From Flavisolibacter longurius (GTDB taxonomy: Bacteria; Bacteroidota; Bacteroidia; Chitinophagales; Chitinophagaceae), in contig JABUMY010000008.1 of assembly GCA_013327885.1 (NCBI GenBank), forward strand, positions 186,001-250,000: a stretch of DNA of 64,000 nt, written 5' to 3'. This document shows positions 1 to 64,000 of this stretch, one piece after another (within the stretch, counting starts at the first letter, position 1; each line of letters opens with the position of its first letter). Both the position numbers and the translations under genes were made by a program. The notes under the pieces are model-generated. The model was not told the DNA's origin and ran no database searches. It saw only the letters and a list, made by a program, of their open reading frames with translations.

Positions 1-1
1 A

Positions 2-63
2 GTAAACAGAAAGGCAGTCGCACAGGTTCGAGCAAAACATGTGATGACTGCCTTTTTGTTTAC
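2..63 (-). terminator. Stem-loop terminator after the TerY-triad operon
   Basis: Bases 2-19 pair with 46-63 over 18 positions with one G-U type mismatch, leaving a 26-base loop. On the minus strand the distal arm ends in a T-rich stretch. It lies 32 bases past the stop of the last gene of the operon that begins at 5641, so it probably ends that transcript. Confidence 0.6.
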
Positions 64-95
64 CCGCTATACCGGCAATGGCTACACGGGTTTTA

Positions 96-860
96 TCAGG
101 GAAAATAGTGTGCGATCTTCTGCAGTTCGGTAGCAATCTCATTCTGCTTTCGTTCACCAGCCAGCAGAAAGGAAGCTTTGGTGGTATTGAGGCTTTCCTT
201 TGTCAGGTCCACCTCCTGTGTCAGGCTATTGATCTCCGTTTTTAATACATTCATGCGTTGGGCCAGTGCTTGCAGCTCCTCTGCTTTTTTCTGAATGAGG
301 GCTTCTTTCTGCCCCACTTCTTTTTTGTATTGCTGTGCATGCGCACCCTGGAAGGCGTTGAGGTCCCGCCCAATCAGGTTCAGGTATTCCTGTCCGGTTG
401 CCTTTAGCTTTTCAATGGTAAGGCCGGTGCTTTTAAAAACATTGTACGCCGTCCGGTATTTCAGGGCTTCGTCCTGAATATCATCGATATCAACTTTGCT
501 GTCAACAAATTCCTTGTAATCGATTCCCTGGAAATAAGGATTGGTGCGGTTGGCCTCGTCTATAAGTTTTTCAAAATACTGCACATGCTCGGGCAGGGGC
601 TCAATGAGTGTACCCGATGGCGAATAGGTTGGCACCTGTGTGGCAGCAACAGCAGTGGCTTTGTCCGTGATAAGGGGGTGATGTGCAGGTCCGGCAGGTG
701 GTGGCGGTGGTGGCGCCTGCGCAGCGGTTTTTTGCGGCGCAGGCGTTGGTGCTGCAGGTGCTTTCGGCGCCGGCTGCAGTGGGGACGGTTGCTGTGCCGC
801 CCCTTTTTTATCGGCGTCAAATTCAATAAACGGATTCAGTAGCTGCTTTAAAAAACTCAT
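96..860 (-). CDS. Proline-rich coiled-coil protein in TerY-triad operon
   Basis: This is a 254-residue protein of unknown function, and I do not recognise the family. There is no signal peptide or membrane segment. Residues about 20-65 are rich in proline and alanine and include a run of six prolines, typical of a flexible linker or tether. Residues about 85-254 are charged and helical, with a probable coiled coil from about 180 to 230. It is the last gene of a five-gene minus-strand operon, 6 bases after the actin-like gene, and is followed by a terminator hairpin. The position suggests a cytoplasmic scaffold or client of the kinase/phosphatase pair encoded upstream; this is inference from context only. 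Confidence 0.7.
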   Translation of the reverse strand: MSFLKQLLNPFIEFDADKKGAAQQPSPLQPAPKAPAAPTPAPQKTAAQAPPPPPPAGPAHHPLITDKATAVAATQVPTYSPSGTLIEPLPEHVQYFEKLIDEANRTNPYFQGIDYKEFVDSKVDIDDIQDEALKYRTAYNVFKSTGLTIEKLKATGQEYLNLIGRDLNAFQGAHAQQYKKEVGQKEALIQKKAEELQALAQRMNVLKTEINSLTQEVDLTKESLNTTKASFLLAGERKQNEIATELQKIAHYFP

Positions 861-866
861 GTTGCA

Positions 867-1877
867 CTATTTTCTCAAACCCAGTAAAAAGCCGATGGTA
901 AAATTGGCATCCCAGTCAAAAACAAAGGTATCGGTACTGGTCGCGTCAACCATGGCTTTGTAAATATTCAATCCCGAAGCCATCTTCTTGTCTTTGGCGT
1001 TGTAGTCCTGGGGTGCTTTTAAAACGGTATAACGCTCCTCTCCCTTGCGGTGCTGATCGGCCAGCGTAAACGGCACACCACCCAGGATAAAGCCAACATT
1101 GCGTTTGCCTTCCGGAACCTTGGCCATACCGGCTTTTACCTGGGCATACACGTCTTCATCAGACGTACCCTTTTCGTAATATTTTGCACCGGGCAATTCA
1201 AGGGTGCGAATGCTGCCACCTTCCTCCCAGGAAACTTTTGTATTGCCCGATCCAATGTCTACCATAAATGAATTGTCGGCAAAGGGTGGCGGCACGGTTG
1301 CATGAAACGCAAACTTTGCTTCCTGCTCCGGTGTTACGTTGTTCACCACATAGCCCATCTTTTTCAGCTCGTTGCTGATGGTTTGGGTCTTCGGTTCTTT
1401 CTGCGCTCCAGAAGAGATCACAAAATGCATGTTGCGCTTGTCAACGCCTTTGTCGAACATGGCGGAAAGGTATTTCTTCAACCCCAGGCGAATGTCTTCG
1501 GTTGTGGCCAGGCCTTCATACGCAAGTGATTCGCCAAAATCCTTGGAAACGATCTTCCATCGCCGCTGGGCATCCATGTTGATGACAAATGAATTAAAGC
1601 CGGTGGCGCCCACTTCCACCACGCCGCGCAGCTGGCCATTTTCAGGGTCTTCGGGAGTGTAGTTGAAAGCACGGTCATCGTTGCCGGCCGGTTTTGTGGC
1701 CGGTGGCGGGCTGCTGGTTGTGGTATTGTCGTTAGCAGCGCCGGTGTTGGATGTTGTGTTGGTAAGTTCCTTTGAATTTTCATTCCGGATATCGTCAAAT
1801 TGCGGCTTCAACGCAAAATAACCTAGCACCCCAATGATGAGGAGAATGATGATGATACCTGCAGGTTTTAGTCTCAT
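867..1877 (-). CDS. Membrane-anchored actin/Ppx-GppA-fold protein
   Basis: The protein has 336 residues. One N-terminal membrane helix (about residues 5-24) is followed by a Ser/Thr/Pro-rich linker to about residue 85. The remaining domain carries two features of the ASKHA (actin, Hsp70, Ppx/GppA) fold: a phosphate-1-like strand, VEVGATGFNSFVI, near residue 90, and a phosphate-2-like motif, VDIGSGNTKVSW, near residue 205. The helix followed by a soluble domain suggests an anchored protein, possibly with the domain in the periplasm. It sits 55 bases after the kinase gene and 6 before the proline-rich gene. A Ppx/GppA-like phosphatase or a nucleotide-binding structural protein are both possible. 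The fold is inferred from motifs; activity is unknown. Confidence 0.65.
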   Translation of the reverse strand: MRLKPAGIIIILLIIGVLGYFALKPQFDDIRNENSKELTNTTSNTGAANDNTTTSSPPPATKPAGNDDRAFNYTPEDPENGQLRGVVEVGATGFNSFVINMDAQRRWKIVSKDFGESLAYEGLATTEDIRLGLKKYLSAMFDKGVDKRNMHFVISSGAQKEPKTQTISNELKKMGYVVNNVTPEQEAKFAFHATVPPPFADNSFMVDIGSGNTKVSWEEGGSIRTLELPGAKYYEKGTSDEDVYAQVKAGMAKVPEGKRNVGFILGGVPFTLADQHRKGEERYTVLKAPQDYNAKDKKMASGLNIYKAMVDATSTDTFVFDWDANFTIGFLLGLRK

Positions 1878-1932
1878 TTTGTTTTATTTACTTTTTAAAT
1901 GCGTTTCAATTTAAAAAAACAAAGTCCTCGTT

Positions 1933-3483
1933 TTACTTCCCGGTGTTGGCCATGGTGACCACCACCACGCGGCCACCTTCTTCGTTTGCCAGCAGCAACT
2001 TTTTTCCATCGGTTATATCAACCATGGTGCCCACGGGAATCTCTTTGTCGTCCGTTAGGTCTTTCAGGGAAGAAAGTTTTTGATTGACCAGCACCCAACG
2101 TCCCTGGTGAAACGTAAAATAACCAACGGGCACTTTTTGCGCGGCTGTCAGCTTTTCGTTGCGCACAACATTTCTGTTCACGTGCCATTGAAAAAGATAC
2201 TGGTTATTGTATACCATCAGGCGATGATGCTCCGGCTTCCACACCGTTGGCTTGAACTCGTAATAAAGGTCCAAAACAGGCAACGTGCCTTGCACCGGCG
2301 TGCCGCAGAAGGGGCAACGGGGCGAGGCCGTATTGTCAAATACAAACCACTTTTGCTCACAGGCCTTGTTGCTGCAGGGCTGCATCAGGTCTGTGGTTTT
2401 CAGCAGTGCCTGTTCCCAGGAATCGGCATTGGGCCGCTGCAAGGGATGGTGCAGCCCGGTGACAAATGCCTGGTCAAACAAGGCCTTCAGGTAAGGGCCT
2501 GTAATGCTGTAAGGCACCCTGGAAACATCAGCCCAGGGCAAGGCCCATTTAGAAACCTGCCCAAGCTTTGGGCGGTTCGACTTGTCGGTTGGATGCTCGA
2601 TAAACAGTGCCTTTTCACCCATGGAAAGCAGGTCGTCTTTTTCCGTATCCAGGTCATGCACCTTTCCGCCTTTCAGGGGGTGGCGGTACAGGAGGTACAT
2701 GTAGATCATGACTGCCAAGGCATGCAGGTCTGTTGTGCGGTTGGCGTGTTTTCGGGCCGGGTCCCTCAGATCAAGATGCTTTGTGGCCAATACTTCCGGT
2801 GCAATAAAATCTGCTGTGCCGATCACATCGGGCGGGTATAATCCCGGCACTACCAGGCCATCAATGTCAATGATGGTGGCAGAACGGCTTACCGGGTCGA
2901 TCAACACATTTTTGTAGGAAAGATCGGAATGGGAAAGTCCAGCGGCATGCAGGCGCTTGACGCCTCTGGCTATTTTAACGCAGATCTGGAAATAGCTCAG
3001 CCAGTTACCCAACTCGCTTTCATCGAGCCGCAGGCTAAAGCCCTTGTTGCGAAATTTTGCCGAGGCAAACCAAAGTCCCTGCTTTTCTTTTCCTTTGATG
3101 CCTTCACTGGTAGCATAACCTTTCTTAAAGAAAAAATTGCTGTTGTAGGTGGGTACCACTAACCCTACTTTTCCATCCCGTTCTACCATGTCCGTTGGCC
3201 AGCAATACAGCTCTTTGTAATAGTCACCGCCTTCCCTGTTGAAAAAACTATCGTAATACTGGGTCACGATTTTTTTTAACCGCTCTTTTGAGTTGAAGTC
3301 CTGCTTGTCGCGATAAAAAGCAATGACATAAGACCGGTCGGGACTGAAATAAACATCCTTCATACCGCCGCGCATCGGCTCGTTGTTATCCACGTACTGG
3401 TAGGTCTTACCGGGATGGACAACCGAAGTTGCCGACCGCACTGTTTTTCCCGGGGGACCTGCAAAATTTTTCAGGTAATTCAA
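1933..3483 (-). CDS. Ser/Thr protein kinase of TerY-P triad, with zinc ribbon
   Basis: The protein has 516 residues. The protein-kinase fold covers about residues 30-360: a glycine-rich loop at 39-43, a likely ATP-contacting lysine at 60, a catalytic loop HSDLSYKN at 185-192 (HSD in place of HRD), a metal-binding DIDG at 206-209 in place of DFG, and APE at 228-230. A four-cysteine zinc ribbon follows (C370, C375, C390, C393), then a beta-rich tail. This kinase-plus-ribbon architecture belongs to the TerY phosphorylation triad described for Ter-linked stress systems, in which a kinase, a PP2C phosphatase and a vWA protein are encoded together. It lies 63 bases after the phosphatase gene. The substrate is unknown; the vWA protein or the downstream products are the obvious candidates. 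Confidence 0.85.
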   Translation of the reverse strand: MNYLKNFAGPPGKTVRSATSVVHPGKTYQYVDNNEPMRGGMKDVYFSPDRSYVIAFYRDKQDFNSKERLKKIVTQYYDSFFNREGGDYYKELYCWPTDMVERDGKVGLVVPTYNSNFFFKKGYATSEGIKGKEKQGLWFASAKFRNKGFSLRLDESELGNWLSYFQICVKIARGVKRLHAAGLSHSDLSYKNVLIDPVSRSATIIDIDGLVVPGLYPPDVIGTADFIAPEVLATKHLDLRDPARKHANRTTDLHALAVMIYMYLLYRHPLKGGKVHDLDTEKDDLLSMGEKALFIEHPTDKSNRPKLGQVSKWALPWADVSRVPYSITGPYLKALFDQAFVTGLHHPLQRPNADSWEQALLKTTDLMQPCSNKACEQKWFVFDNTASPRCPFCGTPVQGTLPVLDLYYEFKPTVWKPEHHRLMVYNNQYLFQWHVNRNVVRNEKLTAAQKVPVGYFTFHQGRWVLVNQKLSSLKDLTDDKEIPVGTMVDITDGKKLLLANEEGGRVVVVTMANTGK

Positions 3484-3546
3484 ACCAATCCTTTTTGCAT
3501 GTTTTGTATAACGGTTCTCTTTAAAAGAAGACAGTTTTGCCCCGGG

Positions 3547-4953
3547 CTAAAACACAACCACCAGGGTGCGGTCATCATGATTGCCCGGGCTCCAGAAATC
3601 CATCCATTGCGAAAGCTGCTGCTCAATGTCTTTGTTGTCTGCGTTCAGTTCAACACCAGCCTTTTCTTCATTATCGCCCTGCAGATCAGCAAAAAACTCC
3701 TGCCATTTTTTGCTATTGTCCAGGTTTGCCTCCACTGAAAACTTCGGGTCGTAGATGCCATCCGACATCAGAACGAGATAGCCAAAATGGGGCAACAACT
3801 GAAAGCTGAAACGGCTGGCAAATTTTTCAGCCTGGAAGATCTCTGGCATGGTGATAAACCGGGTACCGCCACTAAATTCACCCACATCCAGCCAGTTTAA
3901 TAATACCACTTCTTTCAGGTCTTTGTCCAATACCGCCATGGGGCAATCGCCTACGCCAAACGAAAGAAAAGCATAACCTTCCCCGATCTTTTTAAACAGC
4001 GTAAACACCAATGTTGCGCTGAGGTCCTTCATGGTAAGGCTGGCCTCTTTCGCAAATTCGTGCAGCTTTTTATGGACGTGATACGCTGCCTTTCCCAAGT
4101 TGGAATACACCAGGCGGGCCAGGTTCTTTTGCGTTTCTTCTGCAGGTTGCGTTGCATATTGCTGCAGCAAAGCGTCCATTTCAGCCATGCTGTCAACAGA
4201 TGCTTTTTCTTTAAAATAAGCTATAGTTTCGCTGCAGGCGATAGCCGAACCTTTTCTTGCAACTTTGGCGCTGCCGGCACCGTCCGAAACGGCAATGATG
4301 CTCCAGCCGTTTTCTAGTTCAGCAAAGGCAACATCATCTTCGCGGAACGAGCCTACATTGGCATGTGACCGGCCACGTTTGGAAGAGACCAGCAGGTGCC
4401 TGTCGGCTATTGTTGTAAGAAAGGTAACATCATCCTCTTTCCAATACGGATCTTCCCGATTGCTTTCGATGTTCTTCCACAAGCTTTTCGGATCGGGATT
4501 AATGATCAGCGGAATGTGCTTTTCCGTGAAGGGATCCTCTTCCGGCTGGCCTTCCATCTTAAAGCAAAAAACGAGCTGGTGATCGCCGGCCTGCGTTGGC
4601 GTACCGGTGATCTGCCTGCGCTCTTTGTCAAACGACAACCCCAGGCCTTCCAACCCTTTAAAATCGTAAACGGCAAGGTCATTCCAGGCCAGCTTTTCAA
4701 AGTCCAGAAGGGCTTCATAAGACTTGCCCACCGTTCCGTTTAAAATGCGAACAGGTTGCTGAACAATGTCAGCGATCCGGTCTTCTTTTTTCCATTTCGC
4801 CATAAGCATCTGCTGCTGTTGAAGTATACGGTCAAGCGCTTCGCTGTTTTCCCTGTTGTGCAAAAACCTTTCGAACAGCGCTTTCCTGTTTGCAGGCACA
4901 GCGATCCCATTGCTTTTGAAAATTTCCGAAAGCAGTTGCTGCTTTTCATTCAT
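3547..4953 (-). CDS. PP2C-type phosphatase of TerY-P triad, Ig-like N-terminus
   Basis: The protein has 468 residues. Residues about 70-150 look like a putative Ig fold of the cadherin-like kind, with the ITGTPTQAG turn at 115-123. The PP2C domain spans about 195-468: RSHANVGSFREDD near 195-207, SDGAG at 223-227, SATLVF at 312-317, FGVGDCP at 332-338, SDGIYD at 397-402 and a terminal DDRT. The aspartates that bind the two metals in this family are all present, so it should be an active phospho-Ser/Thr phosphatase that opposes the kinase. There is no signal peptide, so it acts in the cytoplasm. It lies 49 bases after terY and 63 before the kinase gene. The added Ig-like module probably binds a partner. 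Confidence 0.87.
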   Translation of the reverse strand: MNEKQQLLSEIFKSNGIAVPANRKALFERFLHNRENSEALDRILQQQQMLMAKWKKEDRIADIVQQPVRILNGTVGKSYEALLDFEKLAWNDLAVYDFKGLEGLGLSFDKERRQITGTPTQAGDHQLVFCFKMEGQPEEDPFTEKHIPLIINPDPKSLWKNIESNREDPYWKEDDVTFLTTIADRHLLVSSKRGRSHANVGSFREDDVAFAELENGWSIIAVSDGAGSAKVARKGSAIACSETIAYFKEKASVDSMAEMDALLQQYATQPAEETQKNLARLVYSNLGKAAYHVHKKLHEFAKEASLTMKDLSATLVFTLFKKIGEGYAFLSFGVGDCPMAVLDKDLKEVVLLNWLDVGEFSGGTRFITMPEIFQAEKFASRFSFQLLPHFGYLVLMSDGIYDPKFSVEANLDNSKKWQEFFADLQGDNEEKAGVELNADNKDIEQQLSQWMDFWSPGNHDDRTLVVVF

Positions 4954-5002
4954 GCTGTGCTGTTTTCGTTAGCCACGCTATCATTTCACCACCTTGCCCG
5001 CA

Positions 5003-5641
5003 TCAGGTAACAATATTCAGTTCCGATGGCGGCGGCGGCAATTCCCCAAGACCGGTAACTTCAGTTCCCTTGTCTTCCACCTTTGTTGAGGTGACGCCGA
5101 TGGAAGCCGATACCCAGGTAAAAAACTTGCTGATGCTTTGGCTGTCAGCCGTATCCAGGCTTACCACGTTTTCAGTAATCTGTTTGAGCAGATTGCTGTC
5201 GGCGCCGCTTCCGGCTGCACAGGCTACGGTAAAGGCTGTCTTGCGTTTTTTAAACTCTTCCAATCCTGCCTGCCAGTCGTCAGTTGGAATACCATCTGTC
5301 ATGATAAATACCAGCGGTTTCCAGTCACCTTTTGTTTCGGCGGTTGTTTTGGTTACTTCATTGTCGATGCTGGTTGAAACCAGTTTCAGCGCTTCGCCAA
5401 GGTTGGTGGTGCCTGTTGCTTTAATGTCCACCATCTGGAAAGAGGCAAGATCTGTCAGCGGCACAATCTGCCTGGCCATACTGTCAAATGTAATAATGCT
5501 GATGTAGGCCGTTTCAATTGCCTGTGGATTTTGCCGCAGCGAACTGATCATAACCTGTACACCGTTTTTAACAGCCTCGATGGGCTCGCCGGTCATTGAC
5601 CCGGAGGTATCCAAAAGCAAATAGACGGGTAATCTTCTCAT
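5003..5641 (-). CDS. terY: TerY-like von Willebrand factor A domain protein
   Basis: The protein has 212 residues from the ATG at 5641, which begins MRRLPVYLLLDTSGSM. A longer open frame reaches 5851, but the added residues look like untranslated leader and the family starts here. The MIDAS metal site is complete: DTSGS at 11-15, a threonine in GTTN at 77-80 and TDG at 115-117. Family members bind a divalent metal and partner proteins in the tellurite-resistance/stress (Ter) network. It is the first gene of a five-gene operon with a PP2C phosphatase and a kinase. The tail is proline-rich. A weak promoter-like pair (TTTATTTG at 5669-5676, TTTG at 5692-5695) lies upstream, but its 15-base spacing is short. 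Confidence 0.88.
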   Translation of the reverse strand: MRRLPVYLLLDTSGSMTGEPIEAVKNGVQVMISSLRQNPQAIETAYISIITFDSMARQIVPLTDLASFQMVDIKATGTTNLGEALKLVSTSIDNEVTKTTAETKGDWKPLVFIMTDGIPTDDWQAGLEEFKKRKTAFTVACAAGSGADSNLLKQITENVVSLDTADSQSISKFFTWVSASIGVTSTKVEDKGTEVTGLGELPPPPSELNIVT

Positions 5642-5905
5642 CTGTAAGACGTATTTAGTTGTGATGAACAAATAAAATGGAAGCAGCCAAACAAATGCCG
5701 CTTCCGGCAGGAGAGGCATGCAATTCTTACGCCGGGAAGAGAAAAAGCTGTGACAGGGGAAGCTGTGGAGGGTGGAACACCAAGCTTGCATACTTGTTTG
5801 ACTGAAATGCAGACTCAGTAAAAGCCTTGGTATTGTAAAGAGGCAACGCAATGCTTTCCACTAAAACCCAGATGCTGACCTGGTAACATACGGGTTGTGT
5901 AAATA

Positions 5906-5939
5906 AAAGAACCGCCAGCTGTTTAGCTGGCGGTTCTTT
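5906..5939 (-). terminator. Rho-independent terminator of the SusCD operon
   Basis: A perfect 15-bp stem (5906-5920 with 5925-5939) closes a four-base loop. On the minus strand it is followed by a T-rich run. It lies 56 bases past the stop of the last gene of the SusC-SusD operon and upstream of terY, so it separates the two transcripts. Confidence 0.85.
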
Positions 5940-5995
5940 GATGGAATCAGCTTTTGTTCCTCTGGAACAAAAGCCGATTGTTTCTTTGTGCTTCG

Positions 5996-6883
5996 TTACA
6001 ACGCAAAGAACTGGCGCACCGCTGAAACAGGCGTAGCCTGCCGGTAGCCGGAAAAGATGTGGTGCATCCGCCTGCCGATGGTGGCACTCCACCAGTCGGC
6101 ATAATCAACCATAGCGTTGGTAGAGTTGCGAACCTTCAACGGGCCAAGGTCCTGGCCGTTGTTATCCACCATCCGTATCCGGTAGTCGATACGTTCAGCA
6201 CCCTGGGTCACCAAACGGTCGGCATGCTTGATCACCGGCACCTGCTCCCATCCTGTGGATTCGCCAAAGGCAACGGGGTTGCCCAGGTTTTTCCAATCGC
6301 TCATCAGGTTTGTATGCGTGGTTGCCGGGCCGGGATCGGTATTGTACTGGTACTGGTACTGCAGCCTGTACGACGTAGGCACACCTGCTGTTTCATACAG
6401 GAAGTTGTAAAATTTCACCCAGGCAAACGTGCCGGTGCTGTCTGTAACGATCTTATTATACGGATAGCCGTTGTCGATGACAACCGGCGGCTTGGTGAAA
6501 TCATGCACAAAAACGTTTTGCTTGCCGGGTGCCAGCGTAACGTTTTGGTCATATACCAGTTCAGCGTTGGCGCCACGGTACAACTTGATGTTGGTGGCAC
6601 CGGAAGGAGCCGTAAAGAAAAGCCCTACGCCACCACTTGGAATGGCATTGTACGGTGCCAGCGGCGTGGTGTTATTGGCGTACAACTGGTTGTTGATCTC
6701 TACTTTGGTGATGTTGTTGGCCGCACCGGTTACAACAGGCACAAAATAATGAAGCTGAAATTCGGCCGACTCCTTTGGCAGGTTGTAAGAGTCATATTCC
6801 ACCACGTTTTTTTTACAGGCTGTGCCGATGGTGACAAGCAGGAAAAACAGCGGTATGTAGTTTAATATCTTTTTCATTGACAC
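5996..6883 (-). CDS. Lipoprotein of the SusCD operon, DUF4397-like
   Basis: The protein has 295 residues. The signal peptide ends in a lipobox (VTIGTAC followed by KK), so it is probably an outer-membrane lipoprotein. The next 130 residues are beta-rich and resemble DUF4397-type repeats, with VEINNQLYANN and GKQNVFVHDF segments. The C-terminal half is a second beta-rich domain I do not recognise. It is the third gene of the operon, 14 bases after susD, in the place where surface glycan- or peptide-binding lipoproteins of the SusE/SusF kind are usually encoded. It may bind the nutrient taken up by the SusCD pair; ligand unknown. Confidence 0.75.
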   Translation of the reverse strand: MSMKKILNYIPLFFLLVTIGTACKKNVVEYDSYNLPKESAEFQLHYFVPVVTGAANNITKVEINNQLYANNTTPLAPYNAIPSGGVGLFFTAPSGATNIKLYRGANAELVYDQNVTLAPGKQNVFVHDFTKPPVVIDNGYPYNKIVTDSTGTFAWVKFYNFLYETAGVPTSYRLQYQYQYNTDPGPATTHTNLMSDWKNLGNPVAFGESTGWEQVPVIKHADRLVTQGAERIDYRIRMVDNNGQDLGPLKVRNSTNAMVDYADWWSATIGRRMHHIFSGYRQATPVSAVRQFFAL

Positions 6884-6897
6884 AATATTTTAAGCGA

Positions 6898-8766
6898 TTA
6901 TTTCGGCATCTCGGCCGGGTAAGCAAACCAGGGAATAGAGGTTTGGTAATTGCCCGCATTTCCTGAAATGGGCTTTAACGATTCCAGTGACGGCAGGTTC
7001 CACATGTACTCCGAGTTATAACGTGGCCGCAACCGGTACGATGGTGCACCCTCGTTCAGCACGTTGTAGCTGCCTTTGCGGTTGGTAACCTGGGCAGGGA
7101 GCAGGTACAGGCCTTTGTACACTTTTTCGGGATCGGTATCCCACTTCTGTTCCAGTATGGATTGGGTCCAGCCGTTGCCACTCCTGGGATAGTCGCCGGT
7201 GTAATCAATGTCGTAATGATATTTACGCATATCCGTCCAGGCCTCCGGTGCACCCCAGGGATAAAGGGCTACCCATTTTTGCATCATAATGTGCGACAGC
7301 GAAAAATCAGACATGCTTAAGCCGCTAACATAAGGGCCGGCCTGGTAGGCAGTTGCCAGGGTGTTGAAAGCGCCAACGGTGATCTTGTCACCACCGGTTG
7401 CCGAACCTTCTTTACCCGGGTAGATGTAGCGTGCCGTAAACTGCATGTCGGCCTGGATGCCGTCTTTGAACGCCGTAAAAGCCAGGTCAGGTTGCCCCAT
7501 TTTCCAGTAGGCTTCTGCCAGGCAGAATTTGATCTCTGCAGCCGTGGTTAAAATATAAGGCGCATCGTCCCTGTAGATCCAACGGCCAATGCCATCGTGC
7601 GTTGTACCCGTAAACGTAGAGGCTACGTTTCTTCCGTAATAAGATGGCGCTGTTCCCTGCGGACCTGCCGTGCTGGTAAACGAGCCGCCGTAATACTTGT
7701 ATTTCCGTACGCTGTCCACATGGCCGATGTTCAAATAAGTGGGATTGCTTGTCGTGCCCAGCTTTACCGCTACACGAGGATCGAAATGCCCCGGAACATC
7801 CACGAGGGTATCGGCAATGATCTGCTTTTCTGCCAACTCATGCGAAGAGAACTGGCTGCCAACAGTAGGATACTTGTCGCCGGTTGTCTGGTCGTACTTC
7901 GGAACCGTGCCGGTAAATACCTGTACGGCGTATTCGTGCTGGAAGTAAAGGTTAGACAGGTTGAGCCTGGCTGTACCCCAAAAGTTATTATAGGCAGAAT
8001 AGGGCGCCGACTGCGAGCCGCCGGCAATTTTCAGTACGGCATCATCGGCCGATGACTGGAAGGATTTGCCGGCCGCCGTGATCAGCTCCTGCGCATATTT
8101 TGTTTTGAAATCGTTTTTGTTGGTCAGCGAAGCCAGGTTCTTGACGATTACGGCATAGGCAAACTTCACCCACTTGGCTTTGTCGCCGCCATAGATATAA
8201 TCGTTGGCCGTGATCTTGTTGCCATAGTTGGTGTTGTCTTGTTTCTCCAGCAACTCAATGGCTTTGTAAGCCCACTCTCTTACCTGGGGATAGATTTCGT
8301 CCTGGTAATCGTAGTCGTGGGCCAGCCGGCCGGGTAAAAAGGCCTGCTTCATCGGAAGGTCGCCGTGCACCTTGGTCATGATATCCCAGGAAAACGCTTT
8401 CATGGCGTAGCCAATTCCAGCCAGCGTCCACTGCTCTGCTTCCATCGACTGGTTGATCATGTTTTCGAGGTTCATACCCTGCAGAAAATAAACAGTACGC
8501 CAGATCTCGCCACCGGCATCACTACCCAGGGTGTAGTAATGGTTGGCAAAGGAGGTATAACTGGTGGTACCCATCATTTGGGTCAGCGGGCCCAGGGCAC
8601 GAATGTCCCAGTAGATGCCTTCATAGGCTTGCTGAATGCCGGCCAAATAAAGGTGCGCTTCTACATAGTCCGGCGCATCCGTGTTTCTGTTTACATCCAG
8701 GTATTTTTTGCATCCTGCTGTCAGTAGCAGCAAAGGGATGGCCAATATCAATATTATCTTTCTCAT
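6898..8766 (-). CDS. SusD/RagB-family outer membrane lipoprotein
   Basis: The protein has 622 residues. It starts with a lipoprotein signal (LLLLTAGC followed by KK) and the family-typical KKYLDVNRNTD segment. The sequence ANHYYTLGSDAGGEIW and the long helical TPR-like N-terminal half fit the second SusD-like family (SusD-like_2). SusD proteins are the surface lids of SusC channels and capture a sugar or peptide before TonB-dependent import. The gene lies 7 bases downstream of susC and 14 upstream of the accessory lipoprotein. No carbohydrate-degrading enzyme is encoded nearby, so the substrate cannot be guessed from context. Confidence 0.93.
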   Translation of the reverse strand: MRKIILILAIPLLLLTAGCKKYLDVNRNTDAPDYVEAHLYLAGIQQAYEGIYWDIRALGPLTQMMGTTSYTSFANHYYTLGSDAGGEIWRTVYFLQGMNLENMINQSMEAEQWTLAGIGYAMKAFSWDIMTKVHGDLPMKQAFLPGRLAHDYDYQDEIYPQVREWAYKAIELLEKQDNTNYGNKITANDYIYGGDKAKWVKFAYAVIVKNLASLTNKNDFKTKYAQELITAAGKSFQSSADDAVLKIAGGSQSAPYSAYNNFWGTARLNLSNLYFQHEYAVQVFTGTVPKYDQTTGDKYPTVGSQFSSHELAEKQIIADTLVDVPGHFDPRVAVKLGTTSNPTYLNIGHVDSVRKYKYYGGSFTSTAGPQGTAPSYYGRNVASTFTGTTHDGIGRWIYRDDAPYILTTAAEIKFCLAEAYWKMGQPDLAFTAFKDGIQADMQFTARYIYPGKEGSATGGDKITVGAFNTLATAYQAGPYVSGLSMSDFSLSHIMMQKWVALYPWGAPEAWTDMRKYHYDIDYTGDYPRSGNGWTQSILEQKWDTDPEKVYKGLYLLPAQVTNRKGSYNVLNEGAPSYRLRPRYNSEYMWNLPSLESLKPISGNAGNYQTSIPWFAYPAEMPK

Positions 8767-8773
8767 GTTTAGA

Positions 8774-11700
8774 TTAGTTTAAAGAGAGGCTGATTCCGAA
8801 AGTAATGCCGCGTGGGTTGGGGATAGACCATACATCATAACCCTCGCCACCGGTGCCGCCGGCTGCTGCCGATACGGTGTTGCCCACCGCATCAATGCCG
8901 GAGTAGTTGGTCCAGGTCAGCAGGTCATTCCCTACCACAAAAACGCTCAGGTCAGAAATGATACGCGACCGTGACAGGAGCTTTTTAGGAATGGCATAAG
9001 AAAGACGCAGTTCCTGCAAACGCAGGTAGTTCACATTCTTCTCCAGCCAGTTCTCGTCGCCACCGCCATAGATGCTGGAAGCGGCCAGGCCGGCATCCAC
9101 ACCAATGGTATTGATGGTTGGGTTTTTAGAATTTTCATTGCCATCACGCAATACGCCGTTGAACACAACAGGACCACGCTCCCTGTATTCAACCGACTCC
9201 CAGCTATTGCCGGTGGTGAACATGGCCCGCTTGGTACCGTTGACAACCGTTGCCTTGTAGCGGCCGGCAAACAGGGCCGAGAGGCGCATGCCCTTGTAGC
9301 TAAGGCTGGTCATACCACCAAAGCGCAGCTTGGGTTCCCTGTCACCGATCACCGTCCATAAAGGATTTACCAGCGGCACGCCGGTTCCGGGATCGATCAG
9401 CACCTGCCCGGCTTCGTTACGCAGGAAGGCACGGCCGGTGAGGGTGGTAATGGGATGGCCTACCATGATACCGTTGCGGATGTTGCCGGAGTTCCAGGTA
9501 TAAGCGTTGTAATACTCGGTAACGTTTTCGGGCAGGTAAACCACTTCCGAAATACCACGGGAGGCATTCACGCCTACGTTCCAGGTAAGTCCGCCAGGGC
9601 TTTTAATGATATCACCGTCAATGCTGGCTTCCCAACCACGGGTCTTGAACGTACCCACGTTCATGTTGTTCAACACAAAGCCGGTAGCATAGCTTAACCG
9701 GAAACCTTTTACAATCTGGTCTTCGTTGTAAGTGCTGAAATAAGTGAACATGGTGTTGAGGCGGTTTTTGAAAAACCGGGCATCAAAGCCAATTTCACGG
9801 GCCGTTGTCATCTCCGGACGCAAATTTGGGTTTGGACCGGTAAAGCCGTAGCGGAAACCACCACCGGTAGAGGTCATCACCTCCAGTTGCGGGTCAATCT
9901 CCAGCGGACCAGCGTCCTTTCCTACCTGCGCAATGGAGCCTCTCAGTTTGATGTAGCTGATGGCAGGAATCGACTGCATAAACTTCAGATCAGACAAAAT
10001 AAAGGAAGCTTCCACAGCCGGGTAGAAATACGAGTTGTTGGCAACCGGCAGCGTTGACGACCAGTCGTTACGGGCCCGCAGGGCAATAAACGCAATGTTG
10101 TTGTAGCCAAACTCAAACTGCCCGGACACAGCCTGTATCCGGCGTTTGGTGTTGCGCTGGTTTGCCGTCTGGCTCAGCGGGTCGGTGTTGTTGATCGACT
10201 GAAAATCGGGGATCACAAACTTGGTACCGTTGGTGGTTTGTCGCACCACACCGTTCTCCAGTTGGTGGTAGCCTACCTGGGCGCCAAACGAAAACCGGTC
10301 GTTAAAGAACTTCTTGTTGTAGCCCCCAATGATGTTGATGGTAGGATCGGAGAAGTTGGCCTGCACAATATCATAGCGGCCGCGGTCCGTACGCTGGTTG
10401 TTGGCGCCATAATTCGGGTGCCAGGAGTTCTGGAACGTTTGTGTACCCACGTCCCAACCTACCTGTGCACGCAGAAAAGCATTACGGATAGGCGTGATCG
10501 TAAACGCAATGTTGGAGATAAACCGGTTCGACCGGTCGAAGTTGAGGTTTTTGTTCAACGCGTACAGGGGATTCAGCAGATCGTAATCCAGGTAGTAGTC
10601 CGGCTTCCGCATCCTGCCGTCAGGTGTTTCATACACCAGCATGTTGTCAACCAGCGGCCAGAGCATGGCCCTGTAAAGCGGGCCATCGGTTCCCCGCAAC
10701 ACTTTGTTGTTATTGGTGCGGGTAAACTGCATAGAGCTTTCAAAATTCAGCCAGTCTGTTATTTTGGCCTGGCCTGATAAACTCAGGTTGAAACGATCGT
10801 AATCCGTTGTTTTGATCACCCCTTCCTGTTGCAGGTAGGAAACGCCGCCACGGATGGTGGCTCTTTCCGTACCGCCTTCCACCGACAGGTTATGCCGCTC
10901 GGTAAAGCCGGTTTGCATAATGGCGTCAACGTTGTCGTACAGCTTTGTACCGGCCGGGTACTCAGCGCCAAACTTCGACGAGTTGTAATAGTTGGTAGTG
11001 CCATACACACCGTTATTGTATTTTGTTTGCTGCTCCGGCCAGCCATAGGCTTTATCGTACCGGAACGAATTGCTGTACGTTACCCGGCCCCTGCCTGCGC
11101 GGCCTTTTTTGGTGGTGATGATGATGGCGCCGTTGGAGGCATCGGAACCATAAAGGGCAGCCGCAGCCGCACCTTTCAACACCGTGATGGATGCAATGTC
11201 TTCGGGGTTAAAATCATTGCCCCGGGAAGAATAGTCCATGTTCCGTACCGAATAGGTTTCGCCACCCGCCATCCCCAGCGGATCAAAGGTGGAGTTGTTC
11301 ATGGGGATACCATCCACTACATAAAGCGGCTGGTTGTTACCGGAGATGGACGTCAGGTTGCGCAGCACAACGGTGTTGGATGCACCCGGCGTACCGCTGG
11401 TAGACGTCACGTTCAATCCCGGAACACGGCCTGCCAGGGCAGAGATAAAGTTATCCCGTCCCGATTCGGTAATGGTAGCGCCGTTCACCACCTGGTGCGA
11501 AGAACCCACCGATCGGGCGACCCGCTTCATGCCGAATTCGGCGGTGATCACCACGTCGTCCATGGCGCCACCCCTTGGTGACAGTGCAACCCGTAAGGGT
11601 GCCCCAGAGCCGGCCGGCATTGATCGTGTTTCAAAATTGATGTGCGAAAACACCAGCTCGTCCGTGCTGGCCGCACTAATGGTAAAGGCCCCACTCTCGT

Positions 11701-11872
11701 TGGTGAGGGAGGCTGTAGTGGTTCCTCTCACGGTGATGGTCACCCCGGGAACCGGCACGTTGTTTTCATCAAAAACGTTTCCCGTAATGGTCCTCTTTTG
11801 CGCACTGGCCAGGAGTGTGCAACAGACCAACAGGAAGGATAAAAAGCTTACCCGCTGTGTTAATTTTCTCAT
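8774..11872 (-). CDS. SusC/RagA-family TonB-linked outer membrane transporter
   Basis: The protein has 1032 residues. The signal peptide ends near ASAQ (residue 24). A carboxypeptidase-regulatory-like domain (about 27-100) begins RTITGNVFDENNVPVPGV. A TonB-box-like stretch DDVVITAEFG near 105 is followed by the plug domain, with PLYVVDGIPM and IASITVLKGAAAAALYG, and then the beta-barrel to the C-terminus. These are the hallmarks of SusC proteins, which import oligosaccharides or peptides using energy from TonB. It is the first gene of a three-gene operon and starts 60 bases after the stop of the deoR-type gene. That gap and the end of the regulator hold a 13-base palindrome that may be an operator. 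Confidence 0.95.
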   Translation of the reverse strand: MRKLTQRVSFLSFLLVCCTLLASAQKRTITGNVFDENNVPVPGVTITVRGTTTASLTNESGAFTISAASTDELVFSHINFETRSMPAGSGAPLRVALSPRGGAMDDVVITAEFGMKRVARSVGSSHQVVNGATITESGRDNFISALAGRVPGLNVTSTSGTPGASNTVVLRNLTSISGNNQPLYVVDGIPMNNSTFDPLGMAGGETYSVRNMDYSSRGNDFNPEDIASITVLKGAAAAALYGSDASNGAIIITTKKGRAGRGRVTYSNSFRYDKAYGWPEQQTKYNNGVYGTTNYYNSSKFGAEYPAGTKLYDNVDAIMQTGFTERHNLSVEGGTERATIRGGVSYLQQEGVIKTTDYDRFNLSLSGQAKITDWLNFESSMQFTRTNNNKVLRGTDGPLYRAMLWPLVDNMLVYETPDGRMRKPDYYLDYDLLNPLYALNKNLNFDRSNRFISNIAFTITPIRNAFLRAQVGWDVGTQTFQNSWHPNYGANNQRTDRGRYDIVQANFSDPTINIIGGYNKKFFNDRFSFGAQVGYHQLENGVVRQTTNGTKFVIPDFQSINNTDPLSQTANQRNTKRRIQAVSGQFEFGYNNIAFIALRARNDWSSTLPVANNSYFYPAVEASFILSDLKFMQSIPAISYIKLRGSIAQVGKDAGPLEIDPQLEVMTSTGGGFRYGFTGPNPNLRPEMTTAREIGFDARFFKNRLNTMFTYFSTYNEDQIVKGFRLSYATGFVLNNMNVGTFKTRGWEASIDGDIIKSPGGLTWNVGVNASRGISEVVYLPENVTEYYNAYTWNSGNIRNGIMVGHPITTLTGRAFLRNEAGQVLIDPGTGVPLVNPLWTVIGDREPKLRFGGMTSLSYKGMRLSALFAGRYKATVVNGTKRAMFTTGNSWESVEYRERGPVVFNGVLRDGNENSKNPTINTIGVDAGLAASSIYGGGDENWLEKNVNYLRLQELRLSYAIPKKLLSRSRIISDLSVFVVGNDLLTWTNYSGIDAVGNTVSAAAGGTGGEGYDVWSIPNPRGITFGISLSLN

Positions 11873-11924
11873 TTTTTCATTGTGTTTTGATTAGAGTAGA
11901 TGTGAGGATGTATAAAGCATTCTA

Positions 11925-11937
11925 TGTAACGGTTACA
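11925..11937. promoter_or_regulatory. 13-bp palindrome between deoR-type gene and susC
   Basis: TGTAAC and GTTACA flank a central G, a perfect 6-1-6 palindrome. It overlaps the stop codon of the DeoR-family gene and lies 53 bases upstream of the susC start. It could be the binding site of that regulator or of another repressor. I saw no second copy upstream of the regulator itself. Confidence 0.35.
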
Positions 11938-12682
11938 AAATCCGGATGCCTGCTTTTGCATAGGGCTCCAGCAGGGGATCATCGGGTGGCAGCTCAGTGA
12001 TCAGAAGGTTCACTTTGTCCAGGTCGCAAACTTTCAGGGGCTGGCTGGTATTGATCTTTTCGGCAATGGTCAGGCACACCACCAGCTTCGAAGTTTCAAT
12101 CATGGCCTGCTTTAGTTGCACCACTTCCCAATCGTTATCGGTTATACCCTGTTGCAGGTCAATGGCGTTAATGCCCAAAAAGCAGATGTCTGCTTTTATC
12201 CGCTTTACCTTGGCAATGGCATCGGCACCCACCGTGATCTTTGAATTCTTGGAGATCTTATCGCCGATAAGGATCACTTCAATTTGCGGGTGCTCCATGT
12301 ATTCAAGAATAGCTGCAATGCTGCCGGAAATAAAGGTGGCTTTCAGCCCGGGCGGTAGCAGGCGGGCCATTTCCACAATGGTGGTGCCGCCGGTTGTCAG
12401 CACAAACATGCCGTCCTTTATCAGGTCAATTGCCTTCAGGGCAATCTTGCGCTTATGCTGCAGCGAATAAACATTGTGATTGGGGCTCAGCACCCTCCCA
12501 AACGAATTGGAAAGGGCGCCGCCATGCACCTTCACCAGCTTTCCTTCATCGGCAAGTTCACAGAGGTCACGCCGGATGGTGTCATCCGATACCGCCATGT
12601 CCTGGCTAAGGGAGGAAACCAGTATTTTGTTGTGCAAATCAAGTTGTTGCAGGATATACTTTTGGCGTTCAATCTTCAGCAT
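11933..12682 (-). CDS. DeoR/GlpR-family transcriptional regulator
   Basis: The protein has 249 residues. The N-terminal winged helix (about 1-60) contains MAVSDDTIRRDLCELADEGK, the DeoR recognition helix with the conserved TIRRDL. The C-terminal DeoRC sugar-phosphate sensor domain (about 75-230) has TGGTTIVEMARLLP and ICFLGINAIDLQQGITD. Members repress carbohydrate operons until a phosphorylated sugar binds. It is encoded directly upstream of the SusCD operon in the same direction, with 60 bases between, so it probably controls that operon; this is inferred from position only. An AraC gene precedes it with a 268-base gap. Confidence 0.92.
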   Translation of the reverse strand: MLKIERQKYILQQLDLHNKILVSSLSQDMAVSDDTIRRDLCELADEGKLVKVHGGALSNSFGRVLSPNHNVYSLQHKRKIALKAIDLIKDGMFVLTTGGTTIVEMARLLPPGLKATFISGSIAAILEYMEHPQIEVILIGDKISKNSKITVGADAIAKVKRIKADICFLGINAIDLQQGITDNDWEVVQLKQAMIETSKLVVCLTIAEKINTSQPLKVCDLDKVNLLITELPPDDPLLEPYAKAGIRIL

Positions 12683-12950
12683 CGCTAGTTAATGATGCGT
12701 TAAAAGTAGCCTAATTGCTGCATAAAACCGCAAATAAGAGAAAAATTCCAGCACAAAACATCAAAAAAATGTTTAATGTTTGAGGAATTGTGCGTTTTAC
12801 GTCGGTTTGGAGCTTGTTTTAAAAGGTGTAAAACCGCGTTGGAGGGATGGACTAACACATTGTCTTTCTATCAAAAAGGCATGACTGAACAGACAATTTG
12901 CAGTAACCGGCTACCGTCTTCGTGGAGAAAGAAAACAGGTAAGAACGTCG

Positions 12951-13865
12951 TCAATTAAACGACTGCCGGAAGGCCAGCGGAGAAGTATTGGTTTTGTTCT
13001 TGAACAATTTGCTGAAGGATTGCGGGTGCTCAAATCCCAGTTCGTATGCAATCTCGCTGACGGAAAGATTGGTGGTGGACAACCGCTCTTTTGCTTTTTC
13101 GATCAGCTTGTTTTGAATGTGCTGCTGCGTGGTTTGTCCGGTTAAGGACTTGAGCAGGCTTCCCAGGTAATTAGGCGAAATATTGAGTTGCCGGGCAATT
13201 TCCTGTGCCGTTGGCAAACCCTGCTGCACCAGGTCATCGCTGTTGAAGGCTGCATTCAGGATGGTCTCCAACCGATCCAAAACCTGGTGATTGATTTTCT
13301 GGCGGGTAATGAACTGGCGCTGGTAAAAACGTTCGCTGTAATTCAACAGCACTTCTATCTGGGCAATGATGATGCTTTGGCTGAACTTATCGATGCTCGA
13401 CTCATACTCCCGTTGAATGTTGTGTAGGATACCCGTAATGATCGCCTCTTCTTTTTCGGAGAGGAACAAAGCTTCGGTAACAGCGTACCCGAAAAATTCG
13501 TACTGCTGAATGGTTTTCGCCAGGGATGTGTTCCAGATAAAATCAGGATGAATGAGCAAAAGGTAGCCCGAGGGTGGTTCCGCTTGTTTTTCAAGCGTAA
13601 GATGCACCAATTGCCCGGGGGCGATGAACGACAGCAGGCCTTCATCAAAGTCGTATTGCTGCTGGCCATACCGAAACTTGCATTGAATGTTGCGCTTCAA
13701 GCCAATGGAATAAAAGTTCTGCACCCAGCCAATCTCTCCTTCGGCCTGGTAGTTTACAAGGCTGTAGTCCACCAAACTGACCAGCGGGTGTTCGGGCCTG
13801 GGCAAACCGCCCATTTTGTGAAACTCCTGGATGGTGTTGAACCGGTAAACGCTTTTGTCTTTCAT
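12951..13865 (-). CDS. AraC-family transcriptional regulator
   Basis: The protein has 304 residues. The N-terminal part looks like a cupin-type sensor (about 25-110; HLTLEKQAEPPSGYLLLIHP). The C-terminal 100 residues hold the two AraC helix-turn-helix motifs: GLPTAQEIARQLNISPNYLG and the conserved second half LSVSEIAYELGFEHPQSFSK. Such proteins activate nearby metabolic genes. It is encoded 62 bases after the first short-chain dehydrogenase gene, on the same strand, which suggests a dehydrogenase-regulator pair. The ligand is unknown. Confidence 0.92.
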   Translation of the reverse strand: MKDKSVYRFNTIQEFHKMGGLPRPEHPLVSLVDYSLVNYQAEGEIGWVQNFYSIGLKRNIQCKFRYGQQQYDFDEGLLSFIAPGQLVHLTLEKQAEPPSGYLLLIHPDFIWNTSLAKTIQQYEFFGYAVTEALFLSEKEEAIITGILHNIQREYESSIDKFSQSIIIAQIEVLLNYSERFYQRQFITRQKINHQVLDRLETILNAAFNSDDLVQQGLPTAQEIARQLNISPNYLGSLLKSLTGQTTQQHIQNKLIEKAKERLSTTNLSVSEIAYELGFEHPQSFSKLFKNKTNTSPLAFRQSFN

Positions 13866-13927
13866 TGCCTTTTCAAATGTAAGAAAGAGACAGAACGTTT
13901 GCCGCCCTGTCCCTTCGCTGTTGGTTT

Positions 13928-14764
13928 TTAAAAATCAGTTGATACGCTCAGTGCTTCGTTGGCGCTTAGCTCCTTTTGCAGCACATCAATTTTGTTCTTC
14001 GCCATGCCAAACGCATCGCTTCCCATCACAAAATGCAGGGGCGGGTTTTTGCTTTCCGCCAGTTGAATAAAAGCAAGGGCTGCTTTCTCCGGGCTACCCG
14101 GCTGCTTGCCTTTCATTTCGGTTTCGTGCCAGCTTTCGGACGCTCTTGCCGCTATGTACTCGCTGAGCGGCGCCTGTGGAAGCGTAAGCGATCCGCTGTC
14201 TAAAAAGGCCGTACGGAAATAACCGGGGTATACAACGGTGGCGGTCACCCCGAATTCTGCTGCTTCTGCCGACAGGGATTCAGTTAAGCCCACCATGGCA
14301 AACTTGGTGGCGCAATACACACCAAAACCGGCAAAGGTTCCCAGCATGCCTGCAATGGAAGATACATTGATAATATGTCCCGACCGTCTGCTACGGAAAT
14401 GCGGCATAACGCTCCGGATCACGTTCAGCGCACCAAATACATTCACGTCAAAATTCCGGCGGGTTTCTTCGTCACTCAGTTCTTCCAGCGTGCCTATCTG
14501 CCCGTAGCCGGCGTTGTTCACCACCACATCAATGCTGCCAAAGGTTTCAATCGTTTTGGCAATAGCATTGCTTACGCTTTTTTCATCGGTCAGTTGAACG
14601 TCCAGCGGCAGAAAACCGGCGTGTGTTGCCACTTCTTTTTCAAGGCTTTCAACCGTGCGGGAAGTAGCGGCCACTTGATAGCCTTCGTTCAGCAATTGTT
14701 TTACCAGCGATAAGCCCAGGCCTTTGGAGGCACCAGTAACAAACCATACTTTTTTCGTGTCCAT
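13928..14764 (-). CDS. Short-chain dehydrogenase/reductase
   Basis: The protein has 278 residues, a classical SDR. The Rossmann cofactor motif TGASKGLG is at 10-17, NNAG at 83-86, a catalytic serine near 136 in NVSS, and YCATK with Tyr150 and Lys154. The TSRTVESLEK stretch after the second beta strand suggests a preference for NADP(H). The C-terminal half is variable and sets the substrate, which cannot be predicted. It lies just upstream of the AraC gene and probably shares its transcript. A terminator separates it from the second dehydrogenase gene. Confidence 0.92.
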   Translation of the reverse strand: MDTKKVWFVTGASKGLGLSLVKQLLNEGYQVAATSRTVESLEKEVATHAGFLPLDVQLTDEKSVSNAIAKTIETFGSIDVVVNNAGYGQIGTLEELSDEETRRNFDVNVFGALNVIRSVMPHFRSRRSGHIINVSSIAGMLGTFAGFGVYCATKFAMVGLTESLSAEAAEFGVTATVVYPGYFRTAFLDSGSLTLPQAPLSEYIAARASESWHETEMKGKQPGSPEKAALAFIQLAESKNPPLHFVMGSDAFGMAKNKIDVLQKELSANEALSVSTDF

Positions 14765-14888
14765 TTTTTATTGTTCTTACTTGTTTTTGATTGACAACAC
14801 AAAGCTGGCATTTTGCCAGCGGCCACACGTAGCCCGATCAATGGTTGTTGTAGCTAAATCAACGAAATGAATGTATCGCTGTAAAACA

Positions 14889-14955
14889 AAACCGGGAGCA
14901 ACCGTTACCGCAACAACAAACAACTTGCTGTTCGGTCAAAGGCTGCTCCCGGTTT
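14889..14955 (-). terminator. Terminator between the two dehydrogenase genes
   Basis: A perfect 12-bp inverted repeat (14889-14900 with 14944-14955) encloses 43 bases. On the minus strand the distal arm is followed by TTTTGTTTTA. It lies 26 bases after the stop of the upstream SDR gene, so that gene is probably its own transcript. Confidence 0.6.
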
Positions 14956-14981
14956 ACCTGCGGAAAGAAAGCGTTCTGTTT

Positions 14982-15773
14982 TTACCAAGGCAGTACACCA
15001 TCCGGTCCACTAAAGACACCGGTAGGCCCGTTTTCATCCAGCGCTACGCGAATGGGGTTGCGGGCACCTTCTTCCAGCGTTTCCACACCCTGGAAATTAT
15101 TCAGCGCCGTTGCTGTAAAGCCCGGACCGGCTGCGTTCACCTTGATGTTTTCCGCTTCCAGTTCAATGGCAAAGGCAAGCGTAATGGCATTGAGAGCTGT
15201 TTTGGATGCGGCATAACCCGGTCCAAAAACTGACCGGTAGGGAAAGGAGGGATCGGCATTCAGCGCCAGCGATCCCACATTGCTTGACACATTGACGATA
15301 CGGGCAGCCGGGGACTTTCGCAACAGGGGCAGGAACGCCTGCGTTACGACAATAACACCAAACACGTTGGTTTCATAAATGGCCCGCATTTCATCGATAG
15401 AGATGTTGGTGGCACGGGTTGATGAAAGGACCTCTTCCATCGTGCGACCCGGCTTCCCGGCATGCGAAATAGCCGCGTTGTTTACCAGTACATCCAACCG
15501 GCCGAACTCATTTTTGATCCGCTCCGCAGCCGCCGCAATTGAGGCCTGGTCGGTTACATCAAGCTGAATGGCGTGCGCATTTTCACCAATGCTCTTTGCC
15601 GCATTTTCGCCGTTGGCGAAATTCCGCGACCCTACCAGCACGGTATAACCTTCCGCTGCCAATTCCTTGGCAACCTGGTAACCGATGCCCTGGTTTGCAC
15701 CGGTGACAAGCGCAATGTTGCGGCCTTTCTTTTGACCGCTCTCTTTTGTTACGAGTTCATGTGTTTGTATCAT
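14982..15773 (-). CDS. Short-chain dehydrogenase/reductase, carbonyl reductase-like
   Basis: The protein has 263 residues. The N-terminal extension of about 18 residues precedes VTGANQGIG (cofactor motif, 23-31). NNAA is at 98-101, NVSS at 161-164, and the catalytic pair Tyr187 and Lys191 lies in YAASK. The C-terminal GPTGVFSGPDGVLPW ending is typical of the carbonyl-reductase-like SDR group. It is likely NADPH-dependent, with an unknown substrate. It stands alone between a terminator and a 303-base gap, on the same strand as its neighbours. Its paralogue 14 bases beyond the hairpin region is only distantly similar. Confidence 0.92.
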   Translation of the reverse strand: MIQTHELVTKESGQKKGRNIALVTGANQGIGYQVAKELAAEGYTVLVGSRNFANGENAAKSIGENAHAIQLDVTDQASIAAAAERIKNEFGRLDVLVNNAAISHAGKPGRTMEEVLSSTRATNISIDEMRAIYETNVFGVIVVTQAFLPLLRKSPAARIVNVSSNVGSLALNADPSFPYRSVFGPGYAASKTALNAITLAFAIELEAENIKVNAAGPGFTATALNNFQGVETLEEGARNPIRVALDENGPTGVFSGPDGVLPW

Positions 15774-16076
15774 GTTGTTTGTTTTAGTGATTGATAAAAA
15801 ATATTATTGTTGCACTTTCTTCTCTACAGGTAAAACCGCATTCAATCAACCCTTTTGCAGTGCTGAATTGATGGTTGCCTGCAAAACAGAAAGCGCTATT
15901 GTTGTAATGAAAGAATGATTGTTTACCAGCAGGTAGGTAAAATCCTGTTTACTGAGGCAACTACGATTTAGCGGCCATTTGCTGTTCGAGCGTTTTTTAA
16001 CTTCTCGTATAAATTTTCGGTAAACCGTTGATAAGACTCACCGTCTATTCAATCAAAAAATCCAATACGCCGATCG
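15774..16076. other. 303-base intergenic region
   Basis: I see no gene here. The first bases form the leader of the upstream SDR gene, with the coding-strand sequence ATCAATCACTAAAAC near 15781-15795. The remainder is AT-rich with no clear hairpin or promoter consensus. Confidence 0.5.
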
Positions 16077-16736
16077 TTAATCTTTCGCGTAGCTCTGCAA
16101 CGAGTTGACGCTTGATTCATCGACCTGTTTTAGGTTGTTCACTTTTTGCTTTGCAGTTATTGCAGTACTTGCCCCACTACCGCCAGGTGCCCGATTCGCC
16201 AATGCTTTCTGTATGCGTGTGGCCACATTGCTAACGGCTATCCGCATCACCGATGTACCGCTGCCGCTGAAAGGATAATGGCTGTTGTCTACGCGATTGT
16301 AAAAAGCAAAATCAATATAGGTCCTGCGAAAGCCGGGAGAAAACGAGAGTCCCTCCTCCAGTTCACCTTCCAGCATCCAGTCATCCACCACCACTTTGCG
16401 CTTTGCCACCACAGCATACCGGTAAATGGACGTGTCGGCATATTGTCCCTGCTTGTCGTAAACCTCTTTCTTCGTTACAATTTTATAGCGATAAGGAAAG
16501 TGTTCCTGCAAAGCGGCTTCCAGCTTTTGCGTGTTTTTTTCATCCACTTCACCGGGCTTCTCCAGCCGTTGTATGGCCATTACCAGCAACACGTGTTTTT
16601 GCGGATCAAAATCGGCCGGTACATCGGAAGCACGCAGTTGACCTTGCACAACGGTACGCAGCGGTATGGTACACCCGGTTATAAAAACGGCAAGCGCAAA
16701 AAGCATGGCCATTGGTAAGAATTGTATTCGGTACAT
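16077..16736 (-). CDS. Hypothetical lipoprotein after efflux operon
   Basis: The protein has 219 residues from the ATG at 16736 (MYRIQFLPMAM). A longer frame reaches 16811, but it would overlap the preceding gene and delay the signal peptide. The signal ends in a lipobox, LAVFITGC, so it is a lipoprotein. The mature part has an alpha/beta look, with HVLLVMAIQRLEKPGE and KVVVDDWMLEGELEEG. I do not recognise a family. It is the last gene of the efflux operon, 64 bases after the DUF5686 gene, and may act in the envelope with it. Confidence 0.65.
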   Translation of the reverse strand: MYRIQFLPMAMLFALAVFITGCTIPLRTVVQGQLRASDVPADFDPQKHVLLVMAIQRLEKPGEVDEKNTQKLEAALQEHFPYRYKIVTKKEVYDKQGQYADTSIYRYAVVAKRKVVVDDWMLEGELEEGLSFSPGFRRTYIDFAFYNRVDNSHYPFSGSGTSVMRIAVSNVATRIQKALANRAPGGSGASTAITAKQKVNNLKQVDESSVNSLQSYAKD

Positions 16737-16800
16737 ACGATTGTATTTTTTGTTTTGAGAAGAATCGGGGCAACTGCCCCGGTTGATCCCTTTTCCTCTT

Positions 16801-19371
16801 TTAAAAATCAAACTTCACCCGGCCCCTTATACCCCATTCCGAAACGTTGGGATGATCGAGGTAAGTAAAGCGTCGCACCAGGTCGAGCCGCAACAGCTTG
16901 AAAATATTTCCCACGCCAACGCTGCCTTCCACATAAGGGCCGTCATTCAGCGAGAACGTGGTGGGCCCATCTTGGTCATCTGCCGGGAAGTGGTACACAC
17001 CTGCTCCCTTGTTTGCAGGGTCGTTGGCCCTGCGAACGCCGCCATACAAAACCTTTGCGCTGACGATCTCCCGCAGGCTGAGACGATTCAACAAGGGTAT
17101 GCGGTTGAACAAAAAGCCGTTGAAGTGATGGTCGATGTTGACGCTGGCATACCGGTCGCTGACAAACTCCAAAAAGTTCATCAGGTTGAACGAACGCAAC
17201 TGGTAGCTGTAGGTTTGATTGGCGCGGTGAATGCTCAGGAGCGGAAAAGGCAGTGTGCCGCGGGTATAGCCCCCTTCCACCACCACATCGCTGTAACCCA
17301 GTTGCGAGAGGTAGAACCGTTTTTCTATCATCAGGTCCACCTTGTCGTAATCATAGGCGCCGTTCCACAAACCTTTTACACCTTTGGTGTATTGCAGGGT
17401 AAAAATCGGGAAGCGGTTCACCACCGGTGTACGGTAAAGCTTTCCCTGGTAAAACTGCTCGTTGGGTGCCCACCGCAGCTTTACCGAAAGCTCTGATGTG
17501 GTCAACTGCGCCACAGCCTCTTCTTTCCCATCGGACAGCTTTTGGTAGTGCAGGGCGCCGGCCGGTGCCTGCCGCCAGTTCTTAAATCCAATCGTATACG
17601 AAAAATGATTGGCAAGTTCTCTTACATAGTCAAGGCGATAGATGTCGTTATACAACCATTTGTTATTGTCGCCACGTTTGAACGAAAGCAGGAAATTGTC
17701 TTCCTGTACAAACTGCAGTTCCTGGCCGGGGATCTTGGTTTCCCGCTGCGCACTGACACGGACATAATGTAACGGGAAGCCATAGACAGATTTGTTGTTG
17801 AGCGAATACGTAAAGGAGCCAAAGCCTTTCCATTTTTCATCCTTAAGGCCATAGGCAGCATAACCCTCCAGGTAAAACCGCTTGCTCAATTTTGTGGTGG
17901 TGCGTCCGCCGAGGCGCAACCGGAAGCCTTCTACCGGGTTAAAGCTGTAAAACGTATTGGCAGGACCCATCTCAACAGGACCAAAGGATTTGTAGCCAGC
18001 CAGCAACAGCGTGCCCCAGTCCATTAGCCGCTGAAACGAACGCATTTTGCGCAGGCTGTCCACGTTGCGGTAAACCTTGGCCTCTGCCTGCGACAACGTA
18101 TCATGCCTACGGGCGGTCCAAAAGCTATCTGTGTATTGCTGGTAGCTGGCCAGCACCACAGGTCCCTCGCTGTAGAAAGCATCATCCTGCGGCTGGTTGA
18201 TGCGGTAGTTCTTGTAAGAAACGGAACGTTCGCCATAAAGTCCGTTGCTTTTACCACGGGTGATACCCAGTTCGGTGATCATATTGCTTTTCACCAGGTG
18301 ATACCGGCCATCCACGTCATTCTTTTCAAACGCCTGACGAATGCGAAGGTCACGGACCCAGTTCATGTTGATGTTCGGACTCACGGTCATGTCTACCTGC
18401 TGAAGCGCATAGGTTGAATCCAGGGAGATCAGCATCGTGCCGCGAAAAAGAAAGTCGTTCGTGTTGCGGGGTGTGAAGTACATCCGCACCGCTTTTTTGC
18501 CGCCTTCACCCGTGAGGGTATCGCGGATAAAAAACATATAGAACGATGGCGCCATATCGGCCAGCGGGCTGAGAAACTGGTTGGTAAACACCTGGATGTT
18601 GTTGGCGTACACATCAATGTCTTCATACAGGCGCTTGAGGGTGGTGCTCACCCCGGCACTGTCCACAGCTTCGCCAAAATTTACCCGCCTCTCTCCCTCT
18701 ACAAGGGTTTTGGTTTTCCGGGGGTCTTGGCGGTAAAAATGGCGGGCCAGCTTTTCTTCCAGGTAAACGGGGGTGAGCGCCTTGCCGGCAACTTTGGTGG
18801 TGTCGGTATTTTCAAAAACGAAGCGGTAGTTTTTCAGCAGGCTGTTGTTGGCCAGTTTTTTCGAAACCCTGCTGAGCGACAACTGGACCTTCTCATATTG
18901 CTCGTACTCAACATAAGCATACACCTGCGGACGGTTTTGATCCTTGGCCGCAATCACCCGGCGTATCAATTCCACGGCGGGGTTGTTCTTATTCGTGTAG
19001 CGGATCTTTTTCTTGCTCCGCACCACCACTGCACCCAGATCTTTTGACGCATCCAGGGTAAGGGCAACACGTACCGTTTGCTCCTTGCCCGGCGTTACGG
19101 GTACTGTTTGCGTCTGGTAACCGATGTACGAAACTTCGAGTTGGCTAACACGGAAATCGGTGCGGATCTCAAACCTTCCCAGCGAATCAGCTGGCACCCC
19201 TTTGGAACCCCGGAAATAAACGCTGGCCTGCGGCACCGGTTGTCCCGAATCCGCATCGGTTACCACACCCCTGATAATGGTTGTTTGTGCAAAACTGGTA
19301 CTGCTAAAAAGCAGTGATAACAACAAAGCGGCGACTTGCACCATCCCCTTTGTCCCTTTTTTTTGTTTCAT
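16801..19371 (-). CDS. DUF5686 outer membrane protein with CarboxypepD_reg-like domain
   Basis: The protein has 856 residues from the ATG at 19371 (MKQKKGTKG). The longer frame to 19470 would overlap the channel gene and push the signal peptide inward. After the signal (cleavage near SFAQ) comes a carboxypeptidase-regulatory-like domain with TIIRGVVTDADSGQPVPQAS, then the DUF5686 region from about residue 120 with KNNPAVELIRRVIAAKDQNR, ending in a beta-barrel. This family is a Bacteroidota-specific outer-membrane protein of unknown role. It lies 47 bases after the OprM-type gene, so it probably shares the TetR-controlled operon. Confidence 0.88.
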   Translation of the reverse strand: MKQKKGTKGMVQVAALLLSLLFSSTSFAQTTIIRGVVTDADSGQPVPQASVYFRGSKGVPADSLGRFEIRTDFRVSQLEVSYIGYQTQTVPVTPGKEQTVRVALTLDASKDLGAVVVRSKKKIRYTNKNNPAVELIRRVIAAKDQNRPQVYAYVEYEQYEKVQLSLSRVSKKLANNSLLKNYRFVFENTDTTKVAGKALTPVYLEEKLARHFYRQDPRKTKTLVEGERRVNFGEAVDSAGVSTTLKRLYEDIDVYANNIQVFTNQFLSPLADMAPSFYMFFIRDTLTGEGGKKAVRMYFTPRNTNDFLFRGTMLISLDSTYALQQVDMTVSPNINMNWVRDLRIRQAFEKNDVDGRYHLVKSNMITELGITRGKSNGLYGERSVSYKNYRINQPQDDAFYSEGPVVLASYQQYTDSFWTARRHDTLSQAEAKVYRNVDSLRKMRSFQRLMDWGTLLLAGYKSFGPVEMGPANTFYSFNPVEGFRLRLGGRTTTKLSKRFYLEGYAAYGLKDEKWKGFGSFTYSLNNKSVYGFPLHYVRVSAQRETKIPGQELQFVQEDNFLLSFKRGDNNKWLYNDIYRLDYVRELANHFSYTIGFKNWRQAPAGALHYQKLSDGKEEAVAQLTTSELSVKLRWAPNEQFYQGKLYRTPVVNRFPIFTLQYTKGVKGLWNGAYDYDKVDLMIEKRFYLSQLGYSDVVVEGGYTRGTLPFPLLSIHRANQTYSYQLRSFNLMNFLEFVSDRYASVNIDHHFNGFLFNRIPLLNRLSLREIVSAKVLYGGVRRANDPANKGAGVYHFPADDQDGPTTFSLNDGPYVEGSVGVGNIFKLLRLDLVRRFTYLDHPNVSEWGIRGRVKFDF

Positions 19372-19418
19372 CTTTTGTTTTTGATTGATCCTATAATTCT
19401 CACTTGCCTGTCCCACTA

Positions 19419-20846
19419 TTATTTCCATCCACCGCCCAATGACCGGTAGAGTTCTACCACCGCTCCCCAACGCTGCCGCTGCAGCGCCACCAGGTTAAGC
19501 TGCGCCTGCAACCCTGCCGCCTGGGCGGTGATCACTTCCAGGTAGTTAGCCATATCGCTTTTAAACAGGAGCTGCGCATTGGCAACGGCCGATTGCAGGG
19601 TTTTTACCTGCGAAGCAGCAATCACTTCCTGCTCACCGGTTTTTTGGAGTTGTACCAATGCATCGCTGACTTCTGTAACGGCCTTCAGCACATTCTGCCG
19701 GAAAGAGATCACGGCTTCTTCCCGCCTGATCTTCGCAATCTCCAACTGCGTTCGCAGGGCTTTCCGCTGAAAGATGGGCTGGGCAATGCTGCCGGCCACC
19801 AAACCAAAAAGCGAGTTCGGAACATTGAACCAATTGCTCCTTTTAAACGATTCTAATCCGCCACCGGCAGTGATGTTCAATGCCGGGTACATATTTGCTT
19901 TCGCGATTCCGATTTGAGAAGAGGCCACCAGCAAAGCCAGTTCAGAAGAACGGACATCGGGCCGCCGGCTGACCATCGCCGCAGGCAGCCCCGGATTGGT
20001 CACTACCGGTAATGCATAACTGTTAAATGCATGGCTGCGCTCTACCTTGCCCGTCAACTGACCGGTGAGTTGCTGCAAGGCATTTTCCTGTCGCGATACA
20101 GCCTGTTCCAATTGGGGAAGCAAAAGCGCCGTCGCTTGCTTTTGCGCTTCGGCCTGTTCTACCGCCAGGGTGTTGGTAATGCCGGCGTCTTTCAGCAGTT
20201 TGGTGGCCAGCACAAAACTGTCACTCAGGGCAAGGTTGTGACGGGTAATAACCAATTGCTGGTCGAGCATCAGCAGGTTAAAATAGCCTTGTGCAATGGT
20301 GGCCACCACCCTTGTCTGTACCGCCTTGCGGCCTTCATAGCTCTGCAGGTATTCGGCAAGGGCTATCCCTTTCTGCGCCTTGATCTTTCCCCATACATCC
20401 ACTTCCCACGACAGGCTGGCCAGCGTACTGTAATTTTCGATGTAGGAATTGCCAACAAAGTTTTTCAGGCTGAGACCATTGAGGCTGTTATTGGCCGGCC
20501 GGCTGTACTGCCCCGTTACCTGCAGGTTCAAGCTTGGCAGATGCAAGGCATTGGCCTGCGACAATTGTTGCGTGGCCACTTCAATTCGCTTTGTGGCCAG
20601 TTGCAGGTCGTGGTTGTAGGCGAGGCCTTTTTCGATCAGTGCTTGCAACGTGGCATCGCTAAAAAACTGCTTCCATTCTACATCGGCCATGCTGCTGGTA
20701 TCAGCATAAGGGACAGGCGCAAACGTAGCAGGCAGTTCCACGTCGGGCTTTGTGTATTCTTTGGTGACGTTGCAGGCACTGACAACCACCACCATCACCA
20801 CCAGCGGGAGTAAAAATGTTCTTGTGTAATGTCTCATATCATTCAA
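19419..20846 (-). CDS. Outer membrane efflux channel, OprM/NodT family
   Basis: The protein has 475 residues. The lipoprotein signal ends VVVVSAC. Two outer-membrane efflux (OEP) repeats follow, each a long helical hairpin with beta strands (about 60-250 and 265-470). The conserved SRRPDVRSSELALL is near residue 290. It forms the TolC-like trimer that carries the efflux products across the outer membrane. It is the third gene of the RND operon, 16 bases after the pump gene. An alternative start at 20837 (MRHYTRT) is equally possible. Confidence 0.93.
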   Translation of the reverse strand: MNDMRHYTRTFLLPLVVMVVVVSACNVTKEYTKPDVELPATFAPVPYADTSSMADVEWKQFFSDATLQALIEKGLAYNHDLQLATKRIEVATQQLSQANALHLPSLNLQVTGQYSRPANNSLNGLSLKNFVGNSYIENYSTLASLSWEVDVWGKIKAQKGIALAEYLQSYEGRKAVQTRVVATIAQGYFNLLMLDQQLVITRHNLALSDSFVLATKLLKDAGITNTLAVEQAEAQKQATALLLPQLEQAVSRQENALQQLTGQLTGKVERSHAFNSYALPVVTNPGLPAAMVSRRPDVRSSELALLVASSQIGIAKANMYPALNITAGGGLESFKRSNWFNVPNSLFGLVAGSIAQPIFQRKALRTQLEIAKIRREEAVISFRQNVLKAVTEVSDALVQLQKTGEQEVIAASQVKTLQSAVANAQLLFKSDMANYLEVITAQAAGLQAQLNLVALQRQRWGAVVELYRSLGGGWK

Positions 20847-20862
20847 TTTTTTTCGTCATCGA

Positions 20863-23800
20863 TTATTCAGCGAAAGCAATTCCTTTGGGTTTAACCACTT
20901 TCACTCTTTTTTTCTGTTTACGGCCAATGCTTTCCTGCAAATGCTGGAAAATGACGTAGAACACGGGAATGACAAAGATTCCCAGCAGCACACCAGTGAG
21001 CATACCACCCAGGGCACCTGTGCCAATAGACCGGTTGCCCAGCGCAGAGCCACCGTTTGCCCAGGTAAGCGGCAAGAGGCCAACGATAAAGGCAAAGGAG
21101 GTCATGAGGATGGGGCGAAGCCTGAGCCGGGCCGCTTCCATGGCCGAAGCCACGATGGTCATGCCCGCCTTTCGTCGCTGCACGGCGTATTCCACGATCA
21201 GGATGGCGTTCTTGGCCAGGAGGCCAATCAGCATAATGAGGCCTACCTGCACGTAGATGTTGTTGTCAATACCGAAGAAATTGATAAAGGCAAAAACACC
21301 CAGGATACCTGTTGGTATGGTCAGAATAATGGCCAGGGGTAAAATGTAACTTTCAAACTGTGCCGCCAGCAGGAAATACACAAATACAAGACTGAGCAAA
21401 AAGATGAGGGCTTGCTGCGAGCCGGCACTGATCTCTTCCCGCGTCATGCCCGACCACTCATATGAATAGCCTCTTGGGAGATACGTTGCGGCCACTTCCT
21501 GGATAGCTTTGATGGCGTCGCCGGAGCTGTAACCCGGCTTGGGCATCCCGTTGATGGTAACCGCGTTGAACAGGTTGTTGCGGGTAACCGTTTCAGGACC
21601 ATACACCCGTTTCAGCTTCACCACACCGTTGACAGGCACCATGTTGCCGAGGTCATTTTTTACAAACACATTGTCCAGCGAAGAGGGCTCGGTGCGGTAC
21701 TCCTTATCGGCCTGCGCCACCACGCGGTAGTATTTACCAAAGCGGTTAAAGTCGGAAACAAAGCTGCTGCCGAAATAAAGCTGCAGGGTTTGCAACAGGT
21801 CACTAACGGGCACGCCTAGCTGTTTTGCTTTGGCATTGTCAATCTCCAGCGAATACTGCGGGTTGCCTGTATTGAACGTGGTAAAAGCATAAGCGATCTC
21901 CGGCCGCTTCATCAGTTCGCCGATAAACCCGCCGGCAGTGGCTTCCAGCTTATTCAAGGCACCACCAGTCCGGTCCTGCACAATAAATTCAAAACCGGTG
22001 GTGTTGCCAAAACCCTGCACCGTGGGAAACACAAAAAGGAACACACTGGCCTCTTTAATGGCACTCAATTTTTGGTTAAGCATTCCCATCACCTCATCTA
22101 TCTTTTTCACCGGTCCTCTTTCGCCGTGCGGCTTCATGCGAATAAAACCCACCGCGTAGTTCGAGCTGTTGGCGTTGGCTACAATGTTCAACCCTGTCAC
22201 TGCACCCAGTCTTTCCACGGCCGGCTCGTTTTTCAACACCGCATTGATCTTTTCCATGGCCTTTTGTGTTCTGTCGAGAGAAGCGCCGGCTGGCAGGTTC
22301 ACCGAGTAAACAATAAAGCCCTGGTCTTCCGTAGGAATAAAGCCTGTAGGTGTTTTGTTCATCAGCCAGGCGGTTGTCAGTGACACCACCACCAGCCCTG
22401 TTAAGGCAATCCACTTGCGCCGCATCAGGAAGGAAACAGCACCTTCGTATTTGCGGGTGGTGGCTTCAAAGCCTGCATTAAACCCGTGAAAGAAACGTTG
22501 TGAAAACGATTTTTTTGTCGTGCCATTTTCAGCATGTGTATTGCGCAGCAAAAGAGCACACAACGCAGGGCTCAGCGTCAAGGCATTTACGGCCGAAATC
22601 AAAATGGCAATGGCCAGCGTAAACGCAAACTGTTTGTAAAATACACCGGCAGGCCCCTGCATAAAGCCAACCGGCACAAACACTGCGGCCATCACCAGCG
22701 TAATGGAAATGATGGCGCCGGAAATTTCGTTCATGCTTTCGATGGTGGCCAATCGTGGGGAGAGGTTGGTACGCTCCATTTTGGAATGCACGGCCTCTAC
22801 CACCACGATGGCATCATCCACCACAATACCTATGGCCAGTACCAGCGCAAACAGCGTGAGCAGGTTGATGGTAAAGCCAAACAATTGCAAAAAGAAAAAC
22901 GTCCCGAGAATAGCAACCGGTACGGCAATGGCCGGAATCAAGGTTGAGCGAAAATCCTGCAGGAAAAGAAACACGACCAGGAACACCAGCACAAAAGCAA
23001 TAATGAGGGTTTCTTCTACCTGGAAAACCGATTCGTCCAAAAATTCCTTGGCGCTGTACATGTTGAAATATTCCACGCCTTTGGGAAACAGGGCCGATGC
23101 TTTTTTCAAAACCTTGTCGGCTTCTGTCAAAATATCATTCGCATTGGAACCGGCGGTTTGAAAGATGGCGATACCAATACCCGGCTTTCCTTCGATCATG
23201 GTGTTGGCGCTGTAGGCAAGCGAGCCAAACTCCACCCGCGCCACGTCTTTCAACTGGATCACCGAACCATCGGGCTGCGCTTTCAAGATGATGTTTTCAT
23301 AGTCTTCGTTTTTTGAAAGCTTGCCTTTGTATTTCAGTACGTATTCAAATGATGCGGTGCTGCTCTGGCCCAATCGGCCCGGTGCGGCTTCAATGTTTTG
23401 CTCCCGGATGGCATTCATCACTTCCTGTGCTGAAAGGTTATAGGCCATCAGCCTGTCGGGCTTTAGCCAGATGCGCATGGAATAATCACGGGCACCAAAC
23501 ACCATTGCCTGTCCAACGCCGGGCACCCGTTGCAGTTCGGGAATGATATTGATCTTGGCATAGTTCTGCAAAAAGGTTTCGTTGTAGGCCGTATCGTTGC
23601 TATAGATCAGCGGCACCATGATCATGCTGTTCTGCTGCTTTTGGGTAGAGATGCCGGCCTGCACCGCCTCCTGCGGCAACTGGCTAACGGCCTTGGATAC
23701 CCTGCTTTGCACATTCACGGCAGCGAGGTCGGGATTGGTGCCTACTTTAAAAAATACATTAATGGCCAGCGTACCATCGTTGCTGGAGGTAGAGGTCATG

Positions 23801-24030
23801 TAAGTCATGTTCTCTACACCGTTGATGGCTTCTTCCAGCGGGGTGGCCACAGTTCGGGCTACCACTTCGGCGTTGGCACCGGGGTAGGTTGCCGTTACCT
23901 GTATGGTGGGTGGTGCAATGTCCGGGAACAAGGTAACCGGCAAGGTGAAGAGGGACAAAAGCCCGAGTAACGTCAGTATAACAGAGATGACTGTAGACAA
24001 TACGGGCCTTTGGATAAATGTTTTTAACAT
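20863..24030 (-). CDS. RND efflux pump permease, AcrB/HAE1 family
   Basis: The protein has 1055 residues, the usual length for AcrB-type pumps. There are twelve expected membrane segments in two halves with two large periplasmic loops. The proton-relay aspartates are visible in GIVVDDAIVVVEAVH near residue 407. The TGFIPTEDQGFIVYSVNLPA motif that starts the second periplasmic loop is intact. It exports drugs, dyes or bile-like compounds using the proton gradient. It sits between the adaptor gene (46 bases) and the OprM gene (16 bases), a complete tripartite pump operon. Confidence 0.96.
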   Translation of the reverse strand: MLKTFIQRPVLSTVISVILTLLGLLSLFTLPVTLFPDIAPPTIQVTATYPGANAEVVARTVATPLEEAINGVENMTYMTSTSSNDGTLAINVFFKVGTNPDLAAVNVQSRVSKAVSQLPQEAVQAGISTQKQQNSMIMVPLIYSNDTAYNETFLQNYAKINIIPELQRVPGVGQAMVFGARDYSMRIWLKPDRLMAYNLSAQEVMNAIREQNIEAAPGRLGQSSTASFEYVLKYKGKLSKNEDYENIILKAQPDGSVIQLKDVARVEFGSLAYSANTMIEGKPGIGIAIFQTAGSNANDILTEADKVLKKASALFPKGVEYFNMYSAKEFLDESVFQVEETLIIAFVLVFLVVFLFLQDFRSTLIPAIAVPVAILGTFFFLQLFGFTINLLTLFALVLAIGIVVDDAIVVVEAVHSKMERTNLSPRLATIESMNEISGAIISITLVMAAVFVPVGFMQGPAGVFYKQFAFTLAIAILISAVNALTLSPALCALLLRNTHAENGTTKKSFSQRFFHGFNAGFEATTRKYEGAVSFLMRRKWIALTGLVVVSLTTAWLMNKTPTGFIPTEDQGFIVYSVNLPAGASLDRTQKAMEKINAVLKNEPAVERLGAVTGLNIVANANSSNYAVGFIRMKPHGERGPVKKIDEVMGMLNQKLSAIKEASVFLFVFPTVQGFGNTTGFEFIVQDRTGGALNKLEATAGGFIGELMKRPEIAYAFTTFNTGNPQYSLEIDNAKAKQLGVPVSDLLQTLQLYFGSSFVSDFNRFGKYYRVVAQADKEYRTEPSSLDNVFVKNDLGNMVPVNGVVKLKRVYGPETVTRNNLFNAVTINGMPKPGYSSGDAIKAIQEVAATYLPRGYSYEWSGMTREEISAGSQQALIFLLSLVFVYFLLAAQFESYILPLAIILTIPTGILGVFAFINFFGIDNNIYVQVGLIMLIGLLAKNAILIVEYAVQRRKAGMTIVASAMEAARLRLRPILMTSFAFIVGLLPLTWANGGSALGNRSIGTGALGGMLTGVLLGIFVIPVFYVIFQHLQESIGRKQKKRVKVVKPKGIAFAE

Positions 24031-24076
24031 ATCCGGGGTTGTTTGTGGTGATGAAAAGTTGATATGGTTGTAGCGG

Positions 24077-25252
24077 TTACAACGGAGAGGATTTGAGTAC
24101 GCTATCGATTGACAATAGTTCGGGTTGTATCACGGCGCCATCACGCAGCCGGTCCAGGCCGGAGAATACGATCTTCGTCCCGGGTTTGATGCCCTCTTTC
24201 AACAGGTAATAATTGCCTTTGCGGCCAGTGGGCTGAATGGGAACAGCCGCCACTTTGTTGCTGTCGCCAAGGGCAAAAACAAAGACCTTGTCCTGCAGCT
24301 CAAACGTCGCTTCCTGCGGTACAACAAAGGAAGCCGGCAGTGCAAGCGGCAGGCGGATCTTGCCGGTGTTTCCTGAACGAAGCTGTCCATCGGGATTGGC
24401 AAAAACAGCCCGGAAGGAAATAGAGCCGGCACCATCGGTAAACAGGCCGGAAACCAGCTGCACTTTTCCTTTCAGCGGGTAGGTGGTGCCATCAGCCAGC
24501 ACCAATTCTACGGGTGGCATTTTGGCCACTTTTTCTTCCATCGTGGCGCCTGCATATTGCTCTTTAAAGCGAAGAAAATCCGTTTCGCTAAGGGAGAAAT
24601 AGGCATAGACTGTTTTGAGTTCCGACAGCACCGTGAGTGCTTCGGGTGTGCCCATACCCACCAGGCTCCCGGTCTTCATCGGTATCCTTCCGATATAGCC
24701 ATCGGCCGGCGCCGTAACGAGTGTATAGCCAAGGTTGATCTGTGTGTTGCGCACCACTCCCTGCGCCTGTGCTACCTGTGCCAGGGCGGCATCATAGGCT
24801 GCCTGCGTTGATTTTTGTTGCACATCGGAAACAATGTTGGCCTGCACCAGCGGTGTGATCTTCAACACGTTGATCTGCGCGGAAGCCAGGTTGGCCCTGG
24901 CCGCTGCCAGGGCGGCTTTTGCCGTGTTTACCTGTTCGCGGTAAAGCCGGTCGTTGATCTTAAAAAGCGGGTGCCCCTTGCGGACACGGGCGCCTTCATC
25001 AACGTAAATTTTTTCAATGTAGCCATCCACTTGCGGACGGATTTCTATGTCTTTGCTTCCTTCCAGCGAAGCGGAATATTCCTGGTAAATGGTGCTACCC
25101 ATTTGCGTAACAGCAATCACCGGCAAAGCCGGCGGCGGCTGTACAACAGGGTTATTGGAAGCGGATGAAGAGGTGCAGGCTGCCAGTACAAATGCAGTGA
25201 GGGCAGCAAGGGCCAGTGACAAGACTGGTAAGATTGGTTTTTGGTAGTACAT
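24077..25252 (-). CDS. RND efflux periplasmic adaptor subunit, AcrA/MexA family
   Basis: The protein has 391 residues from the ATG at 25252 (MYYQKP); an earlier in-frame ATG at 25270 is also possible. The signal is a lipoprotein type, AFVLAAC. The lipoyl-like half-motifs (RPQVDGYIEKIYVDEGARVRK), the alpha-helical hairpin (about 100-165) and the beta-barrel domain typical of membrane fusion proteins are all present. It links the pump to the outer-membrane channel. It is the first gene of the efflux operon. A TetR-type palindrome lies 92 bases upstream of its start. Confidence 0.94.
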   Translation of the reverse strand: MYYQKPILPVLSLALAALTAFVLAACTSSSASNNPVVQPPPALPVIAVTQMGSTIYQEYSASLEGSKDIEIRPQVDGYIEKIYVDEGARVRKGHPLFKINDRLYREQVNTAKAALAAARANLASAQINVLKITPLVQANIVSDVQQKSTQAAYDAALAQVAQAQGVVRNTQINLGYTLVTAPADGYIGRIPMKTGSLVGMGTPEALTVLSELKTVYAYFSLSETDFLRFKEQYAGATMEEKVAKMPPVELVLADGTTYPLKGKVQLVSGLFTDGAGSISFRAVFANPDGQLRSGNTGKIRLPLALPASFVVPQEATFELQDKVFVFALGDSNKVAAVPIQPTGRKGNYYLLKEGIKPGTKIVFSGLDRLRDGAVIQPELLSIDSVLKSSPL

Positions 25253-25343
25253 ACTAATTTGTTTTAACACGTTTGTGCTGAATAAATGGTCACTCCGTTT
25301 TCAGAAAGGGAAACAGTGGGATTTTCTAACGATACTATAATTA

Positions 25344-25356
25344 CTAACAGTGTTAG
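25344..25356. promoter_or_regulatory. Likely TetR operator upstream of efflux operon
   Basis: CTAACA-G-TGTTAG is a perfect 6-1-6 palindrome between the tetR stop and the adaptor start. A near-identical copy lies at 25989-26001 in front of tetR. I could not place a clear TAnnTTTG promoter next to this copy. Confidence 0.6.
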
Positions 25357-25378
25357 GTACAGGGGCAAAAAAAATGCT

Positions 25379-25981
25379 TTACCCTTTTAAGTTTTTAATG
25401 AAGCCATTCACGGCATCATCCAAAACCATTTTGTTCAGTTCATCAGATACATCGGATTTGTTCATCATCTTGATCGAGATAAGGCCATGCATCACCGACC
25501 AGATGGTGTGGTATTTCAGGCAAGGATTGACGTTGGTTTTGTTGTGTTTTTTCAGCAGCAATTCAATCGGTTCGACGAGTACGTTGCGGAAGGCAGCCTT
25601 TTCGGGCATGATCTGGCCCATTTCGCAACCGGCCATTCCCAGGCTGAACATCAGTTGATAATGCTCCTGGTTTTTGAAGGCAAAGTTCCAGTAGGCATCG
25701 GCCATGGCCCTGATCTGTTCTTCTTCCGTGGTTTGTTTTTCCTTTGCCGCCAGCAGTTTGGCTCCTAGCATGCGGAAACCTTCTTTTACAAACTCAAACA
25801 GAATGGCTTCTTTGTTTTTAAAATGGTCGTAGATCACGGGCACACTGTACTCGATCGCATCCGCGATCTTTCGAATGGAAAGCGACTGCCAGCCCTCAGC
25901 TTCGACCAGTTTCCAGGCCGTTTCCAGGATGGCTGACCGCACTTCTTCTTTTTGCCTTATTCTTCTTTCTGTGATCCCCAT
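25379..25981 (-). CDS. TetR/AcrR-family repressor of the efflux operon
   Basis: The protein has 200 residues from the ATG at 25981 (MGITERRIRQKEE). A longer frame reaches 26083, but that start would lie upstream of the promoter and operator. The N-terminal TetR helix-turn-helix is at about 20-60, with LSIRKIADAIEYSVPVIYDHF. The C-terminal part is the WHG-type ligand domain, with AYWNFAFKNQEHYQLMFSLG. It most likely represses itself and the pump operon: CTAACA-type palindromes lie at its own transcription start and before the adaptor gene. The inducer is unknown. Confidence 0.93.
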   Translation of the reverse strand: MGITERRIRQKEEVRSAILETAWKLVEAEGWQSLSIRKIADAIEYSVPVIYDHFKNKEAILFEFVKEGFRMLGAKLLAAKEKQTTEEEQIRAMADAYWNFAFKNQEHYQLMFSLGMAGCEMGQIMPEKAAFRNVLVEPIELLLKKHNKTNVNPCLKYHTIWSVMHGLISIKMMNKSDVSDELNKMVLDDAVNGFIKNLKG

Positions 25982-25988
25982 AAAAAAC

Positions 25989-26001
25989 CTAACAGCGTTA
26001 G
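25989..26001. promoter_or_regulatory. Likely TetR operator at the tetR start
   Basis: CTAACA-G-CGTTAG has one mismatch to a perfect palindrome and differs by one base from the copy at 25344-25356. It lies 8 bases upstream of the tetR start codon and directly downstream of the promoter -7 box, so a bound repressor would block transcription start. Confidence 0.65.
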
Positions 26002-26034
26002 CAAATATAATATCGTTTCTTTTCCGGGAACAAA
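26002..26034 (-). promoter_or_regulatory. Bacteroidetes-type promoter of tetR
   Basis: On the minus strand TTTG (26031-26034) is followed after 21 bases by TATATTTG (26002-26009). This matches the Bacteroidetes vegetative consensus TTTG-N17-23-TAnnTTTG. The predicted start lies inside the operator at 25989-26001. Confidence 0.65.
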
Positions 26035-26160
26035 TTTTTTTTTGCAACAAGGGAACAACTCGCTCTTTGCCTTTGATATTCATTGTTTTAAGGTTCCTGA
26101 CAAAAGCGCCTTTTGCAAGATGCAGTCACTTCCTAGTTCTGAAAGGGCGACACAAATCAG

Positions 26161-26340
26161 CCCGGCCTGCAAGGGCCGGGGTAGATGGATAGTTTTAAAA
26201 AAGCAGAGCCCTGAAAGGGTGTAATAACAAGAGGCATTTGGTAACCAGTTTCGCCCTTTCAGGGCTCCATATGCTACTCATTCATTATAAACCCAGGGCT
26301 TGCACCCTGGGCTAATAAATGCCGGCCTTTCAGGCATTTA
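26161..26340. repeat. Cluster of four REP-like palindromes
   Basis: Four inverted repeats lie in 180 bases: 26161-26167/26174-26180 (CCCGGCC), 26206-26219/26254-26267 (a perfect 14-bp arm, GAGCCCTGAAAGGG), 26292-26298/26305-26311 (CCCAGGG) and 26316-26323/26333-26340 (TAAATGCC). The GAAAGGG/CCCTTTC type of core is common in dispersed repeats of this phylum. No transposase is adjacent. The gap from 26083 to 26481 holds no gene. Confidence 0.65.
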
Positions 26341-26481
26341 CGGTCATCGCTTTTTCGGCACGTTATCTACATGGAACTTGTGTGGTAACGTAACATTCCA
26401 TCGCCTTATTTCCGTAAACAAGAAAGTAAAGGGGTGTTACTAAAATGTGGTCTGTTTTCATTTTCGTTTCGGCATTACTGA

Positions 26482-26703
26482 TCACAGTCGTTCCAGTATT
26501 TCATACTTCAGGTAATAAAGCTGGTTTTTGAGTGCTGCATATTCCTTTGTGTCTTCCTGCCGGAGATGGGCAAGGGCAATAAACGTTTCCACGTCTTTTA
26601 TCGCCGCTTCAATTTCCTGCAAATGGGGTTGAAGGTTTTTGCCCTGCAGAATATCCGTCAAGATGGTATTGTACCTTTCGCTATCCAGGCTCAGGTCATT
26701 CAT
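26482..26703 (-). CDS. Small hypothetical helical protein
   Basis: The protein has 73 residues, is acidic, and is predicted to be almost all helix, with leucine and isoleucine spaced as in a helical bundle. It has no signal or membrane segment. I do not recognise it. It lies 36 bases downstream of the YdcF-type gene on the same strand. It could be a real short gene or chance; the start at 26703 follows an A/T-rich leader. Confidence 0.45.
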   Translation of the reverse strand: MNDLSLDSERYNTILTDILQGKNLQPHLQEIEAAIKDVETFIALAHLRQEDTKEYAALKNQLYYLKYEILERL

Positions 26704-26739
26704 CTTAATCCGTTTAGTATTCTACTTTGCATGGTAAGC

Positions 26740-27381
26740 TTATGGGATACTTACTTTAGGTCCCAGGAACCTGGGTTCTGTTGCCAGCAGGTAGTCAATA
26801 AAAACCTTTACACGTGCCAGCTTTTCACGCAATTGTGTTTTAAAGCCAGCCGAAGCACTTACATCCTTCGCATTAAAACCAATGGCCGCAATGCCTTCTT
26901 TTTGCGCAATAAACAAAGCCCTTTCGTTGTGAAATTTTTGCGAAATGACCGTAACGCATTGCTGTGAAAATATTTCACGCAATCGTACCATCGAGTCAAA
27001 GGTTCTGAACCCGGCAAAATCCAAAAAGATCCGCGAAGAGTCGATGCCGGCAGCTACCAGGTCGGCCCGCATCATTTCGGGTTCGTTGTAGGCTTTACGG
27101 CTATTGTCGCCACTGATAACAAGATAATTGATCTTCCCATCTGCTAATAGTTTGGCCGCCGCTTCTACCCGGTATTGGTAGTAGGGATTAATGGCACCGC
27201 TGCCAAGGTATTTACCGGTTCCCAGCAGCAGCCCGACATGGTTTGCGGGCACCGCTTCAACCGCAGAAAAAAGCTTCCCCTCCCCTGCCTTGTTGGCCCT
27301 GTTGTTGCAATAAACAACAACTAAGAAAAGGCACAGCACCAGGAGGCCAAAAGAAACTAGGCGCTTTTTTCGTATCCGCAT
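26740..27381 (-). CDS. YdcF/SanA/ElyC-family (DUF218) membrane protein
   Basis: The protein has 213 residues. One N-terminal membrane helix (about 8-26) anchors a DUF218 domain. The domain markers are VGLLLGTGKYLGSGAIN, INYLVISGDNSRKAYNEPE, IFLDFAGFRTFDSMVRLREI and VTVISQKFHNERALFIAQK. Relatives (SanA, ElyC) affect envelope permeability and peptidoglycan precursor balance. The catalytic role is not known. The next gene on the strand is a VanZ-like protein 280 bases upstream, so the two may not be co-transcribed. Confidence 0.88.
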   Translation of the reverse strand: MRIRKKRLVSFGLLVLCLFLVVVYCNNRANKAGEGKLFSAVEAVPANHVGLLLGTGKYLGSGAINPYYQYRVEAAAKLLADGKINYLVISGDNSRKAYNEPEMMRADLVAAGIDSSRIFLDFAGFRTFDSMVRLREIFSQQCVTVISQKFHNERALFIAQKEGIAAIGFNAKDVSASAGFKTQLREKLARVKVFIDYLLATEPRFLGPKVSIP

Positions 27382-27661
27382 GTTTTGGGGTTGACAGGTT
27401 GCAGCATCTGCTGTTTTACAGGCGCAGAAGCGATACGCTTGTCTTTGTGTAATTTCTGCAATTTTTCGAAAAGAAGCATGCAGTTTTTATCATCACCGAA
27501 AAAATGCAATCCCATTCTATCAATTTAAAAAGTGGCAACATTTCTCTGGTTGATAGGATGTGATTTTTATATAACAGCAACCAAGAAGAAATAACACAGG
27601 CAGCTGCTACAAAGGCGGAGGAGATTCCGAAAGCTTTTACTTTCTTGCCATCTGTTTCGAA

Positions 27662-28102
27662 CTACTTATCTCTTTTTCCAGACAAGGATTCCATGGCGCC
27701 TGTTCTGTCAACGCTCTTTTTATACAGAAACACAACGCCACAATACAACAGCCAAAGCACGGAAAAAACAACCAGGCCTTTGAGGTTCCATTCCAGGTCT
27801 TCAGGATCGAAACGGCCATGGATACGCTTGCGAAAAAAACGGTTGGAATATTCCTGTGCCGCTTCGATGCCGGCACCAAAAAGATAAAGCACAACAAAGA
27901 TGAGAACATGCCGCACCAGCTTTGTTCCAACAAAAAGAAAGTTTAAAAAAGCGGCCGCCAGGAAATAAAACGCGGCATGCATTTCTTTATCAACATGACG
28001 AAAAGCCGAAGGAAGCTTGAGCATAAAGCCGATCACCACAACAATAAAAAAGAAAAACACGATAAGCAGTTTTTGTGTCATGGTCAGGCTTAGTTTTTTC
28101 AT
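27662..28102 (-). CDS. VanZ-family membrane protein
   Basis: The protein has 146 residues with four membrane helices. The family pattern is present: HVDKEMHAAFYFLAAAF in helix 2, then GAGIEAAQEYSNRFF and the DPEDLEWNLKGL segment before the last helix. VanZ of the vancomycin cluster gives low-level teicoplanin resistance, but most family members have unknown roles. It has a 280-base gap before the YdcF gene and a 212-base gap to the receptor gene; neither shows a convincing gene. Confidence 0.85.
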   Translation of the reverse strand: MKKLSLTMTQKLLIVFFFFIVVVIGFMLKLPSAFRHVDKEMHAAFYFLAAAFLNFLFVGTKLVRHVLIFVVLYLFGAGIEAAQEYSNRFFRKRIHGRFDPEDLEWNLKGLVVFSVLWLLYCGVVFLYKKSVDRTGAMESLSGKRDK

Positions 28103-28314
28103 GCAGTGATTTTAGATAGCGCTTGTATCCGATAAAACGCAGCCAGCGAAAAAATATTGGATTCCAAGCCGAACAAAGCAAGTACAAAAGATAGTAAGCA
28201 CCAGCAATCAGGTATGTTCTGTCTGCAGAATTTTGTTTTATAGATAAGCGATACAAGGACGATGAAGCAATCCTGATGATTAGATTTTCGCTGCAAGTCG
28301 GTTTCTCATCCTGC

Positions 28315-30756
28315 TTATTCCCGCACCCTGTTTTGCTCCTGCTGTGCACTGTTTTGGTTATGCTTCCGCAGATCGGAAATAGCTTTGCCAAAACGAAACG
28401 CAAGGGCAAGCGTAAACGTACGGGTATCGTTGGCATTGCGCCAGTTGGCCTCGGTGTTTGCCAGGTTGTTGATGATACCGCGGTTGATGCCGGTGTACAA
28501 AATATCGTTCACCGCCGCCCGTACCGTCAGTGCCGCTGAAACCTTTTTCGACACCCCTGCGTTCAGCCGTCCACGCTTTAGCAAATAAAACTGGCTTGCG
28601 TTAATATCGGTTTGGTAAACGCCGTCGATCTGTGCGGTCCAGCCCTTGGGAAAGGTGAACCGAAAATTGGGTTGCACAAACCAGTAGGTGCCCCTTGTAT
28701 CCAAAAAGCCGGTATAAAAATCGGTCTCGGAATGAATGTTTGTCACCTCCGAATAAAAGCCAACCTGCAACCATTTGCGCAGGGGAAGATCGCCTTCCAG
28801 CGTTCCGCTTAGAATAGTGGTTTTGCCAATGTTGCCTGGCCGGCTGTAATAGGTTCCGTTTACAATTTCAATGGTTTCATTGGTGTCGTCTAGCGTGGAG
28901 CTATACCGCAACCCGGCCGTGACCTTGCCCTTGTAACTGTACGAAAGCTGCACGTTATGCGTGTAGGCCGGCAGCAAAAAAGGATTGCCCACGTAGTAGG
29001 TAAACTTATCCAGCGGTGAAATAAAAGGGTTCAGGTCCTGGTAGTAAGGCCGGTTGATGCGTCTTCCGTAATCGAGGGTAATACTGTGATGGCCGGCGCT
29101 ATCCAGTTTATAATTCAGGTAGGCCGTGGGAAACAACCCCGTATACGTACGCCGGAAAGCCGAATCAGGTTTTACGGCATTGCCCAACTGCTGGCCGTCG
29201 GAAACGGTTTGCTCGGCCCGCAAGCCAAGCTGCATCGACCACCGCTTGCCTTCCCGGGCCGTATTGACATAAGCGGCATGAATCGCTTCTTTGTAGATGA
29301 AATGATTTGTTTTGTCGTAATCGGCTTTTGTTTCATCGTTTACCGTCAAAAAATAATCAGCTACATTGTTTGTTTTTGTGTAGCTCGATTTGGCACCAGC
29401 ATCCAGTTTCCAGCCGCCTGACAGGGGTTGCGAATAATCGGCTTTCAGCGAATAGATATCAATCGCTGCCGGCAGGTTTCCGTCAAGCCGGTCCTGCTGC
29501 GACAGCACATTGTTAGGCAGGTAGGTGTAGTTGTTAAACACCTGCACATTACCGGTGCCGTAATGAATATAATCGGCATCTACCGAAAACTGCCGGCTGC
29601 TTCCCGGCATCCGTCTCCTGAAGTTCAGGTTAATGCCCTTGTTGTCGAATGTATTCTTTTGCCGGTTGTGTGCCACAACGGTTGAATCAAGTTGATACGC
29701 AGCATTGAGGATGCGACTGGTATTGTCATTGTCCCGCCGCCCGTTGCGTGTTACACCCGTCAGCACAATGCCAAACGTATTGTGTTCACTGGCATAATAA
29801 TCGGCACCCAGCTTTGCCGAATACGCATCTACCGAGGGTTTGATATACGTGCTTTGTAGGAAATCATAATGGCGGCTGCCATCGCTGTTTTTAAAATGGC
29901 GGTTGATGGTTAGGTCGGAAAAATTGGTGGCCTTGTTCTGCGTTAGCGTAGCAAACACATTGAACGCACCGCTGCGGTAATTGAAGTTGGCGCTGTTATT
30001 TGTTTTAGCATAAACGCCTTGCGTGTAGGCCGCATTTACCGAACCGTTGAACCCTTTCACTCGTGTTCTTTTCAGGCGGATGTTGATCACACCGCCGCCA
30101 CCGGCTGCATCGTACCGGGCAGGCGGGTTGGTCATCAGCTCTACCTGGTCGACAGAGGACGCAGGAAGCGAACGCAAATAAGCCTCAAGATCAGCACCAC
30201 TGAGATAGGTAGGTTTATCATCAACAAAAATTGTTACGCCGTTGTTGCCCTTCATGCTGATCACGCCGTTGTTGTCAACAGAAATACCCGGCGACCGTTC
30301 CAGCACATCCATGGCTGTTGAACCGGCGGCACTCACCATCTGGTCGGCATTGACAACGGTGCGATCGATCTTTCGTTCTACGGGAGGCCGCTGTGCCGTC
30401 ACCGTTACACCTTGCATGCTGGCAGCCTGGCTCGTGAGTTGAATGCGCCCAAGCTCAATCACCTTTTTTTCTTCGCTGATGACGATAGCGGCATTACTGT
30501 ACGTACGATAACCGGTCATGGTGACAACTAATGTATAGCTGCCCGTGCTTAATTTTTCCAGCACAAAACTTCCTGTGGCGTCTGACAAAGCGCTTTTCAC
30601 CGGCTTGTTGTTGCCTGTTTGCAGCAGTACAGTAGCACCCTCCAGCGGTCGCTGAAGCGAATCGGTAATGGTGCCGGAAACTGAGCCCCCATTTTGTGCA
30701 AACAGGGCGAGGCAATGGAACAGCAACAGGGAACAAAAGATGCCACGAAGGATCAT
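28315..30756 (-). CDS. TonB-dependent receptor-like outer membrane barrel (OMP_b-brl_3)
   Basis: The protein has 813 residues. The signal peptide ends near LFAQ. It then has a carboxypeptidase-regulatory-like domain (GSVSGTITDSLQRPLEGATV), a plug-like domain (SPGISVDNNGVISMKGNNGV and ITIFVDDKPTYLSG-type segments) and the outer-membrane beta-barrel family 3 domain to the C-terminus. It is probably an outer-membrane transporter or receptor. No SusD partner is encoded nearby, unlike the operon at 6-12 kb. The ligand is unknown. Confidence 0.9.
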   Translation of the reverse strand: MILRGIFCSLLLFHCLALFAQNGGSVSGTITDSLQRPLEGATVLLQTGNNKPVKSALSDATGSFVLEKLSTGSYTLVVTMTGYRTYSNAAIVISEEKKVIELGRIQLTSQAASMQGVTVTAQRPPVERKIDRTVVNADQMVSAAGSTAMDVLERSPGISVDNNGVISMKGNNGVTIFVDDKPTYLSGADLEAYLRSLPASSVDQVELMTNPPARYDAAGGGGVINIRLKRTRVKGFNGSVNAAYTQGVYAKTNNSANFNYRSGAFNVFATLTQNKATNFSDLTINRHFKNSDGSRHYDFLQSTYIKPSVDAYSAKLGADYYASEHNTFGIVLTGVTRNGRRDNDNTSRILNAAYQLDSTVVAHNRQKNTFDNKGINLNFRRRMPGSSRQFSVDADYIHYGTGNVQVFNNYTYLPNNVLSQQDRLDGNLPAAIDIYSLKADYSQPLSGGWKLDAGAKSSYTKTNNVADYFLTVNDETKADYDKTNHFIYKEAIHAAYVNTAREGKRWSMQLGLRAEQTVSDGQQLGNAVKPDSAFRRTYTGLFPTAYLNYKLDSAGHHSITLDYGRRINRPYYQDLNPFISPLDKFTYYVGNPFLLPAYTHNVQLSYSYKGKVTAGLRYSSTLDDTNETIEIVNGTYYSRPGNIGKTTILSGTLEGDLPLRKWLQVGFYSEVTNIHSETDFYTGFLDTRGTYWFVQPNFRFTFPKGWTAQIDGVYQTDINASQFYLLKRGRLNAGVSKKVSAALTVRAAVNDILYTGINRGIINNLANTEANWRNANDTRTFTLALAFRFGKAISDLRKHNQNSAQQEQNRVRE

Positions 30757-31120
30757 AACGGTTGATATTTAAAAAACGGATTGAAACTAAACTATAGGTC
30801 TCACTGTTGGCAGGGAGTGAGATGAGCGGCGGAATAAACAAAATGAGTGTTTGAAAACCGGGGCGTGAAGGGTTGAGATAAGTGAATTATTTTCGTTTCA
30901 AATCTGCCAAAGCATAAAAGCAAAAAATTTATCACTCGTGTTCGATGAGTCATTACCCATCTGGTATCTTGTCCTCGCTAACACACAACACAACAAAAAG
31001 AGTCAAAACAAGTTTTTAACCTGGTTAGCAATGAACTCGCAACCGGTAGTCCGTTTCAAATTCTATCTTGCAGGGTGTTAGACAGTAGGGCTGCACAAAA
31101 AATTTAGACACTCAAATCAC
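30757..31120. other. 364-base divergent intergenic region
   Basis: This lies between the minus-strand receptor gene and the plus-strand yccF-type gene, so it must hold both promoters. I find no full TTTG/TAnnTTTG pair. A 6-bp CTCACT/AGTGAG inverted repeat lies near 30799. No open frame here looks coding. Confidence 0.45.
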
Positions 31121-31504
31121 ATGACACCTTTCAACACACTGGGTAATATTATCTGGCTGGTCTTTGGCGGATTCATAACCGCGTTGGGTTACATTGTTGG
31201 CGGCTTTGTGCTTTGCTGTACCATCATTGGGATTCCGTTTGGCCTGCAGTGTTTTAAGCTGGCCGGTTTTATCCTTTGGCCCTTCGGCCGCATGGCCGTA
31301 AGCACCGCTTCCAGTGGCGGCTACCTGGCGCTTTTTCTGAACATTCTCTGGCTTCTTGTTGGTGGGTTTTGGATCGCCATCGGGCACCTCGTGTTCGGGC
31401 TATTCCTCTTTATTACCATCATCGGTATTCCTTTTGCCCGGCAGCATTTTAAACTGGTAGAGGTTTCGCTCATGCCTTTTGGCAAAACGATCGTTGAGAA
31501 ATAA
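31121..31504 (+). CDS. yccF: YccF-family (DUF307) inner membrane protein
   Basis: The protein has 127 residues. It has a clear internal duplication: NIIWLVFGGFITALGY with IIGIPFGLQCFKLAGFI in the first half and NILWLLVGGFWIAIGH with IIGIPFARQHFKLVEVS in the second, the two YccF domains. There are about four membrane helices. The function in other bacteria is unknown. It is the only plus-strand gene in this part of the window, and ends before a bidirectional terminator at 31785-31814. Confidence 0.92.
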   Translation: MTPFNTLGNIIWLVFGGFITALGYIVGGFVLCCTIIGIPFGLQCFKLAGFILWPFGRMAVSTASSGGYLALFLNILWLLVGGFWIAIGHLVFGLFLFITIIGIPFARQHFKLVEVSLMPFGKTIVEK

Positions 31505-31784
31505 AAGGGTGGCAATTTGCGTGGAGCGCTTCGGCAACCGCAATTTGCAGAACGCGAATGATAACCTCATTGATCAGTTGACTTCGGTAACAAAACTGGC
31601 TTCAAAAAATGCAGTCTGTATGCGTTTGTCATTGCCATCTTCTTAAACAACAAAACTACCATACTTCATAACCTCGGGTTTTGCAAGCACTTTCCAGCGC
31701 CCAAGCCGCAACTTCCAAACATCGAACTTCAAACCTCAAACATCTAAGCAGCCTAACCCTTTTTTCAAAATCTTGTTGCCATAA

Positions 31785-31814
31785 AAAAAGCGTTGGAAAC
31801 GGCCAACGCTTTTT
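31785..31814. terminator. Bidirectional terminator between yccF and the GEVED gene
   Basis: A perfect 12-bp stem (31785-31796 with 31803-31814) with a six-base loop has a run of A on one side and of T on the other. It lies between convergent genes and can serve both strands. The rest of the 323-base gap shows nothing else. Confidence 0.85.
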
Positions 31815-31827
31815 CTGTTTCTTATCA

Positions 31828-34239
31828 TTAATTCACCGTCAGTGGTACTTGCTGCCCATCGCCCAGGCGCAGGAGGTAAAAGCCTGCAGGCAGTTTACCT
31901 AACGGCAATGTTTGAACTTGCTGGCTAATGGAACCCGACAGCAGGACCCGGCCGGCGGCATCCACCAGGTGATAAGGAATGTTTTTGAATACCTTGTAAC
32001 CGGTATTCAAGGTTACGCTGTTCCCGTTATATGGAAGGGGATAAAGTTGTAACCGGCCGGTCGCCTTCACTACCAGGCGGCGGATGCCCAGGTCTTTCCG
32101 CTGTCCGGTTGTACTGACTTCCCAAAGACGATAATAGGTATCACCAGGCATCAATTCGCCATCCGTCCAGCAATAGCTTGCGCCACTGGCTGCGTTTTTG
32201 GAGGCCACGGTAGCCACCGGTTGAAAATTCCGGCCATCGCTGCTTTTTTCAACAACAAAATGCTGGCTTTGCTCTTCACTTCCGGTTACCCAGCACAATT
32301 GCCCCCTGCGATCATGGAGCAGGCTCGCTTCCAGCTTCACCAGGCGTACAGGCAACGAGCTACCCGCACTGCCAAGTCCAAGGGAGGTGACGTTGCCGCG
32401 CAGGCTTAGAACGGTGGCCAGGGTACCACCCGTAGTAGGAAGCTTGCGCACCTCCGATGTACCAGAACTGTTGCCATCCGATACAACCACGTAAACGGCG
32501 TGGTTCGCTTCATCCACGATAAGATCATTGAAGTTTCGGCCCGTGACCACAGTGGTTAGCGTTTCTACCGTACCGGTAGAAAGGTTTTTCTTTTTAACCG
32601 AATACGTGTTGGGCACATCGCTGCTCGAAAACTCTGTCCAGTAAAGATGGGTTGCCGTAACCGACAGTCCTTTAATATACTCGGTGGTAGTGTATTCATC
32701 CTTTGTCTGGGTGCCATCGGTATCAGCCGATAAAATACGGTAAGCACTCAGGTCATTCGTATAATAAATGAAAAAGATCCGGTTGTTGGCGTATTCAATA
32801 TCCCCGATATCACCAATATCGTCGGGGTCAAGCTGGCCAGCACCACCAATTAGGGCAACAGGGGAACTACCGTCCATACCTACCCGAAAAACGCCTGGCG
32901 TCCAGTCGGTATAAAACAGCCGGTCAGGCCCTGCAGCAATGCCCGTGCCGTAATTCAGTCCATTGACCACGGTTTGCACGCCGCTGCCGTCTGCTTTGGC
33001 CACAGCAATCCGGTCGGCATAGGCGCCTGCAATCCAATAAACATGGCTGCCGGTAGGATGCACGGTAATATCATTGCTGGTATAATCATCATGAATCTGG
33101 AATGCATTCACAGGATCCGTTAGTTGGCTGGTGGTGCTGTTAAGCGTTGTGCGAAAGATGGCCCTGTCTGCGGTAGACACAAACAGCGGAAGCGCACCGG
33201 TAAAAGCACTTACAGCTTCTGTTGAAACGGTACTGCTGGCAGCGCTGAAAGCAGAATTGCCGCCGGTAGTGCCAATGGCCGCATAGCTGGCATTTTCGGC
33301 CGACGTACCATCCCAAAGACGGTACGTAAAGCTGACTGTACCGGCTGCTGTGGGCACAAAACGGATCCGCACACCCGGTTGAAAACGATTATTGGTGCCA
33401 TCACCGATCAGCAGCAGGGCATTCCCAGCCGATACCGGCCCGAAAGCCTGCCAGGCACCATCGCCGGCCCGGTACTGCCAGGTGCCGTTGGGAGCCGACT
33501 GCCCATAAATGGCCAGGCCGCGGGGCACACGGTTGCCGCCATTGTCGTTGGCATCAGATGCCAAGGCCTCAGTGAGTTCAACTGAAGAGAGAAACTGGTT
33601 AATGGTAAAGCCTTCCGGATCGGTGTGGGAAGCCAGAACAGGGTTGATTTTTGGGCTCAGGCTCGTGTTCAGCACCGGCGCCTGGTTGGTGGCAATGGTA
33701 AGAAGGTAGTCTTCCGCTTCACCGGTAAAGCTGCCGCAGGCCGTGGGATAAACAGTACCTTCTGCCATGGCAATACGTACCCGCACCGTACCGCTGGTAA
33801 AAAGCGGGGGTATAATGGAAACACCTGTCCCCAAGTTGCTGTTGGCACCCACGGTACCAGCGTTGGAGGCGTTGTCCTCCAGGTGATCGTCGAAATCACC
33901 GTCATTGTTCCAGTCGACGAATACTTTTATGCGGTAATTTTTGCTGGCGCCTGCGTTGTTGGCAATTCCATACCAGATGCTGCCGCCCCAATAAGGCTTA
34001 ATAATCCCGGAAGAACTTCCCAGCGTTTGGCTGTAGCCATTGTTGCCGGTTGAATAAGGCTTGCCATCCTGGATCTGCGCACCATAATCAAACGTGAGAT
34101 AAGAAAGGTAAAGGCCGGTTGATTGAACGGTTGGTATACAATACTGGGCCGAACTAACAAGAGAAAAGGCCAGCAACATGCAGCTTGTCATCAACAAGCG
34201 GGAAAGGGCACAGGAGAGTGCACCAGCAAAATTTCTCAT
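31828..34239 (-). CDS. Secreted GEVED-domain protein with T9SS sorting tail
   Basis: The protein has 803 residues. The signal peptide ends near VSSAQ. A GEVED domain (about 50-185) has KVFVDWNNDGDFDD, a calcium-binding-like loop, and ends GEAEDYLLTI. A middle cadherin-like region follows. The part from about 350 to 640 is repetitive (TADRAIF, NRIFFIY, THLYWTEF), like a six-bladed beta-propeller of the low-density-lipoprotein-receptor YWTD kind. The last 80 residues (LPLGKLPAGFYLLRLGDGQQ) match a type IX secretion sorting domain. It is likely surface-exposed or secreted; the role is unknown. Confidence 0.85.
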   Translation of the reverse strand: MRNFAGALSCALSRLLMTSCMLLAFSLVSSAQYCIPTVQSTGLYLSYLTFDYGAQIQDGKPYSTGNNGYSQTLGSSSGIIKPYWGGSIWYGIANNAGASKNYRIKVFVDWNNDGDFDDHLEDNASNAGTVGANSNLGTGVSIIPPLFTSGTVRVRIAMAEGTVYPTACGSFTGEAEDYLLTIATNQAPVLNTSLSPKINPVLASHTDPEGFTINQFLSSVELTEALASDANDNGGNRVPRGLAIYGQSAPNGTWQYRAGDGAWQAFGPVSAGNALLLIGDGTNNRFQPGVRIRFVPTAAGTVSFTYRLWDGTSAENASYAAIGTTGGNSAFSAASSTVSTEAVSAFTGALPLFVSTADRAIFRTTLNSTTSQLTDPVNAFQIHDDYTSNDITVHPTGSHVYWIAGAYADRIAVAKADGSGVQTVVNGLNYGTGIAAGPDRLFYTDWTPGVFRVGMDGSSPVALIGGAGQLDPDDIGDIGDIEYANNRIFFIYYTNDLSAYRILSADTDGTQTKDEYTTTEYIKGLSVTATHLYWTEFSSSDVPNTYSVKKKNLSTGTVETLTTVVTGRNFNDLIVDEANHAVYVVVSDGNSSGTSEVRKLPTTGGTLATVLSLRGNVTSLGLGSAGSSLPVRLVKLEASLLHDRRGQLCWVTGSEEQSQHFVVEKSSDGRNFQPVATVASKNAASGASYCWTDGELMPGDTYYRLWEVSTTGQRKDLGIRRLVVKATGRLQLYPLPYNGNSVTLNTGYKVFKNIPYHLVDAAGRVLLSGSISQQVQTLPLGKLPAGFYLLRLGDGQQVPLTVN

Positions 34240-34263
34240 AGGGTTTGATTTAATAAAGCGAGC

Positions 34264-34488
34264 TCAAGATAGATTTCTTTTTTGAGGAATCCTATGGCAA
34301 GCACAATAAGCGGAGCCATTGGGACAAAACTGCTCAGGGAACGAAGTATCCAGCTTTGCATTCAGGTAAAAGTCAAAGGCTGCAAGCGACGCCGCTTCAT
34401 CGTCCCAAATGATTTGCAATGCAGTATAGTGTTCTGGAATTGATGATTTATTTTTAGAATCGTCCGTAATGGGTCCAGACTTACTTTT
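34264..34488 (-). pseudogene. Possible decayed ORF fragment
   Basis: A 74-codon frame without an ATG ends with TGA at 34264-34266. It contains ITDDSKNKSSIPEHYTALQ and IIWDDEAASLAAFDFYLNAK, with codon use like a real gene. It may be a 5'-truncated remnant. No family was recognised. Low confidence: it could be chance. Confidence 0.25.
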
Positions 34489-34495
34489 AAATTAT

Positions 34496-34520
34496 GAAAC
34501 CCACCTAAGAGGCGGGTTTC
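34496..34520. terminator. Hairpin in the 34.2-34.8 kb gap
   Basis: A 10-bp stem (34496-34505 with 34511-34520, one G-U type mismatch) with a 5-base loop. The 545-base gap 34240-34783 otherwise contains only the possible ORF remnant. It marks the place where base composition changes to AT-rich. Confidence 0.4.
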
Positions 34521-34783
34521 AGAGCGGAGACTGAGGGATTTGTATCCTGTTCAGTACCCACTGAAATTCAAGTATTTAGAAATAATAATTCCGCGAACTC
34601 ACGTTTAACTCACGAATGTCTTATCAAAGAATGGTTTGAGAATTGTCATCACAAAAATAGCAAGAAAGTAGGATAAGTCCTCTTTGGGTGCATTTCAAAT
34701 TTTCACTATTGCCCCTACACCCCAAGGGGAGTGTCCAATGCACAAGGCCAAAATCTGATATGCACTCGTCTTCATTACCTCTG

Positions 34784-35674
34784 TTACCAGTCTTTCGTAA
34801 ACTTTAATAATAATGTATAATCAAACCTTTTATTCCAAATAGCACAATCCCTTGTTGCCCCCCATTCATTATCACTTATAATATAAAATATATTATTATC
34901 TATTGTTAGTCCTTCTAAGTTGGTGCTATAATTTCCATCACAAGCACTAAAGTCTTTACAAAAATTTAAATTTACGTACCTAATGGCATCATTTTGTGGC
35001 TTTCCTTGAGCACTAATTTTCATTATGTCGATAGCATATTTTACCAAATTTTGAGGCAGTTCCCTTTTGAAATTTGTTTTCAAGGCATATAGAAGGTTGT
35101 CGTCGTAAACTAAGTCAGTATGCCGCGTCCACTCACCGGAATTGTAAATTTTTACAGTATCATAAATTTTTAGAACCAGATTATCTAGAATATTGTATAC
35201 ATATATTTCACCCTTTTCCTCTTGTAAAACATAACAAATGGATTGAGAATTATTTATTGCAATACCTTCAAGTTTATTTCTATTTCGTCCTAACTCTTTT
35301 TTATCAGCAATTCTTCTCAAGCTATCCTTCCCCTCCAAATCAAAAACATAAATGCCAACAGAACCTTCATCTAACAAAAACAAATACCTGTTTTTATAAA
35401 GTGACATTCCCTCAAGACTTATTATTTTATCTTTGGGTAAATACTTTATACCTATTGTATCAAGGGTAGACTTATTAAGAATATAAATTTTACCGCATTT
35501 TTCGGCTCCTAAAATCAAGCTGTCTCCTTTGATTACCATACTCGAAAACTGATAGGAATATTTTTCCCCTATGACTGCTTTAAGATGGTGGAGTTTCAAT
35601 TCAGGATTGTACTGTCCCTTTGCTGATATTGCCAAAATGAAAAATAAATTTATCAGAATTATTGCTTTATACAT
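34784..35674 (-). CDS. Secreted beta-propeller protein, SdiA-regulated/esterase-like type
   Basis: The protein has 296 residues from the ATG at 35674 (MYKAIILINLFF), chosen because a signal peptide ending at KGQ follows it directly; an earlier ATG at 35782 would bury the signal. The mature protein is a repeated beta structure with LEGMSLYKNRYLFLLDEGS, KLEGIAINNSQSICYVLQEE and NLEGLTIDNNIFYIISDNEW. The LEG.x.I..N pattern is shared with SdiA-regulated YjiK-like and phytase-like propellers. It is the first gene of the AT-rich segment. The role is unknown. Confidence 0.65.
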   Translation of the reverse strand: MYKAIILINLFFILAISAKGQYNPELKLHHLKAVIGEKYSYQFSSMVIKGDSLILGAEKCGKIYILNKSTLDTIGIKYLPKDKIISLEGMSLYKNRYLFLLDEGSVGIYVFDLEGKDSLRRIADKKELGRNRNKLEGIAINNSQSICYVLQEEKGEIYVYNILDNLVLKIYDTVKIYNSGEWTRHTDLVYDDNLLYALKTNFKRELPQNLVKYAIDIMKISAQGKPQNDAIRYVNLNFCKDFSACDGNYSTNLEGLTIDNNIFYIISDNEWGATRDCAIWNKRFDYTLLLKFTKDW

Positions 35675-35957
35675 TTTAGTGTCTATTTTGAAATGCTTGT
35701 GCAATCTTCCCGTTCTTGCTGCAGTTATAAAGATAAAACTAGGTAGAAAGGTGATTTTCTTTTCCAGTACAGTGGTGTCCATACTGACATGCGGACCATA
35801 ACGGTCACTAGCATCAACTTGAATACTTTCCCTGAGTTTGAGTTACACGTACTCCTCGCAATTCGTTTGTAGAAGTGAACCAACTCAGAGGCTTCACAAG
35901 GCACACCACAGGCTAGCGAAGAACTATCGAAGCTTTTTATGTAGAAATATCACCTGT

Positions 35958-38111
35958 TTATCTAATAAAAACACTTAAGGATCTTGGGCTTTCGCCTTCT
36001 TTAATTTTCATTAAATGGAATTTAAGTCCAAATGATAAAGCTTTAGAGGCTATCAAATCAGCAACTTCATATTCATTTTGATTCTCGTATTTTATTGTAT
36101 TTCGCTTTATATTATAGTTTTTATACAACTTAGGATCTAGTGTTCTCATAATCGCTACTATGTTCTTTTCGTCTTTCAAAAGTTGAAGAAGAGAATCTGC
36201 AATTGGTCTTTTGTTTTTAATATCTTCCTCATTATAGAAAATAGTTACCCTATACAAATCCTTTCCATATTTACTCCTGACTGCAGCATTAAGTTTACGT
36301 TCTGTTGGAGAAAAGTTTTGGAAATTCGAAACTGAATTAACAACTTCATCTTTGGATAGAGCTTCATACTTATCTCTATATATATTTTTGGCAATCTCAA
36401 TGGCCTGAGGATCGTTTTCCGCATCTAGAGCCTGATCTACAGATTTATCAAAATAATTGCTAGCTGCAGTGGTGTCCTCTTCTTCAAGAGCCTGATAAGC
36501 AGAATCTTTATATAATACTGGATTAAGGGGAGCATCTGCTGGCTGACTATTATCTTCCTTGTTTAAGCTGCTCTTATTTTGAGTTATTATCCAGACTGAT
36601 ATGAGTACAACCAAAAACCCAGCTAGAAAAATGTAATTACGTCGCCAATAATTTGTGTTAGCAACAGACGAACCATGTTTAACGGCAAAGTTTTCGTTTG
36701 TTTGTGGCAAGTTATTTAGAATATCATTATTTCTATTCCGATCTTTTTCAATTTTATTGTGAATATGGTATATTAATTTATCACTCACTTTTTTAATTAA
36801 GCTTATTAGAATAGCTTCTTGACCTTTTATCGATTTTGCTGTAAAAAGGTTTGTAATTTGAACTGAAATGTCCTTGATTATACTTTCTTGTAACAATTGT
36901 AAACAATCGGTATCAACTTGTTTTATTTCGTTGAATATCCTGTCAGAAACATATGTTACATATTCATTAAGTGGTGTACTTTTGCTAATATTTTCAACTG
37001 AGTTCGGGCTTTTTAGTGTTTGCCTAAATTTTTCATCTTTGTAAATAACTAATTGTTCTTCATTAAGAACTTGTTTGATTTCTTCATATCTAAGTGACTC
37101 TGATATAATAGCTGAGATACTTTTGAAGAGTTCCTGTATATAAAAAGAGTCTGCAATCTTCAGTAGTTTATCCCTATTTTCAATTAATAAGTGCGGATAA
37201 TCCAAACGTGTTGCTATCAAAGCCGCTATAGATTGATATGCATACCCTATACCAGTTGTATCAACCGTACCACTTTTTTCTGTTACAGGAAGCTTTTCAC
37301 CATAGCTATAATATGTAATATATGGAACCTTTATTAAACGTAAAAAGTCTCCTCTATCCACAGAAGTTGGAAGCCAATGATTAAATATCTTTTCTAAACC
37401 TTGCTCAAATTTATCAAGCCATTCTTCAGTAAGTTTTTTTTCACTATTATCTAATCTAGTTGGTACAGGTAACGTTAGCAAATTCAGCCGTTGAAAACCA
37501 AGTTCTTTTCTTGAAGCATATGCCCTTTCTGCCACTGATTTAATTCCCAAGAACCCCTGTTCTGTTGCTGTAAATAGTATAACAAGTATATCAGGTAACT
37601 GAATAGTACAAATGCCTCCAATATCGGTAATACCAGTTCTACTATCTACTAGTATAAAGTCATAATGCTCTTTCCATTGTTGCCTTAAATCTTCAATTAT
37701 TTCTTCCCCATTTTTTTCTCTGTAGAAATTTTTGACATCAAAGGTTCTTACTTTTCTATAATACTTTTCATCCCGCTTGCCAGCAGTAAGCATATCAAGT
37801 TTGTGATGGTGTCCTTGGATCGGTATGTTCACTATACAAGTTTTCCAATCTTTCAAACTTGTGGTTTGTTCTTTTTCATTACTAACCTCTTGTATCTCAT
37901 CATGAATAATATCAATGATCCCATATTGATGCTCAACATCTTCGACTTTTATATAGTCTTTGAAAAAATTTTCCAAACCAGGTGCTTCAAGATCCCAATC
38001 AATTATAAGAACCCTATGACCCCATTTAGCAAGGAGCATAGCCACGTTGGCCAAACACATAGTTCTACCGACGCCACCTTTATACGAATAAAATGTTATG
38101 ATTCGGCTCAT
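35958..38111 (-). CDS. KGGVGR ParA/MinD-like ATPase with C-terminal membrane segment
   Basis: The protein has 717 residues. The ParA/MinD-type NTPase domain (about 1-310) begins with the deviant Walker A KGGVGRT at 11-17, has LIIDWDLEAPG near 35 and a Walker B-like LVDSRTG near 155. Residues about 320-480 are helical and unrecognised. One membrane helix spans about 488-508. The last 200 residues contain a helical part (TPR-like YQALEEEDTTAASNYFDKSV) and an alpha/beta module with YRVTIFYNEEDIKNKRP. The gene starts 3 bases after the stop of a TIR gene. Such NTPases are seen beside TIR genes in bacterial conflict loci. Here the membrane anchor is notable; the role is inferred. Confidence 0.8.
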   Translation of the reverse strand: MSRIITFYSYKGGVGRTMCLANVAMLLAKWGHRVLIIDWDLEAPGLENFFKDYIKVEDVEHQYGIIDIIHDEIQEVSNEKEQTTSLKDWKTCIVNIPIQGHHHKLDMLTAGKRDEKYYRKVRTFDVKNFYREKNGEEIIEDLRQQWKEHYDFILVDSRTGITDIGGICTIQLPDILVILFTATEQGFLGIKSVAERAYASRKELGFQRLNLLTLPVPTRLDNSEKKLTEEWLDKFEQGLEKIFNHWLPTSVDRGDFLRLIKVPYITYYSYGEKLPVTEKSGTVDTTGIGYAYQSIAALIATRLDYPHLLIENRDKLLKIADSFYIQELFKSISAIISESLRYEEIKQVLNEEQLVIYKDEKFRQTLKSPNSVENISKSTPLNEYVTYVSDRIFNEIKQVDTDCLQLLQESIIKDISVQITNLFTAKSIKGQEAILISLIKKVSDKLIYHIHNKIEKDRNRNNDILNNLPQTNENFAVKHGSSVANTNYWRRNYIFLAGFLVVLISVWIITQNKSSLNKEDNSQPADAPLNPVLYKDSAYQALEEEDTTAASNYFDKSVDQALDAENDPQAIEIAKNIYRDKYEALSKDEVVNSVSNFQNFSPTERKLNAAVRSKYGKDLYRVTIFYNEEDIKNKRPIADSLLQLLKDEKNIVAIMRTLDPKLYKNYNIKRNTIKYENQNEYEVADLIASKALSFGLKFHLMKIKEGESPRSLSVFIR

Positions 38112-38114
38112 AAT

Positions 38115-38783
38115 CTACATTTGTGGCTCTTTTTTCAATTGCCTGCAATCGATAGTTTGTAAAAACTGATTATACGGATCATCCCACCATGCAGGATTCC
38201 GCCATTCTGGTTGCCATTTAGGAGCTTCTTGAATTGACGGAATCACACTTTCTTCTAACCAACGACGAACCTTCATTCTTAATTGACCATATGCTTCGCT
38301 GTCGATGAAACTATTGTGAAGGTGAAAGTACTTATCCTCCTCTAAGCGCAAAGGTGTAAGATTTTCAACAAGTGCTGCCACTCTAGGACACTTATTAGTA
38401 AGGGAGCTAACATACTTGTTAGTCTTCTGGTCAAATATCGTAAATATAACAGGGAACAATAAACCTTTAAAACTATCACTTGGATTAAGAACCTGCTTTT
38501 GCCGGTGTAATATAGCTGAAAACTCTGTGGGGCACCAAATTGACTTGCAAAAGTATGGAGCACTCAAAACTGCAATCATGCATTTTGAAGATGTAACAGC
38601 ATCTTTAAGTACTTGATCTGCTGTTGCACCGTGCGGAATATCTATAATATCTTTAAATGTTGGGTTTTCATTGTATTCTGATATGAAGTATTTCAAAATA
38701 AGAGGGTAAAATACTTTATCTACCCATTCTTTATATTCCCCACTCCACTTATAGCTTATAAAAACATCGTATTTGTAACTCAT
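38115..38783 (-). CDS. TIR-domain protein, partner of KGGVGR ATPase
   Basis: The protein has 222 residues. The TIR domain covers about 4-150: YDVFISYKWSGEYKEW at the start, the conserved MIAVLSAPYFCKS strand, and WCPTEF with Glu87 in the place of the catalytic glutamate of NAD-cleaving TIR domains. The C-terminal third is a helical tail rich in tryptophan (PKWQPEWRNPAWWDDPYNQF). It is the first gene of a two-gene operon; the ATPase starts 3 bases after its stop. The likely role is NAD cleavage or signal production after a trigger, as in other TIR immune proteins; this is inference. Confidence 0.88.
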   Translation of the reverse strand: MSYKYDVFISYKWSGEYKEWVDKVFYPLILKYFISEYNENPTFKDIIDIPHGATADQVLKDAVTSSKCMIAVLSAPYFCKSIWCPTEFSAILHRQKQVLNPSDSFKGLLFPVIFTIFDQKTNKYVSSLTNKCPRVAALVENLTPLRLEEDKYFHLHNSFIDSEAYGQLRMKVRRWLEESVIPSIQEAPKWQPEWRNPAWWDDPYNQFLQTIDCRQLKKEPQM

Positions 38784-39530
38784 AAATCATCATTTTGATA
38801 TTCAAAAAAAATAACAAGATGAACCACTTTGCGACAGTTACGTTATTTGAAAAAATCCGTATTAAATCTATTTGAATATGATCTGCCATTCTGAAAAAGT
38901 AACGAGTCTGAAGTTGTGTTTATCGCTAGTAGAAGACAGTAATTTATATTTTCAAGTATAAAATAATAAAATATTCAAATTTGATAAAGCTTTCCCATAC
39001 CCGAGGTGCCTTTCCCCTTTATGTCTAACGCTCTTTAGGTAAATGTGAGGAGCAAAAACACTTAGCTCACATAAGTATTACCGCCCCAAAAACCAACATA
39101 CATGAAGACGAATGCTTTTCCTTTACAACAGGCGATTACGGACACCCGACTGGACGATGTATCTTAAAAATAAGCATCTCAGAAGTGACAGTTTATAAAT
39201 GGAAGAATAGAATGATAGCAAAGCATGCGAAGCAATTATATGAGTCTTGCGTAGAGGAGCTTCAGGACCAATGATTTGAGCGTGAATAATATACGCCAAG
39301 GTTGTTCATTGAATAAGAGTAACCACCGATACATTTTAAGATTACAGTTGAACGAAATAAAGCATTGGTTTAGCAGAAACATCTGCCCCTGAAGCCAATG
39401 TATCTTATAGGAGTAGAAAAACTCTTTGCAAGATTAAAATACATGACATCAGAGACAGATTTTTATCCTATTGCAATTTCTTCTTCTCCAGCTCCTTCAT
39501 ATTATTCTATAAGGAGAATGCCATTTCTTT
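38784..39530. other. 747-base AT-rich gap
   Basis: It holds the upstream region of the TIR-ATPase operon and a decayed IS3-type OrfA (39102-39274). No other coding frame or clear hairpin was seen. Confidence 0.5.
39102..39274 (+). pseudogene. IS3-family transposase OrfA remnant
   Basis: The frame from ATG at 39102 (MKTNAFPLQQAITDTRLDDV) shifts near 39160 into ISISEVTVYKWKNRM, which ends at TGA 39272-39274. Together they resemble the helix-turn-helix N-terminus of IS3 OrfA, typically FTeeQI..., then GISeaTfYkWK. It is broken by the frameshift. OrfB is not visible. Confidence 0.45.
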
Positions 39531-40748
39531 CTATAGAGTAGGTTTTTGGACTATAGATTCCCTGCCACTCGATATGCCCCAGTTAAGACCTAAAGCTGAT
39601 ATTATGTTATTTCCTTTGGGAAAGTTTTTACCAAACGAACCGGAAATAAATAAATTATCCGATACTTGAAATTGAAGAAGGCCAACTGATCTGTACGAAG
39701 AGAAAGCATCAACGGAAGAACTCCGTTCAATATACTCATATCCAAAAGATACTCTATGAAACTGAAATTCCACTCTGCCACCGAAATCCCAAAGGTTTGC
39801 ATTGATGTAATTTTTCTGCAGATCAAGAGAGTCTTTTGAGTTGATATATCTACCAATTAAATAAAACTTTAAATAATTATCATTACTTCCTTTCGGTGAT
39901 AATGGAGCATTCAAATTAGCAGTTAACCAAAAACCGGTTCTGTTAATTCTATTACTTGAAATAGAATTATTGTCAAACGTCATATTGGAAGCAAACGCAA
40001 AATCCAAAGAAAATAGTGGTAAGGCCTTCAAACTTTCCCGAACGCTATCAACCAAGGCTTGGGTATTCTGTTGAAATTCATCTAACTCAGTTCTTGGAAG
40101 TGGGCCCGTGCTTGGCTGGGCGTCACTCAAACCTCTAAGCCAGGCATTATTTTTATTATAGATGTTTTTTAAGTCACTTTTTCTATAAAATTTAAGTAAG
40201 GTTGTTCTAACACCAAAACTAACATTATGATTCCCAAGAGTGCCTACATTTATACTTGTGTCTTTGTTTATTACGGCCAAGCTAAGAGAATAATATTTTG
40301 CTCGACTCCACTCTAAGTTTTTGATATTTGCCGTATCTGTAGCATCAAACCCGAAATATTTAGCAGATGTCAATTCTGGATGCTTAGAAAACCAAAAGGG
40401 GGTTACTTCAAGGGCATAGTTTTGGGGGATACCGCTTCGTAAGTTGCTTACCACGCTCGTTGTTAATGCTCTTGTTGAAGCTGGCCTCGTTATTATAGAA
40501 GGACTAATATCCAAAAGGCTAAATGCTGGCGCATGAGAAAGTTCTAAGTTCTCCAGCTTTAGTGTGGTATCTACTTTTCGCGAAGCCCTGTCTATTTTTC
40601 TTGATGTAGCAGCCAAATTCTTTGATACTGTATCAATTTTTCTTGAAAGAGTATCTATTTTCCTTGCTAGAGGATCCCCACTTTGGGCATTAAGTTTAAT
40701 TGAGATGCTTATGAATATGAATACTGCGAATAACTTTATAGGTTTCAT
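39531..40748 (-). CDS. Outer-membrane-like protein with short coiled coil
   Basis: The protein has 405 residues with a signal peptide ending near LNAQ. Residues about 27-62 carry a heptad-like repeat (ARKIDTLSRKIDTVSKN and SRKIDRASRKVDTTLK), likely a coiled coil. The rest is beta-rich with alternating aromatic strands and ends in a strand pattern like a beta-barrel (NIISALGLNWGISSG). It is the last gene of a five-gene minus-strand cluster starting at 43694. I do not recognise the family; it is probably an outer-membrane protein. Confidence 0.6.
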   Translation of the reverse strand: MKPIKLFAVFIFISISIKLNAQSGDPLARKIDTLSRKIDTVSKNLAATSRKIDRASRKVDTTLKLENLELSHAPAFSLLDISPSIITRPASTRALTTSVVSNLRSGIPQNYALEVTPFWFSKHPELTSAKYFGFDATDTANIKNLEWSRAKYYSLSLAVINKDTSINVGTLGNHNVSFGVRTTLLKFYRKSDLKNIYNKNNAWLRGLSDAQPSTGPLPRTELDEFQQNTQALVDSVRESLKALPLFSLDFAFASNMTFDNNSISSNRINRTGFWLTANLNAPLSPKGSNDNYLKFYLIGRYINSKDSLDLQKNYINANLWDFGGRVEFQFHRVSFGYEYIERSSSVDAFSSYRSVGLLQFQVSDNLFISGSFGKNFPKGNNIISALGLNWGISSGRESIVQKPTL

Positions 40749-40786
40749 AATATATATTTAAAGGCTTTGTAGCTGTTATCAACGAT

Positions 40787-41224
40787 TTACACAAAATTTA
40801 CATATTTATCTATTACGATAATCTGTCCATCAGAACTAAAACCATAATCGTCATTATCGTAATCAAAAATTTGCTCACCTAATGGGCCTCCCCTTAGAAT
40901 ATAGTTTACAAAAAAGATATTTCTTAGGAACTGTGAGTCGTTTTTTAATTGCTCAAAGTCAACACCACTAACTAATCTAAAATCCCCAATAATTTGAACG
41001 ATTACATGTGTGTTTGATAGCTCAGCACCTGTTGCCAGATTAGATTCGGGAAAAACTGCTGCGCCACCTTGTATTTCCGATCCAGCTAATACGATAAATT
41101 GGCCACTAGAGGCTGGAGGGACTGGCTTATACACTTTGGCTGTCCATCCAGCCGGTGTACCAATTTGAATTTCTAACGTTATCAAACTACCATCTGGATT
41201 AACTGGGTAAGTACGAGCTGCCAT
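40787..41224 (-). CDS. Hypothetical protein in envelope cluster
   Basis: The protein has 145 residues with no signal peptide or membrane helix. It is beta-rich, with TYPVNPDGSLITLEIQIGTP and SNTHVIVQIIGDFRLV. I do not recognise it. It is encoded 38 bases upstream of the outer-membrane-like gene and 144 downstream of the coiled-coil membrane gene. The codon use is like its neighbours. Confidence 0.55.
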   Translation of the reverse strand: MAARTYPVNPDGSLITLEIQIGTPAGWTAKVYKPVPPASSGQFIVLAGSEIQGGAAVFPESNLATGAELSNTHVIVQIIGDFRLVSGVDFEQLKNDSQFLRNIFFVNYILRGGPLGEQIFDYDNDDYGFSSDGQIIVIDKYVNFV

Positions 41225-41368
41225 ATTTCTGAATTTATTTTGCCTACTCTTAATTTTTCCGTTTTCGGCTTCCCGGCTGCTTACTCTTTTAGGATTTTCA
41301 GCATTTCTCCTTTGTAATTCACAGGTGGTGTTTTCATAAACAGATCTCGTTTAACATATGATGATGAT

Positions 41369-42376
41369 CTATGTTCTTTTTGCTGCTATTGATGCGGCAA
41401 TCTGATTGGCGATGTAGGGAGTAACACCCAGGCACAAAGCAATAATTACTGCAGTCATTGCACTGAAATTAGGAGGCCTGCTAGTTCTTATATAATGATA
41501 AATGAAAAAACAACTCATACAAGTGACGAAAACAATGATGGCAAGGATAGTAATTAGGGCTATAAACCTGCTAATACTCGGCTTTGGGCTAAAATCTGTT
41601 TGATAACTATTTTCCTTTCCTACTTCTAGCCATTTTATCTTTTGCTCAATAGCTTTCAAAGCATCTAACTCCTCTTTCTTCGCTGTTTCAAGACTCTCAG
41701 CCATTTCGCTTTTATGTGTTTTTGCTTTTATTAACCTTTTCTCAGCATCATCTAATGCTTTCTTGCTTTCATTTGTAGTTAGCCTATTGTTGTTCTCTCT
41801 TGCTTGTTTTTCAACTTCTTCTGCTTTCTTATATTCTTCATCAGCTGCTGTAAAAGCCCTGAATGCCTTACTTTTTTGATCTTCTTTTGACTTACTTGTA
41901 TAGATTAATTCATTCAAAGACGGCCAAGACGCTGAAACCTCTATTGTTGTTGGGAAAAGCATAGGTAGATTTTGAATACTACCTCCTATAGTACTTATCA
42001 TTGCTGCACTGTATTCGGGATTCTTGATAGTTTTTTTCGGGTGGCTGTTTTCCGATAACGCACCTTTAATATCTATTTTTCTCCCAACAGTTACTGAAAC
42101 AAATAGCAACACTAGTATCATTAGAATTATTGGCACACTTACTAAAATCCATTTTAGTGTATTATCATCTAATTCATGAAAGTTTTGTGAGCTAAACTCT
42201 GCATCTTTATCCTTAAGTTCCTGAACCGCGGCCTGAAGTTTATTTGTCTGCTCTTTTAGAGCGTTGATACTTTTTATAGAGTTCTGCAACCCAGTATCAG
42301 ATTTATCTATCGTAGTCTGGGCATTTCCCGAAAAGAAAAATGTGCAAAAAGTTATGAACAAAACCAATTTAGTCAT
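41369..42376 (-). CDS. Secreted coiled-coil membrane protein
   Basis: The protein has 335 residues. A signal peptide (to SGNAQ) is followed by a coiled coil (about 25-65), a membrane helix near 75-95, a long charged coiled coil (about 145-240) and two closely spaced membrane helices near 270-320. It is encoded 9 bases after the membrane protein at 42386. A structural envelope part is likely, but no family is recognised. Confidence 0.6.
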   Translation of the reverse strand: MTKLVLFITFCTFFFSGNAQTTIDKSDTGLQNSIKSINALKEQTNKLQAAVQELKDKDAEFSSQNFHELDDNTLKWILVSVPIILMILVLLFVSVTVGRKIDIKGALSENSHPKKTIKNPEYSAAMISTIGGSIQNLPMLFPTTIEVSASWPSLNELIYTSKSKEDQKSKAFRAFTAADEEYKKAEEVEKQARENNNRLTTNESKKALDDAEKRLIKAKTHKSEMAESLETAKKEELDALKAIEQKIKWLEVGKENSYQTDFSPKPSISRFIALITILAIIVFVTCMSCFFIYHYIRTSRPPNFSAMTAVIIALCLGVTPYIANQIAASIAAKRT

Positions 42377-42385
42377 ACCACGAAT

Positions 42386-43453
42386 TTATTTATCAAGTTT
42401 AGGGTTTCTCATCTGTAATGGAAGTGGAGAAGTGGTATTTACTGTTTGGGCTCTTCCTGAAGAGTCTTGTGATGGCTTTGGCCCAGTTGTTCTCAAATTG
42501 ACCAGTTTATTTAAAACATCAAACCAGAAAGGAGCACCTATGATAATTGCAAGAGTCGTTACTAACCATCCAAAAACGCGATTGGTTGAATTATGATCAT
42601 CTCCCCAGCCCCATGGCAATTCTGGATTCAAAACAATATTGGGCCTCCCGGTCAAATTAGCAACATTTATCCCTCTACTAGCCAATTCGGCAAATTCAGC
42701 TAATTCTTCCTTGTGATGATAGAAATACTTACCGATTGTTATACTATTTATATTTAGTCCAATAGTCAGAGCAATTGCTACTATAATCGTTGCAGGCAAA
42801 GCCTTTCTTTTTAGGGTTCCAGTTAAACGATCTTGATTCAAATTATACCAATTACCCAATTTATCTCGGAAATATTCAACTTCATTCCCTAGTTGTGTCT
42901 GTGCTGAGGTTCCAGACATCTGTTGAGCAATGGCGTTTGCAGTAGCAGAAGGGCTAGTAAAACTACCTTGGCTTACTTTCGTTGCTTCTGCTTCATATGC
43001 AAACATCAAAAACACTCTTTTCAATTCAGCAGAAATAACTTCTGTTTTCTTTATTTGTTCTATATAGCCTTTGATACCTAAAGGTGGCAATACAAAATTT
43101 AGATTTTCAGAACGTTCATTTGTAATGGAAATCTTATCTAATAATGCGGTCGTAAAGTTTACATCTGATAAGTAAGAATTAGATTTACCTCTTGGGGATA
43201 GTGCAGTAACCATGCAATGATCTATTATAGCCTTCCCTACACTTATAGGCTTACCCTTTTCATCTATCATAGGCAATCCATGCGCATCAAGTGCTTGTAA
43301 ATTAAAGATAGCTTTTAACCAATTTTCAAGAATTCTTGCTCTTGTTCTTCGTACAGTTAACCATAATTCAACTGCAGAGCTGCAAACTATACTCAACAAA
43401 AAATAAATAAAGATCATTCCTATTACCAAATCAAGAATCGGAAAGACACTCAT
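42386..43453 (-). CDS. Membrane protein of unknown function
   Basis: The protein has 355 residues. One N-terminal helix (LDLVIGMIFIYFLLSIVCSSA) is followed by a helical region and then two more membrane helices near 215-235 and 305-325. The N-terminal pattern D.x.IG.IFIYFLLS is common in a family of uncharacterised bacterial membrane proteins. A Gln/Ser/Thr-rich stretch near 175 (GTSAQTQLG) may be a linker. The gene is the second of the envelope cluster, 22 bases after the small gene at 43476. Confidence 0.6.
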   Translation of the reverse strand: MSVFPILDLVIGMIFIYFLLSIVCSSAVELWLTVRRTRARILENWLKAIFNLQALDAHGLPMIDEKGKPISVGKAIIDHCMVTALSPRGKSNSYLSDVNFTTALLDKISITNERSENLNFVLPPLGIKGYIEQIKKTEVISAELKRVFLMFAYEAEATKVSQGSFTSPSATANAIAQQMSGTSAQTQLGNEVEYFRDKLGNWYNLNQDRLTGTLKRKALPATIIVAIALTIGLNINSITIGKYFYHHKEELAEFAELASRGINVANLTGRPNIVLNPELPWGWGDDHNSTNRVFGWLVTTLAIIIGAPFWFDVLNKLVNLRTTGPKPSQDSSGRAQTVNTTSPLPLQMRNPKLDK

Positions 43454-43475
43454 TTGTATACAGTTAGTTTTATCT

Positions 43476-43694
43476 TCAGTTCAAAACATTATTAATATAT
43501 TCCTGTTGCATTTTTCTAATTTGTACTACGCAAAACCTTTCCAACTCAGTAGCAAAGCAGAGTTCGGCATTTGGCAGTTGATATAATGAAGCAGGAAATG
43601 GACTTATATTGACCGTTATCAATAGGTAGGAATTGTTGTTCAACGGTATATGAAAAGCTTCCCTTATACAATCATTAGTAAATATATAAACCAC
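43476..43694 (-). CDS. Small hypothetical protein, first gene of envelope cluster
   Basis: The protein has 72 residues, and I do not recognise it. A perfect TAaaTTTG -7 box lies 36-43 bases upstream of its ATG. It is 22 bases ahead of the membrane protein gene. It may be a real short gene or just leader sequence of the operon. Confidence 0.4.
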   Translation of the reverse strand: MVYIFTNDCIREAFHIPLNNNSYLLITVNISPFPASLYQLPNAELCFATELERFCVVQIRKMQQEYINNVLN

Positions 43695-43729
43695 ATTTAA
43701 TTTTCCAAGAAAAACTTATATTTTTTCCT

Positions 43730-43737
43730 CAAATTTA
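43730..43737 (-). promoter_or_regulatory. Promoter -7 box of the envelope cluster
   Basis: TAAATTTG on the minus strand is a perfect match to TAnnTTTG. A full TTTG -33 box is missing; a weak TGTGG lies about 16 bases upstream at 43753-43757. The predicted start leaves a leader of about 30 bases before the 72-residue gene. Confidence 0.4.
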
Positions 43738-43869
43738 TATACCGGTCTAATACCACAGGCCGAGATAACTTTTACGGAAAGGTGTAGATGAATATTCTGG
43801 TTTTTTTAAGGATAAATTTTTGAATTATTATGAGCGAGTGTAACTTTAGGAGAAACGCTCCGGATATGG

Positions 43870-44880
43870 TATAATGAGTATACTGTTTCTTTGACAGAGA
43901 AGGGAAAGGAATCGTTCAGCGATGCAAAACAAAAGCACAGGCGGTGAATATGCTTATATATTGATGGCAGTAGATTAACGCTCAGAAAACCTCCATGGCA
44001 GTGAAACTTCTCGGCACTTTAAGGTCATGGATCTCTTCATAGAAGGCATCAGGAAACGCGTTCTAGAATAGGGTCATGAGCGAGTGGTATATGGAAAGAA
44101 ACACACAGTGTTCAAAGAAAATAAAATTAACGGACGCGTGGGAGAGCACCTAATTGTCCTTGACTGCAGTAATTCGCCCGAAGAACACAGCACTCAAACG
44201 CTGCACCTGCCGGCTGATCACAAAATACAGCTTGGCTATGTAGAGCGTATTTCATATGACTTGTTTAGGCAGTTGCTAAAAAGCCTGGTGCTTCAGTTTA
44301 TTTTGTCTGCCCTCTGGAAGAAGTGTTGGACGTCTATGAACAGCTTTATGAGAAAAGTTGTCCGGTGTTGTTTCTGGATGGATCGCCCTATTAGATCATT
44401 AGTTAAAGCAAGCAAATCTTTACCGTTAGCAAAGGAGGGTGAAGTATGTAGATGTATGATTATTGAAGAGAGAGCATTGTGGATATTTACATAATTTGTA
44501 AGCCTAAAGCCAGCAAACGCTTCGTACAGGTAAATGACTTCGATAATTCGTAACAGTGTGTAAGGGTGATGGCTCACGTTGCCACAACCGTCTATCCACA
44601 CGCCGCTTGCATTAAGCTTATATAGTAAAACTTAACGGCCTACAGGAAAGTGGATCTCTATGAAGTCTCCGAAGCGGAGAGGGCACAGAATCATTCTTCG
44701 ACACTTTTAACTTGTTTATACACCGAACTACAGCTCGTGGCTAAATATGGCAAAAATTGAACTTAGTGTACTCAGCAGAGTGGCACTGGCACATAGAATA
44801 GGAAGTAAAACAAAAATCAAAAATCTAATAGATGTCTACTTAAAAGAAAAAACAATGCTGCCAAATCAACCAATTGTCAG
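43870..44880 (+). pseudogene. Decayed IS630-family transposase
   Basis: Fragments in several frames reproduce an IS630 transposase in order: VSLTEKGKESF near 43890, INGRVGEHLIVLDCSNSPEE and QLGYVERISYDLFRQLLKS (44115-44290), then LEEVLDVYEQLYEKSCPVL and FLDGSPY (44310-44395), and LNMAKIELSVLSRVALAHRI (44730-44805) with the last catalytic glutamate. In-frame stops and shifts mean it is not functional. It marks the left side of the TIR cassette at 44990. Confidence 0.75.
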
Positions 44881-44989
44881 TTCACAATCTAAAATGTCAG
44901 AACAAAACTGAAAATTCCCTACAATAAACTATATCCTTGGGAGAATACTGATAGCCTTATCTAAACTTTAAAGCTAAATAACTCAATAT

Positions 44990-45559
44990 ATGCCCGAGCG
45001 CATTTCACAACCCGCTCTTGATAAATTCCTTCGCACGGAATCGAGAAAGTTTGGGCGAGAAGAACTGGAAAGGAGAGTTGAAAACAAAAAACCATTTACA
45101 CAAGGCAGACGGCCTGATAAAAGTATTTTCCTTTGTCATAGCCACTTAGATAAAACGATTGTGTTGAAAGTGGGGTTACTGTTTGACAAAGTAGACCTTG
45201 AAATTTATGTCGATTGGATGGACTCCAGCCTTCCTCCTATTACTGATAAGCAGACAGCAGCCACTATCAAAAATAAGATTGAACGCTGTAAAAAGTTTCT
45301 ATTTGTCGCTACTGTCAACAGCCTCCAATCACGCTGGTGCAATTGGGAATTGGGCCTAGCTTATTCACTAAAAAAAGAATCAGAAATTGCGATTCTTCCA
45401 ATCGAATCAAAAACAAAACGATGGAGGGGCTATGAATACCTGCGGCTTTTTCCAGAAATGAAAATAGAAACAGAGGACCTCGAAAACATCCACCAAGATC
45501 AGATCAAAATAAAAGGTACGCAAAATAGCTGTCAATCATTTCAACAATGGATACAATAA
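44990..45559 (+). CDS. TIR-domain protein, first gene of TIR-membrane-TIR operon
   Basis: The protein has 189 residues. A charged helical leader (about 1-42) precedes a TIR domain: KSIFLCHSHLDKTIVLKVG (45 onward), then VDLEIYVDWMDSSLPPIT and KNKIERCKKFLFVATVNS, and WCNWELGLAYSL with Glu120 in the catalytic place. There is no signal peptide. It lies 11 bases before the membrane protein gene and about 110 after an IS630 remnant, so the operon may have arrived with mobile DNA. TIR domains of this type make NAD-derived signals or deplete NAD when triggered. The activity is inferred from the family. Confidence 0.9.
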   Translation: MPERISQPALDKFLRTESRKFGREELERRVENKKPFTQGRRPDKSIFLCHSHLDKTIVLKVGLLFDKVDLEIYVDWMDSSLPPITDKQTAATIKNKIERCKKFLFVATVNSLQSRWCNWELGLAYSLKKESEIAILPIESKTKRWRGYEYLRLFPEMKIETEDLENIHQDQIKIKGTQNSCQSFQQWIQ

Positions 45560-45570
45560 ATTAAAATAAA

Positions 45571-46086
45571 ATGGATACTTCCCACATCGATGACAAGAAA
45601 ATAAAATATTTCGAACTCCTGCAGAATATTATCACACGGATGAACAGCAATTCATTCATGATAAAAGGTTGGGCTATTACTATTGTTTCGGCCGTTCTAG
45701 CACTATTGGCATCAACGGATAATCAATCATTCATCGCTATTACCGCTGTGCCGATTTTGGTGTTCTGGATTTCGGACAGCTTTTACCTACAGACAGAGCG
45801 TAGATTTGTGACCCTGTATAAAAAGGCAATTGTAAAGAATTCCACATTGGAAGCGTTTAGTATGGATATCAAAGCAGATGCTATTAAAAATCAACAAGGC
45901 AATAGCTATTTTGAAAGTTTCTTTTCCCGAACCATTTTGTCCTTTTACTTATCATTGTTGATTGTCGCCGTAGCCTGCATTTTTTTTATTTCTAACAAAA
46001 AGGATGATGAAAAACCGATGAAAGTTGAAGTTTCTTCCACTGATACCATAAAACTGCAAACTATTCCAGACACCATTAAACAATAA
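45571..46086 (+). CDS. Membrane protein between two TIR genes
   Basis: The protein has 171 residues. A cytoplasmic N-terminus (KYFELLQNIITRMNSNSFM) leads to two close helices (about 30-70, IKGWAITIVSAVLALLAS and IAITAVPILVFWI) and then a loop region with a third helix near 120-140 (TILSFYLSLLIVAVACIFF). The tail is charged and Thr-rich. I recognise the N-terminal pattern from small membrane proteins found beside TIR genes, but cannot name a Pfam family with certainty. It lies 11 bases after the first TIR gene and 3 before the second. It may be the membrane effector or sensor of the cassette. Confidence 0.75.
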   Translation: MDTSHIDDKKIKYFELLQNIITRMNSNSFMIKGWAITIVSAVLALLASTDNQSFIAITAVPILVFWISDSFYLQTERRFVTLYKKAIVKNSTLEAFSMDIKADAIKNQQGNSYFESFFSRTILSFYLSLLIVAVACIFFISNKKDDEKPMKVEVSSTDTIKLQTIPDTIKQ

Positions 46087-46089
46087 GCT

Positions 46090-46905
46090 ATGCACTCGGA
46101 AAATTTTGACGGCGCAATATCCTTCGCTGGTGAGCATCGCAGCCTTGCAAGGTCCATTACACGGCAACTGGCGCCTCTTGGCTATAAAATATTCTACGAT
46201 AAATATTACAGCCTCTGGGGTGAATTACTGTCTGAAGCGTTTTTTGATATTTACCGGAACGTGAAAATAATTGTAATCATCGTTTCAACAGAATATAATG
46301 AAAAAATGTGGACTCGCCATGAGAGGAGGATAGCAGTCTCTAATTTTATCAACCAAGGCGGCAAACTGCTGCAAATTAAGGTGGATGGCTCCAGCCTTCC
46401 CGACATAGGAGACATGCTGGGTTATGAAACTTATACCGGTAATAACCTGCACCAACTCTGTAGTGGTATCATTTCCGCCATTGGCAAAAAGAAACAATTA
46501 GAACTCCCTGTTCAGGATGAACTGATCACAGAAATCATGCAGGCATGTTACCGGAGGGCCATTTATACAGCAATGAATAGTGAGGTAAGTACGGAGGCAA
46601 TGTTTGATTCAATTAGAGCCTGTATTGGTGAGCTTAACCGACTTATACCTAAAATTTACGACGGAGTACTATCGCAATATGTCAAAAGTATAGTAAAGGA
46701 TCTGGATAGTATCGACCGGTATTCAAAGGGAGCACCGCATTATTCCTGCCTGTTCACATTGACTGAAAAGGAACAGATAGACTCTATTAAGATAGAGATT
46801 CTTGACAAACTACATTTTCTTAATTATCAATATAATGCAAGGATGGATTTACCTGATGATATTGGTTTGGATTACGAATTAAGAGGGTATGCGTTTCCTG
46901 ATTGA
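46090..46905 (+). CDS. TIR-domain protein, third gene of TIR-membrane-TIR operon
   Basis: The protein has 271 residues. The TIR domain (about 5-130) has ENFDGAISFAGEHRSLARSI, IFYDKYYSLWGELLSEAFF, IVIIVSTEYNEKMW and HERR with Glu78. The C-terminal half is helical (about 145-265) and unrecognised. The stop is a tandem TGATAA. An IS5-type element begins 6 bases past it, so the end appears natural. It starts 3 bases after the membrane protein gene; the two TIR domains of this operon are not close copies, so they may do different jobs. Confidence 0.9.
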   Translation: MHSENFDGAISFAGEHRSLARSITRQLAPLGYKIFYDKYYSLWGELLSEAFFDIYRNVKIIVIIVSTEYNEKMWTRHERRIAVSNFINQGGKLLQIKVDGSSLPDIGDMLGYETYTGNNLHQLCSGIISAIGKKKQLELPVQDELITEIMQACYRRAIYTAMNSEVSTEAMFDSIRACIGELNRLIPKIYDGVLSQYVKSIVKDLDSIDRYSKGAPHYSCLFTLTEKEQIDSIKIEILDKLHFLNYQYNARMDLPDDIGLDYELRGYAFPD

Positions 46906-46910
46906 TAATC

Positions 46911-47766
46911 AGAACTTATTTAAAAATAGGTTCAAATAGGTAAGGTGTTTGGTGTTGCTGTGGAAAATGTGTTGAGATGAAGCAGAAGCAGTTGGTTGAT
47001 TTGTGGAGTTTGTTTGCACCAATGGTAGTGAAAAAGTATGGAAGAAAGCTGGGAACGGGACCTCCACCAGTAGATCTGAGGTGGACTTTTAAGGCAATCA
47101 TCTTGATTGTAAAGACTGGTGCCCCATGGCGCTCTATTCGCGAAGATTTTATCCGTCGTATCAGAGTTGTCACCGCTACTTTCAACTTTGGATTCAGGAA
47201 GGGTTGTTTAAGAAGTTGATGCGCAAAATAAGGCGGCACCCTTTGTACTGAAAGGACATCCGGGTCAAAGAGATGTTCTATCTGCACGGCAGCTTTGCTC
47301 CGTCTAAAAAGGGGTGCCTACCAAGGTGCTACAGAGAAGGTAAAAGGAACCAACTTCATGGTACTCGCAGATGAAAAAAGCCGTCCTATATCCCTGATCA
47401 TCGCCTCTGCCTCTGCTCACGAGGTTTGGCTTCTGGAAGAAGTGATCTGACAAAGGGCCAGTAAAGCAAGGCCAAGGCGCGTCACCGCTGACAGGGTATA
47501 CGACTCAGATCCGTTGGACAAAAAGTTGAAGCGAAAAGGCATTGAACTGAATGCTCCGCATCGAAAGAACCGGCGCAAACCACCAACACAGTATGGGCGA
47601 AAGCTCAGAGCCTACAAAAGGCGCTGGAAAGTAGAGCGGCTCTTTGCCTAGCTTTTCAACTTCAGACGGTGTGCAATCAGATACGAGTACAATACACAAA
47701 ACTATAAAGCATTCCTGCTACTCGCTTCCGACATCATCCTAATCCGATAATTTTAAGACATGTTCT
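46911..47766 (+). mobile_element. IS5-family (IS427-like) insertion sequence, decayed
   Basis: The ends are imperfect inverted repeats: AGAACTTATTTAAAA at 46911-46925 and the reverse complement of 47751-47766, matching at 13 of 16 positions with one gap. The element is about 856 bases, the usual size for this group. No clear target duplication is visible. The internal transposase is broken. Confidence 0.7.
46977..47750 (+). pseudogene. IS5-family transposase, frameshifted
   Basis: Frame one gives MKQKQLVDLWSLFAPMVVKK and VDLRWTFKAIILIVKTGAPW, the usual IS5/IS427 N-terminus. A shift leads into YQSCHRYFQLWIQEGLFKK. A second shift leads into GATEKVKGTNFMVLADEKS and SASAHEVWLLEEV, then [20 protein letters not shown] and [12 protein letters not shown], with in-frame stops. 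At least two shifts and two stops make it a pseudogene. Confidence 0.8.
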
Positions 47767-47849
47767 AGTAAAAAGCACAAGCTTCCCGTTATAAGAAATT
47801 CGCAACCTTGTGGAGTTAAACTGAAATACACGGTAATTAACGCTACTAT

Positions 47850-48602
47850 TTAGTACAGGTTATCTTCGCCAAGAATGCTTGCCACAATGCGGTATGCTAG
47901 AAAATTAGAGGGATAAAGCAGATGCATTAATTTCTCTTGTTTGCCTAGGTTCAACACTTCGGCCGGTGGGGGATCTTCCCTCATAATTTCAATGCCTTGT
48001 GTATTGGAATGACGTTCGGCGAGCAAAGCTGTTGCACCACCGGTATCCGGGAGTAAAAAAATCTTTTTTTCATTTGTTTTTCGCTCTAAAAAAAGCGCGA
48101 ATTCCTCCTCTACCCCCTCCATGCCACCCATGCAGACCAGCGCCGCTGGACTTTCTGCAAACATCTTTTCACGAAGCAGTCGCAAACTTTGGACGCACTG
48201 GGGCTGATTGTCTAGCGTCGGGTCATACCGCTCGCCTTCCACTGCCGGCGTCCAGATGATTTCAGCAAGGCCGGAGGTGTACAGGCCAATGGTTTCTTGG
48301 GGTAGCACGTCTTCATAAGCTCTTGATTGGAAAACACGCACACGCGCTGGCTGAGGGAGGGTCGTGGAGCTTTCGGCCTTTTGCTCTTCGGCAAACTCGG
48401 AAGCCACTATCGCAATCAAAGGGGAAATTGAAGGATGACCACCAAAGATAAGTTGTCCGCCTTGGTAAAACACCACGCGGGCAAGGCTAATGAGAGCCTC
48501 TTCGATGAACAGCTGTGCATCAGGAACACGGTTGTATTTGTCGGCCCGACTTGTGGACGGGACACTGGCTGAAAGAAGAAGAGAAAACCTATTGGGTGAC
48601 AT
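47850..48602 (-). CDS. SLOG-fold protein paired with TIR gene
   Basis: The protein has 250 residues from the ATG at 48602 (MSPNRFSLLLSASVPS); a longer frame to 48689 would overlap the TIR gene by 85 bases. The first half has FSLLLSASVPSTSRADK, the acidic VPDAQLFIEEALISLAR and GGQLIFGGHPSISPLIAIVA, the glycine-rich loop of the SLOG (Rossmann-like) superfamily. In the second half PAALVCMGGMEGVEEEFALF and IFLLPDTGGATALLAE support the same fold. SLOG domains can bind NAD-derived signals, as in Thoeris ThsA. It starts 2 bases after the TIR stop. No separate effector domain is visible. Confidence 0.78.
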   Translation of the reverse strand: MSPNRFSLLLSASVPSTSRADKYNRVPDAQLFIEEALISLARVVFYQGGQLIFGGHPSISPLIAIVASEFAEEQKAESSTTLPQPARVRVFQSRAYEDVLPQETIGLYTSGLAEIIWTPAVEGERYDPTLDNQPQCVQSLRLLREKMFAESPAALVCMGGMEGVEEEFALFLERKTNEKKIFLLPDTGGATALLAERHSNTQGIEIMREDPPPAEVLNLGKQEKLMHLLYPSNFLAYRIVASILGEDNLY

Positions 48603-48604
48603 AA

Positions 48605-49846
48605 TTAATATCCATTTTGAATGTGTCGAGCAAGAGGCAGAAGGGCACCTTCTTGAAAAAATGGAATGCCTACTTTGTGCGCCAGCCATTCGTTGCGTGT
48701 AGCACGGTTGGCTTCCATAAACCGAGGCCCTACGACCAACTTTTTCTCCACGGCTAAGGTACTCATATCGGTGAAATGGTAATCTTCCAGTTCCGCAGGA
48801 CGTGGTGTCGCCCAGATTTTATAAGTAGATTGTCCCCTCGCATCCGCCGTTTCAATGAGTCCGTCCACTCCCAGGTGATAAGGCAGCCCGCGTCGCTGCA
48901 AAAAGTAGTACAGGTTGGATTGTAAGTAAAGCCGTTTGCGAAACAGCGCCTTTGAATGTTGGGTTTTGATTTCTGCGATCACATGATTGAGTGTCTGATC
49001 GTTTAACTCCGCGCCACCCGCGGTAAAATGATGCCCGTGCAAAAAATAACGATAACTATCATCGATGGAAGGAATGCGTGGGTCCCCCCAGCGGTTCAGT
49101 GCATAAAAACCAAGCCGATTTTTTTTGGCAAAGGCGATTTCCAACTTGACCCAGTCTGATTGCTGGAAGTTCGGTGACTCCAAAAACAGCACCATTGCCT
49201 TGTCTGCTAGCTCCTGATAGAGGCGGCGCTGAAAATGAATGCCTACCCCAATGGAAAAGCGGTCTAGAAAGACTTCAAATCCCTTTTTGCTGAGCCCTTC
49301 GTACAATTGTTCCGCAAGGGGTGAGGTGTCGGTTTTTTTATAGGAAATAAAAATCCTACTATCGCGATGATCCATTCCCATAAGTCGCCAAAGTTCGGGA
49401 AGCACATCACCAACGTCGTTGGTCCAGAAAGCAGCCTGTGGAGAATTTAGCGGCGCGGGCAGTTGAATAAATTGGCCCTGTGGCTGTACTACAATCGTAT
49501 GGCCTGTCCATCCCAGAATGGCAGGATTGGCAAGGTTACTTACAGCTCCATCCGTCACAACAAACAAAACAGAAGTCACTCCCGATTTCCTCAATGCCTG
49601 ACAGCTGCCAAAGGCTACTGCGCTCCCTCCGCATAGTGGTGGGGATGGTTGAATGGCTGTGCCAAACTGGCCCAAACCGGTTACAAGTGCGTTTTTGAGA
49701 TCCATTGCCTGCCGTTCGGAAGCGGGGCTATCAGTGAAACTAATGGCAATGTAAACTGGCTGCGGGCAAGGAAGTCCTGTGAACGCTTCACACGTGAAGC
49801 TATTGGTACCGGGGTCTTGTACCTGTAAAATCATCTCTGAAGTCAT
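48605..49846 (-). CDS. TIR-domain protein with novel N-terminal domain
   Basis: The protein has 413 residues. Residues 1-150 form an alpha/beta domain I do not recognise, with PVYIAISFTDSPASERQAM and GVTSVLFVVTDGAV. The TIR domain covers about 163-290: SRIFISYKKTDTSPLAEQL, FEVFLDRFSIGVGIHFQRR, VLFLESPNFQQSDWVKLE with Glu236 in the catalytic place, and the LGFYALNRWGDPR strand. The C-terminal 110 residues are unrecognised. It is the first gene of the TIR-SLOG pair; the SLOG gene starts 2 bases after its stop. The N-terminal domain may sense a trigger. Confidence 0.85.
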   Translation of the reverse strand: MTSEMILQVQDPGTNSFTCEAFTGLPCPQPVYIAISFTDSPASERQAMDLKNALVTGLGQFGTAIQPSPPLCGGSAVAFGSCQALRKSGVTSVLFVVTDGAVSNLANPAILGWTGHTIVVQPQGQFIQLPAPLNSPQAAFWTNDVGDVLPELWRLMGMDHRDSRIFISYKKTDTSPLAEQLYEGLSKKGFEVFLDRFSIGVGIHFQRRLYQELADKAMVLFLESPNFQQSDWVKLEIAFAKKNRLGFYALNRWGDPRIPSIDDSYRYFLHGHHFTAGGAELNDQTLNHVIAEIKTQHSKALFRKRLYLQSNLYYFLQRRGLPYHLGVDGLIETADARGQSTYKIWATPRPAELEDYHFTDMSTLAVEKKLVVGPRFMEANRATRNEWLAHKVGIPFFQEGALLPLARHIQNGY

Positions 49847-50485
49847 AGCTAATATATGAGGTGGAAATATAAAATTTCAAAAAATATAAAAAACATGAAA
49901 AATACTGTTGTTTATAACTTACGAAAAAACCGCAAATTCGTCCATATCAACATTGATACAGCTTAACCAAAATAGTGCCCAACGATCTCATACTTTTCAG
50001 ATATTCCTAACAATTTGTGCTCCTTGTTCTTCGTCCACCAATGCACTGAGAAGTTCCGTCAGTCAGAAATGTTGCTTGAAGGAAAGAAATTGCCAAATCA
50101 CCAATCCAGTACGGGGTGCTTCATCGCTAGCTTTCAGTTGTCTGCCCAGTATTTTCATTGCAGAATCCTTTTAAGTCGAATCAACTCTTTTTTCCTCCTT
50201 TAAATTTCTGACCTGCAAATCTTTATTCTTGTCGTCCTGCCTTTGTATGATTAATGCAAAAAGTAATTAGATTATGATGAACCGAAATGTGACCCAACCT
50301 GTTGCGTAAGTTTATTGAAATACTTTTAGGATCACCTGGGTCCTTTGCTGTGTTGAAAAAAGACAAAATACAACTAAGGCAGCTGTAATAAAAATTGGTA
50401 TGCAAATTAAAAGGGTACTCATAAATTTCAGTCATTTTGTGGTACAGTTCATTTACGTAATTGATATTAACCCTCTATTTGTACC
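49847..50485. other. 639-base gap
   Basis: It includes the upstream region of the TIR-SLOG pair and AT-rich DNA. A 31-codon frame (50154 to 50059, minus) follows AAAGGAGG but has no recognisable product. I see no gene here that I would defend. Confidence 0.4.
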
Positions 50486-51091
50486 TTACATTATCGGCTC
50501 ATTTACCTTTAGCCTTCTTCTTATAATCCTTTCTACTAAGCTGCCGACTGTGTATGGAACATCTATTCCAAACTTCTTAGATTGATTGTGGTAGAAGCCT
50601 CGGATATGACAATATTCATGGGCCAAATGTTTCGCATATTTTACAGAAGCAAACCATCTTTTAGTCACATCGTTTAAAAACCAACTTCTGGTAGTAACAT
50701 GAAAAGTTCCATAAGAAGAACTGCCTATCTGGTCATGCTTATCAACTAAATTCTTCGCTTTTTCTAGCAATGTAAACGGTTTAATTGTAATATTCAATGG
50801 AGTATCAGGAAATCTGGACAAAGAATCATATACACGTTGACCAGAAATATGAACATCACAGCCCGCCTGAACTTTGTTGCTCAGATTGGAACATTGAAAT
50901 TTAAACCGTGCCAACGAATCTCTAAATTCCTGAGTTGATAGAATAAAACTGGCAATACGCAACGCATCTTTCGTTGTGTCTTTAAAGTTTTTTATATTAC
51001 TAGTATAGCGGCCTAAACTTAATCTCACCTGTGCGCTAGCACTTGAATAAATACCCCAAAATATCAATATAAGAAAAGCAATCTTTCTCAC
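50486..51091 (-). CDS. Small secreted metzincin-like zinc protease
   Basis: The protein has 201 residues with a signal peptide (MRKIAFLILIFWGIYSSASA). The motif HEYCHIRGFYH at 158-168 is a perfect HExxHxxGxxH zinc site, with His158, His162 and His168 as ligands and Glu159 as the catalytic base. This is the metzincin pattern. The protein is short for the family, and the C-terminus after the motif has only about 30 residues. It is encoded 48 bases after an outer-membrane-like gene. A secreted or periplasmic peptidase is likely; the substrate is unknown. Confidence 0.75.
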   Translation of the reverse strand: MRKIAFLILIFWGIYSSASAQVRLSLGRYTSNIKNFKDTTKDALRIASFILSTQEFRDSLARFKFQCSNLSNKVQAGCDVHISGQRVYDSLSRFPDTPLNITIKPFTLLEKAKNLVDKHDQIGSSSYGTFHVTTRSWFLNDVTKRWFASVKYAKHLAHEYCHIRGFYHNQSKKFGIDVPYTVGSLVERIIRRRLKVNEPIM

Positions 51092-51139
51092 AAGTATATG
51101 CTGATTTAATTAGAGAAGATGTAATTATCTCTTTGCATA

Positions 51140-52027
51140 TTATTGCTTATCTGTTGTGCTCTTAGTATTAAAGAAAGAGAAACCAATACCTACCCCCAGC
51201 CAAGGTTTGTTTCTGTAAACCCATTCTTTTTGGATTTTTCCAGACAAATAATCAATGCCAGTGAAAATTCCAATCTGAAAATTGTCTATTTCTGTCAATA
51301 CACCCGCATGCCATGTCACAGCTGCCTGATTGGTTTCATTCTCAATAAACCCTTTGGTGGTTTCTGAACTAACGGGTATTGCGGAAAGCGAAAATCCTGC
51401 AAGGTAGTTGACCGCAAACCTTCTTGTATAATTGTGCTTCAATCCAAATGATAACCCCAAGCTTATATTACCTGTAAATGACGAATAACTTTTATTTTCA
51501 CCATTCTTATCTTTTTCCCCGAAACGTACTTTTATTGGCAGAGTCATAGCGCCAAGGGAAAATTGATTTTTTGGTTGTCTTTCCTCGCACTTGGCATCAA
51601 AATCTGACCTGGCTAATAGAAAGTATCTATAGTTTTCATCCCTGGTTTTGTTATTCAAATTCCTCTCGAAATTTTTCATATAAAGGCGCTCGTTAAGATT
51701 TGCGTTTCTTGAGCCTGCGGATTTTTCACTCAGTTTAATACCATTGCTATCTCTTACAGTTTCTACACCCCACTTGAGAAATTTTATTACCAAGGCTCCA
51801 TCGCTTCTAATATTTGTTACTCTAAACTGAAAGTTATTTTCAGCAATTTCAATGCTTGGATTTGAAATAGATTCACCAAGCTTATTCACTTCTGTAATAC
51901 GTGTTGGCATTTTAAATTGCCATGTCTTAGCAAGAAGATCGTCCACAGACACTTGGGAATTTGACCACTTAGAAATGGACAGAAATATGGAAGTTAAAAA
52001 CAAGAGTAGTGTTAATCTCGTACTCAT
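51140..52027 (-). CDS. Hypothetical secreted protein, barrel-like C-terminus
   Basis: The protein has 295 residues from the ATG at 52027 (MSTRLTLLLFLTS); 52033 is an alternative. The signal peptide is followed by a mixed region, then a beta-rich C-terminal half (NISLGLSFGLKHNYTRRFAV and WLGVGIGFSFFNTK) typical of outer-membrane strands. I do not recognise the family. It is encoded upstream of the metzincin-like gene, 48 bases apart, and may share its transcript. Confidence 0.6.
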   Translation of the reverse strand: MSTRLTLLLFLTSIFLSISKWSNSQVSVDDLLAKTWQFKMPTRITEVNKLGESISNPSIEIAENNFQFRVTNIRSDGALVIKFLKWGVETVRDSNGIKLSEKSAGSRNANLNERLYMKNFERNLNNKTRDENYRYFLLARSDFDAKCEERQPKNQFSLGAMTLPIKVRFGEKDKNGENKSYSSFTGNISLGLSFGLKHNYTRRFAVNYLAGFSLSAIPVSSETTKGFIENETNQAAVTWHAGVLTEIDNFQIGIFTGIDYLSGKIQKEWVYRNKPWLGVGIGFSFFNTKSTTDKQ

Positions 52028-52406
52028 GCACACAAGTTTGAAGTTTATAAATAAGGGTTAAGCCTTAAGCATGAACTCTATGCATCCATAAATACGGATA
52101 TACTTACTTGAAGTATACGAGACTTTGTTTTCCGGGAACGCTATGCAGATATATTAAGTAAAAGAATATAAAAAATTTTAAATTTGCAATACCGTCGATG
52201 ATATTTTTTACGCCCATTGAAAAAAGTTTTGTAGCAAAAAAGTGAAGCCTGTAAAAACAGGCTTCAGCAATCAAAACTAACTGCTTATAAGCACCATTAG
52301 AGTATAACGATTTTTGTTATATACAACCTTTCGTAGTATTTTTTTATTACATACAAACCCAATGAATTTGTTAGCATTACAACGGCTACTGAATGTCAAT
52401 CGCTAC
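52028..52406. other. 379-base gap before the transfer operon's end
   Basis: It contains the terminator at 52244-52265. No other gene or repeat was seen. It separates the AT-rich cargo from the transfer module. Confidence 0.5.
52244..52265 (-). terminator. Terminator at the end of the transfer operon
   Basis: A perfect 9-bp stem (52244-52252 with 52257-52265) has an AAAA loop. On the minus strand it is followed by ACTTTTTTGC. It lies 142 bases after the stop of the last small gene of the tra region. Confidence 0.8.
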
Positions 52407-52682
52407 TTATAACAGCCCGGCTCCTTTCTCAAAGCCTCCCACTCTTTCTTTCAACCCATCTCTGGCAATGAAGCTGAATCTACCTCTCTCCAGATGAAGC
52501 ACCCAAATCCACCCGTCTTTCTCCGAGATGCCCGTTGGTGTTTCGTCCTGGTTTCCTGGTAAATCATCGGTCGGTGCGCTGGATAAAACGTGTTCCGTCT
52601 CCTCCGGCCCTGGTGCTGGCAGTGGATCCTTTTTACAGAAATAGAGCAGGGCCACAAGGTCCAACAGGTAAATTGTTCGCAT
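52407..52682 (-). CDS. Small hypothetical protein, last of the transfer operon
   Basis: The protein has 91 residues from the ATG at 52682 (MRTIYLLDLVALLYFC); the longer frame to 52802 would overlap the previous gene. A hydrophobic N-terminus ending in FCKKD could be an atypical lipobox. The rest is acidic and Pro-rich, ending GGFEKGAGLL. It lies 10 bases after the 75-residue gene. I do not recognise it. Confidence 0.5.
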   Translation of the reverse strand: MRTIYLLDLVALLYFCKKDPLPAPGPEETEHVLSSAPTDDLPGNQDETPTGISEKDGWIWVLHLERGRFSFIARDGLKERVGGFEKGAGLL

Positions 52683-52692
52683 ATAATTGGTT

Positions 52693-52920
52693 TTAATTGA
52701 TGATGAAATAGGAGAGAAAACTGTTGATGGATTGTTTTTTCTTGATGTGCAACTTGCCCTGCAGAAAGGCAAGTTGTAACCGTAAGGCACGGCTTTGGTC
52801 AATCGGCCGCTTTAGTCCCTCATAGGCCGCTTTCGCTGAAGGGTAATCTTTTACCGCTCTCTCCTTAATAGCCATTCCATGCCTGTTTAAGCCTTCCTCC
52901 GCCTCTTTCATCTTTACCAT
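52693..52920 (-). CDS. Small hypothetical protein
   Basis: The protein has 75 residues, charged and helical, with no signal. It overlaps the end of the hydrolase pseudogene by 7 bases, which suggests translational coupling. The C-terminus has a short basic stretch (GKLHIKKKQS). I do not recognise it. Confidence 0.5.
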   Translation of the reverse strand: MVKMKEAEEGLNRHGMAIKERAVKDYPSAKAAYEGLKRPIDQSRALRLQLAFLQGKLHIKKKQSINSFLSYFIIN

Positions 52921-53940
52921 GCGCTTTGCCGTTGCGCTTCGTATTGCCGCCGTTCTGCTTCGCTCCGCTCAATCTGGAGCTTTATCAGCTCTATTTTTTT
53001 TGCCGTGGCCAGATCAAGGCTGCCCACATCCCGGCTCCTCAGCACAGGATTGGTCACGTGGTCAAGGCCTACGGTGGTGCCGCTCTGGGGTGCGTTGTCT
53101 TTCAGGTACTCCACAGGTAAGGCCGCCTGCAGCTTCATTTTCAGGATGGCTTTGTCCTGCACCAACTTTTGCAGGCTGTCGAAGGAAATCCCCGCAAAGG
53201 ACACTTCGTGGAGGTAAAGCTTTTTGGCCGTCCGCACCGGAAGGGTCTCTATCACCCGGTCACACTGCTTGTTCAGCTTCAGAAAGCCGCCACCATTCCA
53301 CAGCATCAGCTTTTCGTCGGTGGCGCTGATGGCATAGCCGGTGCCTTTCCTGCGCTGGCCTAACTGCTCCACATCGTACACCACCTGCACCACATGGTCG
53401 GAAAGCTTCATTTCCGCTTCCACATGCTGGATGTTGGAGAAAACACGGTTGTACGAAGTCCAGAAGCCATTAGCAAAAAGTGGCTTCAGGGTGAAGGTGA
53501 GAAAGACAAACGTCAGGAAAATAAGGCTCTCCGTCTTGAAGCTGCCGGAACGGAACCGGAAGTCCGGGTTGCCGGCCATGACACACGGATTCTTTTTGAA
53601 GGGATAAAACAGGGGCGCTCCTGCAAAGTCAGCATGTCGAAAATCAGGTGGGAACCATAGGCCCACAGGAAAATCATGGTGTAGATGTGGTCGAGGCTCC
53701 AGACCTTTTCCACCAGCGACAACACAAAAAAGAAAAGCAGGGTGTGAGTGATGGTGCGGTGCCCAAACTTCCGGTCCTGGTATTTCGCCACCGGATAGAA
53801 CATTTTGCTGGCGATGCTCCTAGTATGGTCAATGTTGGCCAGCAGGGCAAAAAAACGGCGGCACCCAAATACATCGGATGGCCGAAAATGTTCCGGTTCC
53901 ACATGGACAGGTATAAGCCGGTAAAAACGATTCCGCCCAC
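52914..53940 (-). pseudogene. DUF457/YdjM-type metal-dependent hydrolase, two frameshifts
   Basis: Three frames join into one protein: the start at 53940 (MGGIVFTGLYLSM), then a shift at the A7 run 53849-53855 into FFALLANIDHTRSIASK and FGHRTITHTLLFFFV, then a shift near 53617-53622 into GAPLFYPFKK. The DUF457 membrane-hydrolase pattern is kept: ANIDH, HRTITH and HLIFDMLTLQ. Each shift is a one-base loss, the first in a run of seven A. They may be real mutations or consensus errors. A C-terminal extension (VQVVYDVEQLGQRRKGTG) of about 190 residues is unrecognised. Coordinates follow the joined frame. Confidence 0.65.
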
Positions 53941-53952
53941 TAGCCCTTCGCT

Positions 53953-54285
53953 TCAGCTATTCGCCCATAGATTGCCGCTGTCCTCATTATGCTGCTTTCT
54001 TTTGGCCAAGTAAACTTTACTTTTTAGTGCGGGATTAGGGCTTGGCTCGTAAACCACACAGCCAATTTCAATTAACTGCTTGAGACACTTGTGATATGTC
54101 GCACTACTCCCTATTTTCGCCAGTCGCATTACCTCTTTCCGTTTGATCAAGACTGGCGATACCCAGTGGTTTCGGCTCCACAAAAGGTAAAGCGCCATAT
54201 ATAAACTTATATGGCTGCTGCCAATGGTGGCTTCCTGAACAACAGAGGCGTAAAAATGGTATAAAACTGCGGAAGGATTCATCAA
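53953..54285 (-). CDS. Winged-helix-like DNA-binding protein
   Basis: The protein has 110 residues. It has an N-terminal helical part (YHFYASVVQEATIGSSHISL) and a likely winged helix (VLIKRKEVMRLAKIGSSATY, then CLKQLIEIGCVVYEPSPNP). It overlaps the excisionase-like gene by 4 bases, so the two are coupled. It could regulate transfer or excision. The family is common in Bacteroidota mobile elements but I cannot name it. Confidence 0.6.
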   Translation of the reverse strand: MMNPSAVLYHFYASVVQEATIGSSHISLYMALYLLWSRNHWVSPVLIKRKEVMRLAKIGSSATYHKCLKQLIEIGCVVYEPSPNPALKSKVYLAKRKQHNEDSGNLWANS

Positions 54286-54560
54286 CCATGTTTATTGTTG
54301 TAGAATTGGCCAAGCAGCGCATTTATTTCTTCCTGGCTGTAATAGAAGATTCCACCCAACTTGGCGGGATGCAGCTTTCCGGTAATGCGAAGATTCTGCA
54401 ACGTGTTGTAAGAAATCTTCAGAATCTTTCTCACTTCGCTGCTTTTCAACCACACTTTCTCCGGGGCTTTCCCCTTAGCAGCAAAGAGCTCCTTGATGTC
54501 ATTCAGCAATTGGGCGCGAAACGCCTGTAGGTCCTCCTTCGTCAATATCTCCACATTCAT
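54282..54560 (-). CDS. Excisionase-like helix-turn-helix protein (HTH_17)
   Basis: The protein has 92 residues. The C-terminal part is a MerR-like helix-turn-helix: VWLKSSEVRKILKISYNTLQ, then NLRITGKLHPAKLGGIFYYS. This is the pattern of the small DNA-binding proteins that act as excision directionality factors or regulators in Bacteroidota conjugative elements. The N-terminus is helical (LTKEDLQAFRAQLLNDIKEL). No integrase is in the window, so the pairing is not tested. Confidence 0.8.
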   Translation of the reverse strand: MNVEILTKEDLQAFRAQLLNDIKELFAAKGKAPEKVWLKSSEVRKILKISYNTLQNLRITGKLHPAKLGGIFYYSQEEINALLGQFYNNKHG

Positions 54561-54579
54561 GTTGCGTGCTGTTTGTACT

Positions 54580-56046
54580 TTAATTAAGTTTTACGCCTTT
54601 CTTGTTTCCCGGTCCTTCCTTCTGCGGAAGCAAATCTTTTGTGTCCTTGGCTTTCCCCTTTTTGGTATCGCCTGACTGTTTGCCGTTATCTGTTGAAATG
54701 GACTTATCCACTTCCTTTTTCGCATCTTTGTCCTTTCCCACTTCTTTGCCAGCCACTTTCTCTTTTCCCTCTACCTGGTACTTTTGCAGTTCTTCTTTTG
54801 TCACCCGTTTGAGTTCACTGTCATACAGGTTAACAGTTTTGTATTGCGGGTTAGCTTCTACGAACATCCGCACCGCACCGCCCTCCTTTTCAAAAGCAAC
54901 CGCCTGCAAGTTTCCTTTCTGCAGTGATGCAAGCAGGATGTCTCTGAGATCCGGCTCTTTTATGTCCCGGATGGGAAACTTCGCCAACGCTTCTTTTAAA
55001 TCATAGCCATATGCTTCATGGTATTGTTTCAGCTCGTGATTATTGCTTTTATCACGTTTACTGAAGTCAATCTGTAGCCAAGCATGATACTTCTGCCCTT
55101 CGCGGTTCTCCAGTTCCTTGTACACGACCCTGCCCTCCAGCAGGTTAAAAGCTTCTTTCGCCGTTACTCCTTTTCCTTTGTTCAGGTAAAAGGCTTGATC
55201 CTTCACGTCGCCATTGGATCTTCTCAGCGTTGCATGATAGCTGTTGAAGAAATACATATCCGTATTTTCAGATTTGCGGAAACTTAGCACAGCCGAAAAA
55301 GCCTTTTTGTTGATTTCCACTTCAAAAGACATGTGAAAGGCTGGTGCACCAGCTTTCATCTGCTCTTTTAAAGCCTCGGCAAGGCCTTCTCCAAAGCCAT
55401 TGTACTTGAGAGTATCCTTCAGATACTCAAAATTTTTCTCGTTCATAAAACTTGATTTTAATTGTTGATAAGATTGATTTGCTGTAATGATGTTTTCAGG
55501 ATTAACCGAAAAATGATGTACGATCCTATGCCGGTTTTCTATGGTAGTGTAATCGGAAAAGTGCTGCCTATATCGCACTTCCGGCCAGTATTTGAACATG
55601 AGGAGCTTTGCCACCTCTTCGCCTTCCATCCAAGAAGCCAGTCGCTCCAACGCGGCATTTGTAGCTTCGATGTAACCCGTGATGCGGTCGTATTCTTCTT
55701 TGGTTACTTTTTCGCTCCAGTTTTCGGTGAGAAAGTAGTCGTAATACTTATCTACTTCTTTTAGATTTTGTTCCAGCACCAAGGCATCAATGTCCCTGAT
55801 GCAGACATTAGGTATTTCAACTCTGGTTAGTGAAAGGTCATACCCGGTAAGGGAGTAATTCCCGGCTTCACCTCTTTGAAACGCCAAACCATACAAGAGG
55901 GTATCTTCACCAACAGAGCGGCCGTAGAAAAGATGAAAGGAAGGTGTGTCTGAGTTTCTAAATGCCTCTAATTCCCATGCTGTTCTTCCGGAAAAGCCCA
56001 GCTTTTCAAGCATTGCTTGCAACTCACGTATGTTTTCCTCGTTCAT
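54580..56046 (-). CDS. Mobile-element protein with a duplicated module
   Basis: The protein has 488 residues. Residues 1-75 and 201-275 are similar: MNEENIRELQAMLEKLGFSG and MNEKNFEYLKDTLKYNGFGE, followed by APAFHMSFE-type strands in both. The second copy begins at a Met encoded at 55446, after a stretch that looks like a gene leader. The C-terminal 70 residues are Lys/Asp/Gly-rich and disordered. It is likely two related genes joined. Proteins like the second copy are frequent in Bacteroidota conjugative elements, function unknown. Confidence 0.7.
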   Translation of the reverse strand: MNEENIRELQAMLEKLGFSGRTAWELEAFRNSDTPSFHLFYGRSVGEDTLLYGLAFQRGEAGNYSLTGYDLSLTRVEIPNVCIRDIDALVLEQNLKEVDKYYDYFLTENWSEKVTKEEYDRITGYIEATNAALERLASWMEGEEVAKLLMFKYWPEVRYRQHFSDYTTIENRHRIVHHFSVNPENIITANQSYQQLKSSFMNEKNFEYLKDTLKYNGFGEGLAEALKEQMKAGAPAFHMSFEVEINKKAFSAVLSFRKSENTDMYFFNSYHATLRRSNGDVKDQAFYLNKGKGVTAKEAFNLLEGRVVYKELENREGQKYHAWLQIDFSKRDKSNNHELKQYHEAYGYDLKEALAKFPIRDIKEPDLRDILLASLQKGNLQAVAFEKEGGAVRMFVEANPQYKTVNLYDSELKRVTKEELQKYQVEGKEKVAGKEVGKDKDAKKEVDKSISTDNGKQSGDTKKGKAKDTKDLLPQKEGPGNKKGVKLN

Positions 56047-56059
56047 CGCATTGCGTTTT

Positions 56060-56908
56060 TTAATCCAGTGGCTTTGCCCGAAGGAGGTGTTTACTTTTTA
56101 ACTTCAGCAGAAGGTTTCGACCGCCAGCCGCTTCCGTCATTTCTACCATTAGGTACTTTTCATTGGGGATCGTCAGTTTAGGAATAGCGATAACCAATCT
56201 TTGTGTACTGTCAGCCTTTACAAAAGCTGTCTCGCCTTCTGTAAGTAAGGGTACAATCTCCCTTTCCTGAACGGCAGTTCGCTTGCTCCCTGCTTTATCC
56301 CGCACATAAAGCCGAAACTGGTCTGTGTCGTAATTAATGTTCGAGTGGTTTTGGAGATGGAAACGAAGAAACATGGCGCTCTCCTTGACGTAGACGCCTT
56401 CAACCCTAATTGATACACCAGCTGATTTTGTGCTGAGGTGAAGGTTCTTATCGTCAGTGAGCGAGAGTTTGGCATAGTGAGCCAAGCTGCCATCGTTTAG
56501 CGTGCCTGAACCTTTTTGTTTATTCCCGTAAGTCTGTGGCTTTCCGGAAGCACTGTCTAGGTCTAAACTGATATAGGCAGGGTTGGGATTGTAGCAAACA
56601 AGAAAAGAATACAGCTTGCCGTCACTGGTGATCACACTTAGGTTGGTTTCCTCAAAGGCCTTCTGGTCCGCTTTTACTCTGAGGATGTTTTCTATACCAT
56701 TGGCCTTCTGCGCCAGGATAGCTGCACTTCCCCTGTCGATGGAGACTATGGAAAAGGGAAAAATCAAATGGGTTGTTTTGTTATAAGCTACTTCCAGGCT
56801 GTAGGGCTGAAGAATGGCTGAAGAAGCAAATGGTCTTACAGTTTGCGCATTTATGTTGGCTGCCACGCACACAAGTAAAAGGGCAAACACGAACAGATTC
56901 CGATTCAT
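56060..56908 (-). CDS. traN: Conjugative transposon protein TraN
   Basis: The protein has 282 residues from the ATG at 56908 (MNRNLFVFALLLV), where a signal peptide ending at NINAQ follows; the longer frame to 56950 overlaps traM. The N-terminal half (SLEVAYNKTTHLIFPFSIVS) is the family signature. TraN is an outer-membrane-associated part of the Bacteroidetes type IV transfer channel. It lies 13 bases upstream of the duplicated-module gene and 31 downstream of traM. Confidence 0.9.
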   Translation of the reverse strand: MNRNLFVFALLLVCVAANINAQTVRPFASSAILQPYSLEVAYNKTTHLIFPFSIVSIDRGSAAILAQKANGIENILRVKADQKAFEETNLSVITSDGKLYSFLVCYNPNPAYISLDLDSASGKPQTYGNKQKGSGTLNDGSLAHYAKLSLTDDKNLHLSTKSAGVSIRVEGVYVKESAMFLRFHLQNHSNINYDTDQFRLYVRDKAGSKRTAVQEREIVPLLTEGETAFVKADSTQRLVIAIPKLTIPNEKYLMVEMTEAAGGRNLLLKLKSKHLLRAKPLD

Positions 56909-56939
56909 AACACTGGATTTGATTGTTGATGGATGGTTA

Positions 56940-58193
56940 TTACTGCCCATTTTCGTCTTTTAAAAGCACTTGATAGCCGGTTTTCAGCGTCACTTTTACC
57001 AGCTTTACTTTTTTGGAAAGCAAGCCCTTTGCAGCTTGGACGCCGGCTGCTGTTGCCTGTGCTTTGAGCGAAGGGTCAAGTGATAACAGGCCAACCGATT
57101 GAAGACTTTGTTCAGCAGTGCCCTTTGCCACGTCACGGGAAATAGAACCTGGTACACGAACGCCTTCCAGGCCATCCAAATCATAAACATGTAGAGAAAC
57201 CGGGAACAAGTTTTCTTTATACCGGATGGCCGGAATAGATACCTTTAGTCGGTCCTCTAAAAGAGCCGCCGTACCAAAGACAAAAGTTCCTTTTGGAATG
57301 AGCGTTCCGCCCACATATACATCAGTCAACAGGCGCAATTTTATAGTAGAACCAGAGGTAACCGCCCCATCTTCCGCAATAACTGCTGTAACAGCATTTG
57401 CTTCCCTTGTCACTTCCGCCGGTTGGCCCATTTCATCCAGGAACGTATTTTGCTGCTTCGTTCCCCCGCTTTTGACTCCAGACCCAAGCAGCGATGCCTT
57501 GACTTCCATTTTATAGCGACTTACTGGGTAAACGCCTTTCTTGTTTTGCACCGATTGCACTTTCAGCCTTTCCTTCACCCGATCCGGATGCTGAATGTCA
57601 AGGATGCGCTCCATCATGCCGTTAAGCTGTTCCAACTCCGGATCGCTTTCTTTTTTCTCCTTAACACTCCCCATCATGTCAGCAAGCCTGTCCACATCTT
57701 CTGTTAGGCTTTGTACTTCCTTGCGCTGACCAAAAGGCGCCTTTTCTTTCTTTGCTGAAGACGATTGGGTGCCCAGTGCTTTGTTCAACTCGTCCAGCTT
57801 TCTGTAAACCTTTATTTCAGCCGGGTCTTTGGCTGAAAAAGAGCCGGGAGGTGTTGGGTCATAGCTGTAGCCTGCCCTGTCTGAAGGAGTGGCAGAAGCT
57901 GACGGGAATGATTTCTCCGGGTGAAAAGAGGGCTCAATGGCACTGTCGGCGGCAATGTTTTCAACTTTCGCCTGTGCTTCATAGAAGCTCAGTTTTGTTT
58001 TGTCCTTGTCATCACCCAGTTGCGCATTTGGGAGTTGAAGATTAATCCCCTCTTCTTTTTCTTTGGTCCCATCGGTTTCCGTTTTACCTCCTCCCATGGC
58101 CCAAAAAGCCATCGTCAAAAAAGGAATAACCAGCAGGGGCAGCACGAGGAGTGCCTTTCGTTTTCGCTGAAGACCATTTAGTTGACTGTTCAT
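56940..58193 (-). CDS. traM: Conjugative transposon protein TraM
   Basis: The protein has 417 residues from the ATG at 58193 (MNSQLNGLQRKRK). After one membrane helix (KALLVLPLLVIPFLTMAFWA) the N-terminal part is Ser/Pro-rich, a long periplasmic linker, and the C-terminal part holds the VirB10-like domain (VTSGSTIKLRLLTDVYVGGT and LIPKGTFVFG). It bridges the inner and outer membrane. The previous gene's frame overlaps its first 110 bases. Confidence 0.92.
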   Translation of the reverse strand: MNSQLNGLQRKRKALLVLPLLVIPFLTMAFWAMGGGKTETDGTKEKEEGINLQLPNAQLGDDKDKTKLSFYEAQAKVENIAADSAIEPSFHPEKSFPSASATPSDRAGYSYDPTPPGSFSAKDPAEIKVYRKLDELNKALGTQSSSAKKEKAPFGQRKEVQSLTEDVDRLADMMGSVKEKKESDPELEQLNGMMERILDIQHPDRVKERLKVQSVQNKKGVYPVSRYKMEVKASLLGSGVKSGGTKQQNTFLDEMGQPAEVTREANAVTAVIAEDGAVTSGSTIKLRLLTDVYVGGTLIPKGTFVFGTAALLEDRLKVSIPAIRYKENLFPVSLHVYDLDGLEGVRVPGSISRDVAKGTAEQSLQSVGLLSLDPSLKAQATAAGVQAAKGLLSKKVKLVKVTLKTGYQVLLKDENGQ

Positions 58194-58662
58194 AGACTGA
58201 CTTTTTATTTTGATTGTGATAAATGCTTTCAATCATGATTATTGTGTCCAGTAGCTTTGGGTGTTTTTGGAGTAGACTGTCAAGACGCATCTTTCCGGAT
58301 TTGGTTTTGGCAAGGCTGTCGAGTGCAAGCCTTAATCTTTGAATTCGTGCGAATTCACTGCTTGTAATCGTTTTCTGCCTGCTAGGGTGTCCTTCCAGTG
58401 GCATTACCTGAATGGGTGTAATGCGGAACGGCAGCGTTTTTTCCTTTAGGCTTGTGATAATAACATAGGCACTAGAAGAGACCAACAGCAGGCAAAAGAG
58501 GGCGAACAACAACTTTAGCTTACGTGGAGGTAGGCTATTTGACCTGCGCTGCAGGTACATGGCCCAGTGCACCAATTGATTATTGAAGCGAGTCAACACG
58601 CTTGCAAGGAATAATGGTGTTGTCTTCGCCTCAACCACTTTATTTTTTCTTTTCCACAGCAT
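58084..58662 (-). CDS. TraL-position membrane protein
   Basis: The protein has 192 residues with one membrane helix (KLKLLFALFCLLLVSSSAYV, about 48-68). The core RITPIQVMPLEGHPSRQKTI recurs in such proteins. It lies between traK and traM, where traL lies in CTnDOT-type elements, but it is not obviously similar to TraL. Its last 37 residues are read through the start of traM in another frame, so the C-terminus may be an artefact of a lost stop. It starts 2 bases after the stop of traK. Confidence 0.65.
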   Translation of the reverse strand: MLWKRKNKVVEAKTTPLFLASVLTRFNNQLVHWAMYLQRRSNSLPPRKLKLLFALFCLLLVSSSAYVIITSLKEKTLPFRITPIQVMPLEGHPSRQKTITSSEFARIQRLRLALDSLAKTKSGKMRLDSLLQKHPKLLDTIIMIESIYHNQNKKSVYEQSTKWSSAKTKGTPRAAPAGYSFFDDGFLGHGRR

Positions 58663-58664
58663 GA

Positions 58665-59285
58665 TTAGCGTTTTTCGGTTTTGATGTCACGGTTATCGAG
58701 GATGCGCCATTTTTCAATTAAGAAGCCATGTGGATTGTTATCAGACCTCGTGATTGACCGCAGAAAGCCTTCTGTAACAAGGGAGCGGGTGGTCACGGCA
58801 CTTGGCCGGGTAATCAGCTGTGTGGCCCAGCACCGGAAAGAATAAGGTACTGCGTTCAAATCAACCGAAACACTGTCCACGGTCACTTCCTGACTCACGT
58901 TGCCGGTAATGATTCCGGTGTAGTAATTGTTTTCTTTCAGGCTTTCATAGACGCTCCTGGCAGAACCATCAGCGAGATACAAGGCTTTCGTGATGGAAGC
59001 CTGAATGGCTTTTTCATCTGGCGCCAGTGTAAAGAAAGATTGATGGAAGGTGCGCACATGGTCCCTTGCTTCTACCGGAATGTTTTCCTTTCTGTCAGCG
59101 GCAAAGGCCTCAATAGCCTTTCCGTTCGCCAGCACATAGATGTGCGACTGGAGGTTTTCTGCAAGATGATAGCTTTTGTAGGTCACAAAGCCCGCCAAAC
59201 AAACAGTACATAAAATGACAACCAGAGAAAAGGTCCGCACCTGCCGAAAGGCTGTGTCCATATTTTTTGCTTTCTGAAACATCAC
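58665..59285 (-). CDS. traK: Conjugative transposon protein TraK
   Basis: The protein has 206 residues. One N-terminal helix (SLVVILCTVCLAGFVTYKSY) and a VirB8-like periplasmic domain with VPYSFRCWATQLITRPSAV near the end. It overlaps traJ by 4 bases, so they are translationally coupled. TraK is a structural part of the inner-membrane transfer complex. Confidence 0.92.
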   Translation of the reverse strand: MMFQKAKNMDTAFRQVRTFSLVVILCTVCLAGFVTYKSYHLAENLQSHIYVLANGKAIEAFAADRKENIPVEARDHVRTFHQSFFTLAPDEKAIQASITKALYLADGSARSVYESLKENNYYTGIITGNVSQEVTVDSVSVDLNAVPYSFRCWATQLITRPSAVTTRSLVTEGFLRSITRSDNNPHGFLIEKWRILDNRDIKTEKR

Positions 59286-60466
59286 TCCTTCCCTCCACTG
59301 ATTTTGTTCTTGAAATAGCTGCTCACCGCACTCCCAGTTGCCATGCCGGAAGCCATCACAGCCGGCGCATTGCCATAAACATCTTTGACCATCGAGGCAC
59401 CACCCTGAACGACCGTTTGGGTTGCAGAAGAAGCCGATGAGGTGAAAACGGAGCTCACCTTGTGCAAGAGTGCATTGCCACCACCGGCATGTACGATGTA
59501 ATTGGCAACAGATGGCACGGTGAAATAGCCAATGATACCGATAATCATAAAAATGAGGTAAGCGGTATCGGCAGAGGAGAAAAAAGTGTCACCTGTGGAA
59601 CCGATTTCCTGAATGTCCATGAGGATCATCTTCTCTTGTATCTTGCCGATGATAGAACCAAAAATGTTAGCCACCGGCAGCCACAAAAAAATGTTGATGT
59701 AGCGGGCTATCCAAACCGTCAGGGTGTGGCCAAATCCGTCAAAGACGGCCATCCCAAAGGCAAATGGCCCGAGAATAGCCAGGACAATCATGTAGAAGGT
59801 CCGAATGGTGTTGATGCAGAGAGCAGCAGCCATGTAAAGTATGTGCAGCACCTCGCTTAGCCATTCCTTGATGGCGTTCCGGAAGTTGTAGGAAGCTTTG
59901 GCCATGGCAAATTTTATGTCGTTGCCAATCGACTCTATCCAACCTTCGTTATCACCAGTCGGGTCATCTGGGTGGGTATATTTGTACCACTTGTCACGGT
60001 CGCCGCTGCCAGTCTCTCCCACGTACATCTGCCATACCGTGGTTTGTTTGATGGCCTCCTCTTTCTGCTTTAGCAAGACAGCAATGGCCTTATCTGAATT
60101 AGAAACCATAGCACCCGTTGCGGTGACTGTTGGTTTCATGACGCCATTAATCAGCGCAATCACAGATGGAAAAATGATGACAGCAAAACCAATAACAAAA
60201 GGCCGGAACAAAGGATAAAAGTCAATAGGTTCAGCTCTAGAGATATGCCCCCAGACACGGGAGGCAATGTACCAGGTAGCCGCAAAGCCAGCTATCCCTC
60301 TACCGACTCCTATTAACTGACTGCAAAGCGGCAGCATTTCGTCATAAAGCTGCTCTAACACCTTCTGAAGCCCGCCTATTTCGTTGGCTAATGCCTGTGC
60401 TTGAGACAAAAGGGGCAAAACCATTCCCGCAGCCATGCAAAGCATAGCTCTCACACTTCGTTTCAT
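59282..60466 (-). CDS. traJ: Conjugative transposon protein TraJ
   Basis: The protein has 394 residues with several membrane helices, matching the VirB6-like family: GLQKVLEQLYDEMLPLCSQL early, RPFVIGFAVIIFPSVIALIN in the middle and FAFGMAVFDGFGHTLTVWIA later. It forms part of the inner-membrane channel. It lies 9 bases after the first TraI-like gene and overlaps traK by 4. Confidence 0.93.
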   Translation of the reverse strand: MKRSVRAMLCMAAGMVLPLLSQAQALANEIGGLQKVLEQLYDEMLPLCSQLIGVGRGIAGFAATWYIASRVWGHISRAEPIDFYPLFRPFVIGFAVIIFPSVIALINGVMKPTVTATGAMVSNSDKAIAVLLKQKEEAIKQTTVWQMYVGETGSGDRDKWYKYTHPDDPTGDNEGWIESIGNDIKFAMAKASYNFRNAIKEWLSEVLHILYMAAALCINTIRTFYMIVLAILGPFAFGMAVFDGFGHTLTVWIARYINIFLWLPVANIFGSIIGKIQEKMILMDIQEIGSTGDTFFSSADTAYLIFMIIGIIGYFTVPSVANYIVHAGGGNALLHKVSSVFTSSASSATQTVVQGGASMVKDVYGNAPAVMASGMATGSAVSSYFKNKISGGKE

Positions 60467-60475
60467 ATGATTTAC

Positions 60476-61111
60476 TTACTTTTTAATAGAGAAAAGGCTC
60501 TTTTGCGACTGGGCATCTGCTGAGGCTTTTGCCCGATGTAATGCCAGCAGTTTTGTATCCTGGTTAAAATGGCGAATAAAAGTCAACTGGTCAGAAGCTT
60601 CTTTCCAGATAGCATCTATTGCGGTCAAACGCTCGTCATCGGACATCCGAAGTTTCCCAGCTGTGACTACCATCGTTAGTGCTTCTATGTTCTTGATACT
60701 TTGGTTGAAGAGGTTTTCTGAAACAGATTTTATGTATTTCAACTCTTCAGGCGAGAAAAAGCTGCTGCTCACAAATCTTCTATAGCCTGCCTTGCACTCT
60801 TTGACCAAGCTGATTTGAGCACGAACAATATCGGTAATACGCCGGTAGTTCCGTACTGTTGGACTGACTTGCAACAGCCCATCCAAAAAGACGTCATGGA
60901 GACTGAAATTTCCTTCTGATAAATCTTTAATTGTAGAGTACCCTTTTGAGACAATTTCATAACCCTTTTTCAGGTCTTCCAAAATATTTTTCAGTTGCGC
61001 CAACTTCTCTACGTTGAGAAGAAGCTGTTGCACTTCCTGGCCCTGTCCCTGTACTTTTTGGGAAATGAGCATAATAGCCATAGCAGATAAACCAAAAACC
61101 CACTTTTTCAT
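60476..61111 (-). CDS. TraI-like conjugation protein, copy 1
   Basis: The protein has 211 residues. The signal peptide (QKVQGQ) precedes a helical domain with LKKGYEIVSKGYSTIKDLSE, ITDIVRAQISLVKECKAGYR and DDERLTAIDAIWKEASDQL. It resembles the two genes upstream of it (61131 and 61790), so three tandem paralogues are present. They are periplasmic parts of the transfer apparatus by position and family; the individual roles are unknown. Confidence 0.8.
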   Translation of the reverse strand: MKKWVFGLSAMAIMLISQKVQGQGQEVQQLLLNVEKLAQLKNILEDLKKGYEIVSKGYSTIKDLSEGNFSLHDVFLDGLLQVSPTVRNYRRITDIVRAQISLVKECKAGYRRFVSSSFFSPEELKYIKSVSENLFNQSIKNIEALTMVVTAGKLRMSDDERLTAIDAIWKEASDQLTFIRHFNQDTKLLALHRAKASADAQSQKSLFSIKK

Positions 61112-61130
61112 ACATCACGTTTTTATGCGC

Positions 61131-61763
61131 TTAATAGAGCGACCTCATTTTCACTGCCTCTTTCCGCTCATTCAAACGGTTCAGGGCAGCCATCGAAATA
61201 TTGTTTGCAAAATGTCTTACAAAAACATACAATTCCTCCATGTTTTGGTAAAGCGATTGAAGCCTTTTCAATCTTTCATCATCTGTCATTTGATAATGCC
61301 CATCCGATGTGAGTAAAACTGCCTCATCCCCTACCGCTTTACTTTCCGTAGAGATATTTCCCAGCACCTTGGAGAAGTAATCTCTTTCGGCCGAAGAAAA
61401 CTCATCCATCCTCAAGCGCTTCTTTTTACACTCGTTAACCACTTTCTGAATAGCTGCCTGTAATGTAGCCATTCGCTGAACGAGTTTACTACCCTTTACA
61501 CCCTCCCGAACCTGAAGCAAGGAAGTAAAGCGGTCCCGGTGAATGATCAAATCACTTTCCTTCAAATGACCGATGTTTTTCAACCCGGCATCAATCAGGT
61601 CATATCCTTTTTTCACGGTAGCACCATAAACCCTGAGGGCAGATATTTGTTCCACTAAATATTTGATTTGCGTCTTTTTTTGACGAAACCACTCATCCCA
61701 GGTCTGTGCACTTACATTGAGGACAAGACATAACATGACCAGGACGGCAACTATCCTTTTCAT
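61131..61763 (-). CDS. TraI-like conjugation protein, copy 2
   Basis: The protein has 210 residues with a signal peptide (CLVLNVSAQ). The same helical pattern as copy 1 is seen: VKKGYDLIDAGLKNIGHLKE, ECKKKRLRMDEFSSAERDYF and DDERLKRLQSLYQNMEELYV. It lies 19 bases upstream of copy 1. Confidence 0.8.
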   Translation of the reverse strand: MKRIVAVLVMLCLVLNVSAQTWDEWFRQKKTQIKYLVEQISALRVYGATVKKGYDLIDAGLKNIGHLKESDLIIHRDRFTSLLQVREGVKGSKLVQRMATLQAAIQKVVNECKKKRLRMDEFSSAERDYFSKVLGNISTESKAVGDEAVLLTSDGHYQMTDDERLKRLQSLYQNMEELYVFVRHFANNISMAALNRLNERKEAVKMRSLY

Positions 61764-61789
61764 TTTTACTCTATTTTATAGATGAATCA

Positions 61790-62473
61790 CTACATTCCGT
61801 AAAGCTTTCGAACGACAGCTATTTCATGAACGTTTTTGGACCGTTGCAGGGAAAGTTGAACATTTTGATTGTTGAAAGCTTTGATGTCATTGTAATTCTG
61901 TTGCATCGCATCGGCCGCAGCATTAATCAACTCCAACCGTTTTGAATCGGTAACTTGAAGCGAGAACGATTGAATCACTACGATCACCTGTTCCAGGTTT
62001 CTCAAGCTTTCCTCCATAATACCAGCGTAGACCTTTTCCATGTAGGAAACCTCCTCCGGTGTGAAGTGCTTGTCCTGCTGTATGCCATTCCAGGCTCTTT
62101 TATATTCCTTTACCAATAAAATTTGGCGGCTGGCAATGTCCCTGACCTTGTGGTAGTAACCAACCAGATCTTTTACTTTCCAGAGTTCGTCAAAGTAATC
62201 TTGATAAAGACTACGCTGCTTTTCCACCCAATCTGATATTTCATCCAAACGAAGTTTCGACACCGTATTCTCCACAACCTTCTGCGCATTCTGCAGCCAA
62301 ATTACCTGGTTTTGCAGACGCTGAATTTTCAAGTCAACAGCAACAATCGCTTTCTTGATTCCCTGCTGAATGATAACTGTAATTGGGTCTTGCGCTTTCA
62401 AATGGCTTTGAGGCAACGCTACAATGAATACCACGACACACAAAATCAATCTCACCTTTTTCATAGTAAACAT
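61790..62473 (-). CDS. TraI-like conjugation protein, copy 3
   Basis: The protein has 227 residues with a signal peptide. It has a longer N-terminal part than the other copies (PITVIIQQGIKKAIVAVDLK, QRLQNQVIWLQNAQKVVENT) and shares the helical core (VRDIASRQILLVKEYKRAWN, VTDSKRLELINAAADAMQQN). It lies 26 bases upstream of copy 2. Confidence 0.8.
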   Translation of the reverse strand: MFTMKKVRLILCVVVFIVALPQSHLKAQDPITVIIQQGIKKAIVAVDLKIQRLQNQVIWLQNAQKVVENTVSKLRLDEISDWVEKQRSLYQDYFDELWKVKDLVGYYHKVRDIASRQILLVKEYKRAWNGIQQDKHFTPEEVSYMEKVYAGIMEESLRNLEQVIVVIQSFSLQVTDSKRLELINAAADAMQQNYNDIKAFNNQNVQLSLQRSKNVHEIAVVRKLYGM

Positions 62474-62478
62474 TTTCT

Positions 62479-62865
62479 TTATTCTTCAGCGACCTTTTTA
62501 TAGATCGATGAACCAATTGAAAGCTGGTTTCCATCTGCTGAGAGGGAGTAGATCCTGCCGTGTTTTTGCTCCTTTAACTGACTGGTGCCCGCTTCCCAAA
62601 TTGCGGTGGCCGTCTCTTGTTTGAGTTCTTTTGCTTTGACACCCTTCTCCGTAATTCTTTGAAAGCCGACACTTCGCTTCAAGGAAAACAAGTCATTCTG
62701 GCCCAGGACAGGCGTAATGGCAAGTGTATCCTCTGCCAAGCTAAATTCACTTTTAGACTGCATCACGTAGGTTCCTTCAACTGTTTCACTGGAGCCCTGG
62801 CTGTTTGAGTTTGCACATGACAGCACTACCGGAATAACCAGAAAAGGCAAAAAATTCAGTTTCAT
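62479..62865 (-). CDS. Lipoprotein of the transfer operon
   Basis: The protein has 128 residues. The lipobox VVLSC follows the signal peptide. The rest is a beta-rich domain with YVMQSKSEFSLAEDTLAITP and RIYSLSADGNQLSIGSSIYK. It lies 24 bases after traG and 5 before the third TraI-like gene, so it is part of the operon. I do not recognise a family. Confidence 0.7.
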   Translation of the reverse strand: MKLNFLPFLVIPVVLSCANSNSQGSSETVEGTYVMQSKSEFSLAEDTLAITPVLGQNDLFSLKRSVGFQRITEKGVKAKELKQETATAIWEAGTSQLKEQKHGRIYSLSADGNQLSIGSSIYKKVAEE

Positions 62866-62889
62866 AGATTTTGCTTTTATGTGATGGAA

Positions 62890-64000
62890 TTATGATTTTG
62901 AACTTCTCATTTCTTCAGCGAGAACAGTGATCCCTTTTTGTATACTTCCCCATTTTTTTGCGTAGGCAGCGACTTTAATTTTCTCTTTTTCTTCCGTTGT
63001 ATACGTCAAATATTCTTCCAAAGAGACCTCCGTTCGATACACTTTCGAAAGAACGCCACCAAGGGAAATGAACACTTCTTTGTACCGTTTTGAAGGATCG
63101 TTTGCCTTGTTTACAGAGAGCACCAATGCTTTTTCTTTTTCGGTTAATCCGAGTAATTCCTGGATTTGGTCAAACTTGTTCTGGTACTTGTTTTGGTTCA
63201 GCAGGATCTTGCAATCGGCATTGTTGATGATGGCCTGCTTTACCACCGGCGAGGAAATAATATCTTCCACTTCCTGGGTCACCACAATGGCTTCACCATA
63301 GAACTTCCGGACCGTTTTAAACAGGTACTTGATGTATTCGGCCATTCCTTCCTTGGCAATGGCTTTCCAGGCCTCTTCAATCAGAATCATCTTCCTGATT
63401 CCTTTTAGCTTGCGCATTTTGGAAATAAAGACTTCCATAATGATGATGGTCACGACCGGAAAAAGAATGGGATGGTCCTTGATGTTGTCTAATTCGAAGA
63501 CAATAAAAGGCTGCCCCAGAAGGTCCAGATTGGTAGTCGCATTCAGGAGGTAGTCAAACTCACCGCCCTTATAGTACGGCCGTAAAACATATAAAAAATT
63601 CGAAATGTCAAAATCCTTGTCCTTGACCTTGTCCGCTTTCAATACTTCTACAAATTGGGTTTGCAGAAATTCGTAGAACGTATTGAAGTTGGGAAAAATA
63701 TCTTTCGCTTTCTCCAAGTGTTCATAATATAGTTGTAGGGCATTAGACAAGGCTACATATTCGCTCCGGTTATAGGTTTCAGCCTCTTTTTTCCAAAGCG
63801 CCAGGAGCAACGTTTTAATGCTTTCTTTTTTCTCGGTGTCCAGCACATCCCCCTCTCCAATGTAAAATGGGTTGAACCGGATGGGATTCTTTTCATCGTA
63901 GGTGAAAAAATAGCCGCCAACCAGGTCACACAGTCCTTTGTAAGAATGACCAACATCCACCAGAACGACATGGGTTCCCTGCTCGTAATACGAGCGGACC
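62890..64000 (-). CDS. traG: TraG-family conjugation ATPase, partial
   Basis: At least 370 residues are visible; the gene continues past the window edge, and the frame is open to 64000 (VRSYYEQGTHVVLVDVGHSY at the cut). This is the C-terminal half of a VirB4-type ATPase: KMILIEEAWKAIAKEGMAEY is the Walker B region, followed by VVTQEVEDIISSPVVKQAII. The N-terminal half with Walker A is outside. It powers channel assembly and transfer. Confidence 0.92.
   Translation of the reverse strand, partial: VRSYYEQGTHVVLVDVGHSYKGLCDLVGGYFFTYDEKNPIRFNPFYIGEGDVLDTEKKESIKTLLLALWKKEAETYNRSEYVALSNALQLYYEHLEKAKDIFPNFNTFYEFLQTQFVEVLKADKVKDKDFDISNFLYVLRPYYKGGEFDYLLNATTNLDLLGQPFIVFELDNIKDHPILFPVVTIIIMEVFISKMRKLKGIRKMILIEEAWKAIAKEGMAEYIKYLFKTVRKFYGEAIVVTQEVEDIISSPVVKQAIINNADCKILLNQNKYQNKFDQIQELLGLTEKEKALVLSVNKANDPSKRYKEVFISLGGVLSKVYRTEVSLEEYLTYTTEEKEKIKVAAYAKKWGSIQKGITVLAEEMRSSKS

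Follow-up and report, generated by a model that had tools for sequence, protein, structure and literature searches.

The stretch of DNA analyzed here, 64,000 nucleotides in length and hereafter called the window, carries three intact plus-strand open reading frames that run in one direction and are separated by gaps of only 11 and 3 bases. The first gene encodes TIR-A (positions 44990–45559), a ThsB-class protein of 189 amino acids with a putative catalytic glutamate at Glu120 (codon 45347–45349). It is followed by the gene for a small membrane protein of 171 amino acids with three predicted transmembrane helices (45571–46086), which is the putative effector. The third gene codes for TIR-B (46090–46905), a TIR protein of 271 amino acids that belongs to the SFAGE/LWG type, a motif read from our own alignment, and whose putative catalytic residue is Glu78 (codon 46321–46323). 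This order of TIR, membrane protein, and TIR had been proposed in an initial annotation of the DNA, and it is borne out by the intact reading frames and by matches of both outer proteins to the Pfam TIR_2 model (42.5 bits for TIR-A and 41.2 bits for TIR-B; cut-off 28).

The flanks, which lie outside the system, hold remnants of mobile elements. On the left is a degraded IS630-like transposase piece (44084–44494, plus strand), recognized by weak tblastn matches of which one is to an annotated IS630 family transposase (8e-6). On the right is a fragment of an IS5-type DUF4096 transposase (46977–47219, plus strand; Pfam PF13340, 36.5 bits, cut-off 34.3). Placement between IS630 and IS5 remnants, as first noted, therefore holds. 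Because the G+C content of the operon is 39% compared to 46% for the window, and because insertion sequence pieces are present on both sides, the operon looks horizontally acquired. A promoter and terminator scan was of no help, as it returned 10 promoter-like sites, where 7.3 are expected, and no terminator.

All four TIR_2 matches of this 5.7-Mb genome fall in the window, within about 11 kb. About 0.9 kb from the operon, and absent from the initial annotation, is a minus-strand pair resembling Thoeris type III that comprises ThcA (SLOG; 47850–48689) and a ThcB4-like TIR (48605–49846). The ThcA protein scores 133 bits, over the NCBIfam cut-off of 110, and the ThcB4-like TIR scores 148 bits, under its cut-off of 220. 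Also on the minus strand, a fourth TIR gene (222 amino acids) and then a gene for a 717-amino-acid ParA/MinD-like ATPase occupy 35958–38783. To the left of the operon, at 41369–43453 on the same strand, two neighboring genes encode larger proteins that are membrane proteins as judged by eye and are without clear family.

Given this setting, one might suppose that the operon has no role in defense and is a housekeeping or envelope-stress signaling unit, or else a decaying passenger of an island. The insertion sequence fragments on both sides are in keeping with a passenger, as is the loss from the membrane protein of some residues that are near-invariant in its family (described below). However, all three reading frames are intact, and the four TIR_2 matches of the genome are gathered beside a Thoeris type III-like pair. 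We return to this explanation with the distribution of the family.

The top PADLOC score of TIR-A is to the ThsB model PDLC00436 (1.3e-43), and its score against Pfam ThsB_TIR is 14.6 bits, below the cut-off of 21.2. Its closest solved relative is 8btn_B (5.3e-17), which we take to be a structure of Thoeris ThsB. TIR-A and TIR-B share about 20% identity in an alignment of seven TIR proteins, consistent with the earlier description of the two as not close copies. Glu120 is invariant in that alignment and likewise in the TIR-A cluster (18 of 18 TIRs aligned), and the Glu78 column is glutamate in 9 of 9 aligned TIR-B-class TIRs, which are TIR-B itself and 8 of the 20 other places where this class was found. 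For the three clusters of TIRs encoded near membrane genes, the catalytic column holds glutamate in every member aligned (49 of 49, 21 of 21, and 18 of 18); all of these counts cover TIRs of up to 320 amino acids. Both proteins carry the catalytic glutamate of TIR NADases, a putative activity, in the places first assigned to it.

Relatives of TIR-B align mostly over its TIR half, with one whole-protein match extending to residue 220. Used as a lone query, the C-terminal half matched itself alone and gave no convincing relatives, and a scan of viral contigs with TIR-B found none there. The fold predicted for TIR-B by itself has a mean pLDDT of 32.7 and is unusable.

For the membrane protein, hydropathy places helices near residues 30–46, 52–73, and 122–138, and AlphaFold2 predicts long helices at 8–48, 54–88, and 120–146 (mean pLDDT 84.4, pTM 0.71). 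The two methods agree on the two close helices and later third helix described at the outset. Across the family, the mean number of lysine and arginine residues is 3.4 in the N-terminus, 7.3 in the long second loop, and 0.6 in the first loop; from these positive charges, both the N-terminus and the second loop are predicted to be cytosolic. The invariant residues Q18, R23, N27, S28, F29, D69, E76, and S119, the polar ones included, are located where the helices are predicted to end on the cytosolic side, and they might suit a gate or a binding site there. The window copy deviates from the family at three near-invariant positions (Leu14 to Phe, Leu68 to Ser, and Arg80 to Val). It also has a charged tail of about 30 residues past the last helix, which is absent in most aligned relatives. 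The family alignment has 77 members, drawn from 71 of 80 loci plus the window protein and 5 others, and the alignment used for fold prediction has 56 of 81 sequences, the other 25, among them overlong, near-duplicate, and orphan sequences, having been removed manually.

The sole match of this protein in the PADLOC library is PDC-M50A (1e-39, residues 7–139). Scans of the window protein and 76 relatives assigned it to no Pfam or NCBIfam family. The Pfam models DUF3278 (21 of 77 members, best 4e-4) and 8xMP (5 of 77, best 0.0066) and the NCBIfam models KwaB (18 of 77, best 1.6e-4) and TIGR01218 (3 of 77, best 1.5e-4) were too weak and were set aside. A SLATT identity found no support: no member of the 77 matches SLATT models at E values up to 0.05, and an hhalign comparison of the membrane family with a SLATT set of 4 sequences gave a probability of 12.9% over 32 columns. 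Of 310 matches from a Foldseek search of the PDB (E values up to 10), none was as good as 0.001, and we therefore claim no fold relative; among PDB sequences, a profile search had a single match (E = 0.62). Neither the family scans nor Foldseek revealed a recognizable ligand-binding domain.

Relatives of the membrane protein were sought in one-per-species genomes. A profile built from six membrane proteins gave 358 confirmed relatives, and the loci considered here are the best 80 of these rather than a random sample. Neighbors were counted with our own simple ORF caller and with TIR profiles iterated from seven seeds. In 64 of the best 80 relatives, a co-directional TIR gene directly adjoins the membrane gene at a distance of no more than 150 bases, and in 22 this is so on both sides. 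A co-directional TIR gene is no more than two genes away in 66. At these loci, TIRs account for 88 of 154 immediate neighbors compared to 2 of 317 genes at least five positions away (Fisher p of about 5e-50, with genes taken as independent). There are 122 adjacent co-directional genes, of which 115 were scanned with Pfam and PADLOC (7 longer than 600 amino acids were left out). The results agree with the neighbor counts: 59 of the 115 match ThsB_TIR, 45 match TIR_2, and 37 match PDC-M50B, a ThsB-like TIR. Divergence of the membrane protein also tracks that of the adjacent TIR, with Mantel r values, uncorrected for host relatedness, of 0.27 (n = 41), 0.52 (n = 18), and 0.42 (n = 18).

Some relatives depart from this pattern. 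No co-directional TIR was found within two genes at 14 of the best 80 loci, and at 13 of these our profiles found no TIR anywhere in the fetched stretch. Several of the 13 are near contig ends, and L064 among them has a neighbor with a sub-threshold TIR_2 match. The scanned ORFs include no fusion of two transmembrane helices to a TIR.

The family is patchy and mobile. It is present in 20 of 395 genomes of the sampled phylum, a count that includes the present genome and two weak or partial matches, and for comparison ThsA markers exceed their cut-offs in 2 of 247 genomes (type I) and 3 of 247 (type II), although the sample sizes differ. Of 132 plasmids with matches to the membrane family, 83 are typed as conjugative. 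Among 11 plasmid and phage records examined (10 of the 132 matching plasmids and 1 of 3 phage records, chosen for variety and not at random), a TIR ORF is present in the stretch in 10 and is adjacent and co-directional in 9. The corresponding counts for 12 viral contigs are 12 and 10. The linkage of this membrane family to TIRs also extends to a haloarchaeal plasmid, and a close copy of one plasmid-borne TIR pair is found in 23 of 5426 Escherichia coli genomes. One 14.4-kb virus record assigned to the Vinavirales, with a Vibrio host, has a ThsB gene noted by its depositor and a membrane gene beside a putative integrase (L134, 1347–2635).

This distribution bears on the possibility that the operon does not serve defense. 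The 13 relatives lacking a TIR by our profiles would fit a housekeeping or stress-related function, but patchy occurrence, carriage on largely conjugative plasmids, and presence in viral contigs do not. Taken with the intact frames and the clustered TIR genes noted above, we regard a non-defense role as highly improbable.

The TIR genes no more than three genes away from a membrane gene form three main clusters, namely ThsB_TIR-like (49 members), the TIR-A class (21, including TIR-A), and a class of about 265 amino acids (21), and these occur in varied orders around the membrane protein. The commonest layout is a membrane gene followed by a single ThsB_TIR-like TIR (19 of 80 loci). In 8 loci, a 265-amino-acid TIR precedes the membrane gene, and in 7 the order is TIR-A class, membrane gene, ThsB_TIR-like TIR. 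None of the best 80 loci has a cluster-mate of TIR-B near its membrane gene, and the exact trio in the window (TIR-A class, membrane protein, TIR-B class) was not seen elsewhere. From these layouts and clusters, the gene order in the window is typical and the class of its second TIR is atypical. The expectation that the three genes would be found together in other genomes is thus satisfied in part: a TIR–membrane protein–TIR order is common, but its second TIR is usually of the ThsB_TIR class.

The unusual second TIR raises the possibility that the operon is in fact two units: a system made up of TIR-A with the membrane protein, and TIR-B as a single-gene TIR defense of its own that follows by chance. 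In addition to the lack of TIR-B cluster-mates in the 80 loci, 18 of the 20 other places with a TIR-B-class TIR have no member of the membrane family in the 3 to 6 kb that were fetched. Against this, only 3 bases separate the membrane gene from that of TIR-B, and a second TIR is no more than two genes away in 15 of the 19 membrane-family loci with a TIR of the TIR-A class. Moreover, TIR-B-class domains adjoin membrane-protein operons in the remaining 2 of the 20 places (L142, and L143 as an AAA-TIR fusion). With these observations and the loci described next, a division into two units seems rather doubtful to us. In L143 (3137–4633), the fusion gene, whose AAA part was recognized by eye, is immediately upstream of a TIR–membrane protein pair, which suggests that AAA-TIR fusions are a further class of sensor.

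The 395-genome sample contains 11 other loci with a TIR of the TIR-A class. A ThsB_TIR-like TIR is encoded in the same short stretch in 10 of these 11, a pairing that also argues against two units. Beside the TIR-A-class TIR is a member of the membrane family in 2 loci, a SLATT protein in 2, and a caspase-domain protein in 1. The remaining 6 have no recognized effector alongside and show instead a restriction subunit, further TIRs, a hydrolase, or unscanned neighbors; 10 proteins near these TIRs were scanned against Pfam, with the neighbors in L160 and L162 left out. Since a second TIR is nearly always present and the partners differ, the TIR pair is the constant part and the third gene the one that varies. 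It is chiefly this exchange of partners around the TIR pair, seen at 5 loci, that leads us to regard the membrane protein as the effector.

Three of these loci are of interest individually. In L163 (1411–3351), a TIR-A-class gene, a caspase-domain gene, and a ThsB_TIR-like gene stand in a row, with the caspase in the middle slot. In L154 (1–1385) and L156 (2–1989), SLATT membrane proteins directly adjoin TIR-A-class TIRs, with a ThsB_TIR-like ORF upstream. The TIR-A-class match in L154 has a stop codon inside it.

Partner exchange also speaks to an explanation that reverses the roles: the TIRs would kill by depleting NAD+, with the membrane protein serving as anchor, sensor, or restraint, recruiting them to the membrane or inhibiting them until infection. 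Bacterial TIRs can deplete NAD+ themselves, as one article states (PMC12847820), no ligand domain is detectable in the membrane protein, and TIR-B-class TIRs mostly occur away from the membrane family. However, the TIR-A class is also found beside SLATT and caspase-domain proteins, which are putative effectors in their own right, and a synthase fits these associations better than a killer does. The commonest layout, with its single ThsB_TIR-like TIR after the membrane gene, likewise argues against killing by the TIRs, and we judge this reversal of roles to be clearly unlikely.

A TIR-based defense role for the operon is probable, in line with the initial annotation of a candidate defense system with a putative membrane effector. 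Specifically, we propose that this is an acquired, Thoeris-like anti-phage operon in which nucleotides made by the TIRs trigger a minimal membrane effector and thereby stop the infected cell, an explanation to which we assign a probability of roughly 65%. One or both TIR proteins would sense infection and turn NAD+ into a signal derived from ADP-ribose. This signal would activate the 171-amino-acid membrane protein, with its N-terminus inside and its three helices, which might then oligomerize or open in the inner membrane so that the infected cell is stopped. The membrane protein would be the effector, and the TIRs would be exchangeable sensors and synthases. Phage sensing, NAD+ cleavage, the identity of the signal, and membrane permeabilization are steps that we infer. 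Support comes from the TIR linkage, the exchange of both partners and TIRs, the conserved glutamates, the covariation, the polar residues at cytosolic helix ends, and published analogues. On the other side are the lack of a recognizable ligand domain in the membrane protein and of a PDB match at an E value of 0.001 or better, the 14 of 80 loci without a near TIR, the 6 of 11 TIR-A-class loci without a recognized effector, the lack of a 2TM-TIR fusion, and the changes in the window copy at near-invariant positions 14, 68, and 80.

Several of these features could be brought together in a more specific and more tentative reading, to which we give somewhat less than even odds. The core of the membrane protein, about 135 residues forming three helices with no separate ligand domain, would be a nucleotide-gated death channel opened directly by a TIR-made derivative of ADP-ribose that binds among the invariant polar residues of the cytosolic face. 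Within a cassette of two TIRs it would be the part that is swapped, with caspase, SLATT, and membrane-family proteins standing in for one another. In the window copy, a TIR of another class would occupy the second sensor slot, and the effector may have drifted alongside (Arg80 to Val, Leu68 to Ser).

If the preferred reading of an acquired Thoeris-like operon with a minimal membrane effector is true, then this membrane family is a common and mobile class of TIR effector, and a very small membrane effector at that. One could then test whether a TIR-made nucleotide gates a membrane protein that has neither a macro domain nor a SLOG or STING domain. With its exchangeable partner, the TIR pair would also offer a natural experiment on the matching of TIR signals to effectors.

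Comparison with known systems begins with PDC-M50, a PADLOC candidate consisting of the membrane protein PDC-M50A and the TIR PDC-M50B. The two-gene core of the operon is already known as this computational candidate, and TIR-A scores as ThsB in the library; on this point the initial annotation needs correcting, since the arrangement is not an unlisted one. The window operon shares the PDC-M50A protein but has two TIRs, neither of which matches PDC-M50B at E values up to 1. In the open-licence literature, outside of which most subscription journals lie, we found no functional study or validation of PDC-M50. An article on archaeal immunity describes validation as pending for most such candidates of its core set, and PDC-M50 is unnamed in its text (PMC12988326). 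The present analysis adds to this how broadly the family is linked to TIRs, the finding that the TIR pair stays constant while its partner varies, and the combination of TIRs in the window.

Thoeris type I pairs a ThsB TIR with a SIR2-SLOG ThsA. TIR-A qualifies as ThsB by its PADLOC score, with its Pfam ThsB_TIR score under the cut-off, but the putative effector of the window operon is a membrane protein and not a ThsA with a STALD domain. Type II Thoeris is closer, in that it has ThsB-class TIRs and a membrane effector with two close helices. In its published model, a TIR-made nucleotide activates a two-helix TM-macro ThsA (PMC11204291), whereas the window protein has no macro domain. The genome has no match to STALD, the SLOG domain of ThsA, in a search that matched 3 of 247 genomes (2 over the cut-off), none to ThsA_Macro in a search that matched 3 of 247 (all over the cut-off), and none to the SMODS cyclase of CBASS in a search that was positive in 3 of 14 control genomes. 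This agrees with the original contention that the operon is neither a ThsA-containing Thoeris system nor CBASS. Models of the Thc proteins of Thoeris type III match none of the three operon proteins at E values up to 1 and do match the neighboring ORFs at 47850–49846. Thoeris type IV, which combines a TIR with a caspase-like effector and is described in PMC12847820, resembles L163 with its central caspase gene, and the middle gene in the window codes for a membrane protein instead.

The Rst 2TM-1TM-TIR system of the P2-like phage AC1 likewise joins a TIR with small transmembrane proteins, a likeness of layout alone, and differs in that its three genes encode one TIR protein and transmembrane proteins rather than two TIRs. 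It is active against phage and protects E. coli, and its authors propose a TIR messenger that acts on the transmembrane proteins (PMC9122126). SLATT proteins (SMODS and SLOG-associating 2TM effectors) are also small putative membrane effectors, some of them beside TIR-A-class TIRs as in L154 and L156, but none of the 77 aligned members of the present membrane family matches a SLATT profile at E values up to 0.05. A TIR–membrane protein–TIR layout may already be among the E. coli TIR systems that Wang et al. studied in 2024. Because the proposed working of the operon is Thoeris-like and the operon belongs to none of the types compared here, we consider it a variant of these systems.
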